A stretch of 62,055 nucleotides of DNA from assembly GCF_020055675.1 (NCBI RefSeq), contig NZ_JAIPUS010000019.1, forward strand, positions 1 through 62,055, in the 5' to 3' direction. Numbering within the stretch: the stretch's first letter is position 1; every line of letters begins with the position of its first letter. The position numbers and the translations under genes were made by a program. Positions 1-62,055 of the stretch are shown here, piece by piece. The notes below the pieces were generated by a model. It was not told where the DNA came from. It did no database searches and saw only the letters and a program-made list of their open reading frames with translations. The stretch is from Marivita sp. Its GTDB lineage: Bacteria > Pseudomonadota > Alphaproteobacteria > Rhodobacterales > Rhodobacteraceae.

Positions 1-1
1 G

Positions 2-345
2 CAGGGCGACAAGGCGGTCCTCGGCATCCTCGCCGAGATGGGCTGTGCGGTCGAGGAGGGCGATGGCGCGGTCACGGTGACAGGTCCAGCGGAAGCATTC
101 GACGCGGACGCGGGTTTCGCCCGCGCCGCCCTCTCGGGCGGAACCTTCGACCTCAACGCCATCCCCGACGCCCTGCCGGCGCTCGCGGTAGCGGCCTGCT
201 TCGCCCGGGAGCCCGTGGAGCTCTCCAACGTGCCCCAGGCGCGCGCCAAGGAGACCGACCGGGTGTCGGTTATGGCCGCGGAGCTCACCAGGATGGGCGC
301 CCGCGTCGAAGAGCTTCCCGACGGGCTGCGGGTACGGCCGCGGGC
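2..345 (+). pseudogene. aroA: AroA (EPSP synthase) internal fragment
   Basis: An internal piece of 3-phosphoshikimate 1-carboxyvinyltransferase, the shikimate-pathway enzyme that joins shikimate-3-phosphate and PEP. The frame is open from the window edge. It shows the family block LNAIPDALPALAV, which includes the catalytic Asp of the PDA motif, followed by the conserved KETDR motif. The DDHR block that should come next is absent. After a Gly/Pro-rich stretch the frame runs into CcmB-like sequence instead. The DNA here looks richer in G and C than the rest of the window. I read it as a foreign or chimeric fragment, not a working gene. Confidence 0.7.
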
Positions 346-369
346 CGGGGGTGGCGGTAACCCCCGGGG

Positions 370-658
370 TGGCGGCGCGGCCGGGGGCATGGGCGGGCTG
401 GGCGCGGTCGGGCTTGCCAGTGCAACCACCCTGCTCGCCGCCCTCGTGGCCCGGGCCGCCCGGCAGGGCCCTTTGCTCCCGGTCCTCCTCCTCCCCCTGC
501 TGGTGCCCCTTCTCGTGTCCGGCACCAGCGCAACCCGCAAAGCCATCGCGGGCCTCCCGTGGGTGCAGGCCCAAGACGAGCTCCTGACCCTCATCGGCTT
601 TGCCGGCGCCACGCTCTCCGCTTCCGTCGTGCTCTTCGATTTCGTCTGGAAGGAGTAG
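370..658 (+). pseudogene. ccmB: CcmB (heme exporter membrane subunit) C-terminal fragment
   Basis: This is the C-terminal third of a CcmB-type cytochrome c maturation ABC permease. The segment LPVLLLPLLVPLLVSGTSA matches the conserved CcmB transmembrane block, and the chain ends with a final hydrophobic helix and FDFVWKE. It lies in the same open frame as the AroA fragment, with no start codon or ribosome binding site of its own at the join. CcmB is normally about 220 residues, so more than half is missing. The AroA-CcmB join is not a known fusion and probably marks an assembly or amplification junction. Confidence 0.6.
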
Positions 659-955
659 CGCCTCGGGGTCCCATGAGGACGGCCTTGAACCTTGAGCGAA
701 TTCATTTCCCCGCGGGAAAGCCCAAACTCCAAACGGCGTTAGTATCGACCCGACCGGATAGGCTTTCCTCGATGAATGGCCATGATGTCGGAGAACAGCG
801 AAGCGTCCTCCCATCTCAGGATGACGAACGTGGAGCGCTCTCTGGACGGAGGACTTGGGCATCCCCCCCCCCGATACAGTGCGCCCGCTCGAAACGCCCC
901 CGCTGCGATGACTTGTAACGCAGTCGCACTGGGTCCCTTGTTTGCTTCTGCGTAC
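659..955. other. Unassigned non-coding stretch in the chimeric left end
   Basis: About 300 bases in which I recognise no gene on either strand. It includes a run of nine or more C residues near 866-874. The short open frames crossing it have no family signature. It lies between the CcmB fragment and the bactofilin-like fragment and probably contains at least one artificial junction. Confidence 0.5.
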
Positions 956-1220
956 CGCCAACCGTGACATCCCCATCGATCCGCCCGGAGATGACCAGCC
1001 GTCGCGCTCCCGCGTAGAGATCACCGTCAACCTGACCGGCGATCTCCACGCGTCGTCCAGCGGCGAAGAGTCCACCGTCCACCTGCGCCCCATCCGCGAG
1101 GTGCACGGTGTTGCCTGCGGCAAATGTTGTGCTTCCAAAGACCCCGGTCAGGTCCACAGAGCGAGCAGCCAGGACGGCATCCTCACCAATACTACCGTCA
1201 ATATCCAGGGAACCCGCCAT
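950..1220 (-). pseudogene. Bactofilin-like (polymer-forming) fragment
   Basis: Read on the minus strand, about 90 residues form the short hydrophobic/glycine repeats of a polymer-forming beta-helix protein: GSLDIDGSIGEDAVLAARS, then VHLADGAQVDGGLFAAG, then GQVDGDLYAGA and GRIDGDVTVGG. Such proteins assemble into cytoskeletal or envelope scaffolds. The recognisable repeat stops near 950, and the rest of the frame down to 816 has no family character. No signal peptide precedes the first Met, so both ends appear cut. The right end lies exactly where the DMT permease begins on the opposite strand. Confidence 0.5.
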
Positions 1221-1221
1221 C

Positions 1222-2088
1222 GCGAAGATGCTGTCGGACTCGGTGGCGCTGGGTCAGCTTTTGCTCGTCCGCTTTGGCCTTCAGGCGATTGTCCTCATTC
1301 CGATCATTGCGCTCACGGGCCGTCTCTGGCGCATGTCGGGCCGGGTGTTCGGACTGACCTTGCTGCGCACGGTCATGCATATCCTCGGCATCGGAATGAT
1401 GATCTCGGCGCTCTCCTACCTGCCTTTGGCGGACGCGATTGCGATTGCCTTTGTGATGCCGTTCATCATGTTGCTGCTCGGGCATTACGTGTTGGGCGAG
1501 GAGGTGGGCAGTCGCCGCCTCATCGCCTGTTCGATCGGGTTTTTCGGCACGCTTCTGGTGGTCCAGCCCTCCTTTCAGGCGGTGGGATGGCCTGCGCTTT
1601 TGCCACTGGGGGTTGCGCTGAATTTCGCGCTCTTCATGCTGGTCACCCGCAAGATCGCCAAGGAAACCGATCCCATCGGGCTCCAGGCCGTTTCCGGCGT
1701 GATGGCCGTGGCGCTCTTGGCACCGGGGATGCTGCTGATCCCGGATACCGCGGTTCCGCTCACGACATGGGACACGGCGCTCACCGAGGGAACCTGGATC
1801 CTGCTTGTGACCCTTGGCCTGTTCGGCACATTGGCTCATTTGTTGATGACCTGGTCGCTGCGCTATGCACCCTCGGCCACGGTCGCCCCGATGCAGTACC
1901 TTGAAATCCCGATCGCAACGATCATCGGCTTCGCGATCTTCGGCGATCTGCCCAATTCGATGGCCACCGTCGGTATCGCGATCACCATCGGATCGGGACT
2001 TTATATCGTCTTCAGAGAGCAGGCCATAAGCCGTCAGCTTGCAACAGAGCCTGTTGCAGCACCAGCCGTCGGGACACCGGCACAATAA
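1222..2088 (+). pseudogene. DMT (EamA) family permease, N-terminus missing
   Basis: About 288 residues of a drug/metabolite transporter with two EamA repeats and roughly nine remaining hydrophobic helices. Family hallmarks include the opening AKMLSDSVALGQLLLVRFG, the mid-protein FVMPFIMLLLGHYVLGEEV, and MQYLEIPIATIIGFAIFGDLP near the end. DMT proteins normally carry a first helix of about 30 residues before this point, and it is absent. The upstream DNA belongs to the bactofilin-like fragment on the other strand. An ATG at 1228 is the first in-frame start. The gene was probably intact in the organism and cut by the chimeric join. Its 3' end overlaps thiN by 77 bases, tail to tail. The substrate is unknown. 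Confidence 0.7.
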
Positions 2089-2695
2089 CCAGCAACCCGG
2101 GGGTCGCGACCGACAGCGCGACCGCGCCCTCGGCCTGATTCGACGTGCCGACACGCCGGTCCGGCGACAGTGTCAGCCCGTCGATGGGCCAGCGCAGTCC
2201 GCTCGATTGCCCGGCCACAGCGCGCATCGGGAACAGGGACACCCGCGTGCCGGCGGCAAGCGGAAGATCAAGCCGGGGCGGCACATGCGCCACCGCGTCG
2301 GTCTCTCCCACCAGGACGATGGCCCGGTCCGGATGTCGCACCATCACCGTCATCGCGGCCAGCAGGTGATCCACCCGTCCACCCAGAAATCCGATCCCGA
2401 TGATCAGCGGCGCCGATATTGACCGCACCGCCTTGTCGAAATCCGTGGTGTTCTGTTCGCTTATTCGATGCACCTGTCCGGGCGGCATGGCAGCGACCGT
2501 CGCCTCGGAGACGGAATCCAGATCACCGATCAGAGCGTCCGGCATTCGGCCCAGCGCCCGTATCCAGTCAGCGCCGCTGTCGGCAGCGACAACCAAGCCG
2601 GCCTCGTCCAATAGGGTGCTCAACAGCCCATTGTCGCCATTTGCACCACCGACCAGCAAAACTGGGTCGTCCGAGAAAACAATTGCATCATTCAT
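2012..2695 (-). CDS. thiN: Thiamine pyrophosphokinase
   Basis: A 227-residue cytosolic enzyme that transfers pyrophosphate from ATP to thiamine to make thiamine diphosphate. Motifs: VVAADSGADWI near residue 40, ALIGDLDSV (Mg/ATP site) near 55, the TTDFDKA block near 85, and GFLGGRVDHLLA near 105. All are standard for the family, and the length is normal. It converges on the truncated DMT permease and overlaps its last codons. This overlap supports continuity of the real chromosome across this part of the window. Confidence 0.88.
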   Translation of the reverse strand: MNDAIVFSDDPVLLVGGANGDNGLLSTLLDEAGLVVAADSGADWIRALGRMPDALIGDLDSVSEATVAAMPPGQVHRISEQNTTDFDKAVRSISAPLIIGIGFLGGRVDHLLAAMTVMVRHPDRAIVLVGETDAVAHVPPRLDLPLAAGTRVSLFPMRAVAGQSSGLRWPIDGLTLSPDRRVGTSNQAEGAVALSVATPGLLVIVPVSRRLVLQQALLQADGLWPAL

Positions 2696-2776
2696 GTTTG
2701 ATTAATGGCGAAACGCGAAACAGATCACAATCCGGTCACGAAATGATACCGTAAGAGGCACAGATTCGATGCGCTT

Positions 2777-2805
2777 TGGTCTTGGTAAACGTGCTAGCAA
2801 GACCA
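2777..2805. promoter_or_regulatory. Inverted repeat TGGTCTTG-N13-CAAGACCA
   Basis: Two perfect 8-base arms (2777-2784 and 2798-2805) separated by 13 bases, ending 29 bases before the start of the acidic 826-aa gene. The spacing and position suit a dimeric regulator site near the transcription start. No regulator gene lies next to it, so the cognate factor is unknown. Confidence 0.4.
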
Positions 2806-2834
2806 TCGCAGAAGATTAGAAAGCGAGTTTTGTC

Positions 2835-5315
2835 ATGGTGAGTTCGAACAAGATACTCACGGTTTCCTACGGAACCTTTTCATGTACGCTTGAAGGGTTC
2901 GACCAATCCTTCGACACCATGAAAGCGATTGCGGAATATTTCCGTGATCTTGCGCAGGACGACCGATATTTTGGCGCCGAACCACCAACCCCTGATGCCG
3001 AAATGCTGGCCCGGATCGCGGAACGCGAGATCGAACGCCGCGTGGAGGCGCGTTTTGTAAAAGGTAACTGGGTTCTGCGTCCAACGGAACAGTCCGGGTC
3101 GCCGCAAGGGGATGTCGCGCCGGACACGTCGTCGGATGCAGCCAATGTGGGCGCGACAGCCGGGGTGGCTGCCACCGCGCTGGCTGTCGCGACCGCACCG
3201 GCGACAGAGAACGCCGAGGTCGAGGCCAAAGAAAAAGGCCAGGCTGAAGGCGATGCCGACCGCCCGCAATACCATCCGGAGCATGATCCCGAAGATGCCG
3301 CGACCCCGGAGTTGAAGACAGAGGCTGCTGTCGTGTCGGGTCTCGACGATCTGCCCGAGAAAGAGACAGCAATTGATCTCTCCGAGGTTGATCTGTCCAA
3401 GCTTGAGCTTGATGCAGCCGCGGCCGACATCTTGGTTGACGACATCACGGTGGATGCCGATGGCGTGTTGTCCGAAGAGGACGCATTCTCGGCCGAGCAG
3501 AGCATCGACGACCTGATCTCCGAGCAGGCCGACAAGGCCGATCGCGCCGCGAAAGACCTGGCCGATGAGGCCCGCGCCGAAACGGCACAAGAGGTCACTG
3601 CGCCCGCGACCGTTGCCGTGACAGACAGCGTGGCCGACAAGCTCCAGCGCATCCGCGCCGTGGTGGCCGCAAAATCGCAAACGCCGCAGGTTCAGGCGTC
3701 CGACCATGCAGAGCCGGAATACATCGAGGACGAACACGCCATGCCCGGCCCGGACGGGGATGGCATCGATGAGAATGATGCCATTGATCCTGATGGAGCA
3801 ATTCAGGCGTCGACAGTGGCTGAAGCCGGCGAGGACAACAGCGCCTTTGCACCGGCAGCGGAAGACGACAACACGCTCTTCGCCGATACCATTGCCGGGA
3901 TCATGAGCGACCAGATCGAAGATGCGGACACGGACACCCTTCCGGACCCGGCGCAGGTGGAACCCACCAATGAGACCGCGCCCGGTGCCAGCCCCGACGG
4001 CGCGCCGGAAAGCGAGCTAGAGGCATTGCGCGCCCGCATCGCCGAGCTTGAATCCCAGACCGCAACCGCCGAGCCCCGCGTGACCGACAAGGACGCTGAC
4101 GCGATTGCAGGGCTCTACGCGGACGAACACGAGGCCGATCCCGCCGAAGAGACGGATGACACTTCGGTGCAGGCCTTCGACGATCTCGAAGATCTTGAAG
4201 ATATCGACGACAGCGTGAGTGGCAGCGATGCGCCTCAGGTCCTCCAAAAAACCCGTCAGGACGACCAGGCGGAGACGGAGGATGCGCCAAAAGCCGAAAG
4301 CGTGGCGGCCCCGCTCGTTGCCCGTGTCGGGAAAGCCAAGCGCGCGGATGTCGAAAGCGCGCTCGCAGCGGGCGATATCGAGGAATTCGACGAGGACGCG
4401 GAGCTTGATACAGCCGCCCCCGGCGATACGGAAAGCTCCCTCACCAAGGAGGAGGAAGAAGAGCTTGCCCGCGAACTGGCCGAGCTTCACGCCGAGATCG
4501 AAACCGATGACGACTGGAACCTCGACGCCGAGAATGACACGCAGGACGAGGCCGCACACGCGAATATTCGCAAGGCGGTCAAGATGACCAGTCCGGCGCG
4601 CGCCATGCTGACCGACACCGCCATCGCCGAAGACGACACCTCGGTTGACCGCCTCGTCGACAAGACGGAAACCGAAATGGACGAACCGGAAGGCAACCGC
4701 CGCCGCAGCGCCATCGCGCATCTGCGCGCCGCAGTTGCCGCAACAAAGGCGGAACGCCTGCTCGGCAAGTCAAAGCCGAAGGCGGATGAGGAAGAACCGT
4801 ATCGCGAAGACCTCGCCGATGCGGTGCGCCCGCGCCGCCCCAAGGTTACGCAGACCCGCTCCGAACGCCCGGCCCCGGTGCGCGCTGCGCCCCTGAAGCT
4901 GGTCGCAGAACAGCGGATCGACACAGACGATGACGCGCAAGACGACGCCGTGCAGCCGGTTCGTCCGCGCCGCATTAAGCGCAACATGGACGCGGCCGCA
5001 CCGGCCGGCGCAAGCACCGCTGTCGAAGACACCGGCTTTGCGGATTTCGCCGAGCAACAGGGCGCCAACACCCTTCCCGAACTGCTCGAAGCGGCGGCGG
5101 CATACATGTCCTTTGTCGAAGGCCATGACCAATTCTCGCGGCCGCAGCTGATGACGATCCTGCATCAGGCCGAGAGCGATGCAAGCTCTCGCGAAGAACG
5201 CTTGCGCAGCTTCGGCCAGTTGCTGCGCGAGGGCAAGATCGAGAAAAAGGGCGGCGGCCGCTTTTCCGCGTCGGACAATATCGGCTTCAAACCCGATGCC
5301 CGCGCCGCAGGCTGA
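2835..5315 (+). CDS. Large acidic protein of unknown function (826 aa)
   Basis: I do not recognise a characterised function. The first ~75 residues form a folded-looking, probably conserved domain that starts KILTVSYGTFSCTLEGFD and includes KAIAEYFRDLAQDDRYFG. Residues ~90-720 are an extremely Asp/Glu/Ala-rich, low-complexity region predicted to be disordered, with a basic Arg/Pro/Lys patch near 650-720. The last ~100 residues are again ordered (FADFAEQQGANTLPELLEAA, then a helical stretch and REGKIEKKGGGRF). There is no signal peptide or membrane helix. The gene stands alone with its own inverted repeat upstream and a strong terminator downstream. I associate this N-terminal domain with Rhodobacterales, from memory. 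Confidence 0.85.
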   Translation: MVSSNKILTVSYGTFSCTLEGFDQSFDTMKAIAEYFRDLAQDDRYFGAEPPTPDAEMLARIAEREIERRVEARFVKGNWVLRPTEQSGSPQGDVAPDTSSDAANVGATAGVAATALAVATAPATENAEVEAKEKGQAEGDADRPQYHPEHDPEDAATPELKTEAAVVSGLDDLPEKETAIDLSEVDLSKLELDAAAADILVDDITVDADGVLSEEDAFSAEQSIDDLISEQADKADRAAKDLADEARAETAQEVTAPATVAVTDSVADKLQRIRAVVAAKSQTPQVQASDHAEPEYIEDEHAMPGPDGDGIDENDAIDPDGAIQASTVAEAGEDNSAFAPAAEDDNTLFADTIAGIMSDQIEDADTDTLPDPAQVEPTNETAPGASPDGAPESELEALRARIAELESQTATAEPRVTDKDADAIAGLYADEHEADPAEETDDTSVQAFDDLEDLEDIDDSVSGSDAPQVLQKTRQDDQAETEDAPKAESVAAPLVARVGKAKRADVESALAAGDIEEFDEDAELDTAAPGDTESSLTKEEEEELARELAELHAEIETDDDWNLDAENDTQDEAAHANIRKAVKMTSPARAMLTDTAIAEDDTSVDRLVDKTETEMDEPEGNRRRSAIAHLRAAVAATKAERLLGKSKPKADEEEPYREDLADAVRPRRPKVTQTRSERPAPVRAAPLKLVAEQRIDTDDDAQDDAVQPVRPRRIKRNMDAAAPAGASTAVEDTGFADFAEQQGANTLPELLEAAAAYMSFVEGHDQFSRPQLMTILHQAESDASSREERLRSFGQLLREGKIEKKGGGRFSASDNIGFKPDARAAG

Positions 5316-5336
5316 TCCCCGCCCCACAAACCGGAT

Positions 5337-5371
5337 CGAACCGGCCCGCGATACAATCGCGGGCCGGTTCG
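5337..5371 (+). terminator. Strong hairpin after the acidic gene
   Basis: A perfect 16-base-pair stem (5337-5352 with 5356-5371) and an ACA loop, 22 bases after the stop of the acidic gene. Only a short T run follows (TTT at 5374-5376), so it may act as a terminator or a 3'-end stabiliser. It also insulates dusA downstream. Confidence 0.7.
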
Positions 5372-5493
5372 CGTTTCGCCCTCGAGCAAACACCGCGATC
5401 CCGCCTTGCAAAGCGCCGCAGGGTCCCCCATTTTCGACGCCCCGCTTCTGTGCGATAAAACGGCCCAAACACGCCGACCACGGATCATAGACC

Positions 5494-6492
5494 ATGAACC
5501 TGACCGAGACCGCCAGACTGTCTGTCGCCCCGATGATGGACTGGACCGATCGACACTGCCGGTATTTTCACCGGCAGATCAGTCGGCATGCCCTGCTTTA
5601 TACCGAAATGGTCACGGCCCCGGCGCTTGTCCGTGGCGGCGCGACACAGTTGCTGGCCCATTCCGGTGCAGAGCATCCCGTTGCCCTGCAACTGGGTGGA
5701 TCGGACCCGCGAGAGCTGGCCGAGGCGGCGCAGCTTGGACAGGCGTCCGGCTATGACGAGATCAATCTCAATGTCGGCTGCCCATCGGACCGCGTGCAAT
5801 CCGGGACTTTCGGCGCGGTGCTGATGAAATCGCCCGCGCGTGTGGCCGAATGTGTCGCGGCGATGAAGGAGGCGGTCACTGTCCCGGTCACTGTCAAATG
5901 CCGCGTCGGCGTCGACGATCAGGATCCGGCGCAGGTGCTGCCTGACTTCGTCCAGCGGGTGCAGCAGGCGGGCTGCGATTACCTGATCATCCATGCGCGC
6001 AAGGCGTGGTTAAAGGGCTTGTCCCCAAAGGAAAACCGCGACGTTCCACCGCTGGACTATGACCTCGTGGCCGAGATGGCGGATCGTTTCCCGGATCTGC
6101 CGATATCGATCAATGGCGGCATCGAAACGCTTGATGCAGCCAAGGCGCTGATCGATCGCGGCCTGAACGGCGCAATGGTCGGCCGTGCCGCCTATCACCG
6201 CCCGTGGGATATCCTGTCGGACGCGGACGCCCGGCTTTATGGCGCCGCGCCCGCGGCCCGAACGCGGAACGAGGTCATCGACCGCATGAAGCCCTATATC
6301 GCTGCGCATCTCGAGGACGGCGGCAAGCTGCACCATGTCACGCGCCATATGCTGGGTCTGTTCGCCGGGCAGCCGGGCGCGCGCACCTGGCGGCGTGTCC
6401 TGTCAGAGCGGGCCAACGTTCCCGGTGTGGGGCCAGAGCTTCTGAACGAGGCGCTGGACCGGATGCAGCAGCCTGACCGGCTGGCCGGCTGA
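5494..6492 (+). CDS. dusA: tRNA-dihydrouridine(20/20a) synthase DusA
   Basis: A 332-residue FMN enzyme that reduces uridine 20/20a in the tRNA D-loop with NADPH. The TIM barrel opens with SVAPMMDWTDRHCRYFHR. The catalytic cysteine lies in NVGCPSDRVQSGTFGAVLM, and the FMN phosphate site ends in SINGGI and GAMVGRAAY. NVGCPSDRVQ and the C-terminal helical domain with HHVTRHMLGLFAGQPGAR are typical of DusA rather than DusB or DusC. The next gene starts four bases after the stop, so the two are probably co-transcribed. Confidence 0.93.
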   Translation: MNLTETARLSVAPMMDWTDRHCRYFHRQISRHALLYTEMVTAPALVRGGATQLLAHSGAEHPVALQLGGSDPRELAEAAQLGQASGYDEINLNVGCPSDRVQSGTFGAVLMKSPARVAECVAAMKEAVTVPVTVKCRVGVDDQDPAQVLPDFVQRVQQAGCDYLIIHARKAWLKGLSPKENRDVPPLDYDLVAEMADRFPDLPISINGGIETLDAAKALIDRGLNGAMVGRAAYHRPWDILSDADARLYGAAPAARTRNEVIDRMKPYIAAHLEDGGKLHHVTRHMLGLFAGQPGARTWRRVLSERANVPGVGPELLNEALDRMQQPDRLAG

Positions 6493-6496
6493 CCGG

Positions 6497-7273
6497 ATGG
6501 TCACCGACTGGCCTGACTGCGGGTATGTCCGCTTTGCCTGGCACCCCGACACCTATCGCTGGGCACAGGCCGCCCATCGGATCGGACGGGCCGTGGCACG
6601 CGATCCGGCGATGCAGGCGCAATGGCTGCAATGCGGCGGCACTTGGTTCGTTGGCGTGGATGCCCTGCCCTCGGATGCCGACGGTGCGATCGGCGGGACA
6701 GCGCTGTCCGGTCCCGTGGTCGATCGGATCGGCCCGCGTGACGATCTGCACCCGGCGCAGCTGTCGATCACCTATCCAGGCTTCCCGCGCCCCCGGAATA
6801 GCGAAAGCGAGGCTGCCTTTCGCTATCGCCGCAACCGCGACGGCGCGCATATGGACGGGCTTGTGGCCGAAGGATCACCGAAACGCCGCTTCCTGCAGGA
6901 ACGGCATGACTGGATCCTCGGCCTGCCCCTGACAGAAACCTCACCCGGCGCCAGCCCGCTGGTGGTCTGGCGCGGCAGCCACCACATCCTGCAACGCGCC
7001 ATGATCGACGCGCTGGGAGCGGTGCCGGAACGCGATTGGGCGAAGACCGACGTGACGGAGGTTTATCACGCCGCCCGCAAGACAGTGTTCGAGACCTGCG
7101 CGCGCAGTCCGCTCTTTACACGGCCGGGCGAAGCGGTCTTGCTCAACCCGTTTCTCCTGCACGGCGTTGCCCCCTGGGCAGCCCAGGCAACCGCGCCGCC
7201 AAGCGGTCGGATGGTCGCCTATCTGCGCCCTGAATCACCCCGGGACGGGCCGAACTGGCTGGGGCAAAAATAA
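6497..7273 (+). CDS. PhyH-like Fe(II)/2-oxoglutarate dioxygenase-type protein
   Basis: A 258-residue protein with the facial-triad layout of the phytanoyl-CoA dioxygenase fold: H118-x-D120 in RDGAHMDGL, distal H222 in NPFLLHGVAPW, and an arginine at 238 or 244 (GRMVAYLRP) suited to bind 2-oxoglutarate. This is a motif reading; the overall sequence is otherwise unfamiliar. It is cytosolic with no signal peptide. The four-base gap to dusA suggests an operon, but no substrate follows from that. It could be a small-molecule or RNA/protein hydroxylase. Confidence 0.7.
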   Translation: MVTDWPDCGYVRFAWHPDTYRWAQAAHRIGRAVARDPAMQAQWLQCGGTWFVGVDALPSDADGAIGGTALSGPVVDRIGPRDDLHPAQLSITYPGFPRPRNSESEAAFRYRRNRDGAHMDGLVAEGSPKRRFLQERHDWILGLPLTETSPGASPLVVWRGSHHILQRAMIDALGAVPERDWAKTDVTEVYHAARKTVFETCARSPLFTRPGEAVLLNPFLLHGVAPWAAQATAPPSGRMVAYLRPESPRDGPNWLGQK

Positions 7274-7436
7274 GGCACCGCCACATTCCCAAAGCCCCTT
7301 GGCGACAATCGCGAAACGCCTTTCGCATTGTCACAGAAAACCGGACAATATCGTTCAAATTGTCGATTTTTCTAGGGATGTGGGTGCCGAAACGGGTAGT
7401 TTATCGCATATTCGGTAATCTTGGGATTAACCTGCT

Positions 7437-8534
7437 ATGGAACTTGCAGCGCTTTTGGCTCTCACGCTTTTGGGTATCTCCGCCAGCGTGTTCGCGGATT
7501 CTGGTGACGATGATGACAGCGAAACGGACACCGGCGCCACCGGGGGTGACGACGGGGACGACGGGCTGGATACCGGCGACAGCGAAGACGGCAGCGACAG
7601 CTCCGGAGGCGATGGCGTCGTAACCTCAGATGGTGTGACCTTCGGCTCCGACGACGGCGATACGCTGGATGCAACGGCTGGCGCGGACACCGTGGTCGGC
7701 GGGGCCGGCGATGACGTCCTCAACGGCAGCGCTGCAGACAACATCCTTGACGGGCAGGAAGGGGACGACACTGTCCTTGGCGGCGACGGGGACGATCAGG
7801 TCTTCGGCAGCGAAGGCGACGACTCTCTTGACGGCAATTCCGGGGACGATCTGGTCGCAGGCGGCGACGGCGATGACACGCTTCTCGGTGGCCTTGGCAG
7901 CGACACGCTTTTCGGCGATGCTGGGAATGATCGGATCGACGGCCAGGAAGATGACGACGAGGCTGTCGGCGGCGACGGGGACGATACCATCTTTGGCGGG
8001 TCAGGCAATGACACGCTCTTCGGTAATGATGGCGATGACAGTCTGATGGGCGGTGCGGGTGATGATTCCCTCATTGTGGGTGCGGGTGCCGATACGCTTG
8101 ATGGCGGCGACGGTGATGACCAGCTCTTTGGTGTCTGGGATGGCAATGACGACGAAATGATCGAAGCCCGCGATCTGGATGACCCTGACACCCTGCGCGG
8201 TGGTGCAGGCTTTGACCAGATCCAGATGGGCAGCGGCGACGTGGCCTATGGCGGAGAGAACAGCGACATCTTTTTCGCCGGTTCCTGGGTTGATCCCGAC
8301 AATGCCCCGATCGTGATGGACCTTTCCGAGAACGAGGTTGTGATCGTCTCCGTGCCGGCTGGCACCTCCGGCGACACGGAAATTTCGCTGGAGGAGGACG
8401 AAGACAGCGGGGACACGCTGGTCCAGGCCAATGGACAGACCGTTGCGGCTGTTTCGGCAGATGCCGGTCCTGTTTCGCTCGATCAAATCCTTGTGGTTGA
8501 AAGCATCAATATCGCGCCGGCGGCGGCGGCTTGA
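7437..8534 (+). CDS. RTX-type Ca2+-binding repeat protein
   Basis: A 365-residue acidic protein with an N-terminal hydrophobic segment ([19 protein letters not shown]) that may be a signal peptide or anchor. An Asp/Gly/Ser-rich linker to ~75 follows. Residues ~80-245 carry nonapeptide repeats of the GGxGxDxLx type, such as [10 protein letters not shown] and [10 protein letters not shown]. Such repeats form Ca2+-loaded beta-rolls and are usually exported. The final ~115 residues lack repeats and may fold separately or carry a secretion signal. No type I secretion genes are nearby. A typical type I substrate has no N-terminal hydrophobic leader, so the export route is unclear. Confidence 0.85.
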
Positions 8535-8636
8535 TGCAGATGATCAGAACGACCCGCGCCCCGACACGGGATTTCGCGGTGGCGCGGAACCATGCTAGGA
8601 CTGCCGCGACGTACGCGGTTCCATGAGGGAAATGAT

Positions 8637-9080
8637 ATGAGACTGGCCCTGTTGATGATTTTGGCTCTTGCAGCGACCCCTGCTCTGGCACGGGACGCCT
8701 CGCCAGAGCAGCCAAGCTACGAGAAACCGACCTTTGACCGCCCGACGACCACGCGGACCACGCGTGAGCGAGAGGACAGCCCACGAGACCCGGAAAGGGT
8801 CGTTGTCACTCCGAAACCCAAGCCTGTCTCATGCCCCAAGGTGAAATGCGTGACCGACGAGCACGGCAACCGCCGGGCGATGTTCACGGCCGATGTCCAG
8901 CCGGACATGTACTATCTCGGCCGCAACTTCTGCGCCAAGGCGCCAAAGGATGTCGAAGTCACGGCGTGCTGCCTGGAAAAAGAGGACCAGACCTACCAGA
9001 TCCTCTACAACGTGGAGGTCAGCAAGAAGGCGCACTGGAAAGCCAAGCAATTCTGTACCTGCGTGCTCGAACTCGACTGA
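8637..9080 (+). CDS. Cys-rich exported protein of unknown function
   Basis: 147 residues with a clear signal peptide (MRLALLMILALAATPALA). I chose the ATG at 8637 over an upstream one because GAGGGA lies just before it and the signal peptide begins there. A Pro/Thr/Arg-rich linker follows (~20-60), then a compact C-terminal domain. That domain has seven cysteines arranged as C-x4-C, a single C, an adjacent pair and a final CTC, which suggests disulfides or metal binding in the periplasm. I do not recognise the family. It follows the RTX gene on the same strand at ~100 bases. Confidence 0.75.
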   Translation: MRLALLMILALAATPALARDASPEQPSYEKPTFDRPTTTRTTREREDSPRDPERVVVTPKPKPVSCPKVKCVTDEHGNRRAMFTADVQPDMYYLGRNFCAKAPKDVEVTACCLEKEDQTYQILYNVEVSKKAHWKAKQFCTCVLELD

Positions 9081-9305
9081 CCGCCGTCAAATGCAAGTGC
9101 CGCATTCTGGGCCACCTCGTGGCGGTCGCGGTTCATCCACACATGGCACAGCCAAGACACGGGCGCGCGGGCAGAACCTGACCCTCAGTTTCACACCGAA
9201 CGACGTTGCCCGAAATCCGACCCCGGTTCAGCGCTTCCCGCAGGATGCCACACAAAAGGTTGCCAAAAGGTTAACTTGCGTCGCGGGACCGGAACGCCGG
9301 AGTCT

Positions 9306-9527
9306 CTAGTCCTCCGCCTCCGGGTCCATTTGCCCCACACCCTGGAACACGAACTTGAACGGCAGCGCCCAGAGAATGCCGAGGACCAGGAAAACCAGCA
9401 GCTCGACCAGGAACGGGGGCCGGTCGAACAGGCTGATCACGTTCAGACAGACCACGATGTAAACCGGCAGGCCAACCAGCAGGATCACCAGCGACCAGCG
9501 TTTTTTTGCCTTGTGACTCAGCGCCAT
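9306..9527 (-). CDS. DUF2842 family small membrane protein
   Basis: 73 residues starting MALSHKAKKRWSLVILLVG, with two hydrophobic helices (~12-32 and ~42-60) and a conserved LWALPFKFVFQGVGQ ending. This matches the DUF2842 family common in Alphaproteobacteria. The start at 9527 was chosen because it lies 16 bases after the purA stop with a purine-rich AGGGGG ahead of it; an earlier in-frame codon would overlap purA. It is probably the last gene of a purA transcript. Function unknown. Confidence 0.8.
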   Translation of the reverse strand: MALSHKAKKRWSLVILLVGLPVYIVVCLNVISLFDRPPFLVELLVFLVLGILWALPFKFVFQGVGQMDPEAED

Positions 9528-9543
9528 CTGCGCCCCCTTTTCC

Positions 9544-10839
9544 TCAGTCTGCAAACGGGTCGGTGACAAGGATCGTGTCATCCCGCTCCGGTGAGGTAGA
9601 AAGTAGGGCGACCGGGCACTCGATCAATTCCTCGATGCGGCGCACGTATTTGATCGCCTCCGCCGGAAGATCGACCCAGGATCGCGCCCCTTCGGTGGAT
9701 TGCGACCAGCCGGGCACTTCCTCGTAGATCGGTGTGCAGCGGCCCTGCTCCTCCGACGCGGTCGGCAGGTAATCATAGCGTTTGCCATCCAGCTCGTAGC
9801 CGACACATATTTTCAACGTCTCGAACCCGTCCAGCACGTCAAGCTTGGTCAGGGAAATTCCGTTCACCCCGCTCGTGGCGCAGGTCTGGCGCACGAGGCA
9901 GGCATCGAACCACCCGCAGCGCCGCTTGCGCCCCGTTGTGGTCCCGAACTCGTGACCCCGCTCTCCCAACCGCTGCCCATCGGCATCGTCAAGCTCTGTC
10001 GGGAACGGCCCCTCGCCCACGCGGGTGGTGTAAGCCTTGACGATCCCAAGTACATAATCGATTGCGCCAGGCCCAAGGCCGACCCCGGTCGCCGCCTGCC
10101 CCGAAATCACGTTCGACGATGTGACAAAGGGATATGTCCCGAAATCGATGTCCAGCAGCGCCCCCTGTGCGCCTTCGAACAAAATGCGCCGACCTGCTTT
10201 GCGTTTCTCGTTCAGCACCTTCCAGACCGGCGCGGCAAAGGGCAGGATCTGCCCTGCAACCTCGCTCAATTGCGCCAGCAGCGCATCACGGTCCACGGGC
10301 GGAACGCCCAATCCCCGGCGCAGCGGATCGTGATGCTGAAGCGCCCGGTCCACCCGCGCCTCCAAGGTGGCCTGATCCGCCAGATCGGCGACACGCACCG
10401 ATCTGCGGCCCACCTTGTCTTCGTAGGCCGGCCCGATGCCGCGCCCGGTTGTACCGATCTTGGTGCCCTTGCTGGCCGCTTCTTCGCGCGCCCGGTCCAG
10501 TTCACCATGGATCGGCAGGATCAGCGGCGTGTTCTCGGCAATCATCAGGGTTTCGGGTGTGATCTCCACACCCTGCGCGCGGATCGTGTCGATCTCCTGC
10601 AAGAGATGCCAAGGGTCCAGCACAACGCCATTGCCAATCACCGACAGCTTGCCGCCCCGCACGACGCCGGAGGGCAGCGCATGCAGCTTGTAGACCTTGC
10701 CATCGACGACCAAGGTGTGCCCGGCGTTGTGCCCTCCCTGGAAACGGCAGATCACATCCGCCCGTTCCGAGAGCCAGTCCACGATCTTGCCTTTGCCCTC
10801 GTCGCCCCATTGTGCGCCGACTACGACCACATTCGCCAT
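9544..10839 (-). CDS. purA: Adenylosuccinate synthetase
   Basis: A 431-residue enzyme that makes adenylosuccinate from IMP, aspartate and GTP in AMP synthesis. Motifs are canonical: [17 protein letters not shown] with the catalytic Asp at the N-terminus, then GGHNAGHT, then the [13 protein letters not shown] block near 130, [20 protein letters not shown] near 225, and the GTP-binding end [10 protein letters not shown]. The start is set at MANVVVVG because upstream residues are not family-like. Length is normal. Confidence 0.96.
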
Positions 10840-11131
10840 GTCTCGAAACCCCTGCCTGCATTCCATCCATCAAACCCGCGCCCGTATAGTGCGCATTCCG
10901 AACAGGGGGAACCGGTTTTCCACCGTTTTTCAGATGGGACGCCCGCAATGCGGAAGATGTCCGACAGAACGGGCTTCTGCAAAGCGGCCCCACCGAAACC
11001 CCGGTGCAGCACAACACGCCAGACGCTTGACGCGCAAGACAGGTCGGAGCGCATCGTGATCCATCAACACAAACGCGTTTCGGGGACTGCATGACCGAGG
11101 GTCAGGAGGCACGACCACGCAGGCCGTCGCC

Positions 11132-11905
11132 TCACTCTGCGTCGTAGGTCCAGCGATAGGCAGGGGGCGTTGGCCCCTTGTTGCGGCCGCCCTGCTGGGT
11201 TTGTTCCCATGCATGGGCGAGGATCCCGACCGACCGTGAGAGACCAAAGAAACCGCGCGCCAGGGGCGCCGGACATCCGAGTTCGGCATAGATCACGGCG
11301 GTTGCGCCGTCGATGTTCATCGGGACCGGTTTGCCGCGTTCGGTCGCGATATGAGCCTCGATGGCGCGGCCCACGGTCGCGTAGGCGCCGCTGACGGCTC
11401 CGGTTTCGGCGGCGTCGTCGACGAGGCCGAGCAGACGGGGCGCGCGAGGGTCCACCGGTTTGTGAAAGCGGTGGCCGAATCCGGGGATATAGGGACCGTT
11501 GTCGCGGCGCCAGTCGGTCAGGACAGCGCCAAGGTTTTCCGGGCCCGCGGCAACAGCGGCCTGGTAGAGTTCAAGCGCCTGTTCACCGGCACCGCCATGC
11601 ACATCGCCCAGCATGTTGAGCCCGGTCGCCATGGCGGATTGCAAACCGATCCCGCAGGTTGCGGCCATGCGGGCAGCGGCGATGGACGGGGCTTGCGGTC
11701 CATGATCGACGGCGGCCACGAGAGCCGCCTCGAAGAGGGTCTCGCGCGGGCCGTCGATCTCGTCGCCGACAACCATGAGCCAGATCATGCGGGCAAACCC
11801 CGTGGTGCCGATCAGATCCTGCACCGGACGGCCGCGCAGCTCGATGCGGCCAGGTTCCATATCGATGATGCGGGTGCGCCACCAGTCTTTCACGTCATCC
11901 GTCAT
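11132..11905 (-). CDS. Citryl-CoA lyase, citrate-synthase fold
   Basis: 257 residues, shorter than true citrate synthase (~430). The catalytic triad positions of that fold are kept: H103 in DVHGGAGE, H145 in PGFGHRFHKPVDPR, and D199 in NIDGATAV. Such short proteins are usually called citryl-CoA lyases, cleaving citryl-CoA to acetyl-CoA and oxaloacetate; that function is inferred. It overlaps the CoA-transferase stop by four bases (ATGA) and is the last gene of the tct operon. Together they suggest that the imported acid is activated to a CoA thioester and then split. It could equally act on a related acyl-CoA such as a methylated citrate. Confidence 0.75.
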   Translation of the reverse strand: MTDDVKDWWRTRIIDMEPGRIELRGRPVQDLIGTTGFARMIWLMVVGDEIDGPRETLFEAALVAAVDHGPQAPSIAAARMAATCGIGLQSAMATGLNMLGDVHGGAGEQALELYQAAVAAGPENLGAVLTDWRRDNGPYIPGFGHRFHKPVDPRAPRLLGLVDDAAETGAVSGAYATVGRAIEAHIATERGKPVPMNIDGATAVIYAELGCPAPLARGFFGLSRSVGILAHAWEQTQQGGRNKGPTPPAYRWTYDAE

Positions 11906-13107
11906 GTCACGCCTTCATTTTGCATTTCGGTTATGTCCGCAGCGGAATAGCCCAAGGCGCCCAGGATATCCTCGGAATTCGCCCCGAGCGCGGGCGGCGG
12001 GCTGTCCACCGCCGGTCGCGTGCCGTCGAACATGGCGCCGATCCGCATCAAGTCGAACGCCCGGTCAACACCCGGCGCGTCCTCGAACCGGGCCAGAAGG
12101 CCACGATCCGCGATCTGCGGATGGCCAAGGATCTCCGGCACCGTCATCACCGCGCCTGCGGGGACGCCGATCCCGTTCAACTCGCGCGACCAGTCACGGG
12201 CGGGACGTTTTGTCAGAACGGTTTCCAGTTCGGCTTTCAGGCGCAGGCGGTTGGCCTTGCGGTCTTCGCGCGTGGCGAAATCCGGATGTTCCAGCAGGTC
12301 CGGTCTTTCCAGGTGTCGGGCCAGCAGATCCCACTGCTCGTCTTTATTGGCGGCGATGTTGATCAGGCCATCGGCGCATTGAAACGTGCCAGAGGGTGCC
12401 GAGGTCGGGTTTTCATTGCCCTGCGGTGTCGGGGCGACGCCGCCGACCAGGTGGTTCGAAACCACCCAGCCCATCGTGGCCAGCACGCTGTCGAGCATGG
12501 AGATATCGATGAACGTGCCCCGATCTGGCGCGTTCAGGGCGGCGGTAATCGCCATGGCGGCCGTCAGGCCACCAACCGTATCGGCCAGGGGGTAGCCGAC
12601 ACGCAGCGGCGCGCTGTCTGCATCGCCAGTGACGGACATCACACCGGACAGGCCCTGGATGATCTGGTCATAGGCCGGTCGGTCGGCCCATGGGCCGTCC
12701 TGTCCAAATCCGGAAATCGCGCAGTAGATGAGGGAGGGGTTCCGGGTCTTGAGGCTGTCGAACCCAAGGCCCAGCCGGTCCATGACACCGGGCCTGAAGT
12801 TTTCGACCAGCACATCGGAGGCCGCCACGAGACGCGTCAGGGCCTGCTTGCCGCGCGGGTCCTTTAGGTTCAGCGTCAGGGATTTCTTGCCCGGGTTCTG
12901 GGCAAGAAACGAGATGCCCATCCCCTTGGCAGACAGCTCGGCATCAGCCCCGAGATTTCGGGCCAGGTCGCCGCGCGCGACCGCTTCGACCTTGATCACC
13001 TCTGCCCCCAGATGCGCCAGTTGATGACAGGCGAACGGGCCGGCGAGAACATTGGTCAGGTCGAGAACACGGATACCGCTGAGCGGTTTGGTCATGGGCT
13101 GTGACAT
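11902..13107 (-). CDS. Class III (CaiB/BaiF) CoA-transferase
   Basis: About 401 residues. The N-terminal half opens with KPLSGIRVLDLTNVLAGPF and includes KVEAVARGD and LNLKDPRGK. The catalytic aspartate region of the family fits FRPGVMDRLGLG and the QDGPWADRPAYDQIIQG segment that follows. Three starts are possible (GTG 13125, ATG 13107, ATG 13095) and none has a good ribosome binding site; homologues usually begin close to MTKPLSG. It sits 90 bases downstream of tctA and overlaps the lyase gene. Its likely role is to move CoA onto the imported di- or tricarboxylate. Confidence 0.85.
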   Translation of the reverse strand: MSQPMTKPLSGIRVLDLTNVLAGPFACHQLAHLGAEVIKVEAVARGDLARNLGADAELSAKGMGISFLAQNPGKKSLTLNLKDPRGKQALTRLVAASDVLVENFRPGVMDRLGLGFDSLKTRNPSLIYCAISGFGQDGPWADRPAYDQIIQGLSGVMSVTGDADSAPLRVGYPLADTVGGLTAAMAITAALNAPDRGTFIDISMLDSVLATMGWVVSNHLVGGVAPTPQGNENPTSAPSGTFQCADGLINIAANKDEQWDLLARHLERPDLLEHPDFATREDRKANRLRLKAELETVLTKRPARDWSRELNGIGVPAGAVMTVPEILGHPQIADRGLLARFEDAPGVDRAFDLMRIGAMFDGTRPAVDSPPPALGANSEDILGALGYSAADITEMQNEGVT

Positions 13108-13197
13108 GTGGTTCACTTCGGTCACGGCCGCACAAGGCGGCCCGTTTTGGCATCGCCCGGCGGGCGCGCCGCCGGGCCGGGTCTCGATCTGGCGGCA

Positions 13198-14718
13198 TCA
13201 ATCGCCATCCGCCACACCTTTGGCGCGGGCCTTTGCCCTGCGGGCGCGATAGCTGGGCAAGACGATGAGGATCGCCGCCAGCACCAGCAGACCCAGGGTC
13301 ATCGGACGCTCCCAGATAAAGTCCATCCCGCGATAAAGCTGCATCGACCGGGCGAAATTGTCTTCAAGCATCCGGCCGAGGATGAAGCCGATCAGGAGCG
13401 GCGCCAGCGGGTAATCGGCAAAGCGGAAGATCGACGCCAAGACACCCAACCCGACCAGCATCAGCAGCTCTGTCGCGTTGTTCTGCCCGATATACGCCCC
13501 CATCAAGGTGAAGAACAGGATGAACGGGATCAGGTAATTGCGCGGGATCGCGAGGATCTTGGCGATATAGGGGATCAGCGGAAGGTTGAGGATCAGCAGC
13601 ACGAAGTTCCCGATGAACATCGAGATGATGACCGCCCAGAAGACCTCTGGCGTGTCGGTCATCAGCCGCGGTCCCGGTGTCACGTTCAACGCGATCAAAG
13701 CCCCCAGCAGGATCGCCGTGGTCCCCGATCCGGGGATTCCGAGCGTCAGGAGCGGGACGAATGAGCCCGTGCACGCCGCGTTGTTGGCGGTTTCCGGCGC
13801 GGCCAGCCCCTTGACCGATCCATGGCCGAACTCGGCCTGGTCCTCACCTTTGGCGATGTTGCGCTCCACCGCGTAGCCCAGGAAGGAGGCGAGTGTTGCG
13901 CCCGCGCCGGGCAGCACGCCGACGAAAAACCCCTGCACCGACTGGCGGCCGATCACGGGGAGCATGGCCCTGCCTTCGGCACGCGAAAAGCGCAGCCCCG
14001 TGATCTTGTTCGGTCCCCCGTCGCCGCCGGAACCACGCGCCGGGTTCAGCACAAGGAACAGGGCTTCGGGCAGCGCGAACATCGCCATGGCCAGCGTGAT
14101 AAAGGAAATCCCGGATTGCAGGTCCATCATCCCCAGCGTGAAACGCGGCATGTTGAACAGCGCGCCTTCGCCCACCGTGGCGAGAATCAGGCCCAGCACG
14201 GTCATCATCAGCGCCTTTGCGACCTGGCCGGTCCCGGCAAAGGCCGCGATCGCCGAGAGCCCCACAACCATCAGCGCGAAATATTCCGCCGAGTGAAACA
14301 GCAGCGCCAGCGAGCTCAGCGCCGGAGCAAAGATCATCAGAAGGATCACGCCCATCATGCCGCCTGCGAAGCTTGACACTGCGGCAATCGTCAGCGCCTT
14401 GCCCGCCTGCCCCTTGCGCGCCATGGGATAGCCGTCGAAGGACGAGGCCACCGTTCCCGCGACGCCCGGTGCGTTCAGCAGGATCGACGAGGTCGAGCCG
14501 CCGAAAATGGCGCCATAATAGACACCGGCCAGCAGGATCAGCGCCGCCGCCGGATCGCCCAGCGTGATCGCGATCGGGATCATGATGGCGATGATCGACA
14601 TCGGCCCTAGCCCGGGCAACATGCCAATGAAGGTGCCGATAAGGCAGCCGGCGACCACCAGCAGCAGGTTCTTGATCGAGAATGCGGCCTCAAGGCCGAT
14701 CAGGATACCTTCGAGCAT
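13198..14718 (-). CDS. tctA: Tripartite tricarboxylate transporter, large membrane subunit TctA
   Basis: 506 residues with about twelve hydrophobic helices. It contains the TctA signature GMLPGLGPMSIIAIMIPI near residue 33 and the second half-repeat GVLPGAGATLASFLGYAVE near 275, both ligand-path motifs of the family. The C-terminal ~30 residues are basic and cytoplasmic. It works with TctB and the periplasmic TctC to take up citrate-like acids using an ion gradient. The start is three bases after the tctB stop. Confidence 0.92.
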   Translation of the reverse strand: MLEGILIGLEAAFSIKNLLLVVAGCLIGTFIGMLPGLGPMSIIAIMIPIAITLGDPAAALILLAGVYYGAIFGGSTSSILLNAPGVAGTVASSFDGYPMARKGQAGKALTIAAVSSFAGGMMGVILLMIFAPALSSLALLFHSAEYFALMVVGLSAIAAFAGTGQVAKALMMTVLGLILATVGEGALFNMPRFTLGMMDLQSGISFITLAMAMFALPEALFLVLNPARGSGGDGGPNKITGLRFSRAEGRAMLPVIGRQSVQGFFVGVLPGAGATLASFLGYAVERNIAKGEDQAEFGHGSVKGLAAPETANNAACTGSFVPLLTLGIPGSGTTAILLGALIALNVTPGPRLMTDTPEVFWAVIISMFIGNFVLLILNLPLIPYIAKILAIPRNYLIPFILFFTLMGAYIGQNNATELLMLVGLGVLASIFRFADYPLAPLLIGFILGRMLEDNFARSMQLYRGMDFIWERPMTLGLLVLAAILIVLPSYRARRAKARAKGVADGD

Positions 14719-14721
14719 GGC

Positions 14722-15216
14722 TCAATTCCCCAGGAAAAATGGAAAGGGCCGCAGGAAAATACCCAGGACCTGTTGCACGAGATACCAGACACACAACGCG
14801 GCCAGCAGCGACACCGGTACCATGATGTGGACCTTGCGCTCGCCCAGGATCGCGCTGCCGGCGATCAGGAAAAGCGTTGTCGCAATGAGAAAGCCGGCAG
14901 GCCGAAGCAGCAGCGCATAGGCCACCATCAAGCCCAGCAGCGCCAGCGCCTGGCCCAGCTTGTATTCGTGCAGGCGACGATAGTTGATTTCCGTTGCAGA
15001 GGGCTCTTTTCCGGCTTCGGGCTTTTCCAGCCCGAGCAATACGACCAGCCCGACGAGGATACCCAGCACGGCAAGAACCTTGGGAAAGGTCGATGGCCAG
15101 ACAGGGTTCCTCTGCATGAAGGGTGGCACGTCCTGGTCCATGGTGAAAAAGGCCATGTAGCCGTAGGCGCAGCAGAAAACGATGAAGATCAGCGCGATCC
15201 AGCGATCCAGCGCCAT
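14722..15216 (-). CDS. tctB: Tripartite tricarboxylate transporter, small membrane subunit TctB
   Basis: 164 residues with four hydrophobic helices, as expected for TctB. There is a charged loop between helices two and three (KPEAGKEPSATEINYRR), then ALALLGLMVAYALLLRPAGF and a final helix ending LRPFPFFLGN. Two ATGs lie six bases apart (15222 and 15216); the second is better spaced from the GGGAGGGA ribosome binding site. Tightly linked to tctA. Confidence 0.88.
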   Translation of the reverse strand: MALDRWIALIFIVFCCAYGYMAFFTMDQDVPPFMQRNPVWPSTFPKVLAVLGILVGLVVLLGLEKPEAGKEPSATEINYRRLHEYKLGQALALLGLMVAYALLLRPAGFLIATTLFLIAGSAILGERKVHIMVPVSLLAALCVWYLVQQVLGIFLRPFPFFLGN

Positions 15217-15243
15217 TGCCATTCCCTCCCGATGAATGATCCG

Positions 15244-15305
15244 TCCCGGGTGACACCGCCCGGGATCGGGCGATGTCCTTGATGTGGCTCCGGCGCGGGC
15301 GCCGG
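15244..15305 (-). other. Two hairpins between tctC and tctB
   Basis: The tctC-tctB gap holds two small inverted repeats: TCCCGGG (15244-15250) with CCCGGGA (15259-15265), and CCGGCG (15290-15295) with CGCCGG (15300-15305). They have no T run, so they fit partial termination or protection of the tctC message, giving more binding protein than permease. This is inference from position. Confidence 0.45.
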
Positions 15306-15323
15306 GGTCGGCGGGGCGATCCC

Positions 15324-16307
15324 TTAGAGAAAGCCCAGTTCCGTCATCAGATCACCGATCTCCTTTTCCTGGTTTTCCAGGAAGGTGCGGAAGTCGTCGC
15401 CGGGGTTGAAGATGTTGACCCAGCCATTGCGGGCGCGCACGGTTTCCCATGCGTCGGTCTCGTACATGGCCTCCAGGGCCGAGATGTACTCCGCCACCTT
15501 CTCGTCGGAGGTGCCCGGTGCCGCGAAGAAGCCGCGCCAGTTCACGAAGGAGGTGTCGATCCCCTGCTCCATGAAGGTCGGTGCGCTGTCATAGGCCGGG
15601 ACACGCTCTTCGGCGGTGACACCAAGGATGCGCACTTCGCCTTGTTCGGCCAGTGCAATCGCTTCGGAGAACCCTGTCGACAGGGCGTCGATCTCGCCCG
15701 ACAACATGCCGGCCATGGCCTTGCCACCCGCGTCGTAGGGAATGTAATTGAGGTCGGTCGGCGCTTCTCCGGCCGCCTTCATCAACATCGCGGCCACCAG
15801 GTGGTCCATGCCGCCGGGAACCGATCCGCCACCAACGGCGAAATCCGGGCCCTGTTCGCTGTAGGCGGCCAGCAAGCCGTCCATGTCTTCGATGTCGCTG
15901 TCCGCCGGCACCACGAGCGCGGCATAGTCCCCGATCGTTCCCGCCACCAGCGTCAGGTCGCGGAAGCTCTGCGGGAACACGCCGGTGAGCGACCGGATCA
16001 CGATCGGCGTGGAGTTCACCATCAGCGTGTTGTCGAGGCTCTCGGCGTTTTCGATCATGTAGCCGATCGCCTTGCCGCCACCACCGCCGGACATGTTCTC
16101 ATAACTGGCCGAGCCGACAAGACCGGAATTGGTCAAGGCCTCACCGGTGCCGCGCGCCGTGCCGTCCCAGCCGCCGCCGGCGCCACCGGGAATGACGAAG
16201 TGCAGTTCCTCAAGGACCGTGTGTCCCCCGGCCTGCACAGAGCCGGACAGGGCCAGCGTGGCGGCCGCAGCGGCCATCACGACCCGGCGGGTCATGTTGA
16301 TATTCAT
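15324..16307 (-). CDS. tctC: Tripartite tricarboxylate transporter, substrate-binding protein TctC
   Basis: 327 residues: a signal peptide (MNINMTRRVVMAAAAATLAL to about residue 26) and then a mature Bug/TctC-type binding protein. It contains FVIPGGAGGGWDGTARG, which matches the family's carboxylate-binding loop, and SYENMSGGGGGKAIGYM. The start at 16307 is set by a strong GGAGGAATACAAG ribosome site and the signal peptide. It delivers the acid to TctAB and is the first gene of the five-gene operon. A divergent regulator gene starts 128 bases away. Confidence 0.92.
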   Translation of the reverse strand: MNINMTRRVVMAAAAATLALSGSVQAGGHTVLEELHFVIPGGAGGGWDGTARGTGEALTNSGLVGSASYENMSGGGGGKAIGYMIENAESLDNTLMVNSTPIVIRSLTGVFPQSFRDLTLVAGTIGDYAALVVPADSDIEDMDGLLAAYSEQGPDFAVGGGSVPGGMDHLVAAMLMKAAGEAPTDLNYIPYDAGGKAMAGMLSGEIDALSTGFSEAIALAEQGEVRILGVTAEERVPAYDSAPTFMEQGIDTSFVNWRGFFAAPGTSDEKVAEYISALEAMYETDAWETVRARNGWVNIFNPGDDFRTFLENQEKEIGDLMTELGFL

Positions 16308-16435
16308 CTTGTATTCCTCCCGTTTGACAGGCGAAGCTGTTACGCCCATATTTCGTTGTCATCATAGAAAACTGACATGAGCCTGACACGCAATGGCACA
16401 AATTGCCGGAAGTGGCAGAAGGAGGGGTCCGCACC

Positions 16436-17098
16436 GTGCGGTATCTGCTGGTCGAGGACAACGCCGAACTGGCCGACAGCGTGGTGAAACGGCTGGCGAT
16501 GGACGGTCATGCTGTGGATCATGCCCTCACGCTTGCCGATGCCGATGCCTGCCTGCGCACGGCGCGTTATGACCTGATCCTGCTGGACGTGATGCTGCCC
16601 GATGGCGACGGGCGCGATTTTCTGGCCCGGAGCCGCGCGCAGATCGAAACGCCGGTGATCGTCCTGACCGCCCGCGCCCAGGTGTCCGACCGCGTTGGCG
16701 CGTTGAATCAGGGGGCCGATGACTACATCACCAAGCCGTTCGATTTTTCCGAACTCGAGGCTCGGGTGCGCGCGGTGCTGCGCCGCAGGGGCGGATCGGC
16801 CCGCAACGAGATCACGCTGGGCACCGCGCTTTTTGATCCGATGTCGGGCAACCTGCGCCTGGGCGAGGATAACGTCGCGCTGCGCAATCGCGAAACGCGG
16901 TTGCTTGAGGTGTTTGCCCGCCATCCCGGACAGACCTTTTCCAAGGGGCAGCTTCTGGATCGGCTGTTTTCCTTCGACGCCGATGTGACGGAAAACGCGA
17001 TCGAGGTCTATGTCGGTCGCCTCCGCCGCCAGATCGGACCGCTCGGTCTCAGGATCGAGACGGTGCGCGGGCTTGGATACCGGCTGGAGACGGAATGA
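16436..17098 (+). CDS. tctD: OmpR-family response regulator (TctD-like)
   Basis: 220 residues. The receiver domain has the acidic pocket in LLVEDNAEL, phosphoacceptor D51 in LILLDVMLPDGDGRDF and K100 in DDYITKPFDF. A winged-helix domain ends VYVGRLRRQIGPLGLRIETVRGLGYRL. I chose the GTG at 16436 because GGAGGGG sits at good distance and the receiver begins there; an upstream TTG gives a non-family extension. It overlaps the kinase by ATGA. Divergent from tctC, it most likely activates the transporter operon, as TctD does for citrate uptake. Confidence 0.88.
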   Translation: MRYLLVEDNAELADSVVKRLAMDGHAVDHALTLADADACLRTARYDLILLDVMLPDGDGRDFLARSRAQIETPVIVLTARAQVSDRVGALNQGADDYITKPFDFSELEARVRAVLRRRGGSARNEITLGTALFDPMSGNLRLGEDNVALRNRETRLLEVFARHPGQTFSKGQLLDRLFSFDADVTENAIEVYVGRLRRQIGPLGLRIETVRGLGYRLETE

Positions 17099-18465
17099 TC
17101 CCGCAGATATCCATCGGTCGCCGCCTCACGGCGCTTCTGGCGGGGGTGGCAGCGGTGTTGTCGCTCTTGTCCTGGTCGATGGTATCGGGGCTGGCGCGTC
17201 AGGCCGCCGCGCAGTCGCAGGACAACGTGCTTGCCGCGTCGGCGACCACCATCGCCGAAACCGTGCGCAGCGAACAAGGCGAGGTGCGTCTTGAATTGCC
17301 GTATTCCGCCTTTTCCATGCTGGGCGCGATCAGCGAGGACCGCGTGTTCTACAAGGTCACGGCCGGCGGCACGCTATTGACGGGCTATGCCGACCTGCCC
17401 GCGCCCCGGGCGGATCCGGCCTCTGGACGCATCACCTTTCAGACCGAGGATTACCTGGGCGAGGCCGTGCGCACCGCCTCTGTCCGGCGCAATGTTCTTG
17501 CCGGGACACGCGCGGTGCCCGTGGATGTCACGGTGGCACAAACTCTTGGCGGCGTGCGCGCGATATCGGGACAATTGTCCCGCACGGCGGCCGGGCTGTC
17601 GATTGCGTTTTTCATCGTGGCGGTGGGGCTTTCGGCGCTTGCGGCGCGGACGTCCCTGCGCCCGCTCAACAGCTTTGCGCAGGCGGTGTCCCGCCGCGGG
17701 CCGTCCGACCTGCGCCCCCTGCGCCGCGATACGCCCTCCGAACTGGCCCCGCTGCGCAGCGCGCTCAACCGGTTGATGGACCGGCTGGGTCAATCCATCC
17801 GCCGATCCGAGGATTTCATCGCAGAAGCGGCCCACAGGGTGCGCACGCCCCTGGCGACGGTGCGTACACAGGCCGAGATCGCGCTGCGCAGCGCGCCGGA
17901 TGCGGATGCACGCCAAAGACTGCGCCAGATAATCCGCGCCGTGGACGAAAGCTCGCGCTCGGCCGGTCAGTTGCTGGATCATGCCACGGTGGCGTTCCGC
18001 GCCGAAGACCTCGCGCAGGACCGCATGGACCTTGGCGTGCTGGTGACCCAAACCGCCGCGGCGCTGGAGCCGACAGCGACGATGAAAGACATCCGTCTCG
18101 AACTTGACACGGCCCCGGCGCATGTCAACGGCGACGCGGTGCTGCTGGACAGTGCGCTTCGAAACATCCTGGACAACGCGATAAAATATTCTCCCGAGGA
18201 AACCACCGTGCGGATCAAGGTGCGCGCGGCAGAAAAAACGGCCCGGATCACCGTGTCTGATGATGGCCCCGGCCTTGGCGACGGCCCGGCCCGGGCCCTG
18301 ACCGGGCGCTTCTGCCGTGGCAGCAACACCGAGGGCATTATCGGCTCTGGTCTTGGCCTGACGATCGCGGCAGAGGTGCTGGAGGCCCATGGCGGGCAAC
18401 TCGACCTTGGCCCCAACCCGGAAGGAAACGGTACATGCGTCACATTTGTCTTGCCCTCTGCCTGA
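17095..18465 (+). CDS. tctE: Sensor histidine kinase (TctE-like)
   Basis: 456 residues: helix 9-30, a periplasmic sensor domain to ~165, a second helix ~166-185, then a HAMP-like linker. The H-box is FIAEAAHRVRTPLATVRTQA with H247; HRVRTPL replaces the common HELRTPL. The ATPase domain has the N-box in LRNILDNAIKYSPEE, DDGPGLGDGP and GSGLGLTIAAEVLEAHGG. It would phosphorylate the adjacent regulator. Its 3' end overlaps the following binding-protein gene by 31 bases, which suggests tight translational coupling of the three proteins. Confidence 0.9.
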   Translation: MIPQISIGRRLTALLAGVAAVLSLLSWSMVSGLARQAAAQSQDNVLAASATTIAETVRSEQGEVRLELPYSAFSMLGAISEDRVFYKVTAGGTLLTGYADLPAPRADPASGRITFQTEDYLGEAVRTASVRRNVLAGTRAVPVDVTVAQTLGGVRAISGQLSRTAAGLSIAFFIVAVGLSALAARTSLRPLNSFAQAVSRRGPSDLRPLRRDTPSELAPLRSALNRLMDRLGQSIRRSEDFIAEAAHRVRTPLATVRTQAEIALRSAPDADARQRLRQIIRAVDESSRSAGQLLDHATVAFRAEDLAQDRMDLGVLVTQTAAALEPTATMKDIRLELDTAPAHVNGDAVLLDSALRNILDNAIKYSPEETTVRIKVRAAEKTARITVSDDGPGLGDGPARALTGRFCRGSNTEGIIGSGLGLTIAAEVLEAHGGQLDLGPNPEGNGTCVTFVLPSA

Positions 18466-19457
18466 GTGTCCTGGCCCTTCCCGGGCTTGCGCAAGAGATC
18501 GAGGCGCGCAAGGTCTATCCCGGTACCGGCGATCACAGCCTGCGGATCATTTCCACCGCCGACCTGGACGTGTTCCACCCCTATATCCTCGCCTTTCAGA
18601 AAGCCCGTCCCGACCTGACCGTGGAGTACAGCGTCGCTTCCTCGGTCGAGCTTTACAAGGCGATCCGCGCCGAAGCCGAGTATGATCTTGCCCTGTCATC
18701 GGCCATGGACCTGCAAATGCAATTGGCGAATGACGGCTTTGCCCAAGGCTATCGCTCGACCCGGACAGATGCCCTTCCCGACTGGGCCAGATGGCGCGAT
18801 CTCATCTACGCGTTCACCGCCGAACCGGCGGTGGTCGTTCTGTCGACCAAGGTGCTGGGAGATCGCCCCCTCCCCGCGACGCGGCAGGACCTGATCAATT
18901 TGTTGCGCACCCACCCCGACCGCTTCGTGAACGCCGTTGGCACCTATGACGTGCGCGAAAGCGGGCTGGGCTATCTTTTCGCCACGCAGGAAGCGCGCTC
19001 CACCGACGCCTACTGGCGCTTGAGCGAAGTCATGGGCCGACTGTTGCCGCGGTTATTCTGCTGCTCCAGCCAGATGGTCGAGGAGGTCATCGCCGGAGAC
19101 CTTGCGCTCGCCTACAATGTTCTTGGCAGCTATGCCAGCGAACGCCTGGCCCGGGAAACCGATGATACGATCCGGATCGTGCGGATGGAGGATTTCGCCA
19201 ATGTCATGCTGCGCACCGCCATCATCCCGGCCAACGCCCGCAACACCGACGACGCGGGAGCCATGATGGACTGGCTTCTGGAGGTTGGGCTGCGCGAAAG
19301 CGCGGATGCCTGGCCCCTGCCCCCGCTCAACAAAAGCTCTGCGGCGGCAACCACGGGCTTTGGCCCCATCCGGCTTGGCCCCGCGCTGATGATCTATCTC
19401 GATCCGTTGAACCGCCGCGCGTTCCTGGAGGAATGGGAAAATGCCCTGGAGCAGTGA
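18435..19457 (+). CDS. Periplasmic extracellular-solute-binding protein coupled to TctDE
   Basis: 340 residues with a signal peptide (MRHICLALCLSVLALPGLAQ), then an iron/phosphoglycerate-type periplasmic binding fold. Visible segments are LRIISTADLDVFHPYILAFQ, SSVELYKAI, a central LPRLFCCSSQMVEEVIAGDLA and an ending rich in helices. No permease or ATPase is next to it. It overlaps the kinase gene by 31 bases and has its own GGAAGG ribosome site. This arrangement resembles PgtC-like auxiliary sensors that present ligand to a kinase, and I infer that role; it is not a normal uptake component here. The pair of cysteines is unusual for the fold. Confidence 0.75.
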   Translation: MRHICLALCLSVLALPGLAQEIEARKVYPGTGDHSLRIISTADLDVFHPYILAFQKARPDLTVEYSVASSVELYKAIRAEAEYDLALSSAMDLQMQLANDGFAQGYRSTRTDALPDWARWRDLIYAFTAEPAVVVLSTKVLGDRPLPATRQDLINLLRTHPDRFVNAVGTYDVRESGLGYLFATQEARSTDAYWRLSEVMGRLLPRLFCCSSQMVEEVIAGDLALAYNVLGSYASERLARETDDTIRIVRMEDFANVMLRTAIIPANARNTDDAGAMMDWLLEVGLRESADAWPLPPLNKSSAAATTGFGPIRLGPALMIYLDPLNRRAFLEEWENALEQ

Positions 19458-19707
19458 GGATTTGGCCCGGACACAGCGGCTTGGCATCGCCCGTTGGTGC
19501 CGCCCGACATGCAAGACAGGGTCGACATAGGCAGACACGAGCCAACGCGCGGTCCACCCGGTTCCTCAGTGGTTTCGAACTCAGTTCAAAGTCACGCGCC
19601 AGCCGCCTGAAATGATCGGGTGCAATTGACGGGGCGACACATGGTGTACAGTCTTTGTCGGGAACGCTCCGGTGCGCCCGCCGCAGACCCCCGTCAACTG
19701 GCCGAGT

Positions 19708-20280
19708 TCAATGCGCGGCTTCGCCTTTGGCCATCGCCAGATGATGCGCCCGGTGATGGTCGCCGGTGGCCATCAGCCCGAAGAACCCGAGCGCCTGGAT
19801 GCGGACCGCGGCGGCGGCGTCGGCACCGCGCACCGTCCAGACAATCTCGGGGCCATCACGCGTCACCTCTGACTGCCAGCCGGTCTCGGCCGCGAGAACC
19901 GGACCATGTGCCGGAACCATGCGGGACGCGGCCTCGCCCGGTCGCCCTGCCGTTCCGACCCGCATCCTGAGACCGTCCGGCACCGGCTCGGAGCGGACGC
20001 TTGCTCCGAGGACAAGCACGTTCATGTCGACCAGGTGCGCGCGCAGGCCGTCAATATCGACGCGGTTCCAATCAGTCTCCGGATCGGCAGACAGCATGGC
20101 GACGATTTCTGCAATTGCGGCGAAGGCGTCGTCTCCCGGCTCGGTGGGCAACTCTGCTGTCTCGGACCCCGACATATCATGTCCCATATGGCCTGAATGG
20201 TCCGCCTGCTGCGCCGCCAGGGGTGTTGCGGCAGCGATTGCGAGGGCGGCGATGGCTCGATTGAGCGCTTTGGAAAACAT
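19708..20280 (-). CDS. Exported His/Met-rich protein of the copper island, function unknown
   Basis: 190 residues. A signal peptide ends near AAATPLAAQQ, followed by a metal-ligand-rich stretch DHSGHMGHDMSG. The rest has conserved-looking blocks (DWNRVDIDGLRAHLVDMNVL, RMVPAHGP, then RIQALGFFGLMATGDHHRAHH at the end). From memory, proteins of this kind are seen beside copper-resistance genes. It likely binds copper in the periplasm, but no activity is established. It diverges from the Crp/Fnr gene with a ~55-base shared promoter region. Confidence 0.7.
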   Translation of the reverse strand: MFSKALNRAIAALAIAAATPLAAQQADHSGHMGHDMSGSETAELPTEPGDDAFAAIAEIVAMLSADPETDWNRVDIDGLRAHLVDMNVLVLGASVRSEPVPDGLRMRVGTAGRPGEAASRMVPAHGPVLAAETGWQSEVTRDGPEIVWTVRGADAAAAVRIQALGFFGLMATGDHHRAHHLAMAKGEAAH

Positions 20281-20335
20281 GCGAAAATCCTTGTTGATTC
20301 AACCCACGACTAGCCAAGACACCCCTGGTCTGGAT

Positions 20336-21001
20336 ATGATGACGATCATGTCACTGCCCGGATTTTTCGATCGATTGGAACAGGCCTGCCCCGCGGGGAG
20401 CGCACGGACGATCGCGCTGGAACCCGGACAGGTTTTGTTTCGGCAGGGGGACGATCCTCCCGGGCTGCTGTTTCTGACGGATGGGCAGGTCGAGCTTGTC
20501 CGTCACACGGATGCAGGGCGACGTGTCCGGATTCACACCGCGCGGAAAGACGAGACATTCGCAGAAGCCTCGATCTTCGCCGACCATTGCCATTGCGACG
20601 CTGTCGCGGCAGCGCCCTCAAACCTGCGTCTCCTGCCAAGGCGCCTGGCGTTGCGCGCCTTCGAGGCCAGGCCCGACCTTGCGAATGTCTTCAGCTTGCA
20701 CCTCGCACAATCGCTGATGAAGGCGCGGCGCCTGCTTGAACTTCGTGCCATCACGCCATTGACAGAGCGGGCTTTGGCGCGACTGAGCGACCTTGCGGAC
20801 GCCGAGGGCGCATTGCCACCGGAGATGTCGCTCATGTCGATTGCAGCCGATCTTGATGTGACCGCACCGGCGCTCTACCGCGCCATCGCGGTTCTCGAAC
20901 AGCGCGGCCAGTTGACCCGGCCAGAACGCGGACGGGTCCGATTGCTGAGTGATCAGAGCCACCAGACGGCCCAGAGCGCCAAGCCAGGGGGCAGGTCGTA
21001 G
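20336..21001 (+). CDS. Crp/Fnr-family transcriptional regulator
   Basis: About 221 residues: an N-terminal cyclic-nucleotide-binding-like barrel (ALEPGQVLFRQGDDPPGLLF, then GQVELVRHTDAGRRVRIHT) and a long dimer helix. The C-terminal helix-turn-helix is EMSLMSIAADLDVTAPALYRAI. The cAMP-binding arginine motif is not obvious and there is no FNR-type N-terminal cysteine set, so the effector is unknown. Starts at 20336, 20339 or 20348 are all possible. It diverges from the exported His/Met protein and may control it or the copper genes. Confidence 0.82.
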   Translation: MMTIMSLPGFFDRLEQACPAGSARTIALEPGQVLFRQGDDPPGLLFLTDGQVELVRHTDAGRRVRIHTARKDETFAEASIFADHCHCDAVAAAPSNLRLLPRRLALRAFEARPDLANVFSLHLAQSLMKARRLLELRAITPLTERALARLSDLADAEGALPPEMSLMSIAADLDVTAPALYRAIAVLEQRGQLTRPERGRVRLLSDQSHQTAQSAKPGGRS

Positions 21002-21145
21002 GCAAGACAAAAGCGGCATGTACCAGCGCCGCGCGGCGTTCCGACACCGCGACGCGCGGCAGCACCAAATGCAACGGCACCGCAAGCAGATCAGCCCGGA
21101 GGACGCCGCCCATCGCGTCATGGCCCGTGGAGGACTGGGACGCTG

Positions 21146-21610
21146 TCACCTGGCGGTTTCGTCCCGCGCGGTGACCTGAGCCTGGTATGCGCGTTCCCGC
21201 TCCGGCCACTGGGTCTTGATCCAGTCGAGGACGTCGCGCAGGTCATCCTCGGAATAGTCCTCCCCGAAGCCCGGCATGTTGCTTTCGTAGCTGCCCCCAA
21301 CCACGGCCGCAGTGCCGCGCATCGTGATGTCCAGAAGCACGCGGTCGGGATGGTGCCAGGTGTGGCCCGTCGCGTCATGGGGCGGCGCCGGCAGCCGTCC
21401 GTCCGGGCCGGGCGAGCGCCAGTCAGCCTGCCCTTCGAGGTCAGCGCCATGACAGACGGCGCAGGCTTCGGCGTAGATGGCCGCGCCCCGGGCAAGATCG
21501 GGCACGCGGGCATTACCGCCCGCATCCCCGGTCGCGGCGCCCCGGACCCAAACAGTCGCCACGAGACCCGCAACCACAAGCCCCGCCCCAAAGATGACAA
21601 GCCCCCTCAC
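21146..21610 (-). CDS. Membrane-anchored cytochrome c
   Basis: 154 residues with an uncleaved-looking N-terminal helix (~3-22) and one heme site CAVCH (50-54). A probable axial Met lies in [23 protein letters not shown] set the start at the GTG at 21610, which overlaps the ATPase stop as GTGA; earlier codons lie inside the ATPase gene. It is the second gene of the CopA transcript, so a role in periplasmic copper redox or electron transfer is inferred. Confidence 0.82.
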
Positions 21611-24057
21611 AGCTTCATCCCCCGGAGCCGCAACGAATTTCCGATGACCGAAACAGATGACAGGCTCATCGCCGCCGCTGCGATCATCGGCGACAGCAGC
21701 ACGCCGAAGAACGGAAACAGGATACCTGCCGCGACAGGCACGCCGGCCGAATTGTAGACGAAGGCAAAAAACAGGTTCTGCCGGATATTGCACATCGTCG
21801 CCTGCGCCAGAACACGCGCGCGCACGATGCCGCGAAGGTCGCCCTTCACAAGGGTCACCCCCGCGCTTTCCACAGCAACATCCGCGCCTGTGCCCATGGC
21901 GATACCGACATCCGCCGCAGCGAGCGCGGGCGCGTCGTTGACCCCGTCTCCGGCCATGGCCACGGACAGGTCTTGCGCCTTGAGGTCGGCGATCAGGTCC
22001 GCCTTCTCCTCTGGCGACACCCCCGCGCGCACGTCGTCGATATCCAGTTCCTGCGCGACCGCGTCCGCCGTGCGCTGGCTATCGCCGGTCGCCATGACGA
22101 TGCGCAGATCCGCGTCATGCAGATCGCGGATCGCGCCGGCGGTCGTTTCCTTGATCTGGTCTGCCACCGCGACGATCCCGGCGAGGTTGCCATCCACGGC
22201 AAGCAGCATCGCGGTCTTGCCTGCATCCTGAAGGTTGGCAATCTGCGCCTCGACCTGTGCGACGTCAATCTCCAGATCCTTCATGAGCCGTGTGTTGCCC
22301 AGCGCGACCGGCGCGCCATCGACCTTGCCCCGCACCCCCTGGCCGGTCACGGCGTCGAAATCGGTCGTATCGAGGCGTTCGACATCGCGATCCTCGGCGC
22401 CGGACAGGATCGCCTCGGCCAGCGGATGCTCGGACCCGCGCTCAAGCGCCGCGGCAAGGCCGAGAATCCGATCCTCGCCAATATCTCCAAGGGCGATCAC
22501 GTCGGTCAGGCTCGGCTGCCCCTCGGTCAACGTCCCGGTCTTATCGAGCACCAGGACATCGACGCCCGCGAACCGCTCCAGCGCCTCGGCGTCGCGGATC
22601 AGGACACCCGCCTGCGCCCCGCGCCCGGTTGCGACCATTATCGACATCGGCGTGGCAAGCCCCAGCGCACAGGGGCACGCGATGATCAGGACGCTGACGG
22701 CGGCGACGACGGCATAGCCCAGGGCGGGTGCCGGCCCGAAGATCAGCCACGCCACGAAGGCCAGCACCGCGACACCGATCACGGCGGGCACGAAATACCC
22801 GGCCACCCGGTCGGCCAACGCCTGGATCGGCGCGCGCGAGCGCTGCGCCGCCGCCACCATCGCCACGATGCGGCTCAGGACCGTGTCGCTGCCGACCGCC
22901 TCTGCCGTCATCACGAAAGACCCGGTCTTGTTGAGCGTCCCGCCCGTCACGCTGTCGCCATCGGTTTTCTCGACCGGGACAGGCTCACCGGTGATCATGC
23001 TTTCATCGACCGAGGACCGGCCCTCGGCCACCGTGCCGTCGACGGGGACGGACTCGCCCGGGCGCACGCGCAACCGGTCGCCGGCCTCCACGGCGTCGAG
23101 GGGGACGTCCTCTTCCTCGCCCGACCCGGTCACGCGCCGGGCCGTCTTGGGCGCGAGGTCCATCAGCGCGCGGAGGGCATCACCCGTGCGGTCACGCGCC
23201 GTCAGCTCCATCACCTGGCCCACGAGAACAAGGATCAGGATCACCGCCGACGCTTCGAAATAGAGCGGCGGGCCGTGCTGTCCCTGAAGTTCGGCGGGAA
23301 AAACCCCCGGCAGCAGCAACGACACCAGGCTGAAGCCGTAGGCCGCACCAGTGCCGATGGCGATCAGCGTCCACATGTTCAGGTTGCCCGTCACGATCGA
23401 CGACCAGCCGCGCTTGAAGAACGGCTGCGCCACCCAGACGACAACCGGCGTGGCCAGCAGAAATTGCAGCCAGCGGACTGTCGTGCCCCCGAACCAGTCC
23501 GCCCAGGGCATCCCCACCATGCTGCCCATCTCGAGCACCAGCACGGCCAGCGCCAACGGCCCGCCGATCCACAAGCGACGGCGGAAATCGACCAGCTCGG
23601 GGTTCGGCCCGGACTCCGCCTGCGGCATCATCGGCTCCAGCGCCATGCCGCAGATCGGGCACTCGCCGGGCCCCTCCTGAACGATCTCGGGGTCCATCGG
23701 GCAGGTATAAAGCGTGCCCTCGGGCATTGGCTTTGGCGCCTTGCCGTCGCCGAGATAGTCATCCGGCGCGGCCTCGAACTTGTCCTTGCACCGCTCCGAA
23801 CAGAAGTAGAAGCGCTTGTCCGCGTGCTTTGCCACATGCCGCGCCGTGGCCCGGTCGACGGTCATGCCGCACACCGGGTCCTCTGCCTCGATATAAGCAT
23901 CCGGATCGGCCGCGAACCTGTCCCGGCATTCGTCGTCGCAAAAGTGGTAGACATGCCCGTCGTATTCCATTTGGGGCTTGTCGTCCTCCGGATCGACGAT
24001 CATCCCGCAGACCGGGTCGCGCGTGACGGTCTCGGCAGCTTGGGTGGTCTGGGCCAT
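21607..24057 (-). CDS. copA: Copper-translocating P1B-type ATPase
   Basis: 816 residues. The N-terminus has two YHS domains ([12 protein letters not shown] near 14 and [12 protein letters not shown] near 60) and a heavy-metal binding domain ([21 protein letters not shown], ~117-137) in place of ferredoxin-like MxCxxC domains. The core has the TGEPVPVEK actuator loop, the CPC metal site in [22 protein letters not shown] with the phosphorylated Asp, SEHPLAEAI and [10 protein letters not shown]. It exports cytosolic copper. The start at 24057 has GGAGG at good spacing; an earlier ATG lies in the promoter. Driven by a MerR-type promoter. Confidence 0.93.
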
Positions 24058-24079
24058 GGTGAGAACCTCCGTTTCAATA

Positions 24080-24110
24080 TACCTAATTCTTCCACTCACT
24101 GGAAGGTCAA
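24080..24110 (-). promoter_or_regulatory. CueR-type promoter of the copA transcript
   Basis: On the minus strand: -35 TTGACC (24110-24105), a 19-base spacer, and -10 TAGGTA (24085-24080). The spacer holds the palindrome CTTCCA-N5-TGGAAG (24089-24105). An overlong 19-base spacer covering a dyad is the hallmark of MerR-family activation, and the half-sites match known CueR boxes. Confidence 0.85.
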
Positions 24111-24124
24111 GGGATGACACGCTA

Positions 24125-24155
24125 TTGACCCTCCAGTAGGTGGAAGCCCTATCTA
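24125..24155 (+). promoter_or_regulatory. CueR-type promoter of the SHOCT-cueR-cop operon
   Basis: On the plus strand: -35 TTGACC (24125-24130), a 19-base spacer and -10 TATCTA (24150-24155). The dyad TCCA-N5-TGGA (24132-24144) lies in the spacer. It stands back to back with the copA promoter, only 14 bases between the two -35 boxes. CueR therefore probably activates both directions and its own operon. Confidence 0.82.
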
Positions 24156-24198
24156 CAGGTCATTGGGATCACAGGCGTCACACGAAAGGAAACCCACC

Positions 24199-24546
24199 AT
24201 GAAGAGGATGCTCACGTTATGCGGCACAACCGGCATGGTGGGTTTCGGTCCGGCCGCCTCCGGCATGGCCGTCGCGGCTCCCTCGGGCGGTCGATCCTTC
24301 GATCACCACGGCATGATGGGTTGGGGCGGTTGGCTTACAGGGCCGGTCATGACGCTGATCTTTTTTACCCTTCTCATGGGCACGATTGTGCTTGTGGTCA
24401 GACGGCTTGGCGCAGACAGACCCCGATCCGGTGATAAATCGGAAGACACCGCAATGACGAGTCTTCGGCACCGCTTCGCCAAGGGTGAGGTCAGCGAACA
24501 CGAATACGAGGTGTCACAGAAAGTGCTTGATGGAGCGAAGACATGA
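24199..24546 (+). CDS. SHOCT-domain membrane protein
   Basis: 115 residues. An N-terminal hydrophobic leader is followed by a His/Met/Gly patch (FDHHGMMGWGGW). One transmembrane helix follows at ~50-68, then a cytoplasmic C-terminus with a SHOCT-type motif (LRHRFAKGEVSEHEYEVSQK). SHOCT proteins are often found in metal-resistance loci and are thought to mediate oligomerisation. The start at 24199 follows AAAGGA. The stop overlaps cueR by ATGA, and it is the first gene after the plus-strand CueR promoter. Confidence 0.78.
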   Translation: MKRMLTLCGTTGMVGFGPAASGMAVAAPSGGRSFDHHGMMGWGGWLTGPVMTLIFFTLLMGTIVLVVRRLGADRPRSGDKSEDTAMTSLRHRFAKGEVSEHEYEVSQKVLDGAKT

Positions 24547-24944
24547 ATATCAGTGAGGTCGCAGCCGCGAGCGGTCTGCCCGCCAAGACTATCCGGTATT
24601 ACGAGGATATCGACCTCGTGCATCCGGCACGAAGCGCCAACGGCTATCGTGCCTTCAGTGAGCGGGACGCGCACATGCTCGCCTTTCTCGGCCGGGCGCG
24701 GTCGCTCGGTTTCTCGATCGAGGAGTGCCGCACGCTTCTGTCGCTCTACGAGGACCGGGCGCGGGCCAGCGCGGACGTGAAAAAGGTCGCCATCGAGCAT
24801 CTCGACCGGATCGCGCGCAAGATTGGGGAGTTACAAGCGATGCAAGCCACGCTGGAAACCCTTGTTACACAGTGCCACGGCGACGGCCGCCCGGACTGTC
24901 CGATCCTCGACGATCTCGCCGGTCTGGAGGGACACAAAGCGTGA
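24543..24944 (+). CDS. cueR: Copper-responsive MerR regulator CueR
   Basis: 133 residues. An N-terminal MerR helix-turn-helix (NISEVAAASGLPAKTIRYYE) and wing (NGYRAFSE) lead to a coiled-coil dimer helix. The metal loop has C111 and C119 in CHGDGRPDC, the CX7C pattern of the copper branch. It sits inside the operon it probably controls and opposite copA. The 3' end overlaps the cytochrome c gene by GTGA. Confidence 0.92.
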   Translation: MNISEVAAASGLPAKTIRYYEDIDLVHPARSANGYRAFSERDAHMLAFLGRARSLGFSIEECRTLLSLYEDRARASADVKKVAIEHLDRIARKIGELQAMQATLETLVTQCHGDGRPDCPILDDLAGLEGHKA

Positions 24945-25354
24945 CCTTGCGGCCTGCCATAGCGGGTCTGGGCAGTGTTGCCCTGGTGGCTCTGGCCGTC
25001 TGGTACAGTCAGAGGCCGGCGGCGGACGCGTCTGGCAAGATCGATCTGGCGACACTCGCGATCCCCGATCTTACCGAGGACCAGACAACCGGAAAGATGC
25101 TGTTCGATGGCAATTGCGCCGCATGTCACGGTGAGAACGCGGCTGGCTCGGACCAGGGTCCACCGCTTGTTCATCGAATCTATGAACCCGGCCATCATGG
25201 CGACATGGCCTTTGCTCTCGCAGCGGCGCAGGGCGTGCGCGCGCATCACTGGCGCTTCGGAAACATGCCCGCAATCGAGGGTGTGAGCAAAGAGGACGTG
25301 GTGCAGATCACGGCCTATGTCCGCGCGCTGCAGCGCGCAAACGGTATCAATTGA
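24941..25354 (+). CDS. Membrane-anchored or exported cytochrome c
   Basis: 137 residues with a GTG start that overlaps the cueR stop and follows GGAGG. It has an N-terminal helix (~5-22), one heme site CAACH (59-63), and a probable axial Met in RFGNMPAIEGVSKEDV. The c-type domain is class I-like and short. It lies between cueR and copC, so a copper-linked redox role is likely but unproven. The other copper transcript carries a second, different cytochrome c. Confidence 0.82.
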   Translation: MTLRPAIAGLGSVALVALAVWYSQRPAADASGKIDLATLAIPDLTEDQTTGKMLFDGNCAACHGENAAGSDQGPPLVHRIYEPGHHGDMAFALAAAQGVRAHHWRFGNMPAIEGVSKEDVVQITAYVRALQRANGIN

Positions 25355-25365
25355 GAAGGAAACCC

Positions 25366-25728
25366 ATGACACCTCGCGACATTCTAATGCCCTTTACCGC
25401 TGCCGCGATTGCCAGCCTCTTGGCCATGACCGCCGCCGCCCATTCCGAGAAGGAAGCGACGACCCCGGCGGATGGCGCGACGCTGTCCGAAACGCCGGAC
25501 ATGGTCCACATGATATTCGACGACCCGATGCGCGTGACGATGGTCAGGCTGTTGAACGAGGATGGGGCCGAGATGCCGTTGGAGCGCGGCACAGGTCTTG
25601 ATCCGGCGCTGGAATTCCACGCGGAACCCGAACCGCTTGGCCCGGGCGCCTACACCGTGGAATGGCGCGGCCTGTCCAGCGATGGCCATGCGATGTCGGG
25701 ACGCTTTTCCTTTGAAATCGGAAACTGA
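25366..25728 (+). CDS. copC: Periplasmic copper-binding protein CopC
   Basis: 120 residues: a signal peptide ending at AAA, then a mature chain beginning His-Ser, where the N-terminal His is a usual CopC copper ligand. The beta-sandwich carries conserved blocks TPADGATLSETPD, PMRVTMVRL and VEWRGLSSDGHAMSGRFSF, with a second His in the last. The ATG at 25366 follows AGAAGGA. CopC hands copper to CopD, encoded six bases downstream. Confidence 0.88.
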   Translation: MTPRDILMPFTAAAIASLLAMTAAAHSEKEATTPADGATLSETPDMVHMIFDDPMRVTMVRLLNEDGAEMPLERGTGLDPALEFHAEPEPLGPGAYTVEWRGLSSDGHAMSGRFSFEIGN

Positions 25729-25734
25729 TCCAGG

Positions 25735-26730
25735 ATGCTGGCCACGTTGACGTCCGCTGACGCGCTGACCTGGATGTCGATCCTTGTAAAGGCGCTGACC
25801 TATGCGACCACCCTCGTGGCTGCGGGGAGCGTTCTGGTCGCCTGCGCGCTGCGCAGGCTCGATGCGGAAATGCGGCGGTCGCTGGCGCGCATTGCAGTGG
25901 TCTCGGCCCTCGCCGCTGCGGCCCTGAGCCTCCTGCGCTTTCCCGTTCGCGCAAGTTTCCTGATGGGCGGATCGCTGGACGGGGCGCTTGACCCGGCGAT
26001 CCTCGGCATGGTTGCGGATGGCCCTCTTGGCACAAGCGTCACGCTCCGCCTGATCGGGCTGGCACTGATCCTCGCGATCCTCTTTCCATGGCGGCGGGCG
26101 CAGTGGGTCGCCGCAGCCGGCGCCATGGTCGTGGCCGCGTCCTTTGCGTTTCGCGGCCACGCGCTTGATGAGCCGCGGGTGCTGCTCGGCCTGCTGATCA
26201 CCGTTCATATTCTCGGGCTCGCCTTCTGGATCGGGGCCTTCGCGCCACTGGCACAGGCATCGGCACGAGGCGAAGCCGACATTGCGGGTCCACTGGCACA
26301 GGAATTCGGCGCCAAGGCGCTCTGGGTCGTGGGCGCGCTGGTGGCGGCCGGAGCGCTGACGCTGCTGCTGTTCGGAGCGGCCACACCGACGGCGCTGGCG
26401 ACACCATACGGACAGGCCTTCGCGGTGAAACTCGCGCTGTTCGCGGGGGTCCTGTCGCTCGCGGCCCTGAACAAGATGTACCTGACGCGGGCGCTTCTGG
26501 CCGCCACACCGGGCGCCGGCAGCCGTCTGCGGCGCTCCATCGGGATCGAGGCGGCCCTGGTCGGGGCGATCCTGCTCACGACCGCGGCGGTCACCACCGT
26601 CACATCGCCACCGGGACTCTCGGAGCAAGCCATCCTGTCCGGGGAGCGGCAGGATGCCATGGCTGCGTGTCACCCCACGCGCTGCTACCATCCAAATCAA
26701 ACAGATCGATCAGGGAGATACGATACATGA
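25735..26730 (+). CDS. copD: Inner-membrane copper protein CopD
   Basis: 331 residues with about eight hydrophobic helices. It shows the CopD block GLLITVHILGLAFWIGAFAPL with its conserved His and Trp, a second region LFGAATPTALATPYGQAF, and LALFAGVLSLAALNKMYLTR before the last helices. CopD works with CopC in copper movement across the inner membrane. The C-terminal ~25 residues (ending HPTRCYHPN and onwards) are hydrophilic with Cys and His, possibly an extra metal site. The stop overlaps the DUF411 gene by ATGA. Confidence 0.88.
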   Translation: MLATLTSADALTWMSILVKALTYATTLVAAGSVLVACALRRLDAEMRRSLARIAVVSALAAAALSLLRFPVRASFLMGGSLDGALDPAILGMVADGPLGTSVTLRLIGLALILAILFPWRRAQWVAAAGAMVVAASFAFRGHALDEPRVLLGLLITVHILGLAFWIGAFAPLAQASARGEADIAGPLAQEFGAKALWVVGALVAAGALTLLLFGAATPTALATPYGQAFAVKLALFAGVLSLAALNKMYLTRALLAATPGAGSRLRRSIGIEAALVGAILLTTAAVTTVTSPPGLSEQAILSGERQDAMAACHPTRCYHPNQTDRSGRYDT

Positions 26731-27176
26731 ACCGCAGACATTTCATTTTCACCGGCCTCGGTGCGGCATTGGTTGCCGGTCCGGCGTCGGCGGCCCCCAC
26801 CCGCATCGAGGTCTACAAGTCACCGACCTGTGGTTGCTGCTCGGCCTGGATTGAGCACATGGTGCAAGCCGGATTTGACACCCTTGCGCGTGACGTCGAA
26901 CAGGAAACGCTCTGGTCGATGAAGGCGCGCGCGGGCGTCACACCGGACCTCGGATCCTGCCACACAGCCTTCGTCGACGGCTATTTCATCGAGGGCCATG
27001 TGCCCGCAAGCGATGTGGAGCGGCTGCTTGCCACCCGTCCGGCTGCGCTCGGGCTTGCGGTGCCCGGCATGCCGATCGGGTCACCCGGCATGGAGATGGG
27101 CAACCAGCGCGATGCGTTTGACACTCTGCTTGTGCTGCAGGACGGCACGACGGAGGTCTTCCAGCGTCACGCCTGA
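26727..27176 (+). CDS. DUF411 periplasmic metal-binding protein
   Basis: 149 residues. The N-terminus MNRRHFIFTGLGAALVAGPA looks like a twin-arginine export signal. The mature part has the DUF411 signature YKSPTCGCCSAWIEHM, then GSCHTAFVDGYFIEGHVPA and an ending rich in Met and Gly (PGMPIGSPGMEMG). These proteins accompany copper efflux genes and probably bind Cu(I) in the periplasm. Last gene of the plus-strand copper operon. Confidence 0.85.
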   Translation: MNRRHFIFTGLGAALVAGPASAAPTRIEVYKSPTCGCCSAWIEHMVQAGFDTLARDVEQETLWSMKARAGVTPDLGSCHTAFVDGYFIEGHVPASDVERLLATRPAALGLAVPGMPIGSPGMEMGNQRDAFDTLLVLQDGTTEVFQRHA

Positions 27177-27231
27177 TCCGGCGGGCAGCCTGCCTGCGGC
27201 TGACCTGCGCCCGCGTGACGCGACACCATCT

Positions 27232-28551
27232 TCAGAGATACGAGGCCCAGCGCGGATGCGCGTCGTCCACGACGAAGCGATGCGCGTGGCGGCGCACGCC
27301 CCGAAGGTGCGGGTGGTCGAGCGGCAGGTTGTCGTGGGTGTGTTCGAAGGTTTCGGGATCGCCCGATGGCCAAACGCGCAGGGCCAGGAGCATCCCGGCG
27401 CCGGCCACTGCCGCCAGCAGCCCAAGGGCTGCGACCGGGCCGAACTGCGTCATCAGCCAGCCCGACAGCGGATAGGTCACCAGCCAGCAGGCGTGGCTCA
27501 GCGCGAACTGCGCGGCGAAGACCGCGGGGCGATCCACGGTATGGGCCGAACGGCGCAAAAGGCGACCCGACGGGGTGAGCACCGCCGAATAGCCAAGACC
27601 GATCAGCAGCCATGCGCCGAGCAGGAACGGCCAGTCGAGGCCGTGGGTTGCGACCTCGGCCGCCAACGCGAGCAGGGTCATCCCCATAAGCACGGCCCCA
27701 CCGACCATCACCGGGCGGTCCGACACCCGATCCAGCAGGCGCGGCAGCGCCAGCGCCGCGATCATCGACCCTGCCCCGAAGGCAAAGATCGTCCAGGCGA
27801 GCGCGCTTTCCGACAGGCCCAAAAGGCCCCGCACCAGAACCACCGAGTTCACCAGCACCATCGCGCCTGCCGCCGCGGCAGCGAGGTTCAGCGCCAGAAG
27901 CCCGCGCAGCCGCGGCGTGGCGAGGTAGATGCGGATGCCGCGTGTGGTGCGGTCGTAGATGCCGCGCGGCTCTGAGGGCTTGGGGCTGGGCTGGACCACC
28001 GAAACCACCAGTGCCGCCGAGGCCGCGAAGCCAATGACCGTGCCAAGGAACAGGGAATTATAGCTCAGCACCGCCAAGAGCAGCGCGGCGAGTGTGGGGC
28101 TGACGATATTTTCCAGGTCATAGGCCAGCCGAGACAGCGACAGAGCGCGGGTATAGCGTGCCTCTTCGGGCAGCACGTCCGGGATCGTCGCCTGGAAGGT
28201 CGGCGTGAACGCGGCCGAGGCCGATTGCAGCGCGAAAATCAGGACATAGACCTGCCAGACCTCGGTCACGAAAGGCAGGCACAGCGCAGTCCCTGCCCGA
28301 ACAATGTCCAGCGCCACGAGAAGACCGCGCCGGTTGACCCTGTCCGCGAAGGCGCCCGCGAGCGGTGCGATGCCAACATAGGCCACCATCTTGATGGTGA
28401 AGACCGTGCCCAGAACCATGGAGGCATTGTCGCCCGCCAGATCGTAGGCCAGCAGCCCGAGCGCGACGGTGGCCAGCCCGGTGCCGAGCAACGCGACAAC
28501 CTGCGCGGCGAACAGGTGGCGGTAGGTGCGGTCAGCGAGGATCTCCAGCAT
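27232..28551 (-). CDS. MFS efflux transporter
   Basis: 439 residues with about twelve helices. There are typical MFS loops (AFADRVNRRGLLVALD after helix 2, and DRVSDRPVMVGG in the second half). The C-terminal tail is strikingly rich in His and Asp (FEHTHDNLPLDHPHLRGVRR, then HAHRF), which suggests metal sensing or binding. The start at 28551 was chosen at MLEILADRTYRHLF because upstream codons overlap the repressor remnant. The tail and the neighbours point to metal-ion efflux; the metal is unknown. Confidence 0.8.
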   Translation of the reverse strand: MLEILADRTYRHLFAAQVVALLGTGLATVALGLLAYDLAGDNASMVLGTVFTIKMVAYVGIAPLAGAFADRVNRRGLLVALDIVRAGTALCLPFVTEVWQVYVLIFALQSASAAFTPTFQATIPDVLPEEARYTRALSLSRLAYDLENIVSPTLAALLLAVLSYNSLFLGTVIGFAASAALVVSVVQPSPKPSEPRGIYDRTTRGIRIYLATPRLRGLLALNLAAAAAGAMVLVNSVVLVRGLLGLSESALAWTIFAFGAGSMIAALALPRLLDRVSDRPVMVGGAVLMGMTLLALAAEVATHGLDWPFLLGAWLLIGLGYSAVLTPSGRLLRRSAHTVDRPAVFAAQFALSHACWLVTYPLSGWLMTQFGPVAALGLLAAVAGAGMLLALRVWPSGDPETFEHTHDNLPLDHPHLRGVRRHAHRFVVDDAHPRWASYL

Positions 28552-28559
28552 GGTTGGCC

Positions 28560-28700
28560 TCAAGGATAGCTGCTGAGGGTCTTCAGCACGGCCTTGTCGA
28601 CCGCCCGAAGCTGCCGCGTGAGCAAGAGGCAGGGCCTGCCCGTCTCGATCATGCCGACCCCCGCGCCCAGAGCGCTGTCGGCGCGCGGGGACCACCGCGC
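28560..28700 (-). pseudogene. Truncated CsoR/RcnR-family repressor remnant
   Basis: Directly upstream of the MFS gene, in another minus-strand frame, about 45 codons read RADSALGAGVGMIETGRPC and then LLLTRQLRAVDKAVLKTL before a TGA at 28560-28562. This lines up with the core helix of CsoR-family repressors (GRPC with the metal-binding Cys, then QLxAVxKAV). The conserved downstream His-x3-Cys helix is missing. Upstream, the frame is blocked by a stop near 28715. I read it as a decayed metal-responsive repressor of the neighbouring efflux gene. Confidence 0.55.
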
Positions 28701-28856
28701 GAGCCGGCGGGGTCAGTTGCCTCGACATTGGGTTTCGTCACGACCGGACGCTATCCTTCCCGGAGCCGTAGAACAAGCCGGCCAGGCAAGGCGGCCGGGC
28801 AAGGCAAGGTGCGCTTTGGCGATACGCGGACGACACGCAGTCGCGGCAGAGCTGTA

Positions 28857-28912
28857 CCTGTCGCAGGCCGTCTGCTCGGTTGTGCCTGTCGCAGGCCGTC
28901 TGCTCGGTTGTG
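28857..28912. repeat. Tandem 28-base direct repeat
   Basis: Two perfect head-to-tail copies of a 28-base unit (28857-28884 and 28885-28912) beginning CCTGTCGCAGGCC, followed by a degenerate start of a third copy (CCTGCCGCCTGC). It lies in the otherwise featureless stretch between the repressor remnant and the DUF1989 gene. There is no spacer structure, so it is not a CRISPR. Confidence 0.85.
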
Positions 28913-28998
28913 CCTGCCGCCTGCTTGCGCCGCGCGCTTCTTGCGATGTGGCCCGAACTCTGTTCTGGTTGGACAATCGCAAAAATGGAGTTGGCAAA

Positions 28999-29616
28999 TT
29001 GTCCAGTGAACCTGAAACCTTCACCCTTCCGGCGCGGCGGGGGCGTGCAATCCGTCTGGGCAAGGGCGAGGCGATCCAGATCATCAACACGCATGGCGCT
29101 CAGGTCGTGGACACATGGGTGTTCAACGCCGAGGACCTGGCGGAATTCCTGTCAAACGAGCACATGCGTCCGACCCTCGGCAAGCTCTGGCCCGGTGAAG
29201 GCGACGCGCTGATCACCAACCGGCGCCGGCCGATCATGATCATGGAAGAGGACACGTCACCCGGACGCCATGACACCCTGATCGCGGCCTGTGACAATTA
29301 TCGGTACGGCTTGCTGGGCTGCACAGACTATCACGACAACTGTACCGACAATCTGCATGCAGCGATGCGGCAGATCGGGCTGGAGGCACCGGAATGCCCC
29401 AGCCCGCTGAACCTGTGGATGAACATCCCGGTCACTGCGGATGGTGCCACAAGCTGGGGTGAACCGCTCTCCCGACCGGGGGATCACGTTGTCCTGCGGG
29501 CTCAGATGGCCTGTGTCGTCGCCATGTCGGCCTGCCCTCAGGACATCCTGCCAATCAACGGAGCGGGCTGCACGCCGACCGAGGCGCATTACCGGGTCCT
29601 TGACAGCCAGGGCTGA
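28999..29616 (+). CDS. DUF1989 (urea carboxylase-associated family) protein
   Basis: 205 residues. Recognisable family blocks are RGRAIRLGKGEAIQIINTHG, then VDTWVFNAEDLAEFLSNEH, a Cys-bearing GCTDYHDNCTDNLHAA, and NLWMNIPV with a final His. The fold is expected to bind a metal through Cys and His. No ATG is in place; the TTG at 28999 is best, with GGAG eight bases ahead. Such proteins accompany urea, guanidine or amino-acid degradation genes, but none is adjacent here, so the role is open. Confidence 0.75.
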   Translation: MSSEPETFTLPARRGRAIRLGKGEAIQIINTHGAQVVDTWVFNAEDLAEFLSNEHMRPTLGKLWPGEGDALITNRRRPIMIMEEDTSPGRHDTLIAACDNYRYGLLGCTDYHDNCTDNLHAAMRQIGLEAPECPSPLNLWMNIPVTADGATSWGEPLSRPGDHVVLRAQMACVVAMSACPQDILPINGAGCTPTEAHYRVLDSQG

Positions 29617-29829
29617 TTTTCCGGTTCACACAAGCCGATCGCGGCACTTGGCACGGGCTTGCGTTTTGCCGCAGCCGCAAGGACGGGTGGCGTTGGGTCC
29701 CGCAGTCGGCGCCGGATGCGGGACGTTCTTGGACCAGAGCGCGACGCGGGACTGGGTGCCGAGCTTGCGCGACGCGTCTCTGGGCCGGCGACCGGGGGAA
29801 GGCGTTCCACCCGAAAACGCCGGGGGTCC

Positions 29830-30939
29830 TCACGCCGAGCGGTGCAGGATTTCCAGGTAATCGTCGCGGGTCGCCGTGCGGGGGTTGGTCGCGTGGCAAT
29901 GATCCTTGAGCGCGGCGCTTGCCACCTCTTCCATCATCGCTTCGGTCACGCCCATCGCGGTCAGCCCCGACGGCATCCCGATCCGGTCGTTGAGCGCGGC
30001 AATATAGGCGTCGGGCGCAGCACCCATCCGGTCTTGCAGCACGTCCCACTTGGCGCCGATGCTGTCGCGGTTGAAGCGCAGGACTTCGGGCGTCAGCACG
30101 GCGTTGAGTGTGCCGTGATGCAGGTTCAGCGACCGGATCGCCCCAAGCGGGTGCGTGAGCGCATGAACCGCACCGAGGCCCTTCTGGAATGCCATCGCAC
30201 CCTCCAGCGCGCAGACCATCATGTCGCGGCGCGCGTCGGTATCTGACCCGTCCGCCACGGCCCGTTCTATGGATCGCAATCCGCAGTCCAGCCCGTGCAG
30301 CGCGATGGCCTCGGCAGGCGGATTGAAGGCGGGCGCCATGTAGGTTTCAAGGCAGTGCGATATCGCATCCATCCCCGTCGCCGCGGTCAGCCCGGCGGGC
30401 AGGCCATAAGTGAGTTCCGGATCGCACAGGGCAATCGACGGCAGGTTGTGGGGCGACAGGATTCCAAGCTTGCGCCCGTCGTCCGTAATGATGACCGATG
30501 CGCGCCCCACCTCGGACCCGGTGCCGGATGTGGTCGGGATCGCGATCAGCGGGGCGATATCGCCGTGTATCTTGGCGACCCCGCCATTGATGGCGGTGTA
30601 TTGTGCAAGGGGCGGTTCATGCCCCGTCAGAAGCCGCACGGCCTTGGCCAGATCAAGGGACGACCCGCCGCCAAGACCCACGATTCCGTCGCAGCCCTTT
30701 TCGCGATAGAGCGCCAGGGCCGCCATCACCGCCTCTTCCGTCGGGTTGGCAGGTGTCCCGTCGAAAACGACCGCGTCGGTCAGGGTGGCGGTGACGGTGT
30801 CGACCAGCCCGGTTGCGACCAGCCCCGTGTCGGTGCAGACCAGCGGGCGCGATACGTTCAGCGCAGCAAGATGCTCGGGCAGCCGGGCGACCTCGCCTTC
30901 GCCGAACTCGATCCGGGTGAGATAAGAGATCAATGCCAT
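29830..30939 (-). CDS. Iron-containing alcohol dehydrogenase
   Basis: 369 residues of the group III (Fe-ADH) family. The NAD site is GIVGLGGGSSLDLAKAVRLL near 85, followed by PTTSGTGSEVGR near 135. Metal ligands lie in GMDAISHCLETYM, HALTHPLGA and HHGTLNAVL. It probably reduces or oxidises a short hydroxy-aldehyde formed in sugar-acid breakdown (for example glycolaldehyde or lactaldehyde); that is inferred from its place at the end of the dehydratase-SDR operon under a GntR-type site. Confidence 0.9.
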   Translation of the reverse strand: MALISYLTRIEFGEGEVARLPEHLAALNVSRPLVCTDTGLVATGLVDTVTATLTDAVVFDGTPANPTEEAVMAALALYREKGCDGIVGLGGGSSLDLAKAVRLLTGHEPPLAQYTAINGGVAKIHGDIAPLIAIPTTSGTGSEVGRASVIITDDGRKLGILSPHNLPSIALCDPELTYGLPAGLTAATGMDAISHCLETYMAPAFNPPAEAIALHGLDCGLRSIERAVADGSDTDARRDMMVCALEGAMAFQKGLGAVHALTHPLGAIRSLNLHHGTLNAVLTPEVLRFNRDSIGAKWDVLQDRMGAAPDAYIAALNDRIGMPSGLTAMGVTEAMMEEVASAALKDHCHATNPRTATRDDYLEILHRSA

Positions 30940-31022
30940 TGTGCCCTCGCCTTGTGTTTTCCGGTTTGGGTCCGCATCACGTCCCCCTTGTGTTGTCGCG
31001 TGCCCCCGTCATCCCGCAGGGG

Positions 31023-31760
31023 TCAGCCCCGGCCGATGAACGGCATCTTGGTCGCCATGACGGTCATGAACTCGATATTCGCCTCGGGTGGCAGGGAGGC
31101 CATGTGCAGCACCGAGTCGGCCACACAGGACACGTCCATCACCGCCTCGACCGCCATCGAGCCGTCGGCCTGTGGCACGCCACGGGTCATCGCCTCTGCC
31201 ATCTCGGTCAGCGCATTGCCGACGTCGATCTGGCCGCAGCCGATATCGAACGGCCGCCCGTCCAGTGACAGCGTCCGCGTCAGCCCGGTCACCGCGTGCT
31301 TGGACATCGTGTAGGGTGCCGAGCCGGGACGCGGGACATGCGACGAAACAGAGCCGTTGTTGATGATCCGCCCGCCTTGCGGGCTTTGGTGGCGCATCAT
31401 GCCGAAGGCCCGCCGCGCGGCAAGGAACAGGCCGGTGATGTTCACATCGCAGACTTGCTGCCATTCGGCGACGGGAATCTCGTCGATCGGTCGGCCGGCG
31501 ACATTCGTGCCCGCGTTGTTGAACAACACATCGAGCCTGTCCCATTCCCCCGCGATCCGCGCATAAAGCGCATCAACCGCCGCTTCGTCCGTCACATCGC
31601 AGGGAATGACCAAGGCGGCGGCATGACCCGCTGCCGCTTCGTGCAGGGCATCTTCGCGCCGCCCGGTCAGGGCCACGCGCCAGCCTGCGTCCAGAAAGCG
31701 CCGGGCCGTGGCACGTCCGATGCCACTGCCCGCGCCGGTGATGAGAATCGACTTGGCCAT
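31023..31760 (-). CDS. Short-chain dehydrogenase/reductase
   Basis: 245 residues with the classical SDR layout: TGAGSGIG (8-15), NNAG at 81-84, the catalytic Ser in NNGSVSS near 137-140, and Y150-x3-K154 in APYTMSKHAV. The start at 31760 follows GAGG and lies nine bases after the dehydratase stop. In the operon order dehydratase-SDR-FeADH it is a good candidate for oxidising a 2-keto-3-deoxy sugar acid to the 2,4-diketo acid. No substrate-specific residues are diagnostic. Confidence 0.88.
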   Translation of the reverse strand: MAKSILITGAGSGIGRATARRFLDAGWRVALTGRREDALHEAAAGHAAALVIPCDVTDEAAVDALYARIAGEWDRLDVLFNNAGTNVAGRPIDEIPVAEWQQVCDVNITGLFLAARRAFGMMRHQSPQGGRIINNGSVSSHVPRPGSAPYTMSKHAVTGLTRTLSLDGRPFDIGCGQIDVGNALTEMAEAMTRGVPQADGSMAVEAVMDVSCVADSVLHMASLPPEANIEFMTVMATKMPFIGRG

Positions 31761-31768
31761 GTCGCGCC

Positions 31769-33547
31769 TCAATGGTTGTCGCGCGGCAGGTCGCGGCCGA
31801 TCTTCTGGTAGGCGGTCGCCAGTTCCAGGCAGCCGCCGTCAGCCAGCTGGCCCACATGGGTTCGGTAGATCTCCTGCCAGGGCGTTTGGTGCGCGATCTC
31901 GGGCGGTTGCCAAGCGGCCTTGCGCCGGTCCCATTCCGCGTCTTCGACCAGCGCATCCATGCGGCTGGCGTTGAGGTCCAGCCGCACCCGGTCTCCGGTT
32001 TGCAGAAAGGCCAGCCCCCCGCCCACCACCGATTCCGGCGAGGCATTCAGGATCGACGGGCTTTCGGAGGTGCCCGATTGACGCCCGTCGCCCACCGTCG
32101 GCAGGTGCTTGATGCCGGCGCGGATCAGGTTATCGGGCGGTTGCATGTTCACCACTTCGGCCGAGCCGGGATAGCCCACGCAGCCGACATTGCGGATAAA
32201 CAGAATGCAATGCTCGTCGATCTCCAGCGCCGGGTCGTTGATCCGGTCGTGGTAATCCTCCGGCCCTTCGAAAACGATGGCACGGGCCTCGTAGACGCCT
32301 TCGTTGCCGGGCTCCGACAGGAACCGCTTGCGGAAATCGTCGGAAATCACCGATGTCTTCATCAACGCGCTGTCAAACAGGTTCCCCGACAGTACCTTGA
32401 ACCCGGCATTGGGCCGCATCGGCGCGTCATAGGTCTTGATCACGTCGATATCGACGCTTTGCACCCCGGCAAGGTTCGCACCCATCGTGTTGCCGGTGGC
32501 GGTCATTGCGCCTTCGTGGATTCGACCCGCCTTGACCAGTTCGCCCATCACCGCAGGCACGCCCCCGGCGCGGAAGAACGATTCACCCAGATATTCTCCG
32601 GCGGGCTGCATGTTGACCATCAGCGGCACGTCGAAGCCGACCCGTTCCCAATCGGCCACATCCAGATCGACGCCGATATGGCGCGCCACGGCCTGAAGAT
32701 GCGGCGGCGCGTTGGTCGATCCGCCGATGGCGGCGTTGACGACGATGGCGTTTTCGAACGCCTCGCGGGTCAGGATGTCGGACGGTTTCAGATCGTCATG
32801 GACCATCTGCACGATGCGCTTGCCGGTCTCATAGGCCATCGCCATGCGTTCACGGAAGGGCGCCGGTATGGCGGAATTGCCCGTGAGGCTCATGCCCAGT
32901 GCTTCGGCCATGGCATTCATGGTGCTGGCCGTGCCCATCGTGTTGCAATGGCCCAGAGACGGCGCCGAGGCGCAGACCCGGCTCATGAATTCTTCGTAGT
33001 CAATCTCGCCCGTGGCCAGAAGGCGGCGGCTTTCCCAGACGATCATGCCCGAGCCCGCGCGCTGACCCTGCCACCATCCGTCCAGCATCGGCCCGCCGTT
33101 GAGCGCGATCGCCGGAAGATCGACCGTTGCCGCGCCCATCAACATGGCGGGCGTCGTCTTGTCGCAACCGGTGGTCAGGACCACACCGTCGATAGGATAG
33201 CCGTGCAGCACCTCGACAAGGCTCAGATATTGCAGGTTGCGGTCCAGCGCGGCGGTTGGGCGCTTGCCGGTTTCCTGGATCGGGTGGACAGGAAATTCCA
33301 TCGGAACGCCGCCCGCCTCGCGGATGCCTGCCTTGATCCGGTCCATGAGGAAGACATGGATCTTGTTGCAGGGGGCGATGTCAGACCCGGTCTGCGCGAC
33401 GCCGATGATCGGGCGGCCAGTCTGCAATTCCTCGCGGGTGAAGGTGCTGTTCTGATAGCGCTCCACGTAAAGCGCGGTCATGCCCGGATTGTTGGGGTTA
33501 TCGAACCATTCCTGGCTGCGGAATTTGCCTTTGGCACGGGTGTCCAT
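31769..33547 (-). CDS. IlvD/Edd-family sugar-acid dehydratase
   Basis: 592 residues. The three cluster cysteines of the family are present in [20 protein letters not shown] and [11 protein letters not shown], and the C-terminal active-site serine region is [14 protein letters not shown]. Length and sequence style fit aldonate dehydratases (xylonate/arabinonate type) better than dihydroxy-acid dehydratase. It would remove water from a sugar acid to give a 2-keto-3-deoxy acid. The ATG at 33547 follows AAGGAAGG. A TGGTATACCA site lies 73 bases upstream. First gene of the three-gene unit. Confidence 0.88.
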
Positions 33548-33617
33548 AGCCGTTTCCTTCCTTGTCGTGGGCTTCCCGGGGGAAGCGAGATGTTGGCGCT
33601 GCGCACAGCATCGGGTA

Positions 33618-33631
33618 TGTGGTATACCAAA
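33618..33631. promoter_or_regulatory. GntR-type operator (copy 1)
   Basis: TGGTATACCA at 33620-33629 within TGTGGTATACCAAA, upstream of the dehydratase-SDR-FeADH unit. The 10-base core is identical to the copies at 34655 and 40441. Confidence 0.75.
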
Positions 33632-33684
33632 GGCAAGTACCAATTCGCCCCCACGACCGTTTGTCATCGTGAGGGCGTCGGAGC

Positions 33685-34602
33685 TCAGCCCTTCTTCACG
33701 GCCGCTTCGAGGTCAAGCCCGTTGAGGGCTGCCACATGATCGGCAAGCCAGGGCACGTAGTCGCCGCCCTTTCCGGCCGCTTCCATCTGGGCGAACGCGT
33801 TGCGGATCGCCGCGCCAAGCGGATTTGCCATGCCCGCTTCCGTCGCCATCGCGGCGGCATAACGCGTGTCCTTCGCGGCGTTGGTGATGCTGAACTTGTG
33901 CGCCTCGCGGTCGCGGTCGACAGCGGCCCGCATGAAGGTGTCGAAAAAGCCGTTCGACAGCCGCGAGCCGCCGATGACGCTCTGGATCGACTGCGGCGCG
34001 AGCCCGGCCTTGACCCCCATCGTCAAGGCTTCGGCATACAGCGCCCCATAGCCCATCGAGATGAAATTCATCACCAGCTTCATGCGGTGCCCGTCGCCGG
34101 TGCCGCCGACATGGTTGATGTTGCCCGCCCAGCATTCGATGATCGGGCGCACCTTGGCAAAGGTCGCGGCGTCGCACCCTACCATGGCGTCGAGCGTGCC
34201 TTCCTCGGCCTCCTTGGGCGTGCGGCCCAGCGGCGCATCCACAAGGGTCATCCCCACGGCTTCCATCTCGGCGGCCAGGGCGGCCGTCGACACCGGGTCC
34301 GCGGTCGTTGCGTCGATCACGATCAGCCCTGACCGGCCCGAGGCCAGAATCCCGTCTTCACCCCGGATCACTGCCTCGACCTGCGCCGAATTGGACAGGC
34401 AAAGATGAATGATGTCGCAGTTCTCGGCCATCGCGCGGGGGCTGTCCGCCTCGACCGCGCCCTGATCAACCAGCGCCTCGACCGGCGTGCGGTCGCGGTT
34501 GCCCTTGACCATCAGCGAATGACCCGCCCGGATCAGGTTCGATGCCATGCCGCGTCCCATCCAGCCCAGGCCGATGAATCCGATTTTTGCAGTGTCTGCC
34601 AT
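33685..34602 (-). CDS. 3-hydroxyisobutyrate dehydrogenase-family oxidoreductase
   Basis: 305 residues. The Rossmann motif is GFIGLGWMGRGMASNLIRAG near the N-terminus, the substrate loop is DAPLGRTPKEAEEGTLDAMVG near 130 and the catalytic Lys is in HRMKLVMNFISMG near 178. The family oxidises beta-hydroxy acids, including tartronate semialdehyde- and threonate-type substrates. A strong AAGGAGG precedes the ATG at 34602. It diverges from the FAH-family gene across a perfect GntR-type palindrome. Confidence 0.88.
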   Translation of the reverse strand: MADTAKIGFIGLGWMGRGMASNLIRAGHSLMVKGNRDRTPVEALVDQGAVEADSPRAMAENCDIIHLCLSNSAQVEAVIRGEDGILASGRSGLIVIDATTADPVSTAALAAEMEAVGMTLVDAPLGRTPKEAEEGTLDAMVGCDAATFAKVRPIIECWAGNINHVGGTGDGHRMKLVMNFISMGYGALYAEALTMGVKAGLAPQSIQSVIGGSRLSNGFFDTFMRAAVDRDREAHKFSITNAAKDTRYAAAMATEAGMANPLGAAIRNAFAQMEAAGKGGDYVPWLADHVAALNGLDLEAAVKKG

Positions 34603-34652
34603 TTTTGGTCCTCCTTGACGCCGGGGCGATGCCCGGCTTGATTCCTCACCAG

Positions 34653-34666
34653 ATTGGTATACCAAT
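34653..34666. promoter_or_regulatory. GntR-type operator (copy 2), perfect 14-base palindrome
   Basis: ATTGGTATACCAAT, between the divergent dehydrogenase (start 34602) and FAH-family gene (start 34767). It is the most symmetric of the four copies and could control both directions. Confidence 0.82.
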
Positions 34667-34766
34667 TGCCGCAAAGAACAAGCGCAGGCACCGCGTCCTG
34701 TGTCACGAAAACAACCGCATCCTTCGCATCCGGGCAGGCAACTGCCCCTCCAACAAAGGCTTGACC

Positions 34767-35906
34767 ATGCTGCCCAACGATCATTCCAATGCCCTGCTTC
34801 TGGGTCGCGTCCAGACAGCCGACGGTCCCTCGGTCGTCACGCTGCGGGACGGTCGCGTTCTGGACATCACCTCGCGCGCCACGCCGACGATGCGCGACCT
34901 GATGGAACGTGACGACCTGGTCGACCACGTGCGCGGCGCCCAAGGCACCGACATCGGGTCAATCGACGACATCGCTGCCGCCTCGACCGAGGCCCCCAAG
35001 GCCCCGCATTTCCTGCCCCCCGCTGACCTGCAGGCGATCAAGGCGGCGGGCGTGACCTTTGCCGAAAGCATGGTCGAACGCGTGATCGAGGAACAGGCGG
35101 CCGGCAACCCCGACCGCGCGCAGGCGATCAGAACGCGGGTGCAGGGCGTGATCGGCGACAGCCTCGCCGGGATCGTGCCCGGGTCCGACAAGGCGATGCA
35201 GGTCAAGGACGTTCTGCAAAAGGAAGGGCTCTGGTCGCAATATCTCGAAGTCGGGATCGGCCCCGATGCCGAGGTCTTCACCAAGTGCCAGCCAATGGCC
35301 TCGGTCGGTTGGGGCGCCAGCGTCGGCCTGCACCCGATGTCGAGCTGGAACAACCCCGAACCCGAGGTCGTGCTGGCGGTGGACAGCCACGGCCGCATCC
35401 GGGGGGCGACGCTTGGCAACGACGTCAACCTGCGCGATGTCGAAGGCCGCTCGGCGCTTTTGCTGGGCAAGGCCAAGGACAACAACGCCTCTTGTGCCAT
35501 CGGCCCGTTCATCCGCTTGTTCGACGAGCATTACACCGCTGACGACATGCGCCGTGCCGAACTGACGCTCGACGTGACCGGAAAGGACGGCTTCGTGCTG
35601 GAAGGTCGGTCGTCGATGTCCAAGATCAGCCGCGATCCCGATGAGATCGTCGCCCAGACCATCGGGCGGCATCACCAGTATCCGGACGGCTTCCTGCTGT
35701 TTCTCGGCACGCTGTTTGCCCCGGTGCAGGACCGCGACGCCCCCGGTCAGGGCTTTACGCACAAACCGGGCGACTTGGTGACGATATCAGAAGACCGGCT
35801 CGGCAGCCTGCGAAACACCGTACAGCTATCGACCACCTGCCCGGAATGGACCTTTGGCGCCGGAGCCTTGATGCGAAACCTCGCAGCGCGGGGGATGCTG
35901 GCATGA
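34767..35906 (+). CDS. Fumarylacetoacetate hydrolase-family protein
   Basis: 379 residues. The C-terminal FAH domain shows the metal-site pattern VGIGPDAEVF, then NNPEPEVVLAVDSHG and ATLGNDVNLRDVEGR. The ~130 N-terminal residues are a family extension. FAH-fold enzymes in sugar-acid loci either cleave 2,4-diketo acids to pyruvate plus a short acid or dehydrate 2-keto-3-deoxy acids. With the neighbouring dehydratase and SDR, the first role fits best. The start at 34767 has only a weak AAAGG ahead. It overlaps denD by ATGA. Confidence 0.85.
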   Translation: MLPNDHSNALLLGRVQTADGPSVVTLRDGRVLDITSRATPTMRDLMERDDLVDHVRGAQGTDIGSIDDIAAASTEAPKAPHFLPPADLQAIKAAGVTFAESMVERVIEEQAAGNPDRAQAIRTRVQGVIGDSLAGIVPGSDKAMQVKDVLQKEGLWSQYLEVGIGPDAEVFTKCQPMASVGWGASVGLHPMSSWNNPEPEVVLAVDSHGRIRGATLGNDVNLRDVEGRSALLLGKAKDNNASCAIGPFIRLFDEHYTADDMRRAELTLDVTGKDGFVLEGRSSMSKISRDPDEIVAQTIGRHHQYPDGFLLFLGTLFAPVQDRDAPGQGFTHKPGDLVTISEDRLGSLRNTVQLSTTCPEWTFGAGALMRNLAARGMLA

Positions 35907-36865
35907 AGGTCCTGATCATTGGCGGCGGCGGTTTTCTGGGCCAGAAGCTGGCGCATCGTCTGGCCGAAGCAGGCCGATTGCGAGACCGCGAGATCACCGG
36001 CCTGACGCTGGCCGATATCGCGGCCCCGGCTTCAATGGCCGCGCCCTTCGCGGTTGAAACCACCACCTGCGACATCACCGACCGGTCGGCGGTCGACCGG
36101 CTGCTGGCAGCACGGTTCGATGCGATCTTCCTTCTGGCCGCCGTGGTGTCGTCTCACGCCGAGGCCGAGTTCGACGTGGGCATGCAGGTCAACCTGCACG
36201 GCGCGCTGAACGTGCTTGAGGGCGCGCGGCTTTTGGAAAACGCACCTGTCCTTGTCTTCACCTCGTCCCTTGCGGTCTTTGGCGGCAACGTTCCCGACCC
36301 GATCCGCGACTGGACTATTCCCAACCCGCAGACCTCCTATGGCACGCAAAAGGCGATCGGCGAGTTGCTGGTCAACGATTATTCGCGGCGGGGCTTTGTC
36401 GATGGCCGCACGCTGCGCCTGCCCACCATCTCGGTCCGTCCGGGCCGTCCGAACCGGGCCGCCTCGTCCTTCATGTCCTCGATCATCCGGGAACCGTTGA
36501 ACGGCGAAGAGGCGGTCTGCCCGGTGGAACCGGATTTCGCGCATTACTACCTCAGCCCGCGCCTGTGCGTGCAAAACCTGATCCGCGGGGCCGAGATCGA
36601 CGCCGCCGATCTGGGCCAGAGCCGCACCATGACGATGCCGGGGCGCACGCTGACGATCCGACAGATGATCGACGCGATGACAGCCGTCGCGGGGCCGGAC
36701 CCCGCCAAGCTGATCCGCTTCGAAGACGACCCCGCCATCCGCGATATCGTGACGGGCTGGCGGTTCGACTACGATCCGGCCAAGGCGCTGGCGCTGGGTC
36801 TGGAGGCAGACGACAGCTTTGAAGACAACGTGCGGTATTACCTGGAAGACGACCGGCCCCGCTGA
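35903..36865 (+). CDS. denD: D-erythronate dehydrogenase-like epimerase-fold enzyme
   Basis: 320 residues of the extended SDR/NAD-dependent epimerase fold: IIGGGGFLGQKLAHRL at the N-terminus, a VFTSSLAVFGG segment, and YGTQKAIGE with the catalytic Tyr and Lys. The sequence style and the Otn/Ltn neighbours match DenD, which oxidises D-erythronate at C2 in four-carbon acid-sugar catabolism. Co-transcribed with the FAH gene through an ATGA overlap; ends ten bases from the convergent otnI. Confidence 0.82.
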   Translation: MKVLIIGGGGFLGQKLAHRLAEAGRLRDREITGLTLADIAAPASMAAPFAVETTTCDITDRSAVDRLLAARFDAIFLLAAVVSSHAEAEFDVGMQVNLHGALNVLEGARLLENAPVLVFTSSLAVFGGNVPDPIRDWTIPNPQTSYGTQKAIGELLVNDYSRRGFVDGRTLRLPTISVRPGRPNRAASSFMSSIIREPLNGEEAVCPVEPDFAHYYLSPRLCVQNLIRGAEIDAADLGQSRTMTMPGRTLTIRQMIDAMTAVAGPDPAKLIRFEDDPAIRDIVTGWRFDYDPAKALALGLEADDSFEDNVRYYLEDDRPR

Positions 36866-36875
36866 CGGGGCGCGA

Positions 36876-37655
36876 TCAGGCGGCGCTTTCCTGCGGGAAG
36901 GCCGTCATCCAGTCCAGCCCGTCTTCGGTGCGGCCTGTGCGCGGCTTGTATTCCGCGCCGATCGGCGTGCTCCATCCCATGTCGCGAAACGCCGCGATCA
37001 GGTTGGGGTAATGCAGCTCTCCGCCATCGGGTTCACCCCGGTCCGGCACACCCGCGATCTGCACGTGACCGATCAGGTCGCGATGCGCCCCGAAGCGGCG
37101 GATCAGGTCGCCCTGCGTGATCTGCAGGTGATAGCAATCGAACATGATACGCAACGCGGGATGCCCCACGGCGGCCAGGATCTCGGCCGCATGTTCGATC
37201 CGGCTGAGGTGATAGCCGGCCACATCGCGCCGGTTGATCGGTTCTATCAACACGCCGATGCCCAAGGGCGCGGCCAGTTCACAGGCATGGGCAAGATTGG
37301 CGCGAAACGCCGCCTCGGCCTTTTCGCCACCGTCCGTGCGACCCGCCATGACGTGCACGTTTCCCGCTCCGATAGCGGCGGCATAGTCCACCGCCTGCGA
37401 AATGGCGGCCTGCGCGTCTGCGGTACGGTCGGGCAGAGCGCAAAGCCCGAAATCCCCCGCCTGCGTGTCGCCCGGCACGGTATTCAGGCCCAGCATCGCA
37501 AGCCCCGTCTCGTCGAGCGCCGACCGCACGTCACCCGAGGGTGTCGCATAGGGGAAATGGCACTCGACCGCACCGAAACCATGCGCCTTGGCGGCATGGA
37601 TCGCGTCAGGCAGGCTGCGGTCGGTGAAAAGAAATCCAAGATTTGCTGAAAACAT
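36876..37655 (-). CDS. otnI: 2-oxo-tetronate isomerase (hydroxypyruvate isomerase family)
   Basis: 259 residues, a TIM-barrel isomerase. Metal and acid/base residues are visible in IEPINRRDVAGYHLS, RIMFDCYHLQITQGD, GHVQIAGVPDRGEPDGGEL and the closing GAEYKPR. OtnI converts 2-dehydro- to 3-dehydro-tetronate. The ATG overlaps the otnC stop (ATGA), and the gene is last in the ltnD-otnK-otnC-otnI operon, the usual company of this enzyme. Confidence 0.87.
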   Translation of the reverse strand: MFSANLGFLFTDRSLPDAIHAAKAHGFGAVECHFPYATPSGDVRSALDETGLAMLGLNTVPGDTQAGDFGLCALPDRTADAQAAISQAVDYAAAIGAGNVHVMAGRTDGGEKAEAAFRANLAHACELAAPLGIGVLIEPINRRDVAGYHLSRIEHAAEILAAVGHPALRIMFDCYHLQITQGDLIRRFGAHRDLIGHVQIAGVPDRGEPDGGELHYPNLIAAFRDMGWSTPIGAEYKPRTGRTEDGLDWMTAFPQESAA

Positions 37656-38299
37656 CAGTCCCACTCCACGTCGAATGTCGTGACCACGTCGCGGATCTGC
37701 GCCTCGGTGAGCATGCGCGGCTGCGCCCCGCGCAACAGCAAGGCCAGCTTTGCGGTCTCTTCCAGCTCTTCCATCGCGAAGACGGCAGCATCCAGATCCT
37801 TGGCGGCCAGAACCGGGCCGTGATTGGCCAGCACTACCGCCGACCGCTTGCCGGCCAGACCGCGCACCGCGTTGCCCATCTCGGGATCGCCGGGTCGAAA
37901 ATAGGGCAGCAATTGCACCTTGCCCAAGCGCATGATCGCATAGGCGGTAAGCGGCGGCAGCATGTTGTCGGGGTCGATCTCGGGTAACATCGACAGCGCG
38001 ACCGAATGGGTTGAATGCAGATGCACGACCGCGCCCGCCGTGCTGCGTGTCTCGTAGAAGGCGGCGTGCAGGGGCATCTCCTTGGTCGGGGCATCGCCGC
38101 CGACATGCCGGCCCTGCGCGTCGAACCGCGCCAACCGGGCAGGATCGAGTGCACCAAAACTTGCCCCCGTGGGTGACACCAGCAGCCCGCCGTCTTCGCA
38201 CCGGGCCGAAATATTGCCCGACGCGCCACCGGTCAGCCCGCGTGCAAAGATCGAGGCCGCCTGACGGCAGATCGCTTCGCGCAGGGCCGTGTCGCTCAT
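37655..38299 (-). CDS. otnC: 3-oxo-tetronate 4-phosphate decarboxylase (class II aldolase fold)
   Basis: 214 residues with the class II aldolase/AraD fold. Zinc ligands sit in VVHLHSTHSVA near 95 and in LANHGPVLAAKD near 155; GLTGGASGNISAR is the phosphate-binding loop near 21-33. In the known pathway OtnC releases CO2 from 3-dehydrotetronate 4-phosphate, giving dihydroxyacetone phosphate. It is coupled on both sides by 4-base overlaps to otnK and otnI. Confidence 0.88.
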   Translation of the reverse strand: MSDTALREAICRQAASIFARGLTGGASGNISARCEDGGLLVSPTGASFGALDPARLARFDAQGRHVGGDAPTKEMPLHAAFYETRSTAGAVVHLHSTHSVALSMLPEIDPDNMLPPLTAYAIMRLGKVQLLPYFRPGDPEMGNAVRGLAGKRSAVVLANHGPVLAAKDLDAAVFAMEELEETAKLALLLRGAQPRMLTEAQIRDVVTTFDVEWD

Positions 38300-39531
38300 G
38301 CCGCGCCCTCCAGCATTGCGTCGGCTTCGGCAAAGAAATCGGGGCCGCCGAAGTTGCCGGATTTCAGCGCCAGCACAAGGTCCGGCCCCGCGCGCAGGCA
38401 GGGCACGCCGGGCGCGATCTCGGGGCCGATCACAAGCGCTGAGGGGGCCAATGCCTCGACCACCGCGCCGGATGTTTCGCCGCCCGCGGTGATCAGCCGG
38501 GTGACGCCACCCGCCACCAGCGCCTGCGCGGTTTCGGCGAAAAAAGCCTCCACCCGTGCCGCGACCACCTCTGCACCAAAGCGCTCCTTGGCGGCGCGTA
38601 CCACGTCTGGCGTGGCAGAAGAATAGATCAGCGGCAGGCCGTCCTGCGACAGCGCCCAATCGGCGATCTGTCCGGCGGAGACCTCGTCCGCCATCAGCGC
38701 TTCGGCGGTGATCTCGTAGCGCGGCCCGGCGTGGCGTTCGACCTGCGCGCGCGTGGCGTTGGAACAGGACCCAGACAGCACCGCAGCCGCCCCGGCCTGC
38801 CCATGCCAACCGGTTGCCTTGCCGGCAAGACGCCCCGCCCGGTTAAAATTTTCCGGCAGGCCCATCGCGATGCCTGACCCACCCGTGACCAGCTTGAGCC
38901 CGTCCGCAGCGGCCCCAAGCGCCAGCAGATCGGCGTCGCGGATGGCGTCGCACACCACCAGCCGGGCCGGTTCCGCCTCCAGTCGCGCGCGGATCGCCTG
39001 CGCCCCCTCGAACACCACGGAGGCCGGCACATGCCCGACCGCGCCCGTCACCTGGTGCGCCAGCCAGCGCCGCAGGTCGGGGTCGGTCATCGGCGTCAGC
39101 GGATGGTTCTCCATGCCGCTCTCGCTCAGAAGCCTGTCATTGACGAACAGATGCCCCTGATAGACCGAGCGCCCGGTCGCGGGAAACGCCGGGCAGACGA
39201 TCGCGTGCTCTGCGCCCAGCCTGTCGGCAAGCGCCTCGGCAACGGGGCCGATATTGCCATCCGGCGTGGAATCGAAGGTGGAACAGTATTTGAAAAGGAT
39301 CTGCTCGCAGCCCTGCGCCAAAAGCCAGTCCAGCGCGGCAAGCGAGATCTGCACCGCCTCGTCCACGGGGATTGACCGCGACTTGAGCGCGACCACCCCG
39401 GCCTCGACCTCGGGCGCGGCGGGGCCGTCGGGCACGCCCACGTATTGCACCGTGCGCATCCCCGCCTTGACCAGCGTATTGCCAAGGTCGCCTGCCCCGG
39501 TAAAATCATCTCCGATACAACCCAGCAGCAT
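38296..39531 (-). CDS. otnK: 3-oxo-tetronate kinase (DUF1537/four-carbon acid-sugar kinase)
   Basis: 411 residues of the four-carbon acid-sugar kinase family. The N-terminal substrate domain begins LLGCIGDDFTGAGDLGNTL and contains KYCSTFDSTPDGNIGPV. The C-terminal nucleotide domain has VLSGSCSNATRAQ and LITAGGETSGAVVEAL, both family signatures. It phosphorylates the C4 hydroxyl of 3-dehydrotetronates. Translationally coupled to ltnD and otnC by ATGA overlaps. Confidence 0.92.
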   Translation of the reverse strand: MLLGCIGDDFTGAGDLGNTLVKAGMRTVQYVGVPDGPAAPEVEAGVVALKSRSIPVDEAVQISLAALDWLLAQGCEQILFKYCSTFDSTPDGNIGPVAEALADRLGAEHAIVCPAFPATGRSVYQGHLFVNDRLLSESGMENHPLTPMTDPDLRRWLAHQVTGAVGHVPASVVFEGAQAIRARLEAEPARLVVCDAIRDADLLALGAAADGLKLVTGGSGIAMGLPENFNRAGRLAGKATGWHGQAGAAAVLSGSCSNATRAQVERHAGPRYEITAEALMADEVSAGQIADWALSQDGLPLIYSSATPDVVRAAKERFGAEVVAARVEAFFAETAQALVAGGVTRLITAGGETSGAVVEALAPSALVIGPEIAPGVPCLRAGPDLVLALKSGNFGGPDFFAEADAMLEGAA

Positions 39532-40424
39532 CAGCTGTCACCCGGCAAGGTCAGTCCGGCCGCTCGGGCATACACCCGCGTGACGGCGGCATCGTCCTCG
39601 GCGCCCCAGCCTGCCTCGACTGCGGCCTCGAACTGGCCAAGGGCCGCACGCGTCAGCGGCACAGGCAGCCCTGCGTCCTCCGCAATGCCGGAGACGATGC
39701 CAAGATCCTTGGGCCAGATCGTAACCGCAGAGCGGGGCGCATAGTCGGCCTCGACCACATGCGGTGCGCGGTTCTCGAACATCCACGAGGTGCCCGCCGA
39801 GACCGAGATCACCTCGACCGCGCGCTCCAGGTCCAGCCCCTGGCTTGATGCGAAGGCCAGCGCCTCGCCCATCGCGGCGATATGCACACCGGCCAGAAGC
39901 TGGTTCACCGCCTTCATGGCAGAGCCTGCGCCCGCCGCGCGGCCAAGATCATGCACCGTTTCGGCCATCGAGTCGAGAGCGGGGCGTGCCGCGTCAAAGG
40001 CCGCCTCGGACCCTGCGGCCATGACCGACAGCTTGCCTTGTGCCGCCTTGGCGGCCCCACCCGAGATCGGCGCATCAAGGTAATGCAACCCCAGCGCCTC
40101 GGCCTTGGTGGCCAGATCGCGTGCAACCTCTGGCGGCACGGTGGCACAGGACAGGATCGCGCTGGCCGGTTTCATCGCCTCGGCGCACCCCTCGGGGCCG
40201 AACAGCACAGCGTCGGTCTGGGCGGCGTTCAACACGACGCTGACCACGATGTCGCTTTGCGCCGCGGCCTCGCGGGGCGTTCCCGCCTCTCCGCCTTCGG
40301 CCAGCAGCGGCTTGGCCGCATCCTCACGCAGGTCGCAGCCGATCACACGGTGCCCTGCCCGCCTGAGCGAAAGCGCCATTCCAAGCCCCATAGAGCCCAG
40401 ACCGATCACCGTGATCACTGCCAT
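39531..40424 (-). CDS. ltnD: L-threonate 2-dehydrogenase-like enzyme
   Basis: 297 residues of the beta-hydroxyacid dehydrogenase family. The Rossmann loop is VIGLGSMGLGMALSLRRAG, then DAPISGGAAKAAQGKLSVM, and the catalytic Lys is in AMKAVNQLLAGVHI near 171. Its place at the head of an otnK-otnC-otnI operon points to LtnD, which feeds L-threonate into the same pathway. AAGGAAGG lies before the ATG, and a GntR-type palindrome is just upstream at 40441. Confidence 0.87.
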   Translation of the reverse strand: MAVITVIGLGSMGLGMALSLRRAGHRVIGCDLREDAAKPLLAEGGEAGTPREAAAQSDIVVSVVLNAAQTDAVLFGPEGCAEAMKPASAILSCATVPPEVARDLATKAEALGLHYLDAPISGGAAKAAQGKLSVMAAGSEAAFDAARPALDSMAETVHDLGRAAGAGSAMKAVNQLLAGVHIAAMGEALAFASSQGLDLERAVEVISVSAGTSWMFENRAPHVVEADYAPRSAVTIWPKDLGIVSGIAEDAGLPVPLTRAALGQFEAAVEAGWGAEDDAAVTRVYARAAGLTLPGDS

Positions 40425-40438
40425 GCTTCACCTTCCTT

Positions 40439-40452
40439 ATTGGTATACCATT
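40439..40452. promoter_or_regulatory. GntR-type operator (copy 3)
   Basis: ATTGGTATACCATT with the full TGGTATACCA core at 40441-40450. It lies 15 bases before the ltnD start and 27 bases before the SGNH stop codon region, so it separates the TRAP-SGNH unit from the ltnD-otnKCI unit. Confidence 0.78.
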
Positions 40453-40476
40453 TTGTCACTTTTTTCAGACGCAGTG

Positions 40477-41118
40477 TCAATTGACGAGCGCCCGCACCTC
40501 GCCGGCGATCGCCCGACCCAACGCGCGGTGGCCGTCCGATTCGAGATGGACACCGTCGATGTCGCTGACTGCAATGATGCTCCCGGCATCGAAGTATCCT
40601 GCGCCCCGGTCCTTGGCCAGGGTCTCGTAGCGGGCTGGTAGATCGCGGAACAGGTCCGCCGCGCCCATGAATTCGCCAGCGAGGATGCCGGTTTCGACCA
40701 CAGCGGGCGGGCAAACCAGAAGGACGGCGAACCCGCCGTGCCGGCTTTGCATCTCTTCCGACAAGGCGATATCGAGCAGCCCCGCCATCCCGGCCGTTAC
40801 CCGCTGCGGTGTCGGCGCAAACCGCGTCTTGGCGTCGTTCGTGCCCAGCATGATGGACAGCACGTCAATCGGCCCGTGGCTTTGAAGCGCGATCCGCAGC
40901 CCGACCTGCCCGTTCATATGGGCGCCCATCACTGGATCGTCGAACTGGGTCGTGCGCCCCGGCAGGCCTTGGTCCACGACGGTCCAGTCGGGGCCAAGTT
41001 CTGCGCCGGTTACCGACGGCCACCGCACATCCGTGCCGTAGCGGTCGGACACACCGCGCCGGGTCAGGGGCGGTGTGCCGTGAGTGTTGCTGTCTCCATA
41101 GACAAGAAGAGTCGGCAT
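40477..41118 (-). CDS. SGNH/GDSL-family hydrolase
   Basis: 213 residues, cytosolic (no signal peptide). The four SGNH blocks are present: GDSNTHG with the catalytic Ser, QGLPGRTT with Gly, MLGTNDAK with Asn, and DGVHLESDGH with the Asp/His pair. The start at 41118 follows GAGAGGA. It lies 42 bases after the TRAP permease gene, so it probably opens an imported lactone or ester before the sugar-acid pathway. The role is inferred from context. Confidence 0.85.
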   Translation of the reverse strand: MPTLLVYGDSNTHGTPPLTRRGVSDRYGTDVRWPSVTGAELGPDWTVVDQGLPGRTTQFDDPVMGAHMNGQVGLRIALQSHGPIDVLSIMLGTNDAKTRFAPTPQRVTAGMAGLLDIALSEEMQSRHGGFAVLLVCPPAVVETGILAGEFMGAADLFRDLPARYETLAKDRGAGYFDAGSIIAVSDIDGVHLESDGHRALGRAIAGEVRALVN

Positions 41119-41160
41119 GGCTGTCCTCTCAGAGGTGGCGTGTGAAAGACACGAGCGCCG

Positions 41161-42498
41161 TCACAGCCCGGAAATCCCCGTGATTCCCGGAAAGAGGATC
41201 AACAGCGCCAAGGCGATGATCTGCAATCCGATGAACGGCAGCAACGCCTTGAAAATGTCGCCCAGCGAGATGTCGGGGGGTGCGACGCTTTTGAGGTAGA
41301 AGGCAGCCGGCCCAAAGGGTGGTGACAGGAAAGACACCTGCATGTTCATGCAGAAAAGCACGCCGAACCAGATCGGATCGTAGCCAAGTTCGACGATGAT
41401 CGGCACGAAGATCGGCAAAGTCAAAAGCGCGATGCCGACCCAGTCGAGGAACATCCCGAGGATGAACAGGATCAACATCATGAACAGCAGGATGTAAATC
41501 GGCTCGTCCGAGATGCCGACGATCAGCGAACTGATGAAATCGATCCCGCCCATGAGGTTGAAGACGCCGACGATGGCGCTGGCCCCGATGCCGATCCAGA
41601 CGATCATTCCGACGGTGGCAAGCGTCTGCATCGCAGCGCCCTTGAGCAGGTCGAAACTGAATTCGCCGCGCACCACGGTCGCAAGGATGACACCCGCGGC
41701 CCCGATGGCCGACGCTTCGGTCACCGACGCGATGCCGCCGTAGATCGACCCAAGCACGAAGACCACGACCATCAGCGGCAGGATCAGCCCGCGCAGCAGC
41801 GCCATCTTTTCGGCAGTGGGCATCGATACCGGGTCAGGGTCGGGCACGGTCTTGGGTGTCAGATAGGCCCGCGCCAGGATGTATAGCACGTAGAAGGACG
41901 CCAGCATCACGCCCGGCAGGAACGACGCGGTAAACAGCGCCCCCACCGAAACGTTCGCCGCAAGACCATAGATGATGAGAACGATTGACGGCGGGATCAT
42001 CGTGCCAAGTGCACCCCCGGCGCAGACGACACCGATCGCCAGTCCGCGGTCATAGCCCAGCCGCAACATCTGCGGCAGCGCCAGCAGCCCCAGCAGGACA
42101 ATCTCGCCCCCGATGATGCCGCTCATTGCCGCGAGGATCACGGCCACGAAGATCGTCTGGATCGCCACGCCCCCCCGCAAGCGGTTCGACAGCAGCTTCA
42201 TCGCGTCAAAAAGATCCCGCGCGATGCCCGACCGGTCCAGAACGGCGGCCATCAACACGAACATCGGAACGGACAGAAAGACGAAAGAGGTCACGAAACT
42301 GAAGACACGGCTGGTGATCAGCGGCACGGCCATCGGACCGAACCAGCCAAGCGCAAAGACCAGTGCGACCAGCAACGTGACAAAGGCAAGCGGCATGCCG
42401 GTCAGCAAAAGGACCATCAGCATGACGAACATCAGCAGGGTGCCATATTCGATCCCGAGCGCGCTCAGGTCGAAGCCAACATCAAGAAGGTCAAGCAT
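41161..42498 (-). CDS. dctM: TRAP transporter large membrane subunit DctM
   Basis: 445 residues with about twelve helices. Family segments include LLLTGMPLAFVTLLVAL near the start, SGIIGGEIVLLGLLALPQML near 125, and GALGTMIPPSIVLIIYG near 160. The C-terminal half has SFLSPPFGPAAFYLKSVAP. It carries solute with Na+ or H+ together with DctQ and DctP. The start codon directly abuts the dctQ stop (TAGATG). Confidence 0.93.
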   Translation of the reverse strand: MLDLLDVGFDLSALGIEYGTLLMFVMLMVLLLTGMPLAFVTLLVALVFALGWFGPMAVPLITSRVFSFVTSFVFLSVPMFVLMAAVLDRSGIARDLFDAMKLLSNRLRGGVAIQTIFVAVILAAMSGIIGGEIVLLGLLALPQMLRLGYDRGLAIGVVCAGGALGTMIPPSIVLIIYGLAANVSVGALFTASFLPGVMLASFYVLYILARAYLTPKTVPDPDPVSMPTAEKMALLRGLILPLMVVVFVLGSIYGGIASVTEASAIGAAGVILATVVRGEFSFDLLKGAAMQTLATVGMIVWIGIGASAIVGVFNLMGGIDFISSLIVGISDEPIYILLFMMLILFILGMFLDWVGIALLTLPIFVPIIVELGYDPIWFGVLFCMNMQVSFLSPPFGPAAFYLKSVAPPDISLGDIFKALLPFIGLQIIALALLILFPGITGISGL

Positions 42499-43098
42499 CT
42501 AGATTTTGCTCCCATCGGCGCTGTGGGTGCGCCGGGCATGGTTGAAGGCTAAGATCAGGAACTGGATGGCCAGACCGATCATGACGACCAACAGGAAGCC
42601 CTTGATGATCGCGGGGGTCGGCGGATTCCAGGCCGATCCCGTGGTTTCCATCCGGAACACCCCGGACGGCGTCCAGAACGCCAGCTTAGCCACCAACCAG
42701 GCGGCATAGGCAAAAAACAGCGCCGAGATCATGCTGGTCAGGTAGATGACTACATCGAAGATCCGCCGCAGGCGTGGCGGCAGGAAATCGTAGATCAGCA
42801 CCACCCTGATGTGACTGTTGCGCGACGCGCAGAACAGTCCACCATAGAGAAAGGCGATCGAGCTGAGAAAGATGCTGGTCTCGTGGACCCATTGCGTCGG
42901 ACTGCCCAACACGTAACGCATGAAGATCTCGTAGATCAGGACCAGCGCCGCCAGGACGATCGACGTCGCGAATACGTATCCGACCCGCTCAATCACAAGA
43001 CCAAAGCGTCCCGCCTCGGGCGCGGTCAGGCCGACACCCTCGCTGGTGGCGCTCAAGGTCGGGTCCGCGACACCCGCGGCTCGAGGTTCTCGAGTCAT
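42499..43098 (-). CDS. dctQ: TRAP transporter small membrane subunit DctQ
   Basis: 199 residues with four helices. The core DctQ motif region reads YVLGSPTQWVHETSIFLSSI near 68. The N-terminal ~30 residues are a polar extension before the first helix. Between dctP and dctM in the usual order; no gap to dctM. Confidence 0.88.
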   Translation of the reverse strand: MTREPRAAGVADPTLSATSEGVGLTAPEAGRFGLVIERVGYVFATSIVLAALVLIYEIFMRYVLGSPTQWVHETSIFLSSIAFLYGGLFCASRNSHIRVVLIYDFLPPRLRRIFDVVIYLTSMISALFFAYAAWLVAKLAFWTPSGVFRMETTGSAWNPPTPAIIKGFLLVVMIGLAIQFLILAFNHARRTHSADGSKI

Positions 43099-43124
43099 AG
43101 TTTTCTCGCTCTGAATGGAGTGGT

Positions 43125-43151
43125 CTGGTGGAGGGGCACCCCCTCCACCAG
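43125..43151. other. Intercistronic hairpin between dctP and dctQ
   Basis: A perfect 12-base-pair stem (43125-43136 with 43140-43151) around a 3-base loop, in the 62-base dctP-dctQ gap. There is no T run. It probably protects the dctP transcript end or limits read-through into dctQM, giving excess binding protein. The role is inferred. Confidence 0.75.
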
Positions 43152-43160
43152 TTGGAACGA

Positions 43161-44186
43161 TCAGTCTGTGCTGAGCAGGCCTTCGGCTTCGAGGAAGGCC
43201 GTCAGAGTGTCATACACTTTTTGTGCATCCGCCGACTCCGAAGCTGCTTTTTCCCACTCGCCCATGGCGATGGCACGGAACTTTGCGCGCTCTTCGGCGG
43301 GCCAGTCGTGGATCGTCGCACCCTGGGCCTTGGCTTCTTCGATCGCTGCGGCATCTTTCGCGTCGACGGCGGCCATCTGGCGTTCGGCGACGTCGGCAAC
43401 CGAGTCTTCGAAGATCTGCTGGATGTCCGCGGGGAACGAATCCCATGTGCTCTTGTTGATCGACACTTCGATCAGCGGCATCGAGTGGAAGCCGGGATAG
43501 ACGGGATGCTGTGCGATCTCGTGCAGACCCTGCGACTGGTTGACGTGGAAGACGCTGTAGTCCGCCGCATCGACAACACCTTTGTCAAGCGCCGTGAACA
43601 CCTCAGACGTGGGAAGGTTCACCGGCGACGCACCCGCCGCACCGAACACCCGCTGAACAAGGCCGGCCGGGGCCCGCAGCTTCAGCCCTTCAAGATCGGC
43701 CACACCCTCGAGCGGAACGTCAGAGACGAAAGCCTCCAGGCCGGGCGTCGACGCACCGACAAAGTGAGTCCCGTAGGGTTCCACCAGCTCGTTCATGAGC
43801 TCCTTGCCGCCGCCTTCGCTGAAGAATTTCAGCATTTCGCGCGGATCGGACCAGGCACCGGTCGGGTTGCCGATCAGGCCGAACGCCGGGTCCTTGCCCG
43901 CGAAATAGGACGTGTCCGTGACGTGACCGTCAAGAATGCCCGCACCGACGGCATCGAGCGTTTCCTGAAAGTCGACGACCGAGCCAACCGACATCATCGT
44001 GACTTCGACCCGGCCATCGGTCAGATCGCTCATCCCTTCTGCCCATGCCTGCCACAGCTGGTAGTTGGGATCACCCGCCGGATCGCTTGACTGCATCTGC
44101 AGCGTGAAGTCCTGCGCCATCGCGCCGGATGCGACAAGCGCAACCAGGGCAGCCGACAGGGTACTTTTAGTTGCTATCGATTTCAT
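43161..44186 (-). CDS. dctP: TRAP transporter substrate-binding protein DctP
   Basis: 341 residues with a signal peptide (to about ASGAMAQ, residue 25) and a DctP-type binding protein. The family's long central motif is LKLRAPAGLVQRVFGAAGAS near 165-185, containing the carboxylate-binding Arg, followed by NLPTSEVFTALDKGVVDAAD. It presents the sugar acid or lactone to DctQM. The sequence is of the DctP clade that binds sugar or keto acids, but the ligand cannot be told from motifs. First gene of the dctPQM-SGNH unit and divergent from the GntR gene. Confidence 0.92.
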   Translation of the reverse strand: MKSIATKSTLSAALVALVASGAMAQDFTLQMQSSDPAGDPNYQLWQAWAEGMSDLTDGRVEVTMMSVGSVVDFQETLDAVGAGILDGHVTDTSYFAGKDPAFGLIGNPTGAWSDPREMLKFFSEGGGKELMNELVEPYGTHFVGASTPGLEAFVSDVPLEGVADLEGLKLRAPAGLVQRVFGAAGASPVNLPTSEVFTALDKGVVDAADYSVFHVNQSQGLHEIAQHPVYPGFHSMPLIEVSINKSTWDSFPADIQQIFEDSVADVAERQMAAVDAKDAAAIEEAKAQGATIHDWPAEERAKFRAIAMGEWEKAASESADAQKVYDTLTAFLEAEGLLSTD

Positions 44187-44543
44187 AGTTCTTCCTCCCA
44201 GAGTATTTCTCTAAACGTGATGACGGTCACGACAGAACGCCGGACGGTTCATCTGGTGAAACAGTGAAGACACTGCGGCGCGGTGTCAATGCGTGTTTCC
44301 GGGTCATTTTCCCTTATTTTCAATGAGTTACACTGCTCATAGATAGCCTGCATGGCTGCGAACGACACGGCCGCTCGTGGTTGGTTGATAACCGCCCCCG
44401 GAGCCTCCGGAGACACGCGTGACAAGACCACCGAATGCGCGCATAACAATGGCAGAAGCTACGTTAGCGAGGGGTGCCTCGACAGACAATAGCTTTTTGG
44501 CATACCAAATGAAAGTCTGAAACATGAGCCTGAAATCAAAAAC
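44187..44543. promoter_or_regulatory. Divergent dctP/gntR intergenic region
   Basis: A 357-base gene-free stretch between the divergent dctP and gntR starts. It holds a 13-base palindrome CCGGAG-C-CTCCGG at 44398-44410 and the fourth GntR-type operator near 44498. No other gene is visible. Confidence 0.6.
44496..44509. promoter_or_regulatory. GntR-type operator (copy 4), one mismatch
   Basis: TTTGGCATACCAAA: the shared core with one change (T to C), 35 bases before the GntR start. It suggests weak autoregulation and possibly control of dctP. Confidence 0.65.
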
Positions 44544-45242
44544 ATGACCCCGTCATCCACGCTGCCAGAACAGATCGCCACGCACCTGCGCCGCAATATC
44601 CTGCGCGGCGTTCTCGCGCCCGGCGATCCGATCAAGGAACGGGACAACGCGCTTGAAATGGGTGTCAGCCGCACCCCCCTGCGGGAGGCCGTGCGCATTC
44701 TCGCCAAGGAAGGCCTCGTGATTTTGCGCCCGGCGCGCAGCCCCGTTGTGGCCGATCCATCGCTGGAAGAGGCGCGGGCTTCGGTCGAGGTGCTACAGGC
44801 GCTTGAAACCCTGTCCGGCGAACTCGCCTGCCGCAATGCCTCGGACGCCGAGATCGCCGAGATCCGCCGCATCTTCGAACAGCACAGCAGCCTGAGCAAA
44901 ACCGCCGAGGGTGATGCGCTGATCGATCTGTTCGAAGTGGACATGGCCTTTCACACCGCCATCGCGCGGGCCTCGCACAATCCGGCACTGGCCGAAACGC
45001 ACGCCGCTTTTCTTGCGCGGATGTGGCGGCAACGCTACCTCTCTGCCGTTCAACGGCGTGCCCGGGACCGGGTCCACCATCAGCACGAGAACATCGTGCT
45101 CGGGCTCGAAGCGCGCGATCCGAAACGCGTCGGCGCCGAGATCAACGCGCATATCTCCGCGCTGATCAACAATCTTGTCCGCCTCTACGCGGCGCGCGAC
45201 GCAGGTCAGGAGATAACCAGTCATGAAAAGGGTATCGAGTGA
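44544..45242 (+). CDS. GntR-family (FadR/FCD) transcriptional regulator
   Basis: 232 residues. The N-terminal winged helix-turn-helix reads IATHLRRNILRGVLAPGDPI and RDNALEMGVSRTPLREAVRI. The C-terminal FCD domain has metal-ligand positions D-x3-H in FEVDMAFHTAIARASHN and later His residues in VHHQHENI and INAHISALI. FCD regulators bind sugar acids or similar carboxylates. It is next to the TRAP genes, and a common palindrome precedes all transcription units of the cluster, so it is very likely the local repressor. Confidence 0.92.
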   Translation: MTPSSTLPEQIATHLRRNILRGVLAPGDPIKERDNALEMGVSRTPLREAVRILAKEGLVILRPARSPVVADPSLEEARASVEVLQALETLSGELACRNASDAEIAEIRRIFEQHSSLSKTAEGDALIDLFEVDMAFHTAIARASHNPALAETHAAFLARMWRQRYLSAVQRRARDRVHHQHENIVLGLEARDPKRVGAEINAHISALINNLVRLYAARDAGQEITSHEKGIE

Positions 45243-45385
45243 CATCTTGCCGGCAATCATCGGCAGCGGTGGCCTGAAATTCCCCTGCGCGCAACGCCCG
45301 CCGGGAAAAAGATCACCTCGCGCGACGGGGCCTGTCATGGGCGGGCTCTCGCTCTGGCCTGACTGCGGGGGGCTCGGGTGGCCAC

Positions 45386-45418
45386 GAAAAAAGGGCGCCG
45401 CCGGAACCGGCGACGCCC
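45386..45418 (-). terminator. Intrinsic terminator after the KGSADH gene
   Basis: On the minus strand a 12-base-pair GC stem (45418-45407 with 45404-45393, one G-U pair) and a 2-base loop are followed by six T residues (45392-45387). It lies ~20 bases after the stop of the dehydrogenase gene and ends the chvE-ggu operon. Confidence 0.85.
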
Positions 45419-45440
45419 CCCGAATCACAACCCGAACGCC

Positions 45441-46958
45441 TTAGTCGCGCAGATCGGCAGGCAGCAGGTCCTGCGGCATGTTCTGGTAGCAGACCGGACG
45501 CAGGAACCGGCGGATCGCCAGCGTGCCGACGCTGGTCGCGCCAAAGTTGGTCGAGGCCGGGAACGGCCCGCCGTGCACCATCGCATCCGCCACTTCCACG
45601 CCGGTCGGGAAGCCGTTGACCAGCACGCGGCCCGCCTTGCGTTCCAATACCGGCACCAGCGGACGGGCGGCATCGGTATCGCCGCTGTCCATCTGCAACG
45701 TTGCCGTCAGCTGGCCGTGCAGCCCGCGCGCGATCTGTGCCACCTGGGCTGCGTCCCTGGCCCGCACGACGATACCGGCGGGGCCGAACATTTCCTCGGC
45801 CAGTTCGGGATGCGCCAGCCAGTCGTCGCCCGACACCTCGAACATCGCGGGCGCGCCCTTGCGCCCCTCGCAGGCGGTGCGGACATGGGCTTTCAACCCG
45901 TCAATGCCCGCGACCTTGGACGTGCTTGACTGGTAGCCCTTGGCGACGCCGCCGGTCAGCATCGGTTGCGCCTCGACGCCAGACAAAGCCTCGGCCGCGG
46001 CGGATACGAAGGCATCCGCGCCCTCGCCCTCTTGCAGGATCACGACGCCGGGGTTGGTGCAGAACTGCCCCACGCCCATCGTCAGCGACCCGGCCCAGGC
46101 GGTGCCGATGTCACCGCCGCGCGCGGACTGCGCGGCAGGCATCACGAAGACCGGGTTGATGGCCCCCAGCTCGCCGTAGAAGGGGATCGGCTCGTCACGG
46201 CTCATCGCCAGATCGAACAGCGCCTTGCCACCCCCGAAGGACCCGGTAAAGCCCACGGCACGAGTGAGCGGGTGCAGCACCAGCGCTTCGCCCGCCTCGG
46301 TGGTGTTGGACTGCACGAAACCGAAAACGCCCTTGGGCATCCCGGTCTTTTCGATTGCCGCATGGATCGCCTGCGCGACTAGCTCGCCGCAGCCGGGGTG
46401 ACCGGGATGGCCCTTGTAGACGACCGGGCAGCCCGCAGCCAGCGCGGCAGCGGTATCGCCACCGGCGGTGGAAAAGGCCAGCGGGAAGTTCGACGCGCCG
46501 AAGACACCCACAGGACCCAGAGGCCGCTGGATCATCCGCAGATCGGGGCGCGGCATCGGCTGGCGGTCGGGCAGAGCCGCGTCATGGCGACGGTCAAGAT
46601 AGTCGCCCGCGCGGATGTGGCTGGCGAACAGGCGGATCTGGTTCGCGGTGCGCGGCAACTCCACCGACCGCAGGCGCGGCTCGGGCAGGCCGGTTTCGGC
46701 CATGCCCGTTTCGGTAATGGCATCGACACGCGCTTCGATCTCTTCGGCGATGGCGTCCAGAAACGCCGCCCGTTCGTCGCGGCTGGTCCAGCCGTAGGTT
46801 TCAAAGGCGGTTTCGGCGGCCTGCATGGCCGCGTCGATCTCGGCCTTGCCACCGTTGAAGACAGTCATCGGGTCGCCCGTGACGGGGTCGGATTCAAAGG
46901 TATTGCCGCCCTCTGTCCAGGTTCCGTCGATCAGGTGGCGTCCAGTCAGGTCGGTCAT
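45441..46958 (-). CDS. 2-Oxoglutarate semialdehyde (2,5-dioxovalerate) dehydrogenase
   Basis: 505 residues of the aldehyde dehydrogenase superfamily. Catalytic C300 lies in GVGQFCTNPG, general base E263 in YGELGAINPV, K182 in VVYKGHPGHPG, and SNFPLAFSTAGGDTAAAL marks the KGSADH group. It oxidises 2-oxoglutarate semialdehyde to 2-oxoglutarate, the last step of the oxidative pentose (Weimberg-type) route. Last gene of the chvE-ggu operon with a terminator right behind it. Confidence 0.9.
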   Translation of the reverse strand: MTDLTGRHLIDGTWTEGGNTFESDPVTGDPMTVFNGGKAEIDAAMQAAETAFETYGWTSRDERAAFLDAIAEEIEARVDAITETGMAETGLPEPRLRSVELPRTANQIRLFASHIRAGDYLDRRHDAALPDRQPMPRPDLRMIQRPLGPVGVFGASNFPLAFSTAGGDTAAALAAGCPVVYKGHPGHPGCGELVAQAIHAAIEKTGMPKGVFGFVQSNTTEAGEALVLHPLTRAVGFTGSFGGGKALFDLAMSRDEPIPFYGELGAINPVFVMPAAQSARGGDIGTAWAGSLTMGVGQFCTNPGVVILQEGEGADAFVSAAAEALSGVEAQPMLTGGVAKGYQSSTSKVAGIDGLKAHVRTACEGRKGAPAMFEVSGDDWLAHPELAEEMFGPAGIVVRARDAAQVAQIARGLHGQLTATLQMDSGDTDAARPLVPVLERKAGRVLVNGFPTGVEVADAMVHGGPFPASTNFGATSVGTLAIRRFLRPVCYQNMPQDLLPADLRD

Positions 46959-46975
46959 AAATTGCTCCGTTCAGG

Positions 46976-47911
46976 TCAGTCGTGAAACGGGTCGTCCGCA
47001 ATGCGGCGGCCCAGCATGAAAGCATCGGCGACATGGATCAGCGGGCTGCTGTCCACATCCGATTGGCCCTGCGCGACAAGCGTCGCGAAGTGCCGGTACA
47101 GGTCGGGGTATTCGCCCGGTTCGGTCAGCGTCTGTTCCGCACCATCGAGGAACAATCGCGATCCGCCTTCGATCAGCCGCAGGGCACCGGCGTCGGTCTC
47201 GACCGCGATCTCCCAGATTTCGCCGCCGTCCTGCCGCCAGTCAAAACCGGCGCTGGCGTCGATATCCTCCCCATCGGTAAAGGTCAGATCGGCTGCGATG
47301 GGGGTGTCACGGTTCGCCGGAAAGGTCAAATCCGCCGCCGTCAGGTGCAGCGGCACCGGGCAGATCGCCGTGAGGATCGACAGCGCGTTGATGCCGGGAT
47401 CAAAGACGCCCAAGCCACCCGGTTCCCAGATCCAGTCCTGACCGGGGTGCCATTTGCGCACGTCTTCCTTCCAGTCGATGCGGATCCGGGTGACGTGCTT
47501 GTCCGCCAGCCAGTCCCGCGCGGGGGCCACCCCTGCCGCATGGCGCGAATGCCACGTGGCAAACAGGGTCACACCGGCGTCACGCGCCAGCGCCTCCAGC
47601 GTCCGCACCTCGGCCAGCGTGGCACCGGGCGGCTTTTCCAGCATCACGTGACGGCCCGCCGCGATGGCCGCCTTGGCGGCGGCAAAGCGCGGCAGGGGCG
47701 GCATGCAGAGCGACAGCGCGGTGATATCGGACCGCGCGTCCAGCAAGGCGTCGACGGTGTCGAAATTCTCGACGCCGCCCACACCGCCTGACCGGCTGAC
47801 CGTCGCGGCCAGGTCATAGCGCGGGTCATTGGCAAGGGCCGGGATATGCTGGTCGCGGGCGATCTTGCCCACGCCGACGATGGCGATCTTGATGGGGTCA
47901 GTGGCTGTCAC
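46976..47911 (-). CDS. Gfo/Idh/MocA-family sugar 1-dehydrogenase
   Basis: 311 residues, the length of D-galactose/L-arabinose 1-dehydrogenases. The Rossmann motif is IKIAIVGVGKIARDQHIPAL; VMLEKPPGATLAE has the conserved Lys-Pro; WEPGGLGVFDPGINALSIL has the catalytic Asp/His-like region. I chose GTG at 47911, which has AGGTG six bases ahead, overlaps the dehydratase stop by 14 bases, and gives the family length; an upstream ATG adds non-family sequence. It would oxidise the aldose to the lactone. Confidence 0.85.
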   Translation of the reverse strand: MTATDPIKIAIVGVGKIARDQHIPALANDPRYDLAATVSRSGGVGGVENFDTVDALLDARSDITALSLCMPPLPRFAAAKAAIAAGRHVMLEKPPGATLAEVRTLEALARDAGVTLFATWHSRHAAGVAPARDWLADKHVTRIRIDWKEDVRKWHPGQDWIWEPGGLGVFDPGINALSILTAICPVPLHLTAADLTFPANRDTPIAADLTFTDGEDIDASAGFDWRQDGGEIWEIAVETDAGALRLIEGGSRLFLDGAEQTLTEPGEYPDLYRHFATLVAQGQSDVDSSPLIHVADAFMLGRRIADDPFHD

Positions 47912-49640
47912 GGGGCACCTCGTTTCCACGGCATCCCTTGAGAAAATCGAAGTCCGCGCCGGTATCGGCCCCTTCGACATGGTCATGGAACAGCTTGGTA
48001 TAGCCGCTATCCGGTCCGTCCGTCGCGGGTGTCCATGCCGCCAGCCGGTCCGCCAGTTCCGCATCGGAAACATCCAGATGCAGCTTTCGGTTCGGCACGT
48101 CCAGTTCGATCATGTCGCCCGTCCGCACCACGGCCAGCGGTCCACCCACCGCCGCCTCGGGCGCGGTATGCAGAACCACGGTGCCATAGGCGGTGCCCGA
48201 CATGCGCGCGTCCGAGATGCGGACCATGTCGGTGATCCCCTTCTTCAGCACCTTGGGCGGCAGGCCCATGTTGCCAACCTCGGCCATGCCCGGATAGCCC
48301 TTGGGGCCGCAGTTCTTCATCACCATGACGCAGGTCTCGTCGATGTCCAGCGCATCGTCGTTGATCCGCGCCTTGTAGTCGTCGATATCCTCGAACACGA
48401 CCGCACGGCCCCGATGCTGCATCAGCGCCGGCGTCGCAGCAGATGGTTTGAGGACCGCCCCCTTGGGAGCGAGGTTGCCCTTCAGCACCGCGATGCCGCC
48501 CTTTTCCGTCAGCGGCTTGTCCACCGGCCGGATCACGTCCTCGTTCCAGTTCTGTGCGTCCTTGACCTCGTCCCAGATGCCGCCACCCGAGACGGTCAGC
48601 GCGTCGCGGTGCAGCATCCCCGCCTCGCCCAGCCGTTTCAGAACAACAGGCAGGCCACCGGCATAGAAGAACTCTTCCATCAGGTATTTGCCCGAGGGCA
48701 TCATGTTCACAATCGTCGGCACCTCGCGGCCCAGCCGGTCCCAGTCGTCGAGCGTCAGATCGACACCGCATCGCCCCGCCATCGCGAGCATATGCACCAC
48801 GGCATTCGTGGACCCGCCGATCGCGCCATTGACGCGGATCGCGTTCTCAAACGCCTCTTTCGTCATCACGTCCGACGGCTTCAGGTCGTCCTTGACCATC
48901 TGCACGATGCGCCGCCCGGTCAACTGCGCCATGACCCGCCGGCGCGCATCGACGGCGGGGATCGCGGCATTGCCCGACAGCGCCATTCCAAGCGCCTCGG
49001 CCATGCTGGCCATGGTGCTGGCGGTGCCCATCGTGTTGCAGGTGCCCGAAGAGCGGCTCATTGCCTGCTCGGCCTCAAGGAAATCTTCCTGGCTCATCTT
49101 GCCGGCCTTGATGTCCTCGGACATCTGCCACAGCGCGGTGCCCGACCCGACCCGTTCACCCCGGAACCAGCCGTTCAGCATCGGTCCGCCGGTCACGACG
49201 ATGGACGGAATGTCGGTGCTGGCAGCCCCCATCATCAGGCTGGGCGTGGTCTTGTCGCAGCCGACCAGCAGCACGGCGCCGTCGATGGGCTGGGCGCGCA
49301 TCGTTTCTTCGACCGCCATGGCGGCAAGGTTGCGATACATCATCGCCGTGGGGCGAAAGGTGTTCTCGGAGGCGCTGAACACCGGCACCTCCAGCGGAAA
49401 GCCCCCGGCCTCCCAGATGCCGGCCTTCACCTTTTCGGCCAGCTCGCGCAGGTGGCCGTTGCAAGGCGTCAGATCGGACCACGTGTTGAGGATGCCGATC
49501 ACGGGCCGCCCGTCGAACAGGTCGTGCGGGTAGCCTTGGTTCTTGAGCCAGCCACGGTGGTAGATGTTGTCGCGGCTCGTGCCGCCATACCATTCCTGCG
49601 ACCGCAGCTTGCGGGGCCATTCGGCGGGTTGGAACGTCAT
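47898..49640 (-). CDS. IlvD/Edd-family aldonate (arabinonate/galactonate-type) dehydratase
   Basis: 580 residues. Cluster cysteines lie in LTPCNGHLRELAEKV, LVGCDKTTPSLM and [13 protein letters not shown], and the active-site Ser in DARMSGTAYGTVVLHTAPEA. It is of the aldonate dehydratase type and dehydrates the sugar acid to the 2-keto-3-deoxy form. It overlaps gguC by ATGA upstream and the Gfo/Idh gene downstream. A second paralogue lies at 31769-33547 in the GntR regulon and differs clearly, so the two probably have different substrates. Confidence 0.88.
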   Translation of the reverse strand: MTFQPAEWPRKLRSQEWYGGTSRDNIYHRGWLKNQGYPHDLFDGRPVIGILNTWSDLTPCNGHLRELAEKVKAGIWEAGGFPLEVPVFSASENTFRPTAMMYRNLAAMAVEETMRAQPIDGAVLLVGCDKTTPSLMMGAASTDIPSIVVTGGPMLNGWFRGERVGSGTALWQMSEDIKAGKMSQEDFLEAEQAMSRSSGTCNTMGTASTMASMAEALGMALSGNAAIPAVDARRRVMAQLTGRRIVQMVKDDLKPSDVMTKEAFENAIRVNGAIGGSTNAVVHMLAMAGRCGVDLTLDDWDRLGREVPTIVNMMPSGKYLMEEFFYAGGLPVVLKRLGEAGMLHRDALTVSGGGIWDEVKDAQNWNEDVIRPVDKPLTEKGGIAVLKGNLAPKGAVLKPSAATPALMQHRGRAVVFEDIDDYKARINDDALDIDETCVMVMKNCGPKGYPGMAEVGNMGLPPKVLKKGITDMVRISDARMSGTAYGTVVLHTAPEAAVGGPLAVVRTGDMIELDVPNRKLHLDVSDAELADRLAAWTPATDGPDSGYTKLFHDHVEGADTGADFDFLKGCRGNEVPRDSH

Positions 49641-50632
49641 GAAACCACCCGGATTTCGGTCAAAGGTTCCGCGCGGCCCAATGGACGATGCGCCAAGGGA
49701 TTGCGCAGCGGCAGGCCAAATGGCACGGCCTCGATCTCGAACACGTCGCCGTCCTGCGGCGTGATCCCGTCGGCAAAGGACAGGGTCGCGGTGCCGAACA
49801 TATGCACATGCACGTCGCCCGGCTGACGGAACAGATCGTACTTGAAGTGGTGGTGTTCAAGGTTGTGAACCGTGTGCGACATGTTCGCCTCGCCCGACAG
49901 GAACGGCTTTTCGAAGATCACTTCCTCCCCGCGCCGGACGCGGCTGGTGCCTTCGACGCTGTCGGGCAAATCGCCCACCAGCAGTTCCGGTCCGATGGCG
50001 CAGGGGCGCAGCTTGGAATGGGCCAGATACAGATAGTTCTGCCGCTCGGTCACGTGGTCCGAAAACTCGTTGGCCAGCGCAAAGCCGATGCGGCAGGGCG
50101 TGCCGTCGGCGGCGATGATGTAGACGCCCGCGATCTCGGGCTCTTCGCCACCGTCCAGCGCAAAGGCCGGGCTCGGCAGCGGCGCACCGGGCGCGACCAG
50201 CGCCGCCCCGGTGCCTTTGTAGAACCATTCGGGCTGCACGCCCGCCACACCGTTGGCAGGCTTGCCACCCTCGACGCCCATGCGGAACATCTTCATCGAA
50301 TCCGTCTCGTCCTCGGGCTTCTTGCTGTGCATCGCGGCCCGCGTGGACGCCGACCCCAGATGCGTCAGCCCGGTTCCGGTCAGATGCAGGTGCGCGGGGT
50401 CCGGATGGGTCAGCGGCGGCAGCATCCGCCCCTCCTGCGCCAGCTGCTCCAGATCGACGGCCCCGTTCAGCCCCAGTGACAGGACATGGTCGCGGAGCGA
50501 CACGCCTTGGGCAATCGCCTCTTGCGCGATCTCGTAAAGCGACAGCGTCGTCTTGACGTCATAGGCCTCCGAGCCGTGACGGGCGACCAGCTGCGTGCGT
50601 CCATCATCGGTCTTGTATTGCGAAAGCAGCAT
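49637..50632 (-). CDS. gguC: GguC/AraD1-family FAH-fold protein
   Basis: 331 residues of the FAH superfamily group found with ChvE-GguAB transporters. The metal-site segments are GEEPEIAGVYIIAADG and IGFALANEFSDHVTERQNY, and a His-rich VHNLEHHHFKYD follows near the end. No DHDPS-like KDP dehydratase is present in this operon, so this protein is the best candidate for converting the 2-keto-3-deoxy pentonate to 2-oxoglutarate semialdehyde. That role is inference. Starts four bases after the gguB stop. Confidence 0.85.
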   Translation of the reverse strand: MLLSQYKTDDGRTQLVARHGSEAYDVKTTLSLYEIAQEAIAQGVSLRDHVLSLGLNGAVDLEQLAQEGRMLPPLTHPDPAHLHLTGTGLTHLGSASTRAAMHSKKPEDETDSMKMFRMGVEGGKPANGVAGVQPEWFYKGTGAALVAPGAPLPSPAFALDGGEEPEIAGVYIIAADGTPCRIGFALANEFSDHVTERQNYLYLAHSKLRPCAIGPELLVGDLPDSVEGTSRVRRGEEVIFEKPFLSGEANMSHTVHNLEHHHFKYDLFRQPGDVHVHMFGTATLSFADGITPQDGDVFEIEAVPFGLPLRNPLAHRPLGRAEPLTEIRVVS

Positions 50633-50636
50633 GTGC

Positions 50637-51845
50637 TTATCCTTTCTTCTTGTTCATGACGTCGAAGATCACGGCGGCCAGCAGCACCAGACCCTTGATC
50701 ACCTGCTGGTAATCGATGCCGATCCCCAGAATGGACATGCCGTTGTTCATGACCCCCATGATAAACGCCCCGATCACGGCCCCGACGACTGTGCCGACAC
50801 CGCCCGCCATAGACGCGCCGCCGATAAAGACCGCCGCGATCACGTCAAGCTCGAACGCAGCGCCCGCCTTGGGCGTCGCCGTGTTCAGACGCGCGGCAAA
50901 GACCAGACCGGCCAAAGCCGCGAGCATCCCCATGTTGGCAAAAGTCAGAAAGGTCAATCGCTTGGAGTTGATCCCCGACAGCATTGCCGCCTTTTCGTTT
51001 CCGCCGATGGCATAAAGCCTGCGGCCCGTCGTCGTCCGGTTGGTGACAAAGGAATAGACCGCGATCAGCAACGCCATGACGATAAAGACATTGGGCAGAC
51101 CACGGAACCCGGCCATCAGGAAGCCCAGATAGGTGATGCCGCCAAAGATCAGAAGGGTCTTGAAAATGAAAAACGCGAAGGGCTCTTCCGGGGTGCCGGT
51201 GCGGGCCTGTGCCGCGCGGTTGCGGATCGCCATCCAGGACAGCCCCGCCGCCACGGCAAAGGCGATCAGGAACGAGAACAGGTTGAACCCGGCCATGTTC
51301 AGGAAATCTGGCACGAACCCCGAAGAGATCAGCTGGAACTGCGGCGGGAACGGGCCCACCGACTGACCGGCCAGCAGCCACAGTGTCAGACCCTTGAAGA
51401 CCAGCATTCCCGCGAGCGTCACGATGAACGACGGAATGCGGAAATAGGCAATCCAGAAGCCCTGCGCCGCCCCGATCAGCGCGCCAGCCACAAGGCACAG
51501 CGCACCGGCCAGCAGATAGGGCATGCCCCAGTTGACGATCATCACGGCGGCCAGCGCCCCGATGAAGCCAAGCACCGATCCCACGCTCAGGTCGATATGC
51601 CCCGCCACGATGACCAACAGCATCCCGATCGCCATGATGACGATGTAGGAGTTCTGCAGCACGAGGTTCGTCAGGTTGATCGGCTTGAGAAGAATGCCCC
51701 CCGTCGCGATCTGAAAGAACGCCATGATCGCGATCAGCGCGAACAGGATGCCATATTCGCGCAGGTGGTTTTTCAGAAAGCGCCAGCTTGCGCCGGCCTG
51801 TTGCCCTGCCTTGGCCCCGGCCGAAGTCTCCGTGATCTCGCTCAT
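50637..51845 (-). CDS. gguB: Sugar ABC transporter permease GguB
   Basis: 402 residues, XylH/RbsC-type permease with about ten or more helices. [21 protein letters not shown] (~97-117) is the family's signature loop, and [22 protein letters not shown] lies near the end. Imports the sugar held by ChvE. Overlaps gguA by ATGA. Confidence 0.92.
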
Positions 51846-53377
51846 ATGATGCTTTCCCCCGCTTTGATGATGCGTGCCATGATCTTTTCCTGTGTCGCCT
51901 CGCTGGTGGGCATCTCGCCCACGAAGCGGCCTTCATTCATGACGTAAAGCCTGTCGGTGATGCCCAGAAGTTCAGGCATCTCCGACGAGATGACGATGAC
52001 CGCCTTGCCTTGCGCAGCAAGCTCGCGGATCACCGTGTAGATTTCGAATTTCGCGCCGACGTCGATGCCCCGGCAGGGCTCGTCGAGGATCAGGATATCG
52101 GGATCCGCGAACAGCCACTTGGACAGGACGACCTTTTGCTGGTTGCCGCCCGACAGGTTGATCGTCTCCTGTTCGATGCTGCTCGACTTGATGTTGAGCC
52201 GGTCGCGGTAGGTATCCGCGACCTCGGCCTCGCGCTTGGTGTTGACGACAACGCCGTTGGCCACGGCCTTGAGGTTCGCCAAAGGCACGTTGCGCCGGAT
52301 TGTCTGGTCCAGCACCAGCCCGTAGGTCTTGCGGTCCTCGGTGGCATAGGCCAGCCCCGCGTTGATCGCCGCGCGCACGTTGGACAGGTCGGCCACCTGC
52401 CCGTTGATCCTGGCGGTGCCACTGATATTGGCGCCATAGGACCGCCCGAAAAGGCTCATCGCCAGTTCCGTGCGCCCTGCCCCCATCAGCCCGGCGATGC
52501 CCAGCACCTCGCCCTTGTTGACGTGAAACGACACGTCCTTGACGACGGTCCGGTCGCTGTCGATGGGGTGATGCACGGTCCAGTTGGCGACCTCCATCGC
52601 CCGCACGCCGGTGCCGTGATCAACGCGCGGCGGATAGCGGTCGTCCAGCGACCGGCCAACCATGTCGCGGATGATATCGTCTTCGCTGATGCCATCCCTG
52701 CAATCCAGCCGCGACACCGCCGCCCCGTCGCGGATCACGGTGATCGTGTCGGCAACACGGGAAATCTCGTTGAGTTTGTGGCTGATCAGGATCGAGGTGA
52801 CCCCCTGCTTGCGGAACTCCATCATCAGTTGAAGCAATTGCTCGCTGTCCTGTTCGTTCAGCGAGGATGTCGGCTCGTCGAGGATCAGCAACCGCACGTC
52901 CTTGGACAGCGCCTTGGCGATCTCGACCAGTTGTTGCTTGCCCAGACCCAGATCGGCCACGGGCGTCTTTGGGTTTTCCTTCAGCCCGACGCGCGCCAGC
53001 AGGTCGGCGGCGCGGCGTTCGGTCTCGCGCCAGTCGATAACACCGCCGCGGCTGCGCTCGTTGCCCAGAAAGATGTTCTCGGCCACCGACAAAAGCGGGA
53101 TCAGCGCAAGTTCCTGGTGAATGATGATGATGCCGCGGTCTTCGCTGTCGCGGATCGACCCGAACTGCTGCACCGCGCCGTCGTAGACGATGTCGCCGGT
53201 GTAGCTGCCGTGCGGATAGACGCCCGAAAGCACCTTCATCAGTGTCGATTTGCCCGCCCCGTTCTCGCCGACCAGCGCGTGTATCTCGCCTTCTTCGACC
53301 TTCAGGCTGACATCGTCCAGCGCCTTGACCCCCGGAAATTCCTTGGTGATCCTGCGCATTTCGAGAATGGTCGCCAT
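51842..53377 (-). CDS. gguA: Sugar ABC transporter ATPase GguA (two ATPase domains)
   Basis: 511 residues with tandem ABC domains, as in XylG/MglA. The first has Walker [13 protein letters not shown], signature [15 protein letters not shown] and Walker [12 protein letters not shown]. The second has a modified P-loop [16 protein letters not shown], signature [15 protein letters not shown] and [21 protein letters not shown]. Paired with GguB and ChvE. Confidence 0.94.
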
Positions 53378-53406
53378 GATCCGCTCCCCCGTCTTGAGTG
53401 GTAAAG

Positions 53407-53430
53407 CCCCCCGGTGTTGCCACCGGAGGG
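53407..53430 (-). other. Intercistronic hairpin between chvE and gguA
   Basis: A 10-base-pair stem (53430-53421 with 53416-53407, one G-U pair on the minus strand) and a 4-base loop in the 91-base gap. It is followed by only a short T run, so it probably trims or stabilises chvE mRNA relative to gguAB. Confidence 0.65.
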
Positions 53431-53468
53431 AGATGTGGCAACGGGTTTCCCCGCCGCCACCGGGAGGA

Positions 53469-54533
53469 TCATTCGATGTCCGACGCGTCGTAATAGCCCG
53501 ACTCGATCAGCACCGAATTGATGTTGCCTTCGGTGACCGGCACCGGCTCGAGCAGGTAGGACGGCACGACCAGAACACCGTTGTCATAGGTTTCGGTGTC
53601 GTTGATCTGCGGCTCGCCGCCCTGCAGCAGCGCATCGACCATGCCCACGGTCACACCGGCCAGTTCGCGGGTGTCCTTGAAGATCGTCGAATACTGGTCG
53701 CCGCGCAGGATCGCCTTGACCGAGGGGATTTCCGCATCCTGACCGGAGACGATCGGCATCGGCATGTCGCCCGAGCCGTAGCCCACGCCCCGCAGGGACG
53801 AGATGATGCCGATGGACAGACCGTCATAGGGCGACAGCACGCCGTGGACCGTCTCGTCGGTGTAGTTGGCGGACAACAGGTTATCCATGCGGGCCTGAGC
53901 GACAGACCCGTCCCAGCGCAGCGTCCCGACGGTATCCATGCCGGACTGGCCCGACACAACGGTGACGCGGCCATCGTCGATCATCGGCTGCAGCACCGAC
54001 ATGGCACCATCGTAGAAGAAGTAGGCGTTGTTGTCGTCGGGCGACCCGCCGAACAGCTCCACGTTCCATGTCTCGGCATCGGGGAACCGCTCTTCCAGAC
54101 CCTGCACCAGGGTGTTGGCCTGCTGCACGCCGACCTGGAAATTGTCGAAGGTGGCGTAGTAGCTGACGTCGCCCGAATCGCGGATCAAGCGGTCATAGGC
54201 CACGACGGGCACGTCCATCGCGGCGGCGTTGGCCAGCACGTTGGTCAGCGTGGTCCCGTCGATCGCCGCGATGACCAGCGCGTCAACGCCCTTGGTCAGC
54301 ATGTTCTCGATCTGCGCCAACTGGTTGGGAATGTCGTCCTCCGCGTATTGCAGATCGGTGGCATAGCCCGCCTCTTCGAACTGCTGCACCATGTTCTCGC
54401 CGTCGGCGATCCAGCGGGCCGAGGATTTGGTGGGCATCGAGATGCCGATGGTGCCGTTGTCCTGGGCGAATGCCGGGGTCATCAGAACGGCCGCGATTGC
54501 CGTCGCACCGAGTGCGCGTCGCGTGAAATTCAT
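53469..54533 (-). CDS. chvE: ChvE-type periplasmic sugar-binding protein
   Basis: 354 residues with a signal peptide ([20 protein letters not shown]) and a type I periplasmic binding fold. [16 protein letters not shown] at the mature N-terminus is typical of ChvE, a multiple-sugar binder (arabinose, galactose, glucose, fucose). The start at 54533 follows GGGAGGAAATT. First gene of the operon, divergent from a LysR gene as in Agrobacterium gbpR-chvE. Confidence 0.93.
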
Positions 54534-54626
54534 AATTTCCTCCCTGGGTGGACGGAACCTTGTCATCCCGTCCTTCTTGCGTGCCGGTCCTCCGGCGACG
54601 GGTCAGGCTTGCGCCAATCCGTTATA

Positions 54627-54657
54627 TATATCAAATAGCGATTATGGATTTTGATAT
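54627..54657. promoter_or_regulatory. Inverted repeat TATATCAAA-N13-TTTGATATA, candidate GbpR site
   Basis: Perfect 9-base arms (54627-54635 and 54649-54657) between the divergent chvE and LysR starts, in a locally AT-rich island. The LysR gene begins 24 bases away. Position and size fit a LysR-family binding site that controls both genes. Confidence 0.65.
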
Positions 54658-54680
54658 AGCAATTTGGGTATAGCCAAAGC

Positions 54681-55658
54681 ATGTCCCAGACCCCACACCG
54701 CACGCAGGACGATCTTGTCCGGCGCGGGCTCAAGTTCTCGCAGCTGCGCCTGCTGGCCGCCCTGCGCGACAGCGGCCAGATCGGCACTGCCGCCGCACAG
54801 GTCGGCATGACGCAGCCCGCCGCGTCGCGGCTTCTGGCACAGCTCGACACGATGGCGGGCACACCGCTCTACACCCGCCACCCGCGCGGGGTGACACTGA
54901 CCGAGGCGGGCCACATCCTTGCCGATCAGGCCACGGCCACGCTCAAGGGTCTGGAGAGCGCCTACCGCAAGGTCGGCCAGATCGGCAGCGGTGTGCGTGG
55001 CCACGTTCGCGTGGGTTCTGTCACCGGCCCGTCGCTGGAACTGCTGCTGCCCGCCATGCGCGAGGCGCGGCTGGCCTATCCGGACATCTCGGTCACCGTG
55101 CGGGTCGAAACCTCGGACCGGTTGGCCGATGCGCTGCTGGCCGACGATCTCGACTTCTACATCGGGCGCGTGCCCGATTCCGCCGACGCGCGTCCCTTCG
55201 CCCTGCACAAGATCGGCGCCGAGCCGATCTCGCTGATCGTCCGCCTGCATCACCCGCTGTCGCGGGTCCCGGCGCCGACGCTGCAGGATTGCCTTGGCTT
55301 CGACTGGGTCATGCAACCCCCGGGCGGCCTGCTGCGCCGCACGGCAGAGACCTACCTGCTTGAACGTGGTCTGCCCCTGCCCCGCCGCGTGATCGGGACC
55401 ACCTCGATTCTCTTCACCCTCGCGCTGCTGCATGACACCAACGCCATCGCCCCCCTCGCCCGCGCGGTGGGCGACTTCTTTATCCAGCGCGCGGCGCTTG
55501 GCAGCCGGCTCGATATCCTGCCCGTGGCGCAGGACATGGCCGTGGCGGATTTCGGCCTTGTAAGCCGTGCTGGCGACCCCTTCAGCCCGGCTGTTGCCAC
55601 CCTGCGTGACCTGATCACGGCGCAGGCGGCCTCGAGCCGACCTGCCGCCCCGTCGTGA
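54681..55658 (+). CDS. gbpR: LysR-family regulator (GbpR-like)
   Basis: 325 residues. The N-terminal helix-turn-helix reads LKFSQLRLLAALRDSGQIGT and AAQVGMTQPAASRLLAQLD, followed by the LysR linker helix. The C-terminal effector domain runs from VRVGSVTGPSLELLLPAM. Divergence from chvE supports the GbpR assignment, a sugar-responsive regulator of the ChvE system. The effector sugar is not evident. Confidence 0.85.
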   Translation: MSQTPHRTQDDLVRRGLKFSQLRLLAALRDSGQIGTAAAQVGMTQPAASRLLAQLDTMAGTPLYTRHPRGVTLTEAGHILADQATATLKGLESAYRKVGQIGSGVRGHVRVGSVTGPSLELLLPAMREARLAYPDISVTVRVETSDRLADALLADDLDFYIGRVPDSADARPFALHKIGAEPISLIVRLHHPLSRVPAPTLQDCLGFDWVMQPPGGLLRRTAETYLLERGLPLPRRVIGTTSILFTLALLHDTNAIAPLARAVGDFFIQRAALGSRLDILPVAQDMAVADFGLVSRAGDPFSPAVATLRDLITAQAASSRPAAPS

Positions 55659-56078
55659 CACCGCGGTGTTGCGCAACCAATGCCGCCGGCAACCGTCCGA
55701 TCAACTGCGCCCGCCCATGTCCCGACAGCAAGGTTTGTCTGTCAAATCAAACCGTCAAGGACCGGGATTGGATGTCCTTCACCCCAAGTCGTTATTTTCA
55801 TGGTTTAAACGACTTCCGAAAAGACGGCGCGAATTTTCAAACGCGCCCCTGCGGTTCCGGCCATGCTGAGTATCGCTTACCGGGCTTCTGACGGCCGTTC
55901 CCTCTGCAAGAATGCGGTTCGAGCGTCATGCGCTTTTTGACTTTCACCCCTGAACGCATCCCACAATCAAAGTAAGGCGGGCGCCCGCGAAAGCCGGTCT
56001 CTCAAGCGACTTGACAGATAGTGCAGGTCGCGGATACCTAGCCCTCCACACTTCGAGGCGGCCTCGTCAAGGAAAGTC
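55659..56078. other. Gene-free region with two inverted repeats
   Basis: About 420 bases between gbpR and the XRE-cupin gene without a credible gene. It holds AAGTCGTT-N14-AACGACTT (55786-55793 with 55808-55815) and GGCGCG-N10-CGCGCC (55826-55831 with 55842-55847). The first could be a regulator site and the second a hairpin. Nothing else was recognised. Confidence 0.5.
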
Positions 56079-56687
56079 ATGGACGTTCAGAAAACGCGCG
56101 CGGCGCAGCCGGGGCAAATCACGCATCATGGTCGGAAAATAAAATACGTCCGCCTGCTCAAGGGGTACACCCTGAAGCAGCTTGCAGAGCTTGTGGGCTG
56201 TTCTGAAAGCATGGTTTCGAAGGTCGAGAACAGCAGATTGTCGCCGTCGCTGGCAATGCTGAACCGAATTGCCGTCGCTTTGGACGTGGGCGTGCCCGAT
56301 CTTCTTTTGCAAGAGGGCGATGACCTGACCGATGGCAAGGTGACGGTATTCCCGGCGAACCGCTTCGAAATCAGCGGGACGGATAAGGACGAGGCGCGCG
56401 CCGGAGTGTGGTTCGACCGGATCCTGCCGTTCGGGCGCGAAGGTCTGCTCCAGGTACAGATGCTGCACCTGGAACCGGGCGCGGAGCAACCGCGGTTCCT
56501 GCATCACGAAGGTGAAGAGCTGATCTTTGTTCTGGACGGCGTTCTGGACGTCATCGTCGAGGATCAGACCTATCGTGTAGGACGTGGCGACATGATCTAT
56601 TTCTCTTCCATGCTGGACCACCGATACGGCAATACCGGCGACAGCATGGCCCGGGCCTTCTGGGTCAATACACCCCCGACGATGTAG
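56079..56687 (+). CDS. XRE-family regulator with C-terminal cupin domain
   Basis: 202 residues. The HTH_3 domain (~19-75) reads GRKIKYVRLLKGYTLKQLAE and LVGCSESMVSKVENSRLSPS. A cupin_2 barrel follows at ~115-190 with the metal motif LHHEGEELIFVLDG and a second RYGNTGDS region. Such proteins sense small ligands of amine, amino acid or aromatic catabolism. AAGGAAAG precedes the ATG. It converges on, and overlaps by 23 bases, the molybdenum enzyme gene, which suggests control of that operon. Confidence 0.9.
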   Translation: MDVQKTRAAQPGQITHHGRKIKYVRLLKGYTLKQLAELVGCSESMVSKVENSRLSPSLAMLNRIAVALDVGVPDLLLQEGDDLTDGKVTVFPANRFEISGTDKDEARAGVWFDRILPFGREGLLQVQMLHLEPGAEQPRFLHHEGEELIFVLDGVLDVIVEDQTYRVGRGDMIYFSSMLDHRYGNTGDSMARAFWVNTPPTM

Positions 56688-58965
56688 GCGCCGATCCGGT
56701 CGCGGCATTCAACGCGGACCATACGGCAAAGGGTGTCGCCGGCATCGGCACGGTCTCCACACCGACCGCCCCCAAGGCATCCGCCACCGCGTTCACGACC
56801 GCCGCCAGGGCACCGACGGTCCCTGCCTCGCCTGCCCCCTTGGCGCCCAGCGCGTTGGCCGTTGTGGCCGATGGCCGTGAAACCACGTGCAGGGGCGGCA
56901 GATCCGACGCGCGCGGCATTGCGTAATCCATCAGGCTCCCGCTCAGAAGTTGACCGCTTTGGGTATCATGCACCAGCGCTTCGAGCAGGGCCTGGCCAAT
57001 CCCCTGCACGACGCCGCCGTGAACCTGACCTGTTGCCAGCATCGGGTTTACCAGGGTGCCCAGATCCTCCACCGCCCAGTAGCCGACAAGGTCAATGGCG
57101 CCCGTCTCGGGATCGATCTCGATTTCGGCGACGTGGCATCCATTGGGGAATGTCGGCGCCCGGGCCGCCAGCATCCGCTCTTCCGAAATGGTCAACGCCC
57201 GGCGCCGGACAAGCGACGCGACGTCGATGCGCCGGTCCGTGCCGGCCACCGCAAACGCCCCGCCTGCAAACACCACGTCGGCGGCGGCAACCTCGAGTTC
57301 GTCGGCCGCCTCCAGAATCAGGCGGTCGCGCAACGCCTCGGCACAGGCGGCAATGGCGGTTCCGGCGGCGGCCATGCTGCGGGAACCGAATGTCCCTGTG
57401 CCCTGTGCAACCTCGTCGGTATCTCCCAGCAGGACGCGCACGCCGCGCGGATCGAGCCCAAGTTCATCCGCCAGGATCTGGGCGAACGCGGTGCGGTGCC
57501 CCTGACCTGCGTCGCCGGTTCCCAGGCGCAGCCCGACGTGATCCGGTGACAGGTCGATACAGGCATATTCCGGCGCGGGCGCCGTGGCCGGCCCGCCCGC
57601 AATCTCTATGGCGCAGGCAAGGCCGATGCCGTGCAACCTGCCCCGTGCGCGCGCCCTTGCCGACCGCTCTGCGACCCCCGACCAGTTGGAGATATCGAGC
57701 GCGCAGTCCAGCGTCCCCACAAAATCGCCGCTATCATAGGTGAACCCCAACGGGTTGGTCCATGGCAGGGCGCTTGACGGGATCAGGTTCCGCCGACGCA
57801 GATCGACACGGTCGTACCCGAGCCGCGCGGCCGCGATGTCGATCATGCGTTCGATGACAAACGTTGCCTCCGGCCGGCCGGCACCGCGATAGGCGGCCAT
57901 GGTCTGGGTGTTGAGATGCAGACCTTCGACGCGGGCATGGATCGCGGGCAGCCGATACGGCCCGGCAAGCGACGGCAGGTTGCCCGTGGCCGAATGCAGG
58001 GCCGAGGGCCCGACATAGGCGCCCATCGCCGCGGCGACATCGACCTTCAGCGCAAGCAGCATCCCCTCCCCGTCCAACGCGAGCGTGGCGTCGACGATCT
58101 GTTCCCGTGCGTGCGGGCTGGCCAGCATGGCCTCTGCCCGCGTTTCGACCCAACCGACCGCACGTCCCGTCGCACGGGCCGCGGCAAGCAGGCATAGATG
58201 TTCGGGTGCTGGCGCATTGCGCATCCCGAACGATCCACCGCAACTGTCTGCCACAAGACGCAGCCGCTGGGCGGGGATGCCCATGGCGCTGGCCAGCCCG
58301 TCGCGCAGACGATGCGGGGCCTGCGTTCCCGCGTGCAGGATATAACGGCCTTCGCCGCTGTCCCATCGCGCCAGTGCCGAGCGCGGCTCCATCGTCATGG
58401 CGTGAACCCGGCTGATGGCAAGCCGCTGGCGTATCACATGCGGTGCATCGGCAAGGGTCCGTGCGACCCTCTCTGCGTTCCCGGTTTCGTGCAGAAAGAC
58501 GCGGTTGCCCGGCGCATCCGTCCAGACGCCCGGCGCGTTGCGGGCGCCTTCCAGATCGGCGGCGACGCGGGTCGCTCGCACCTCCAGAGTGACCATTTCG
58601 GCCGCCGCTTCGGCGATGTCACGTGTTTCGGCCACGACAGCCGCCACCGCCTCGCCGACATGGCGCACATGGCCCGATGCGAGTGTCGGAACCGGCGGCA
58701 GATGCGGCGGGTCTGCGGTGGCGGGTGCGCGGGATGCGCCAAGATCGTTGATCCCCGCCGCGATCAGATCGGCGGCGGTGAGGACTGTCAGGACGCCGGG
58801 CACCGCCCGCGCCTGCGACGTGTCGATCCTTTCGATCCGGCCCGCTGCGACATCCGAGCGGACGAAGACCAGCACAGCAGCCCCTGTCATGCGGTCGCCG
58901 GCGAAGACCGCGCCACCCGTGAGCAGCGCGATATCTTCATCCCGCGGAAGCGATTGCCCGATCAT
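56665..58965 (-). CDS. Xanthine dehydrogenase-family molybdenum-binding large subunit
   Basis: 766 residues. The Ald_Xan_dh N-terminal domain begins GQSLPRDEDIALLTGGAVFAG. Mo-cofactor motifs include AYRGAGRPE at about 358-366 and the catalytic Glu (about E713) in GAKGAGEAGTVGA. This is the hydroxylase type, without the Cys-bearing CO dehydrogenase loop. Start at 58965, four bases after the isochorismatase stop. No [2Fe-2S] or FAD subunit gene is in the window, although the operon is visible upstream for 5 kb, so electron-transfer partners must come from elsewhere or differ. Confidence 0.88.
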   Translation of the reverse strand: MIGQSLPRDEDIALLTGGAVFAGDRMTGAAVLVFVRSDVAAGRIERIDTSQARAVPGVLTVLTAADLIAAGINDLGASRAPATADPPHLPPVPTLASGHVRHVGEAVAAVVAETRDIAEAAAEMVTLEVRATRVAADLEGARNAPGVWTDAPGNRVFLHETGNAERVARTLADAPHVIRQRLAISRVHAMTMEPRSALARWDSGEGRYILHAGTQAPHRLRDGLASAMGIPAQRLRLVADSCGGSFGMRNAPAPEHLCLLAAARATGRAVGWVETRAEAMLASPHAREQIVDATLALDGEGMLLALKVDVAAAMGAYVGPSALHSATGNLPSLAGPYRLPAIHARVEGLHLNTQTMAAYRGAGRPEATFVIERMIDIAAARLGYDRVDLRRRNLIPSSALPWTNPLGFTYDSGDFVGTLDCALDISNWSGVAERSARARARGRLHGIGLACAIEIAGGPATAPAPEYACIDLSPDHVGLRLGTGDAGQGHRTAFAQILADELGLDPRGVRVLLGDTDEVAQGTGTFGSRSMAAAGTAIAACAEALRDRLILEAADELEVAAADVVFAGGAFAVAGTDRRIDVASLVRRRALTISEERMLAARAPTFPNGCHVAEIEIDPETGAIDLVGYWAVEDLGTLVNPMLATGQVHGGVVQGIGQALLEALVHDTQSGQLLSGSLMDYAMPRASDLPPLHVVSRPSATTANALGAKGAGEAGTVGALAAVVNAVADALGAVGVETVPMPATPFAVWSALNAATGSAPTSSGVY

Positions 58966-58969
58966 GACA

Positions 58970-59680
58970 TCACTCGGCCGCCTGCCGCGTACTGGCAAGA
59001 TCGCCAAGATGACTGGTCACCTCGTCAATATGCATGACGTCGGCATATTTGTGATGCAGGTCAAAGAGGTTCATCTTGTGGACCAGTTCATGCCGGTCAT
59101 AGGTGCACTCTTCCACAAGGGACACGTGCAGCCCGTTCGAATAGGCATCGACGCAGCTTGCCCGGACACAGCCAGAGGTGCTTTCGCCGCAGACGATCAC
59201 GCTTTGCACGCCAAGCATGTTGAGATGCGAAACCAGAGGGGTGCCTGCAAAGATGCTCGCCCGCTGTTTCTTGATAACGACATCGCCGGGTTCGGGCGCG
59301 AAATCCGGCCAGATCTCGAAATCTTCCGCCGTTTTCGGCGTGCTGTTCCGTCGTGTCGCGCCGACGCCCCGCGGCGCGTTCATGGCGCGGAAATCGGACG
59401 TGCAGTAAAAGATCGGGATGCCGGCGCCGCGGGCGGCGGCAATCAGCTCCTTGGTCGGTTCGATCGCCGCATGGGCATATTTCCCGCAGCTTGACGGGTA
59501 GGTATCCTGAAGCTCCAACGGGGGTTTGGCACCCCCCTTGTAGGCCATGTTGTACAGGTCGATCAGCAGCAGCGCGGGGTTCGGACCAACGAAGGTGTCC
59601 CGGCGGTAGGCGGAATAGATTTCCAGCAGATCGTCGGGGGCGACGTCCTTCCAGGCGTGATCCTCGAAATGGTCGGTCAT
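58970..59680 (-). CDS. Isochorismatase-family amidohydrolase (copy 1)
   Basis: 236 residues. Catalytic triad: Asp in ALLLIDLYNMAY, Lys in VVIKKQRASIF and nucleophile Cys in ESTSGCVRASCVDAYSNG. The family includes N-carbamoylsarcosine, maleamate and peroxyureidoacrylate amidases. AGGAGAAATTACC precedes the ATG at 59680. It sits between a half-permease gene and the Mo subunit, so it probably hydrolyses an amide or carbamoyl group of the same compound. Confidence 0.87.
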   Translation of the reverse strand: MTDHFEDHAWKDVAPDDLLEIYSAYRRDTFVGPNPALLLIDLYNMAYKGGAKPPLELQDTYPSSCGKYAHAAIEPTKELIAAARGAGIPIFYCTSDFRAMNAPRGVGATRRNSTPKTAEDFEIWPDFAPEPGDVVIKKQRASIFAGTPLVSHLNMLGVQSVIVCGESTSGCVRASCVDAYSNGLHVSLVEECTYDRHELVHKMNLFDLHHKYADVMHIDEVTSHLGDLASTRQAAE

Positions 59681-59696
59681 GGTAATTTCTCCTGTG

Positions 59697-60224
59697 TCAG
59701 AAAATTGCAGGGCCGATCTGAAGCCCCTCGGAAACTGCAAGTGCGGCCTGGGCAAACAGACCGGCCAGCACCGGCAGGACGGCGCAGGCGCTCATGCGCA
59801 GGGCGACGAAGGCCCAGCCCATGATTGGCGCCTCGTAGGCGAGGACGCGGTGCATGGCGAAGATCGACCAGCCGGCAAGCAGCGCGACGATCTGCGGCGT
59901 GCCGGCACCGCCCTCGTAGACGATCAGCGCAATCGGAAAGGAGGTCATCGGGCCGCCGGGCATGAATCCACCAAGGCCCGCGGCCAGAACGATCCCGATC
60001 AGCCCCGATTGCGGTCCGATGACCGATGCGATGTGTTCGATGGGCAGAGCCTGGGCCAGAAAGGAGGCAGCCAGCATCGCCAGCGGCAGACGAAGCGCGA
60101 GCGCACGGCCTTGCGAAACCGCAAAGCCTCCGCTGCGGCGCAGGCCGGCTTTGCCCTGCCGACGGTGCACCCAGACGGCAAGCGCGCCCGTAACCAGCCA
60201 GATCCCCGTCACGATCCAGATCAT
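59697..60224 (-). CDS. Half-size permease B (COG0701/DUF318-like)
   Basis: 175 residues with about five hydrophobic helices. It contains FMPGGPMTSFPIALIVYEGG followed by GTPQIVALLAGWSIFAMHRVL and EAPIMG. The same motif order occurs in the upstream half-permease. The family resembles ArsP/YraQ-type permeases but at half their length. The ATG overlaps the upstream stop (ATGA). The pair probably forms a heterodimer. Substrate unknown. Confidence 0.7.
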   Translation of the reverse strand: MIWIVTGIWLVTGALAVWVHRRQGKAGLRRSGGFAVSQGRALALRLPLAMLAASFLAQALPIEHIASVIGPQSGLIGIVLAAGLGGFMPGGPMTSFPIALIVYEGGAGTPQIVALLAGWSIFAMHRVLAYEAPIMGWAFVALRMSACAVLPVLAGLFAQAALAVSEGLQIGPAIF

Positions 60225-60754
60225 TCGCCGGGCACCTCCCGCAGTTTCAACGGCGTCACCTGGACCAGCCATCGCGCGATCAGCCCCGCGATCAGTGGCA
60301 GCGGCAAACAGACGACAAAGCGCAGGACGGTGAAATCGGCCCCCATGAAGGGCAATTCCCAAACGATGAGACGGTTCAGCCCGATCAGCGCCCAAGCCGC
60401 GACATAGGCGATCAGCGCCCCGGCATCGGCCCCGGCGATCCACAAGGCATAGACCAGCGGAAAGGAGGTGAACGGGCCGCCAGGTGTCACCATCCCCGCC
60501 GCCGTCGCCAGCGACAGCCCGACAAGACCGGACTGCGTGCCCAGCAAGCGCGAGACCTTTTCGCGATCCACGAGTTCCTGCACCAGCCCGCCGATCAGAA
60601 GACCGGCGGCGAGTTGCGGCAGGACAAGGATCAGCAGACCGCCCGCGTGTCCCAACGCCGCCCGGACGGCGCCGACCCCGCCGAGCCAGAAACACAACAG
60701 GCCCGACGCCGCGGCGATTGCACCGAAAACGCAATCGGACTTTGACACCTTCAT
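60221..60754 (-). CDS. Half-size permease A (COG0701/DUF318-like)
   Basis: 177 residues with about five helices. TPGGPFTSFPLVYALWIAGA, then ALIAYVAAWALIGLNRLIVW and ELPFMG match half-permease B position for position. It starts MKVSKSDCVFGAIAAASGLL at 60754 with a weak ribosome site. It lies 61 bases after the second isochorismatase gene and is coupled to half B. Confidence 0.7.
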   Translation of the reverse strand: MKVSKSDCVFGAIAAASGLLCFWLGGVGAVRAALGHAGGLLILVLPQLAAGLLIGGLVQELVDREKVSRLLGTQSGLVGLSLATAAGMVTPGGPFTSFPLVYALWIAGADAGALIAYVAAWALIGLNRLIVWELPFMGADFTVLRFVVCLPLPLIAGLIARWLVQVTPLKLREVPGE

Positions 60755-60815
60755 GCTTGCTCGATCCCTTTCCACAGGCGGCCGGGCCAGCTTTGCGCCG
60801 AAGTCTCGCCTCCAC

Positions 60816-61586
60816 TCATTCGGCGGCTTCCAGCGCCATGCCGTCGCCCGAGGGCAGATCGAACATGCCCTCACCAAGACCGCTCAAATAGGCCGTGACC
60901 TCGCCGCTTTTCATGACATTGGCGTATTTCGCATGCATATCGCAAAGATTGATCGCGTGGCTGGCTTGTGCACGGTCAAAGCAACCGTCCTCCACGACGG
61001 TCACCCGGAAATTCAGCGAAAAAGCGTCCAGCACGGTGGCCCGCACGCAGCCTGATGTGGTCGTGCCCGTAACGATCACACTGTCGCAACCCAGGAGTTG
61101 CAGGTAGGAGGCCAGCGGCGTGCCGGCAAAGCCGGAGGGCTTCTGCTTTTGAACCACCAGGTCCTGCGGACCAGGCGCAATCGCGTCCACGATATCGTTG
61201 CCCTCGACCCCATTGCGGGTCATGCCGCCGATGCCCTTTTCTTCCTTGCGGCGGCTGTTCTTCCACGACCAGGATCCGGAATCCCAGTTGTCGGCACGTC
61301 TGTGCCCGGTGGTGTAGATCACCGGCACGCCCTTGCCATGGCAGGCGCCGATAAGGGTCTGCAACACGGGTATCGCTTCCCAGGCATCTTCTCCGCAGGA
61401 GGTGCGCCAGGTCTTGATGCTGTCGAGGATCGGCTTCGGTTCGGTGTCGCAGAAGGCATAATTCACGTCGATCACCAGCAGCGCGGGACGCGCGCCCCAT
61501 TCCGCCAACGCGCCGAATCCCGAGGCGGCGAACACCTGCTTGTCGCGGTCGGTCAGGTAGGCGTCCCAGATACGTGGTTCAGTCAT
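60816..61586 (-). CDS. Isochorismatase-family amidohydrolase (copy 2)
   Basis: 256 residues. Asp in ALLVIDVNYAFCDTE, Lys in LVVQKQKPSGFAG and Cys in TTTSGCVRATVLDAFS form the triad. The closing block HAINLCDMHAKYANV parallels HKMNLFDLHHKYADV in copy 1, so the two are paralogues. I use the ATG at 61586, eight bases after AAGGAG. Copy 2 has a ~30-residue N-terminal extension and an insertion rich in Lys/Arg near 115, which suggests a different substrate or step. Confidence 0.87.
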   Translation of the reverse strand: MTEPRIWDAYLTDRDKQVFAASGFGALAEWGARPALLVIDVNYAFCDTEPKPILDSIKTWRTSCGEDAWEAIPVLQTLIGACHGKGVPVIYTTGHRRADNWDSGSWSWKNSRRKEEKGIGGMTRNGVEGNDIVDAIAPGPQDLVVQKQKPSGFAGTPLASYLQLLGCDSVIVTGTTTSGCVRATVLDAFSLNFRVTVVEDGCFDRAQASHAINLCDMHAKYANVMKSGEVTAYLSGLGEGMFDLPSGDGMALEAAE

Positions 61587-61604
61587 GACAGTCACTCCTT
61601 GAGT

Positions 61605-61721
61605 TCAGGTTGATTGACGCCGTCCGGGGACGACGAGGATGAAAAGCCCGGCAAGCGCGCCGGCATCGCCTGCGGGAATCTCCGCCACCAGTAAACCGGT
61701 GGCGAAAATCATCCACGTCAC
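61605..61721 (-). CDS. Possible 38-aa single-helix membrane peptide
   Basis: GTG at 61721 (or ATG at 61710-61712) opens a 35-38-residue frame containing MIFATGLLVAEIPAGDAGAL and LAGLFILVVPGRR. It sits between the truncated MFS gene and isochorismatase 2. It has no clear ribosome site, and high-GC frames often stay open by chance. Listed as possible only. Confidence 0.25.
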   Translation of the reverse strand: MTWMIFATGLLVAEIPAGDAGALAGLFILVVPGRRQST

Positions 61722-61754
61722 CGGCGGCCGGGGTCCGTTTCGGTCCGGCCGAGC

Positions 61755-62055
61755 TCACGATGAAGCCCCTGGGCGGGTGGCCGGCGGCTGTTTCGTCGGT
61801 CCGGGCGGAGCCTTGCCCGATCCGGTGCCCCATGTGCCCGTCCGCACGAGGTCACGGCTGTGGAACGTAAAGCCGGCAACCGTGGCCAGCAGCAGCGCGC
61901 CGCCTGACAGAAAGGCCGTGCCCAGACCGAACGCCTGCCCGAGACCCCCAAACATCAGCGGCCCCAGGATCTGCGAGAAACGGTTGACCAGCAGCCGCAG
62001 CCCCATCAGCTTGCCGCGCTCGGCTTCGCCTATGGCATCGACCATGATCATGATC
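61755..62055 (-). CDS. MFS transporter, C-terminal part (cut by window edge)
   Basis: The last ~99 residues of a membrane protein whose 5' end lies beyond the window. DAIGEAERGKLMGLRLLVNR is a cytoplasmic loop in MFS style, followed by two helices (ILGPLMFGGLGQAFGLG and FLSGGALLLATVAGF). A Pro/Thr/Lys-rich tail ends the protein. Same strand as the isochorismatase/permease operon, 168 bases upstream of it, so it may import the substrate. The family assignment rests on a short segment. Confidence 0.55.
   Translation of the reverse strand, partial: IMIMVDAIGEAERGKLMGLRLLVNRFSQILGPLMFGGLGQAFGLGTAFLSGGALLLATVAGFTFHSRDLVRTGTWGTGSGKAPPGPTKQPPATRPGASS

Follow-up and report, generated by a model that had tools for sequence, protein, structure and literature searches.

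A probable amide or N-heterocycle catabolic operon of Marivita with a form II CoxL-like molybdenum hydroxylase that may assemble in trans with shared electron-transfer subunits

The 62,055-nt stretch of Marivita sp. DNA analysed here (the window) holds the 3' half of a catabolic operon of 11 genes, or 12 in G478, a genome of another genus. The account that we favour, with a probability of roughly 0.55, is that this operon serves the catabolism of an amide or N-heterocycle, is controlled by a regulator acting at TCAAGYDACTTGA, and encodes a molybdenum hydroxylase large subunit (Mo) that assembles in trans with shared small Fe-S (S) and medium FAD (M) subunits. The operon probably degrades a nitrogen-rich compound; a cyclic or multiple amide is our guess for the substrate, and the N-heterocycle or ureide suggested in the first-pass annotation is a reasonable conjecture too.

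As the first-pass annotation had described, the sequence reads as five genes, iso1, permA, permB, iso2 and Mo, arranged head to tail on the minus strand from 61586 to 56665. The spacings were 61 nt (iso1–permA), a 4-nt overlap (permA–permB), 16 nt (permB–iso2) and 4 nt (iso2–Mo), in keeping with the gaps of 4–61 bases or overlaps reported there. The operon is complete at its 3' end, as had also been claimed, with the next gene (56079–56687) running convergently. The features are as follows.

56002..56014, plus strand: operator-like near-palindrome TCAAGCGACTTGA, 64 nt upstream of the regulator start codon
56079..56687, plus strand: HTH-cupin regulator (PF01381 and PF07883), convergent with the operon
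56665..58965, minus strand: Mo, form II CoxL-like molybdenum hydroxylase large subunit (PF01315, PF02738, PF20256), without adjoining S or M
58970..59680, minus strand: iso2, isochorismatase-fold amidohydrolase (PF00857)
59697..60224, minus strand: permB, second half-permease, weak ArsP_1 match (23.7 bits), ATGA overlap with permA
60221..60754, minus strand: permA, first half-permease, ArsP_1 match of 42.2 bits
60816..61586, minus strand: iso1, isochorismatase-fold amidohydrolase (PF00857)
61755..62055, minus strand: MFS transporter, C-terminal part, truncated at the contig end (PF07690, 26.8 bits, below the 33.4 cut-off for this fragment)

Because the contig ends within the MFS gene, the first-pass annotation covered the 3' half only; its five genes stand, but the full extent of the operon does not. 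The front half lies on contig C74, where a third hydrolase gene (iso3) accompanies the genes of a dipeptide-type ABC importer and the start of the MFS gene (N-terminal part, C74:374–1117). The full gene order is iso3, ABC importer (4 genes), MFS1 (followed by MFS2 in G478), iso1, permA, permB, iso2, Mo. Most genes on C74, the window contig and G478 were named from Pfam matches, from homology with the window's genes, or by eye. In G478 (locus L190) the entire set is present on a single contig in identical order, and conservation of the order between two genera, at 54–82% protein identity across the operon, shows that the arrangement reflects more than chance. The regulator is 68% identical in G478 and keeps its position. 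Two rhizobial plasmids also carry the front half, and their iso1 homologues are 77–78% identical to iso1. The Allorhizobium and Neorhizobium clusters read iso3-ABC-MFS-iso1-iso2 and lack permAB and Mo. A LysR gene lies upstream of iso3 in the rhizobial plasmids; none was evident at that position in G478.

The near-palindrome occurs upstream of the regulator and upstream of iso3 (C74, position 7513). These two are the only perfect copies on both strands of about 862,700 bases of the Marivita genome (about 24% of it), and their positions match the two promoters at which an operator would be expected; no perfect copy was present in 2.12 Mb from other genomes. The G478 copies have 1 mismatch upstream of iso3 and 2 mismatches upstream of the regulator; in that genome, copies with 2 mismatches also occur elsewhere in the 40 kb around the operon. 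The sites are observed, and the cupin-HTH regulator would bind there, upstream of its own gene and of iso3.

Both iso1 and iso2 scored above the PF00857 cut-off, and their Asp, Lys and Cys regions align to those of solved relatives; we take these residues to be the triad of isochorismatase-fold amidohydrolases. Iso3 was assigned to PF00857 by Pfam alone. The earlier identification of isochorismatase-type amidohydrolases thus holds, but with iso3 on C74 there are three paralogues rather than two. The closest solved chains are 4l07/4l08 and 26st for iso1, and N-carbamoylsarcosine amidohydrolase 26st and 3ot4 for iso2. By sequence similarity, the pair resembles the N-carbamoylsarcosine/maleamate amidohydrolase type in family and in the aligned Cys, Lys and Asp regions, from which the operon differs in having three paralogues. 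Neither iso1 nor iso2 reached any curated equivalog cut-off, those for RutB and BiuH being missed widely (36.6–50.2 bits vs 370–378).

These relationships bear on the possibility that the operon represents a modified form of an established ring-degradation route (that for nicotinate, nic, or uracil, rut, or one of the creatinine or lumichrome type) whose ring-opening enzymes are encoded elsewhere. The proximity of the hydrolases to N-carbamoylsarcosine amidohydrolase and related chains favours such a variant, as does an iso1 homologue of Sinorhizobium meliloti (58%) that, judged by eye, adjoins an LLM-type monooxygenase and alpha/beta hydrolases. The lumichrome cluster of Nocardioides simplex likewise combines three hydrolases with a xanthine-oxidase-like enzyme, according to the portion of the report available (PMC12746152). 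However, LumJ there combines Fe-S, FAD and Mo domains in a single chain of 140 kDa, and the cluster includes Rieske and extradiol dioxygenases, neither of which was seen in the window operon. No ring-opening oxygenase of the kind found in nic or rut clusters appeared in the gene lists of C74 and the window contig or of G478. Together with the distance from the RutB and BiuH cut-offs, this leaves the variant pathway a contender, though an unlikely one. A known pathway with exactly this gene set was not encountered in the accessible portions of the literature searched.

The split permease noted previously was recovered as permA and permB, whose overlapping genes each align to the same first half of the ArsP_1 profile (PF03773, cut-off 32.3 bits), permA above the cut-off and permB, scored from 60209 on, below it. 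They differ from ArsP_1 predicted permeases in forming a pair of short overlapping genes, and an NTGA overlap was found in 18/18 half-permease pairs examined. The permA model is all-helical (mean pLDDT 91.5). Its best fold match in the PDB, 9x2m_F, was not significant (E 0.73), and its sequence matched no solved chain up to E 1. A search for related loci with permA yielded two.

Mo belongs to the xanthine-oxidase family and is form II CoxL-like. PF01315, PF02738 and PF20256 all scored above cut-off, the motif AYRGAGR is that of form II CoxL, and the conserved Glu, presumably the catalytic residue, is present. The Mo model (mean pLDDT 87.8) matched the CO dehydrogenase large chain 8uem over its whole length with a TM-score of 0.91. 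Form I CO dehydrogenase was ruled out by AYRGAGR in place of AYXCSFR, by the absence of the coxMSL order and by the lack of adjoining coxM or coxS. Form II is described, in the part of the source at hand, as having AYRGAGR, the order coxSLM and an unclear role (PMC13203968). Mo shares the motif, domains and whole-length fold of these proteins and belongs to a sister clade in our tree, but it has one loop nine residues shorter and no adjoining S or M; the coxS-coxL-coxM order was found at neither the window nor the G478 locus.

The absence of an adjoining Fe-S or FAD gene, on which the first-pass annotation had remarked, was borne out, with no PF01799 or PF00941 match in the window and no S or M, fused or adjacent, there or by tblastn in the 40 kb around the G478 operon. 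Partners concealed in the missing operon front were ruled out, as C74 and the intact G478 copy contain none. That the orphan state is peculiar to this operon did not hold, because 60 of the 62 sampled rows of its clade are partnerless and S and M genes exist elsewhere in the genome. Five PF01799 and two PF00941 places were found, on contigs C10, C11, C16, C29 and C30, and these include a coxSLM locus on C16 and a xanthine-dehydrogenase-type locus on C10. Partial operons and lone coxL genes have been attributed to incomplete genomes, a statement made of form I in the excerpt available (PMC13240472).

A Mo gene was called partnerless when the DNA read showed no S or M within 3.5 kb of it on its own strand; flanks of at least 5 kb on both sides were read for 40/60 such genes and at least 2 kb for 51/60. 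In a quick 89-row tree, the 60 partnerless and 2 partnered Mo subunits form one clade (SH-aLRT 99), whose sister group (SH-aLRT 99) consists of 15 conventional sets that include S and M. An earlier FastTree analysis, which had just two sister-type rows, pointed the other way and nested both among the partnerless subunits (support 94). Pieces shorter than 600 aa (first set) or 650 aa (second set) were excluded, including L196, the frame of which ends at 375 aa, as was L117, which is the same place as L171. That a Mo without partners is a one-off is ruled out, the trait being clade-wide. As a positive control, 20 loci were retrieved through their FAD gene, and S and M adjoined all 18 of the Mo genes visible there. 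For 6 of the 60, S or M did occur somewhere in the stretch read, in one case 7.2 kb from the Mo gene and on its strand. The sister rows share 345 conserved columns, and 143 of them are also conserved, at a level of at least 90%, in the partnerless rows. The nine-residue loop of the sister large subunits is missing from all 60, but it was rejected as diagnostic since the partnered L089_1 and L093_1 also lack it.

It is very unlikely that Mo is a passenger, either decaying or without a redox function, in a pathway that needs just the importer and the three hydrolases, like that of the rhizobial plasmids. The Allorhizobium and Neorhizobium clusters do without Mo, and no other gene of the operon is as weakly conserved (54% identity to G478 for Mo vs 66–82% for the others). 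However, its open frame is retained in two genera, the catalytic Glu is kept in 60/60 partnerless subunits and the AYRGAGR-type motif is nearly invariant among them. A Mo-type gene also lies within 7 kb of an iso2-type gene in 7 of 11 loci fetched with flanks (from 17 places outside the Marivita genome), the seven amounting to about three syntenic groups.

We consider it improbable, although less so, that partnerless Mo subunits are stand-alone enzymes passing electrons to a cytochrome, ferredoxin or quinone instead of S and M. The loop missing throughout would fit this, as would G089, which has such a Mo but neither PF00941 nor PF01799; that genome is, however, just 87% complete. Overall, PF00941 was found in 41/42 genomes with such subunits and in 36/36 of good quality. 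Mo counts per genome are lower bounds (2 candidates scored in each, best matches picked by similarity to the window's Mo). The first-pass annotation had counted S and M within the same regulon against its reading; in the part scanned for the motif (at most 1 mismatch, both strands), namely all of C16 and C10 1–114500, no operator-like site was present. Neither the coxS locus on C16 nor the xanthine-dehydrogenase locus on C10 has the motif, so S and M would not be co-regulated with the operon, which also suits a stand-alone enzyme. Against it, no recurrent redox partner emerged among 101 same-strand neighbours (of 170 genes, with 9 Mo rows lacking a gene call and genes >650 aa excluded), the commonest family accounting for 4/101 among the 25 of 155 families listed. 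Five of the 42 genomes have a single PF00941 match, and in four of these (G065, G196, G122 and G351) S and M are clustered with chaperone-type genes, and the flanks read around them (about 4–6 kb in G065 and G196, 2.5–4 kb in G122 and G351) contain no Mo gene; if Mo stood alone, such a module would have no evident use.

Molybdenum hydroxylases of the xanthine-oxidase family are usually regarded as fixed S-M-L complexes. The genomic distribution suggests instead that one S/M module may serve several Mo subunits in trans, and that Mo, like its clade, would assemble with such a module, most likely with CoxS and CoxM of the C16 coxSLM locus. We regard the chances as about even that many Alphaproteobacteria use one CoxS-CoxM-chaperone module in trans with interchangeable Mo subunits from scattered catabolic operons, the window's Mo being one plug-in. 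Sharing of S and M by several Mo subunits was not described in the literature searched, so far as its text was accessible. In the proposed pathway, an SBP_bac_5-type ABC system would take up the substrate; Mo, judging from its family and intact active-site motifs, would hydroxylate a carbon adjoining nitrogen; the three hydrolases, from their family and triad, would cut amide or carbamoyl bonds successively; and permA and permB may together make up a two-chain permease that moves substrate or product.

With this operon, the cell could probably draw nitrogen and carbon from a compound that is amide-rich or N-heterocyclic, and the operon would define a new nitrogen-compound pathway common to two genera. 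If S and M are shared, molybdenum enzymes of this kind would be more modular than thought, many unassigned catabolic operons would acquire a redox step, and a combinatorial route to new hydroxylases would be available. Form II cox, too, would gain a testable role, that of an electron-transfer hub, were a single module to supply many large subunits.

The operon that the first-pass annotation had observed in the window holds up, and its gene order is conserved in a genome of another genus of the same family (G478). As read from the sequence, the genes run in the following order.

61586 to 56665, minus strand, five genes:
iso1, isochorismatase-fold hydrolase (Pfam)
permA, ArsP_1-type permease half (Pfam)
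permB, half-permease scoring under the ArsP_1 cut-off, start at 60224
iso2, isochorismatase-fold hydrolase (Pfam)
Mo, xanthine-oxidase-family large subunit (Pfam)

The successive spacings are 61, −4, 16 and 4 bases. The start of permB shares an ATGA with the end of permA, and an NTGA overlap was present in all 18 A–B pairs examined, the window's pair among them. Both halves in the window align to one and the same part of the ArsP_1 profile, its first half. A second permA-permB pair is found on contig C11 of this genome (L072 9919-10901), inside a cluster that by eye resembles a phosphonate (phn) operon.

The window is an entire contig (C2), the end of which cuts an MFS gene. The start of an MFS gene lies on contig C74 at 374-1117 (60% identity to a rhizobial homologue), followed by an ABC ATPase, two permeases, an SBP_bac_5 binding protein and a third isochorismatase-fold hydrolase, iso3. 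We infer that the operon extends past the window onto C74. The junction is put forward as inference because both contigs lack about 84 MFS residues and C74 opens with 373 foreign-looking bases; it is backed by the intact copy in G478, which lies on one contig of 192,882 bases. Positions 1-373 of C74 (L070) are AT-rich, whereas the remainder is GC-rich, and look by eye like a piece of the coding sequence for a YfcC-like membrane protein; the contig looks chimeric at its left end.

Genes of the G478 operon in order, with identity to the Marivita sp. counterpart
iso3, 81%
SBP, 76%
two ABC permeases, 82% and 77%
ATPase, 72%
MFS1, 67%
MFS2, no figure
iso1, 79%
permA, 67%
permB, 66%
iso2, 75%
Mo, 54%
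HTH-cupin regulator, convergent, after Mo, 68%

No counterpart of MFS2 was seen in the window between MFS1 and iso1, and tblastn found no homologue of a small 2Fe-2S subunit (S; PF01799) or medium FAD subunit (M; PF00941) in the 40 kb read around the G478 operon. At E up to 1e-45, iso2 had matches in 2 of the 394 family genomes and 9 of the 385 for the class, this genome being counted in both. Two plasmids, of Allorhizobium pseudoryzae and Neorhizobium petrolearium, carry iso3-ABC-MFS-iso1-iso2 in the order found here. As these plasmids keep the rest of the order without permA, permB and Mo at that place, the latter three genes look like an addition to the operon. We conclude that the operon is a real, conserved and rare catabolic unit.

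A near-palindrome, TCAAGYDACTTGA, is located at 56002-56014 of the window, 64 bases 5' of the regulator start, and again 5' of iso3 at C74 7513-7525. The motif was derived from these very sites; the sole test is its rarity elsewhere. Across about 862,700 bases of this genome (24%, small overlaps included), both strands contained two perfect matches, namely the two sites just given, and four with one mismatch; 2.12 Mb of loci from other genomes contained no perfect and five one-mismatch matches. In G478, the copy of the motif preceding iso3 has one mismatch and that preceding the regulator has two. The latter site is weak because two-mismatch sites are not rare, two others being present in the 40 kb of G478. 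No match with up to one mismatch was found on C16, which carries coxSLM and was read whole, or on C10 1-114500, the stretch with a xanthine-dehydrogenase-type S/FAD gene.

The closest solved chains for iso1 and iso2 are those named N-carbamoylsarcosine amidohydrolase (26st, 1nba) and the hydrolases 4l07/4l08 and 3ot4; 4l07 is a maleamate amidase and 3ot4/3uao are NicF. Against RutB and biuret hydrolase, both proteins score far below the curated equivalog cut-offs. Given these relatives and cut-offs, the hydrolases likely cleave amide or carbamoyl bonds. Elsewhere, a Mo-type gene was present within 7 kb of an iso2-type gene in 7 of 11 loci fetched; these seven loci make up about three syntenic groups, and four of the seven Mo rows (L172, L173, L175 and L179) fall outside the clade of the window's Mo. 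With these caveats, the hydrolases appear to be linked with such Mo subunits outside this operon as well. Three of the seven loci also have a gene for nitrile hydratase alpha (L173 by Pfam, L175 and L179 by eye), clustered with the iso2-type hydrolase, a polysaccharide-deacetylase-type protein and the Mo subunit, a separate nitrile or amide pathway. In G089, a partnerless Mo gene and an iso1-type gene are convergent and 92 bases apart, and a thiamine-pyrophosphate enzyme adjoins (L101 6608-11876).

Mo carries AYRGAGR, the motif of form II, as well as the catalytic Glu, and its model matched the CO dehydrogenase large chain 8uem over the whole length (TM 0.91). We placed it in a quick IQ-TREE of 89 rows with SH-aLRT support only, scoring a gene as partnerless when no same-strand S or M lay within 3.5 kb. 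One clade (SH-aLRT 99) comprised 60 partnerless rows and 2 with S/M. Its sister comprised 15 large subunits with adjoining S and M (SH-aLRT 99), and 4 further partnerless and 8 partnered rows fell outside both. A previous FastTree, in which just two rows represented the sister kind, nested both of them inside the partnerless group with support of 94. Flanks of the 60 partnerless genes reached at least 5 kb on both sides in 40 and were under 2 kb on one side in 9; S/M lay elsewhere in the stretch read in 6, on the other strand in 5 and 7.2 kb off on the same strand in 1. As a control, 20 loci were fetched by their FAD gene; S and M adjoined each of the 18 Mo genes seen there, and the 2 other loci, taken up below, have no Mo gene. 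The catalytic Glu and the Tyr-Arg-Gly-Ala-Gly core are kept in 60/60 partnerless rows and the last Arg in 57/60. This genome has a second Mo subunit without adjoining S/M (L071 8410-10818, contig C8), in the same clade on a long branch. The closest relatives of Mo outside the operon (49-50%; L089 10240-15707 and L006 24116-28712) sit between UbiD-/UbiX-type genes, with a GntR regulator present.

Sharing of S and M in trans predicts genomes that have S-M without a large subunit together with large subunits without S-M, and such genomes were found. PF00941 was present in 41 of 42 genomes with such Mo subunits, including 36/36 of good quality, and matched exactly once in five. In four of these (G065 and G196, of the same genus, G122 and G351) the sole FAD gene has an S gene and genes of maturation type as neighbours, and the 7.5-12 kb read contains no Mo gene; in G363 the FAD gene belongs to an ordinary set including a Mo gene. 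The G065 cluster reads, by Pfam, as follows.

CoxG
S
M
AAA ATPase
CoxE
XdhC
MobA-like gene

By eye, the G196 and G122 clusters resemble it, and that of G351 has two XdhC-like genes and a molybdopterin-binding-type gene. Unlike these Mo-free clusters, the matching cluster of Azospirillum B510 has a Mo gene between S and M. PF01799 matches number 1 in G065, 2 in G196, 1 in G122 and 21 in G351, so other S proteins exist in G351, where the 21 contrast with one PF00941 match. G196 also has three tandem Mo-subunit genes (L118 3516-10675), its only PF00941 match having no adjoining Mo gene. Against sharing in trans, G089 (87% complete) has such Mo subunits but neither S nor M (0 PF00941/PF01799 matches). 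In the literature searched, which was that outside subscription papers and preprints and included PMC13203968, PMC13240472, PMC11771112 and PMC12746152, no sharing of S/M among form II large subunits was found described. As a general point, a partnerless Mo clade alongside Mo-free S/M clusters fits what S/M sharing in trans would predict, and the two together are the part that deserves specialist attention.
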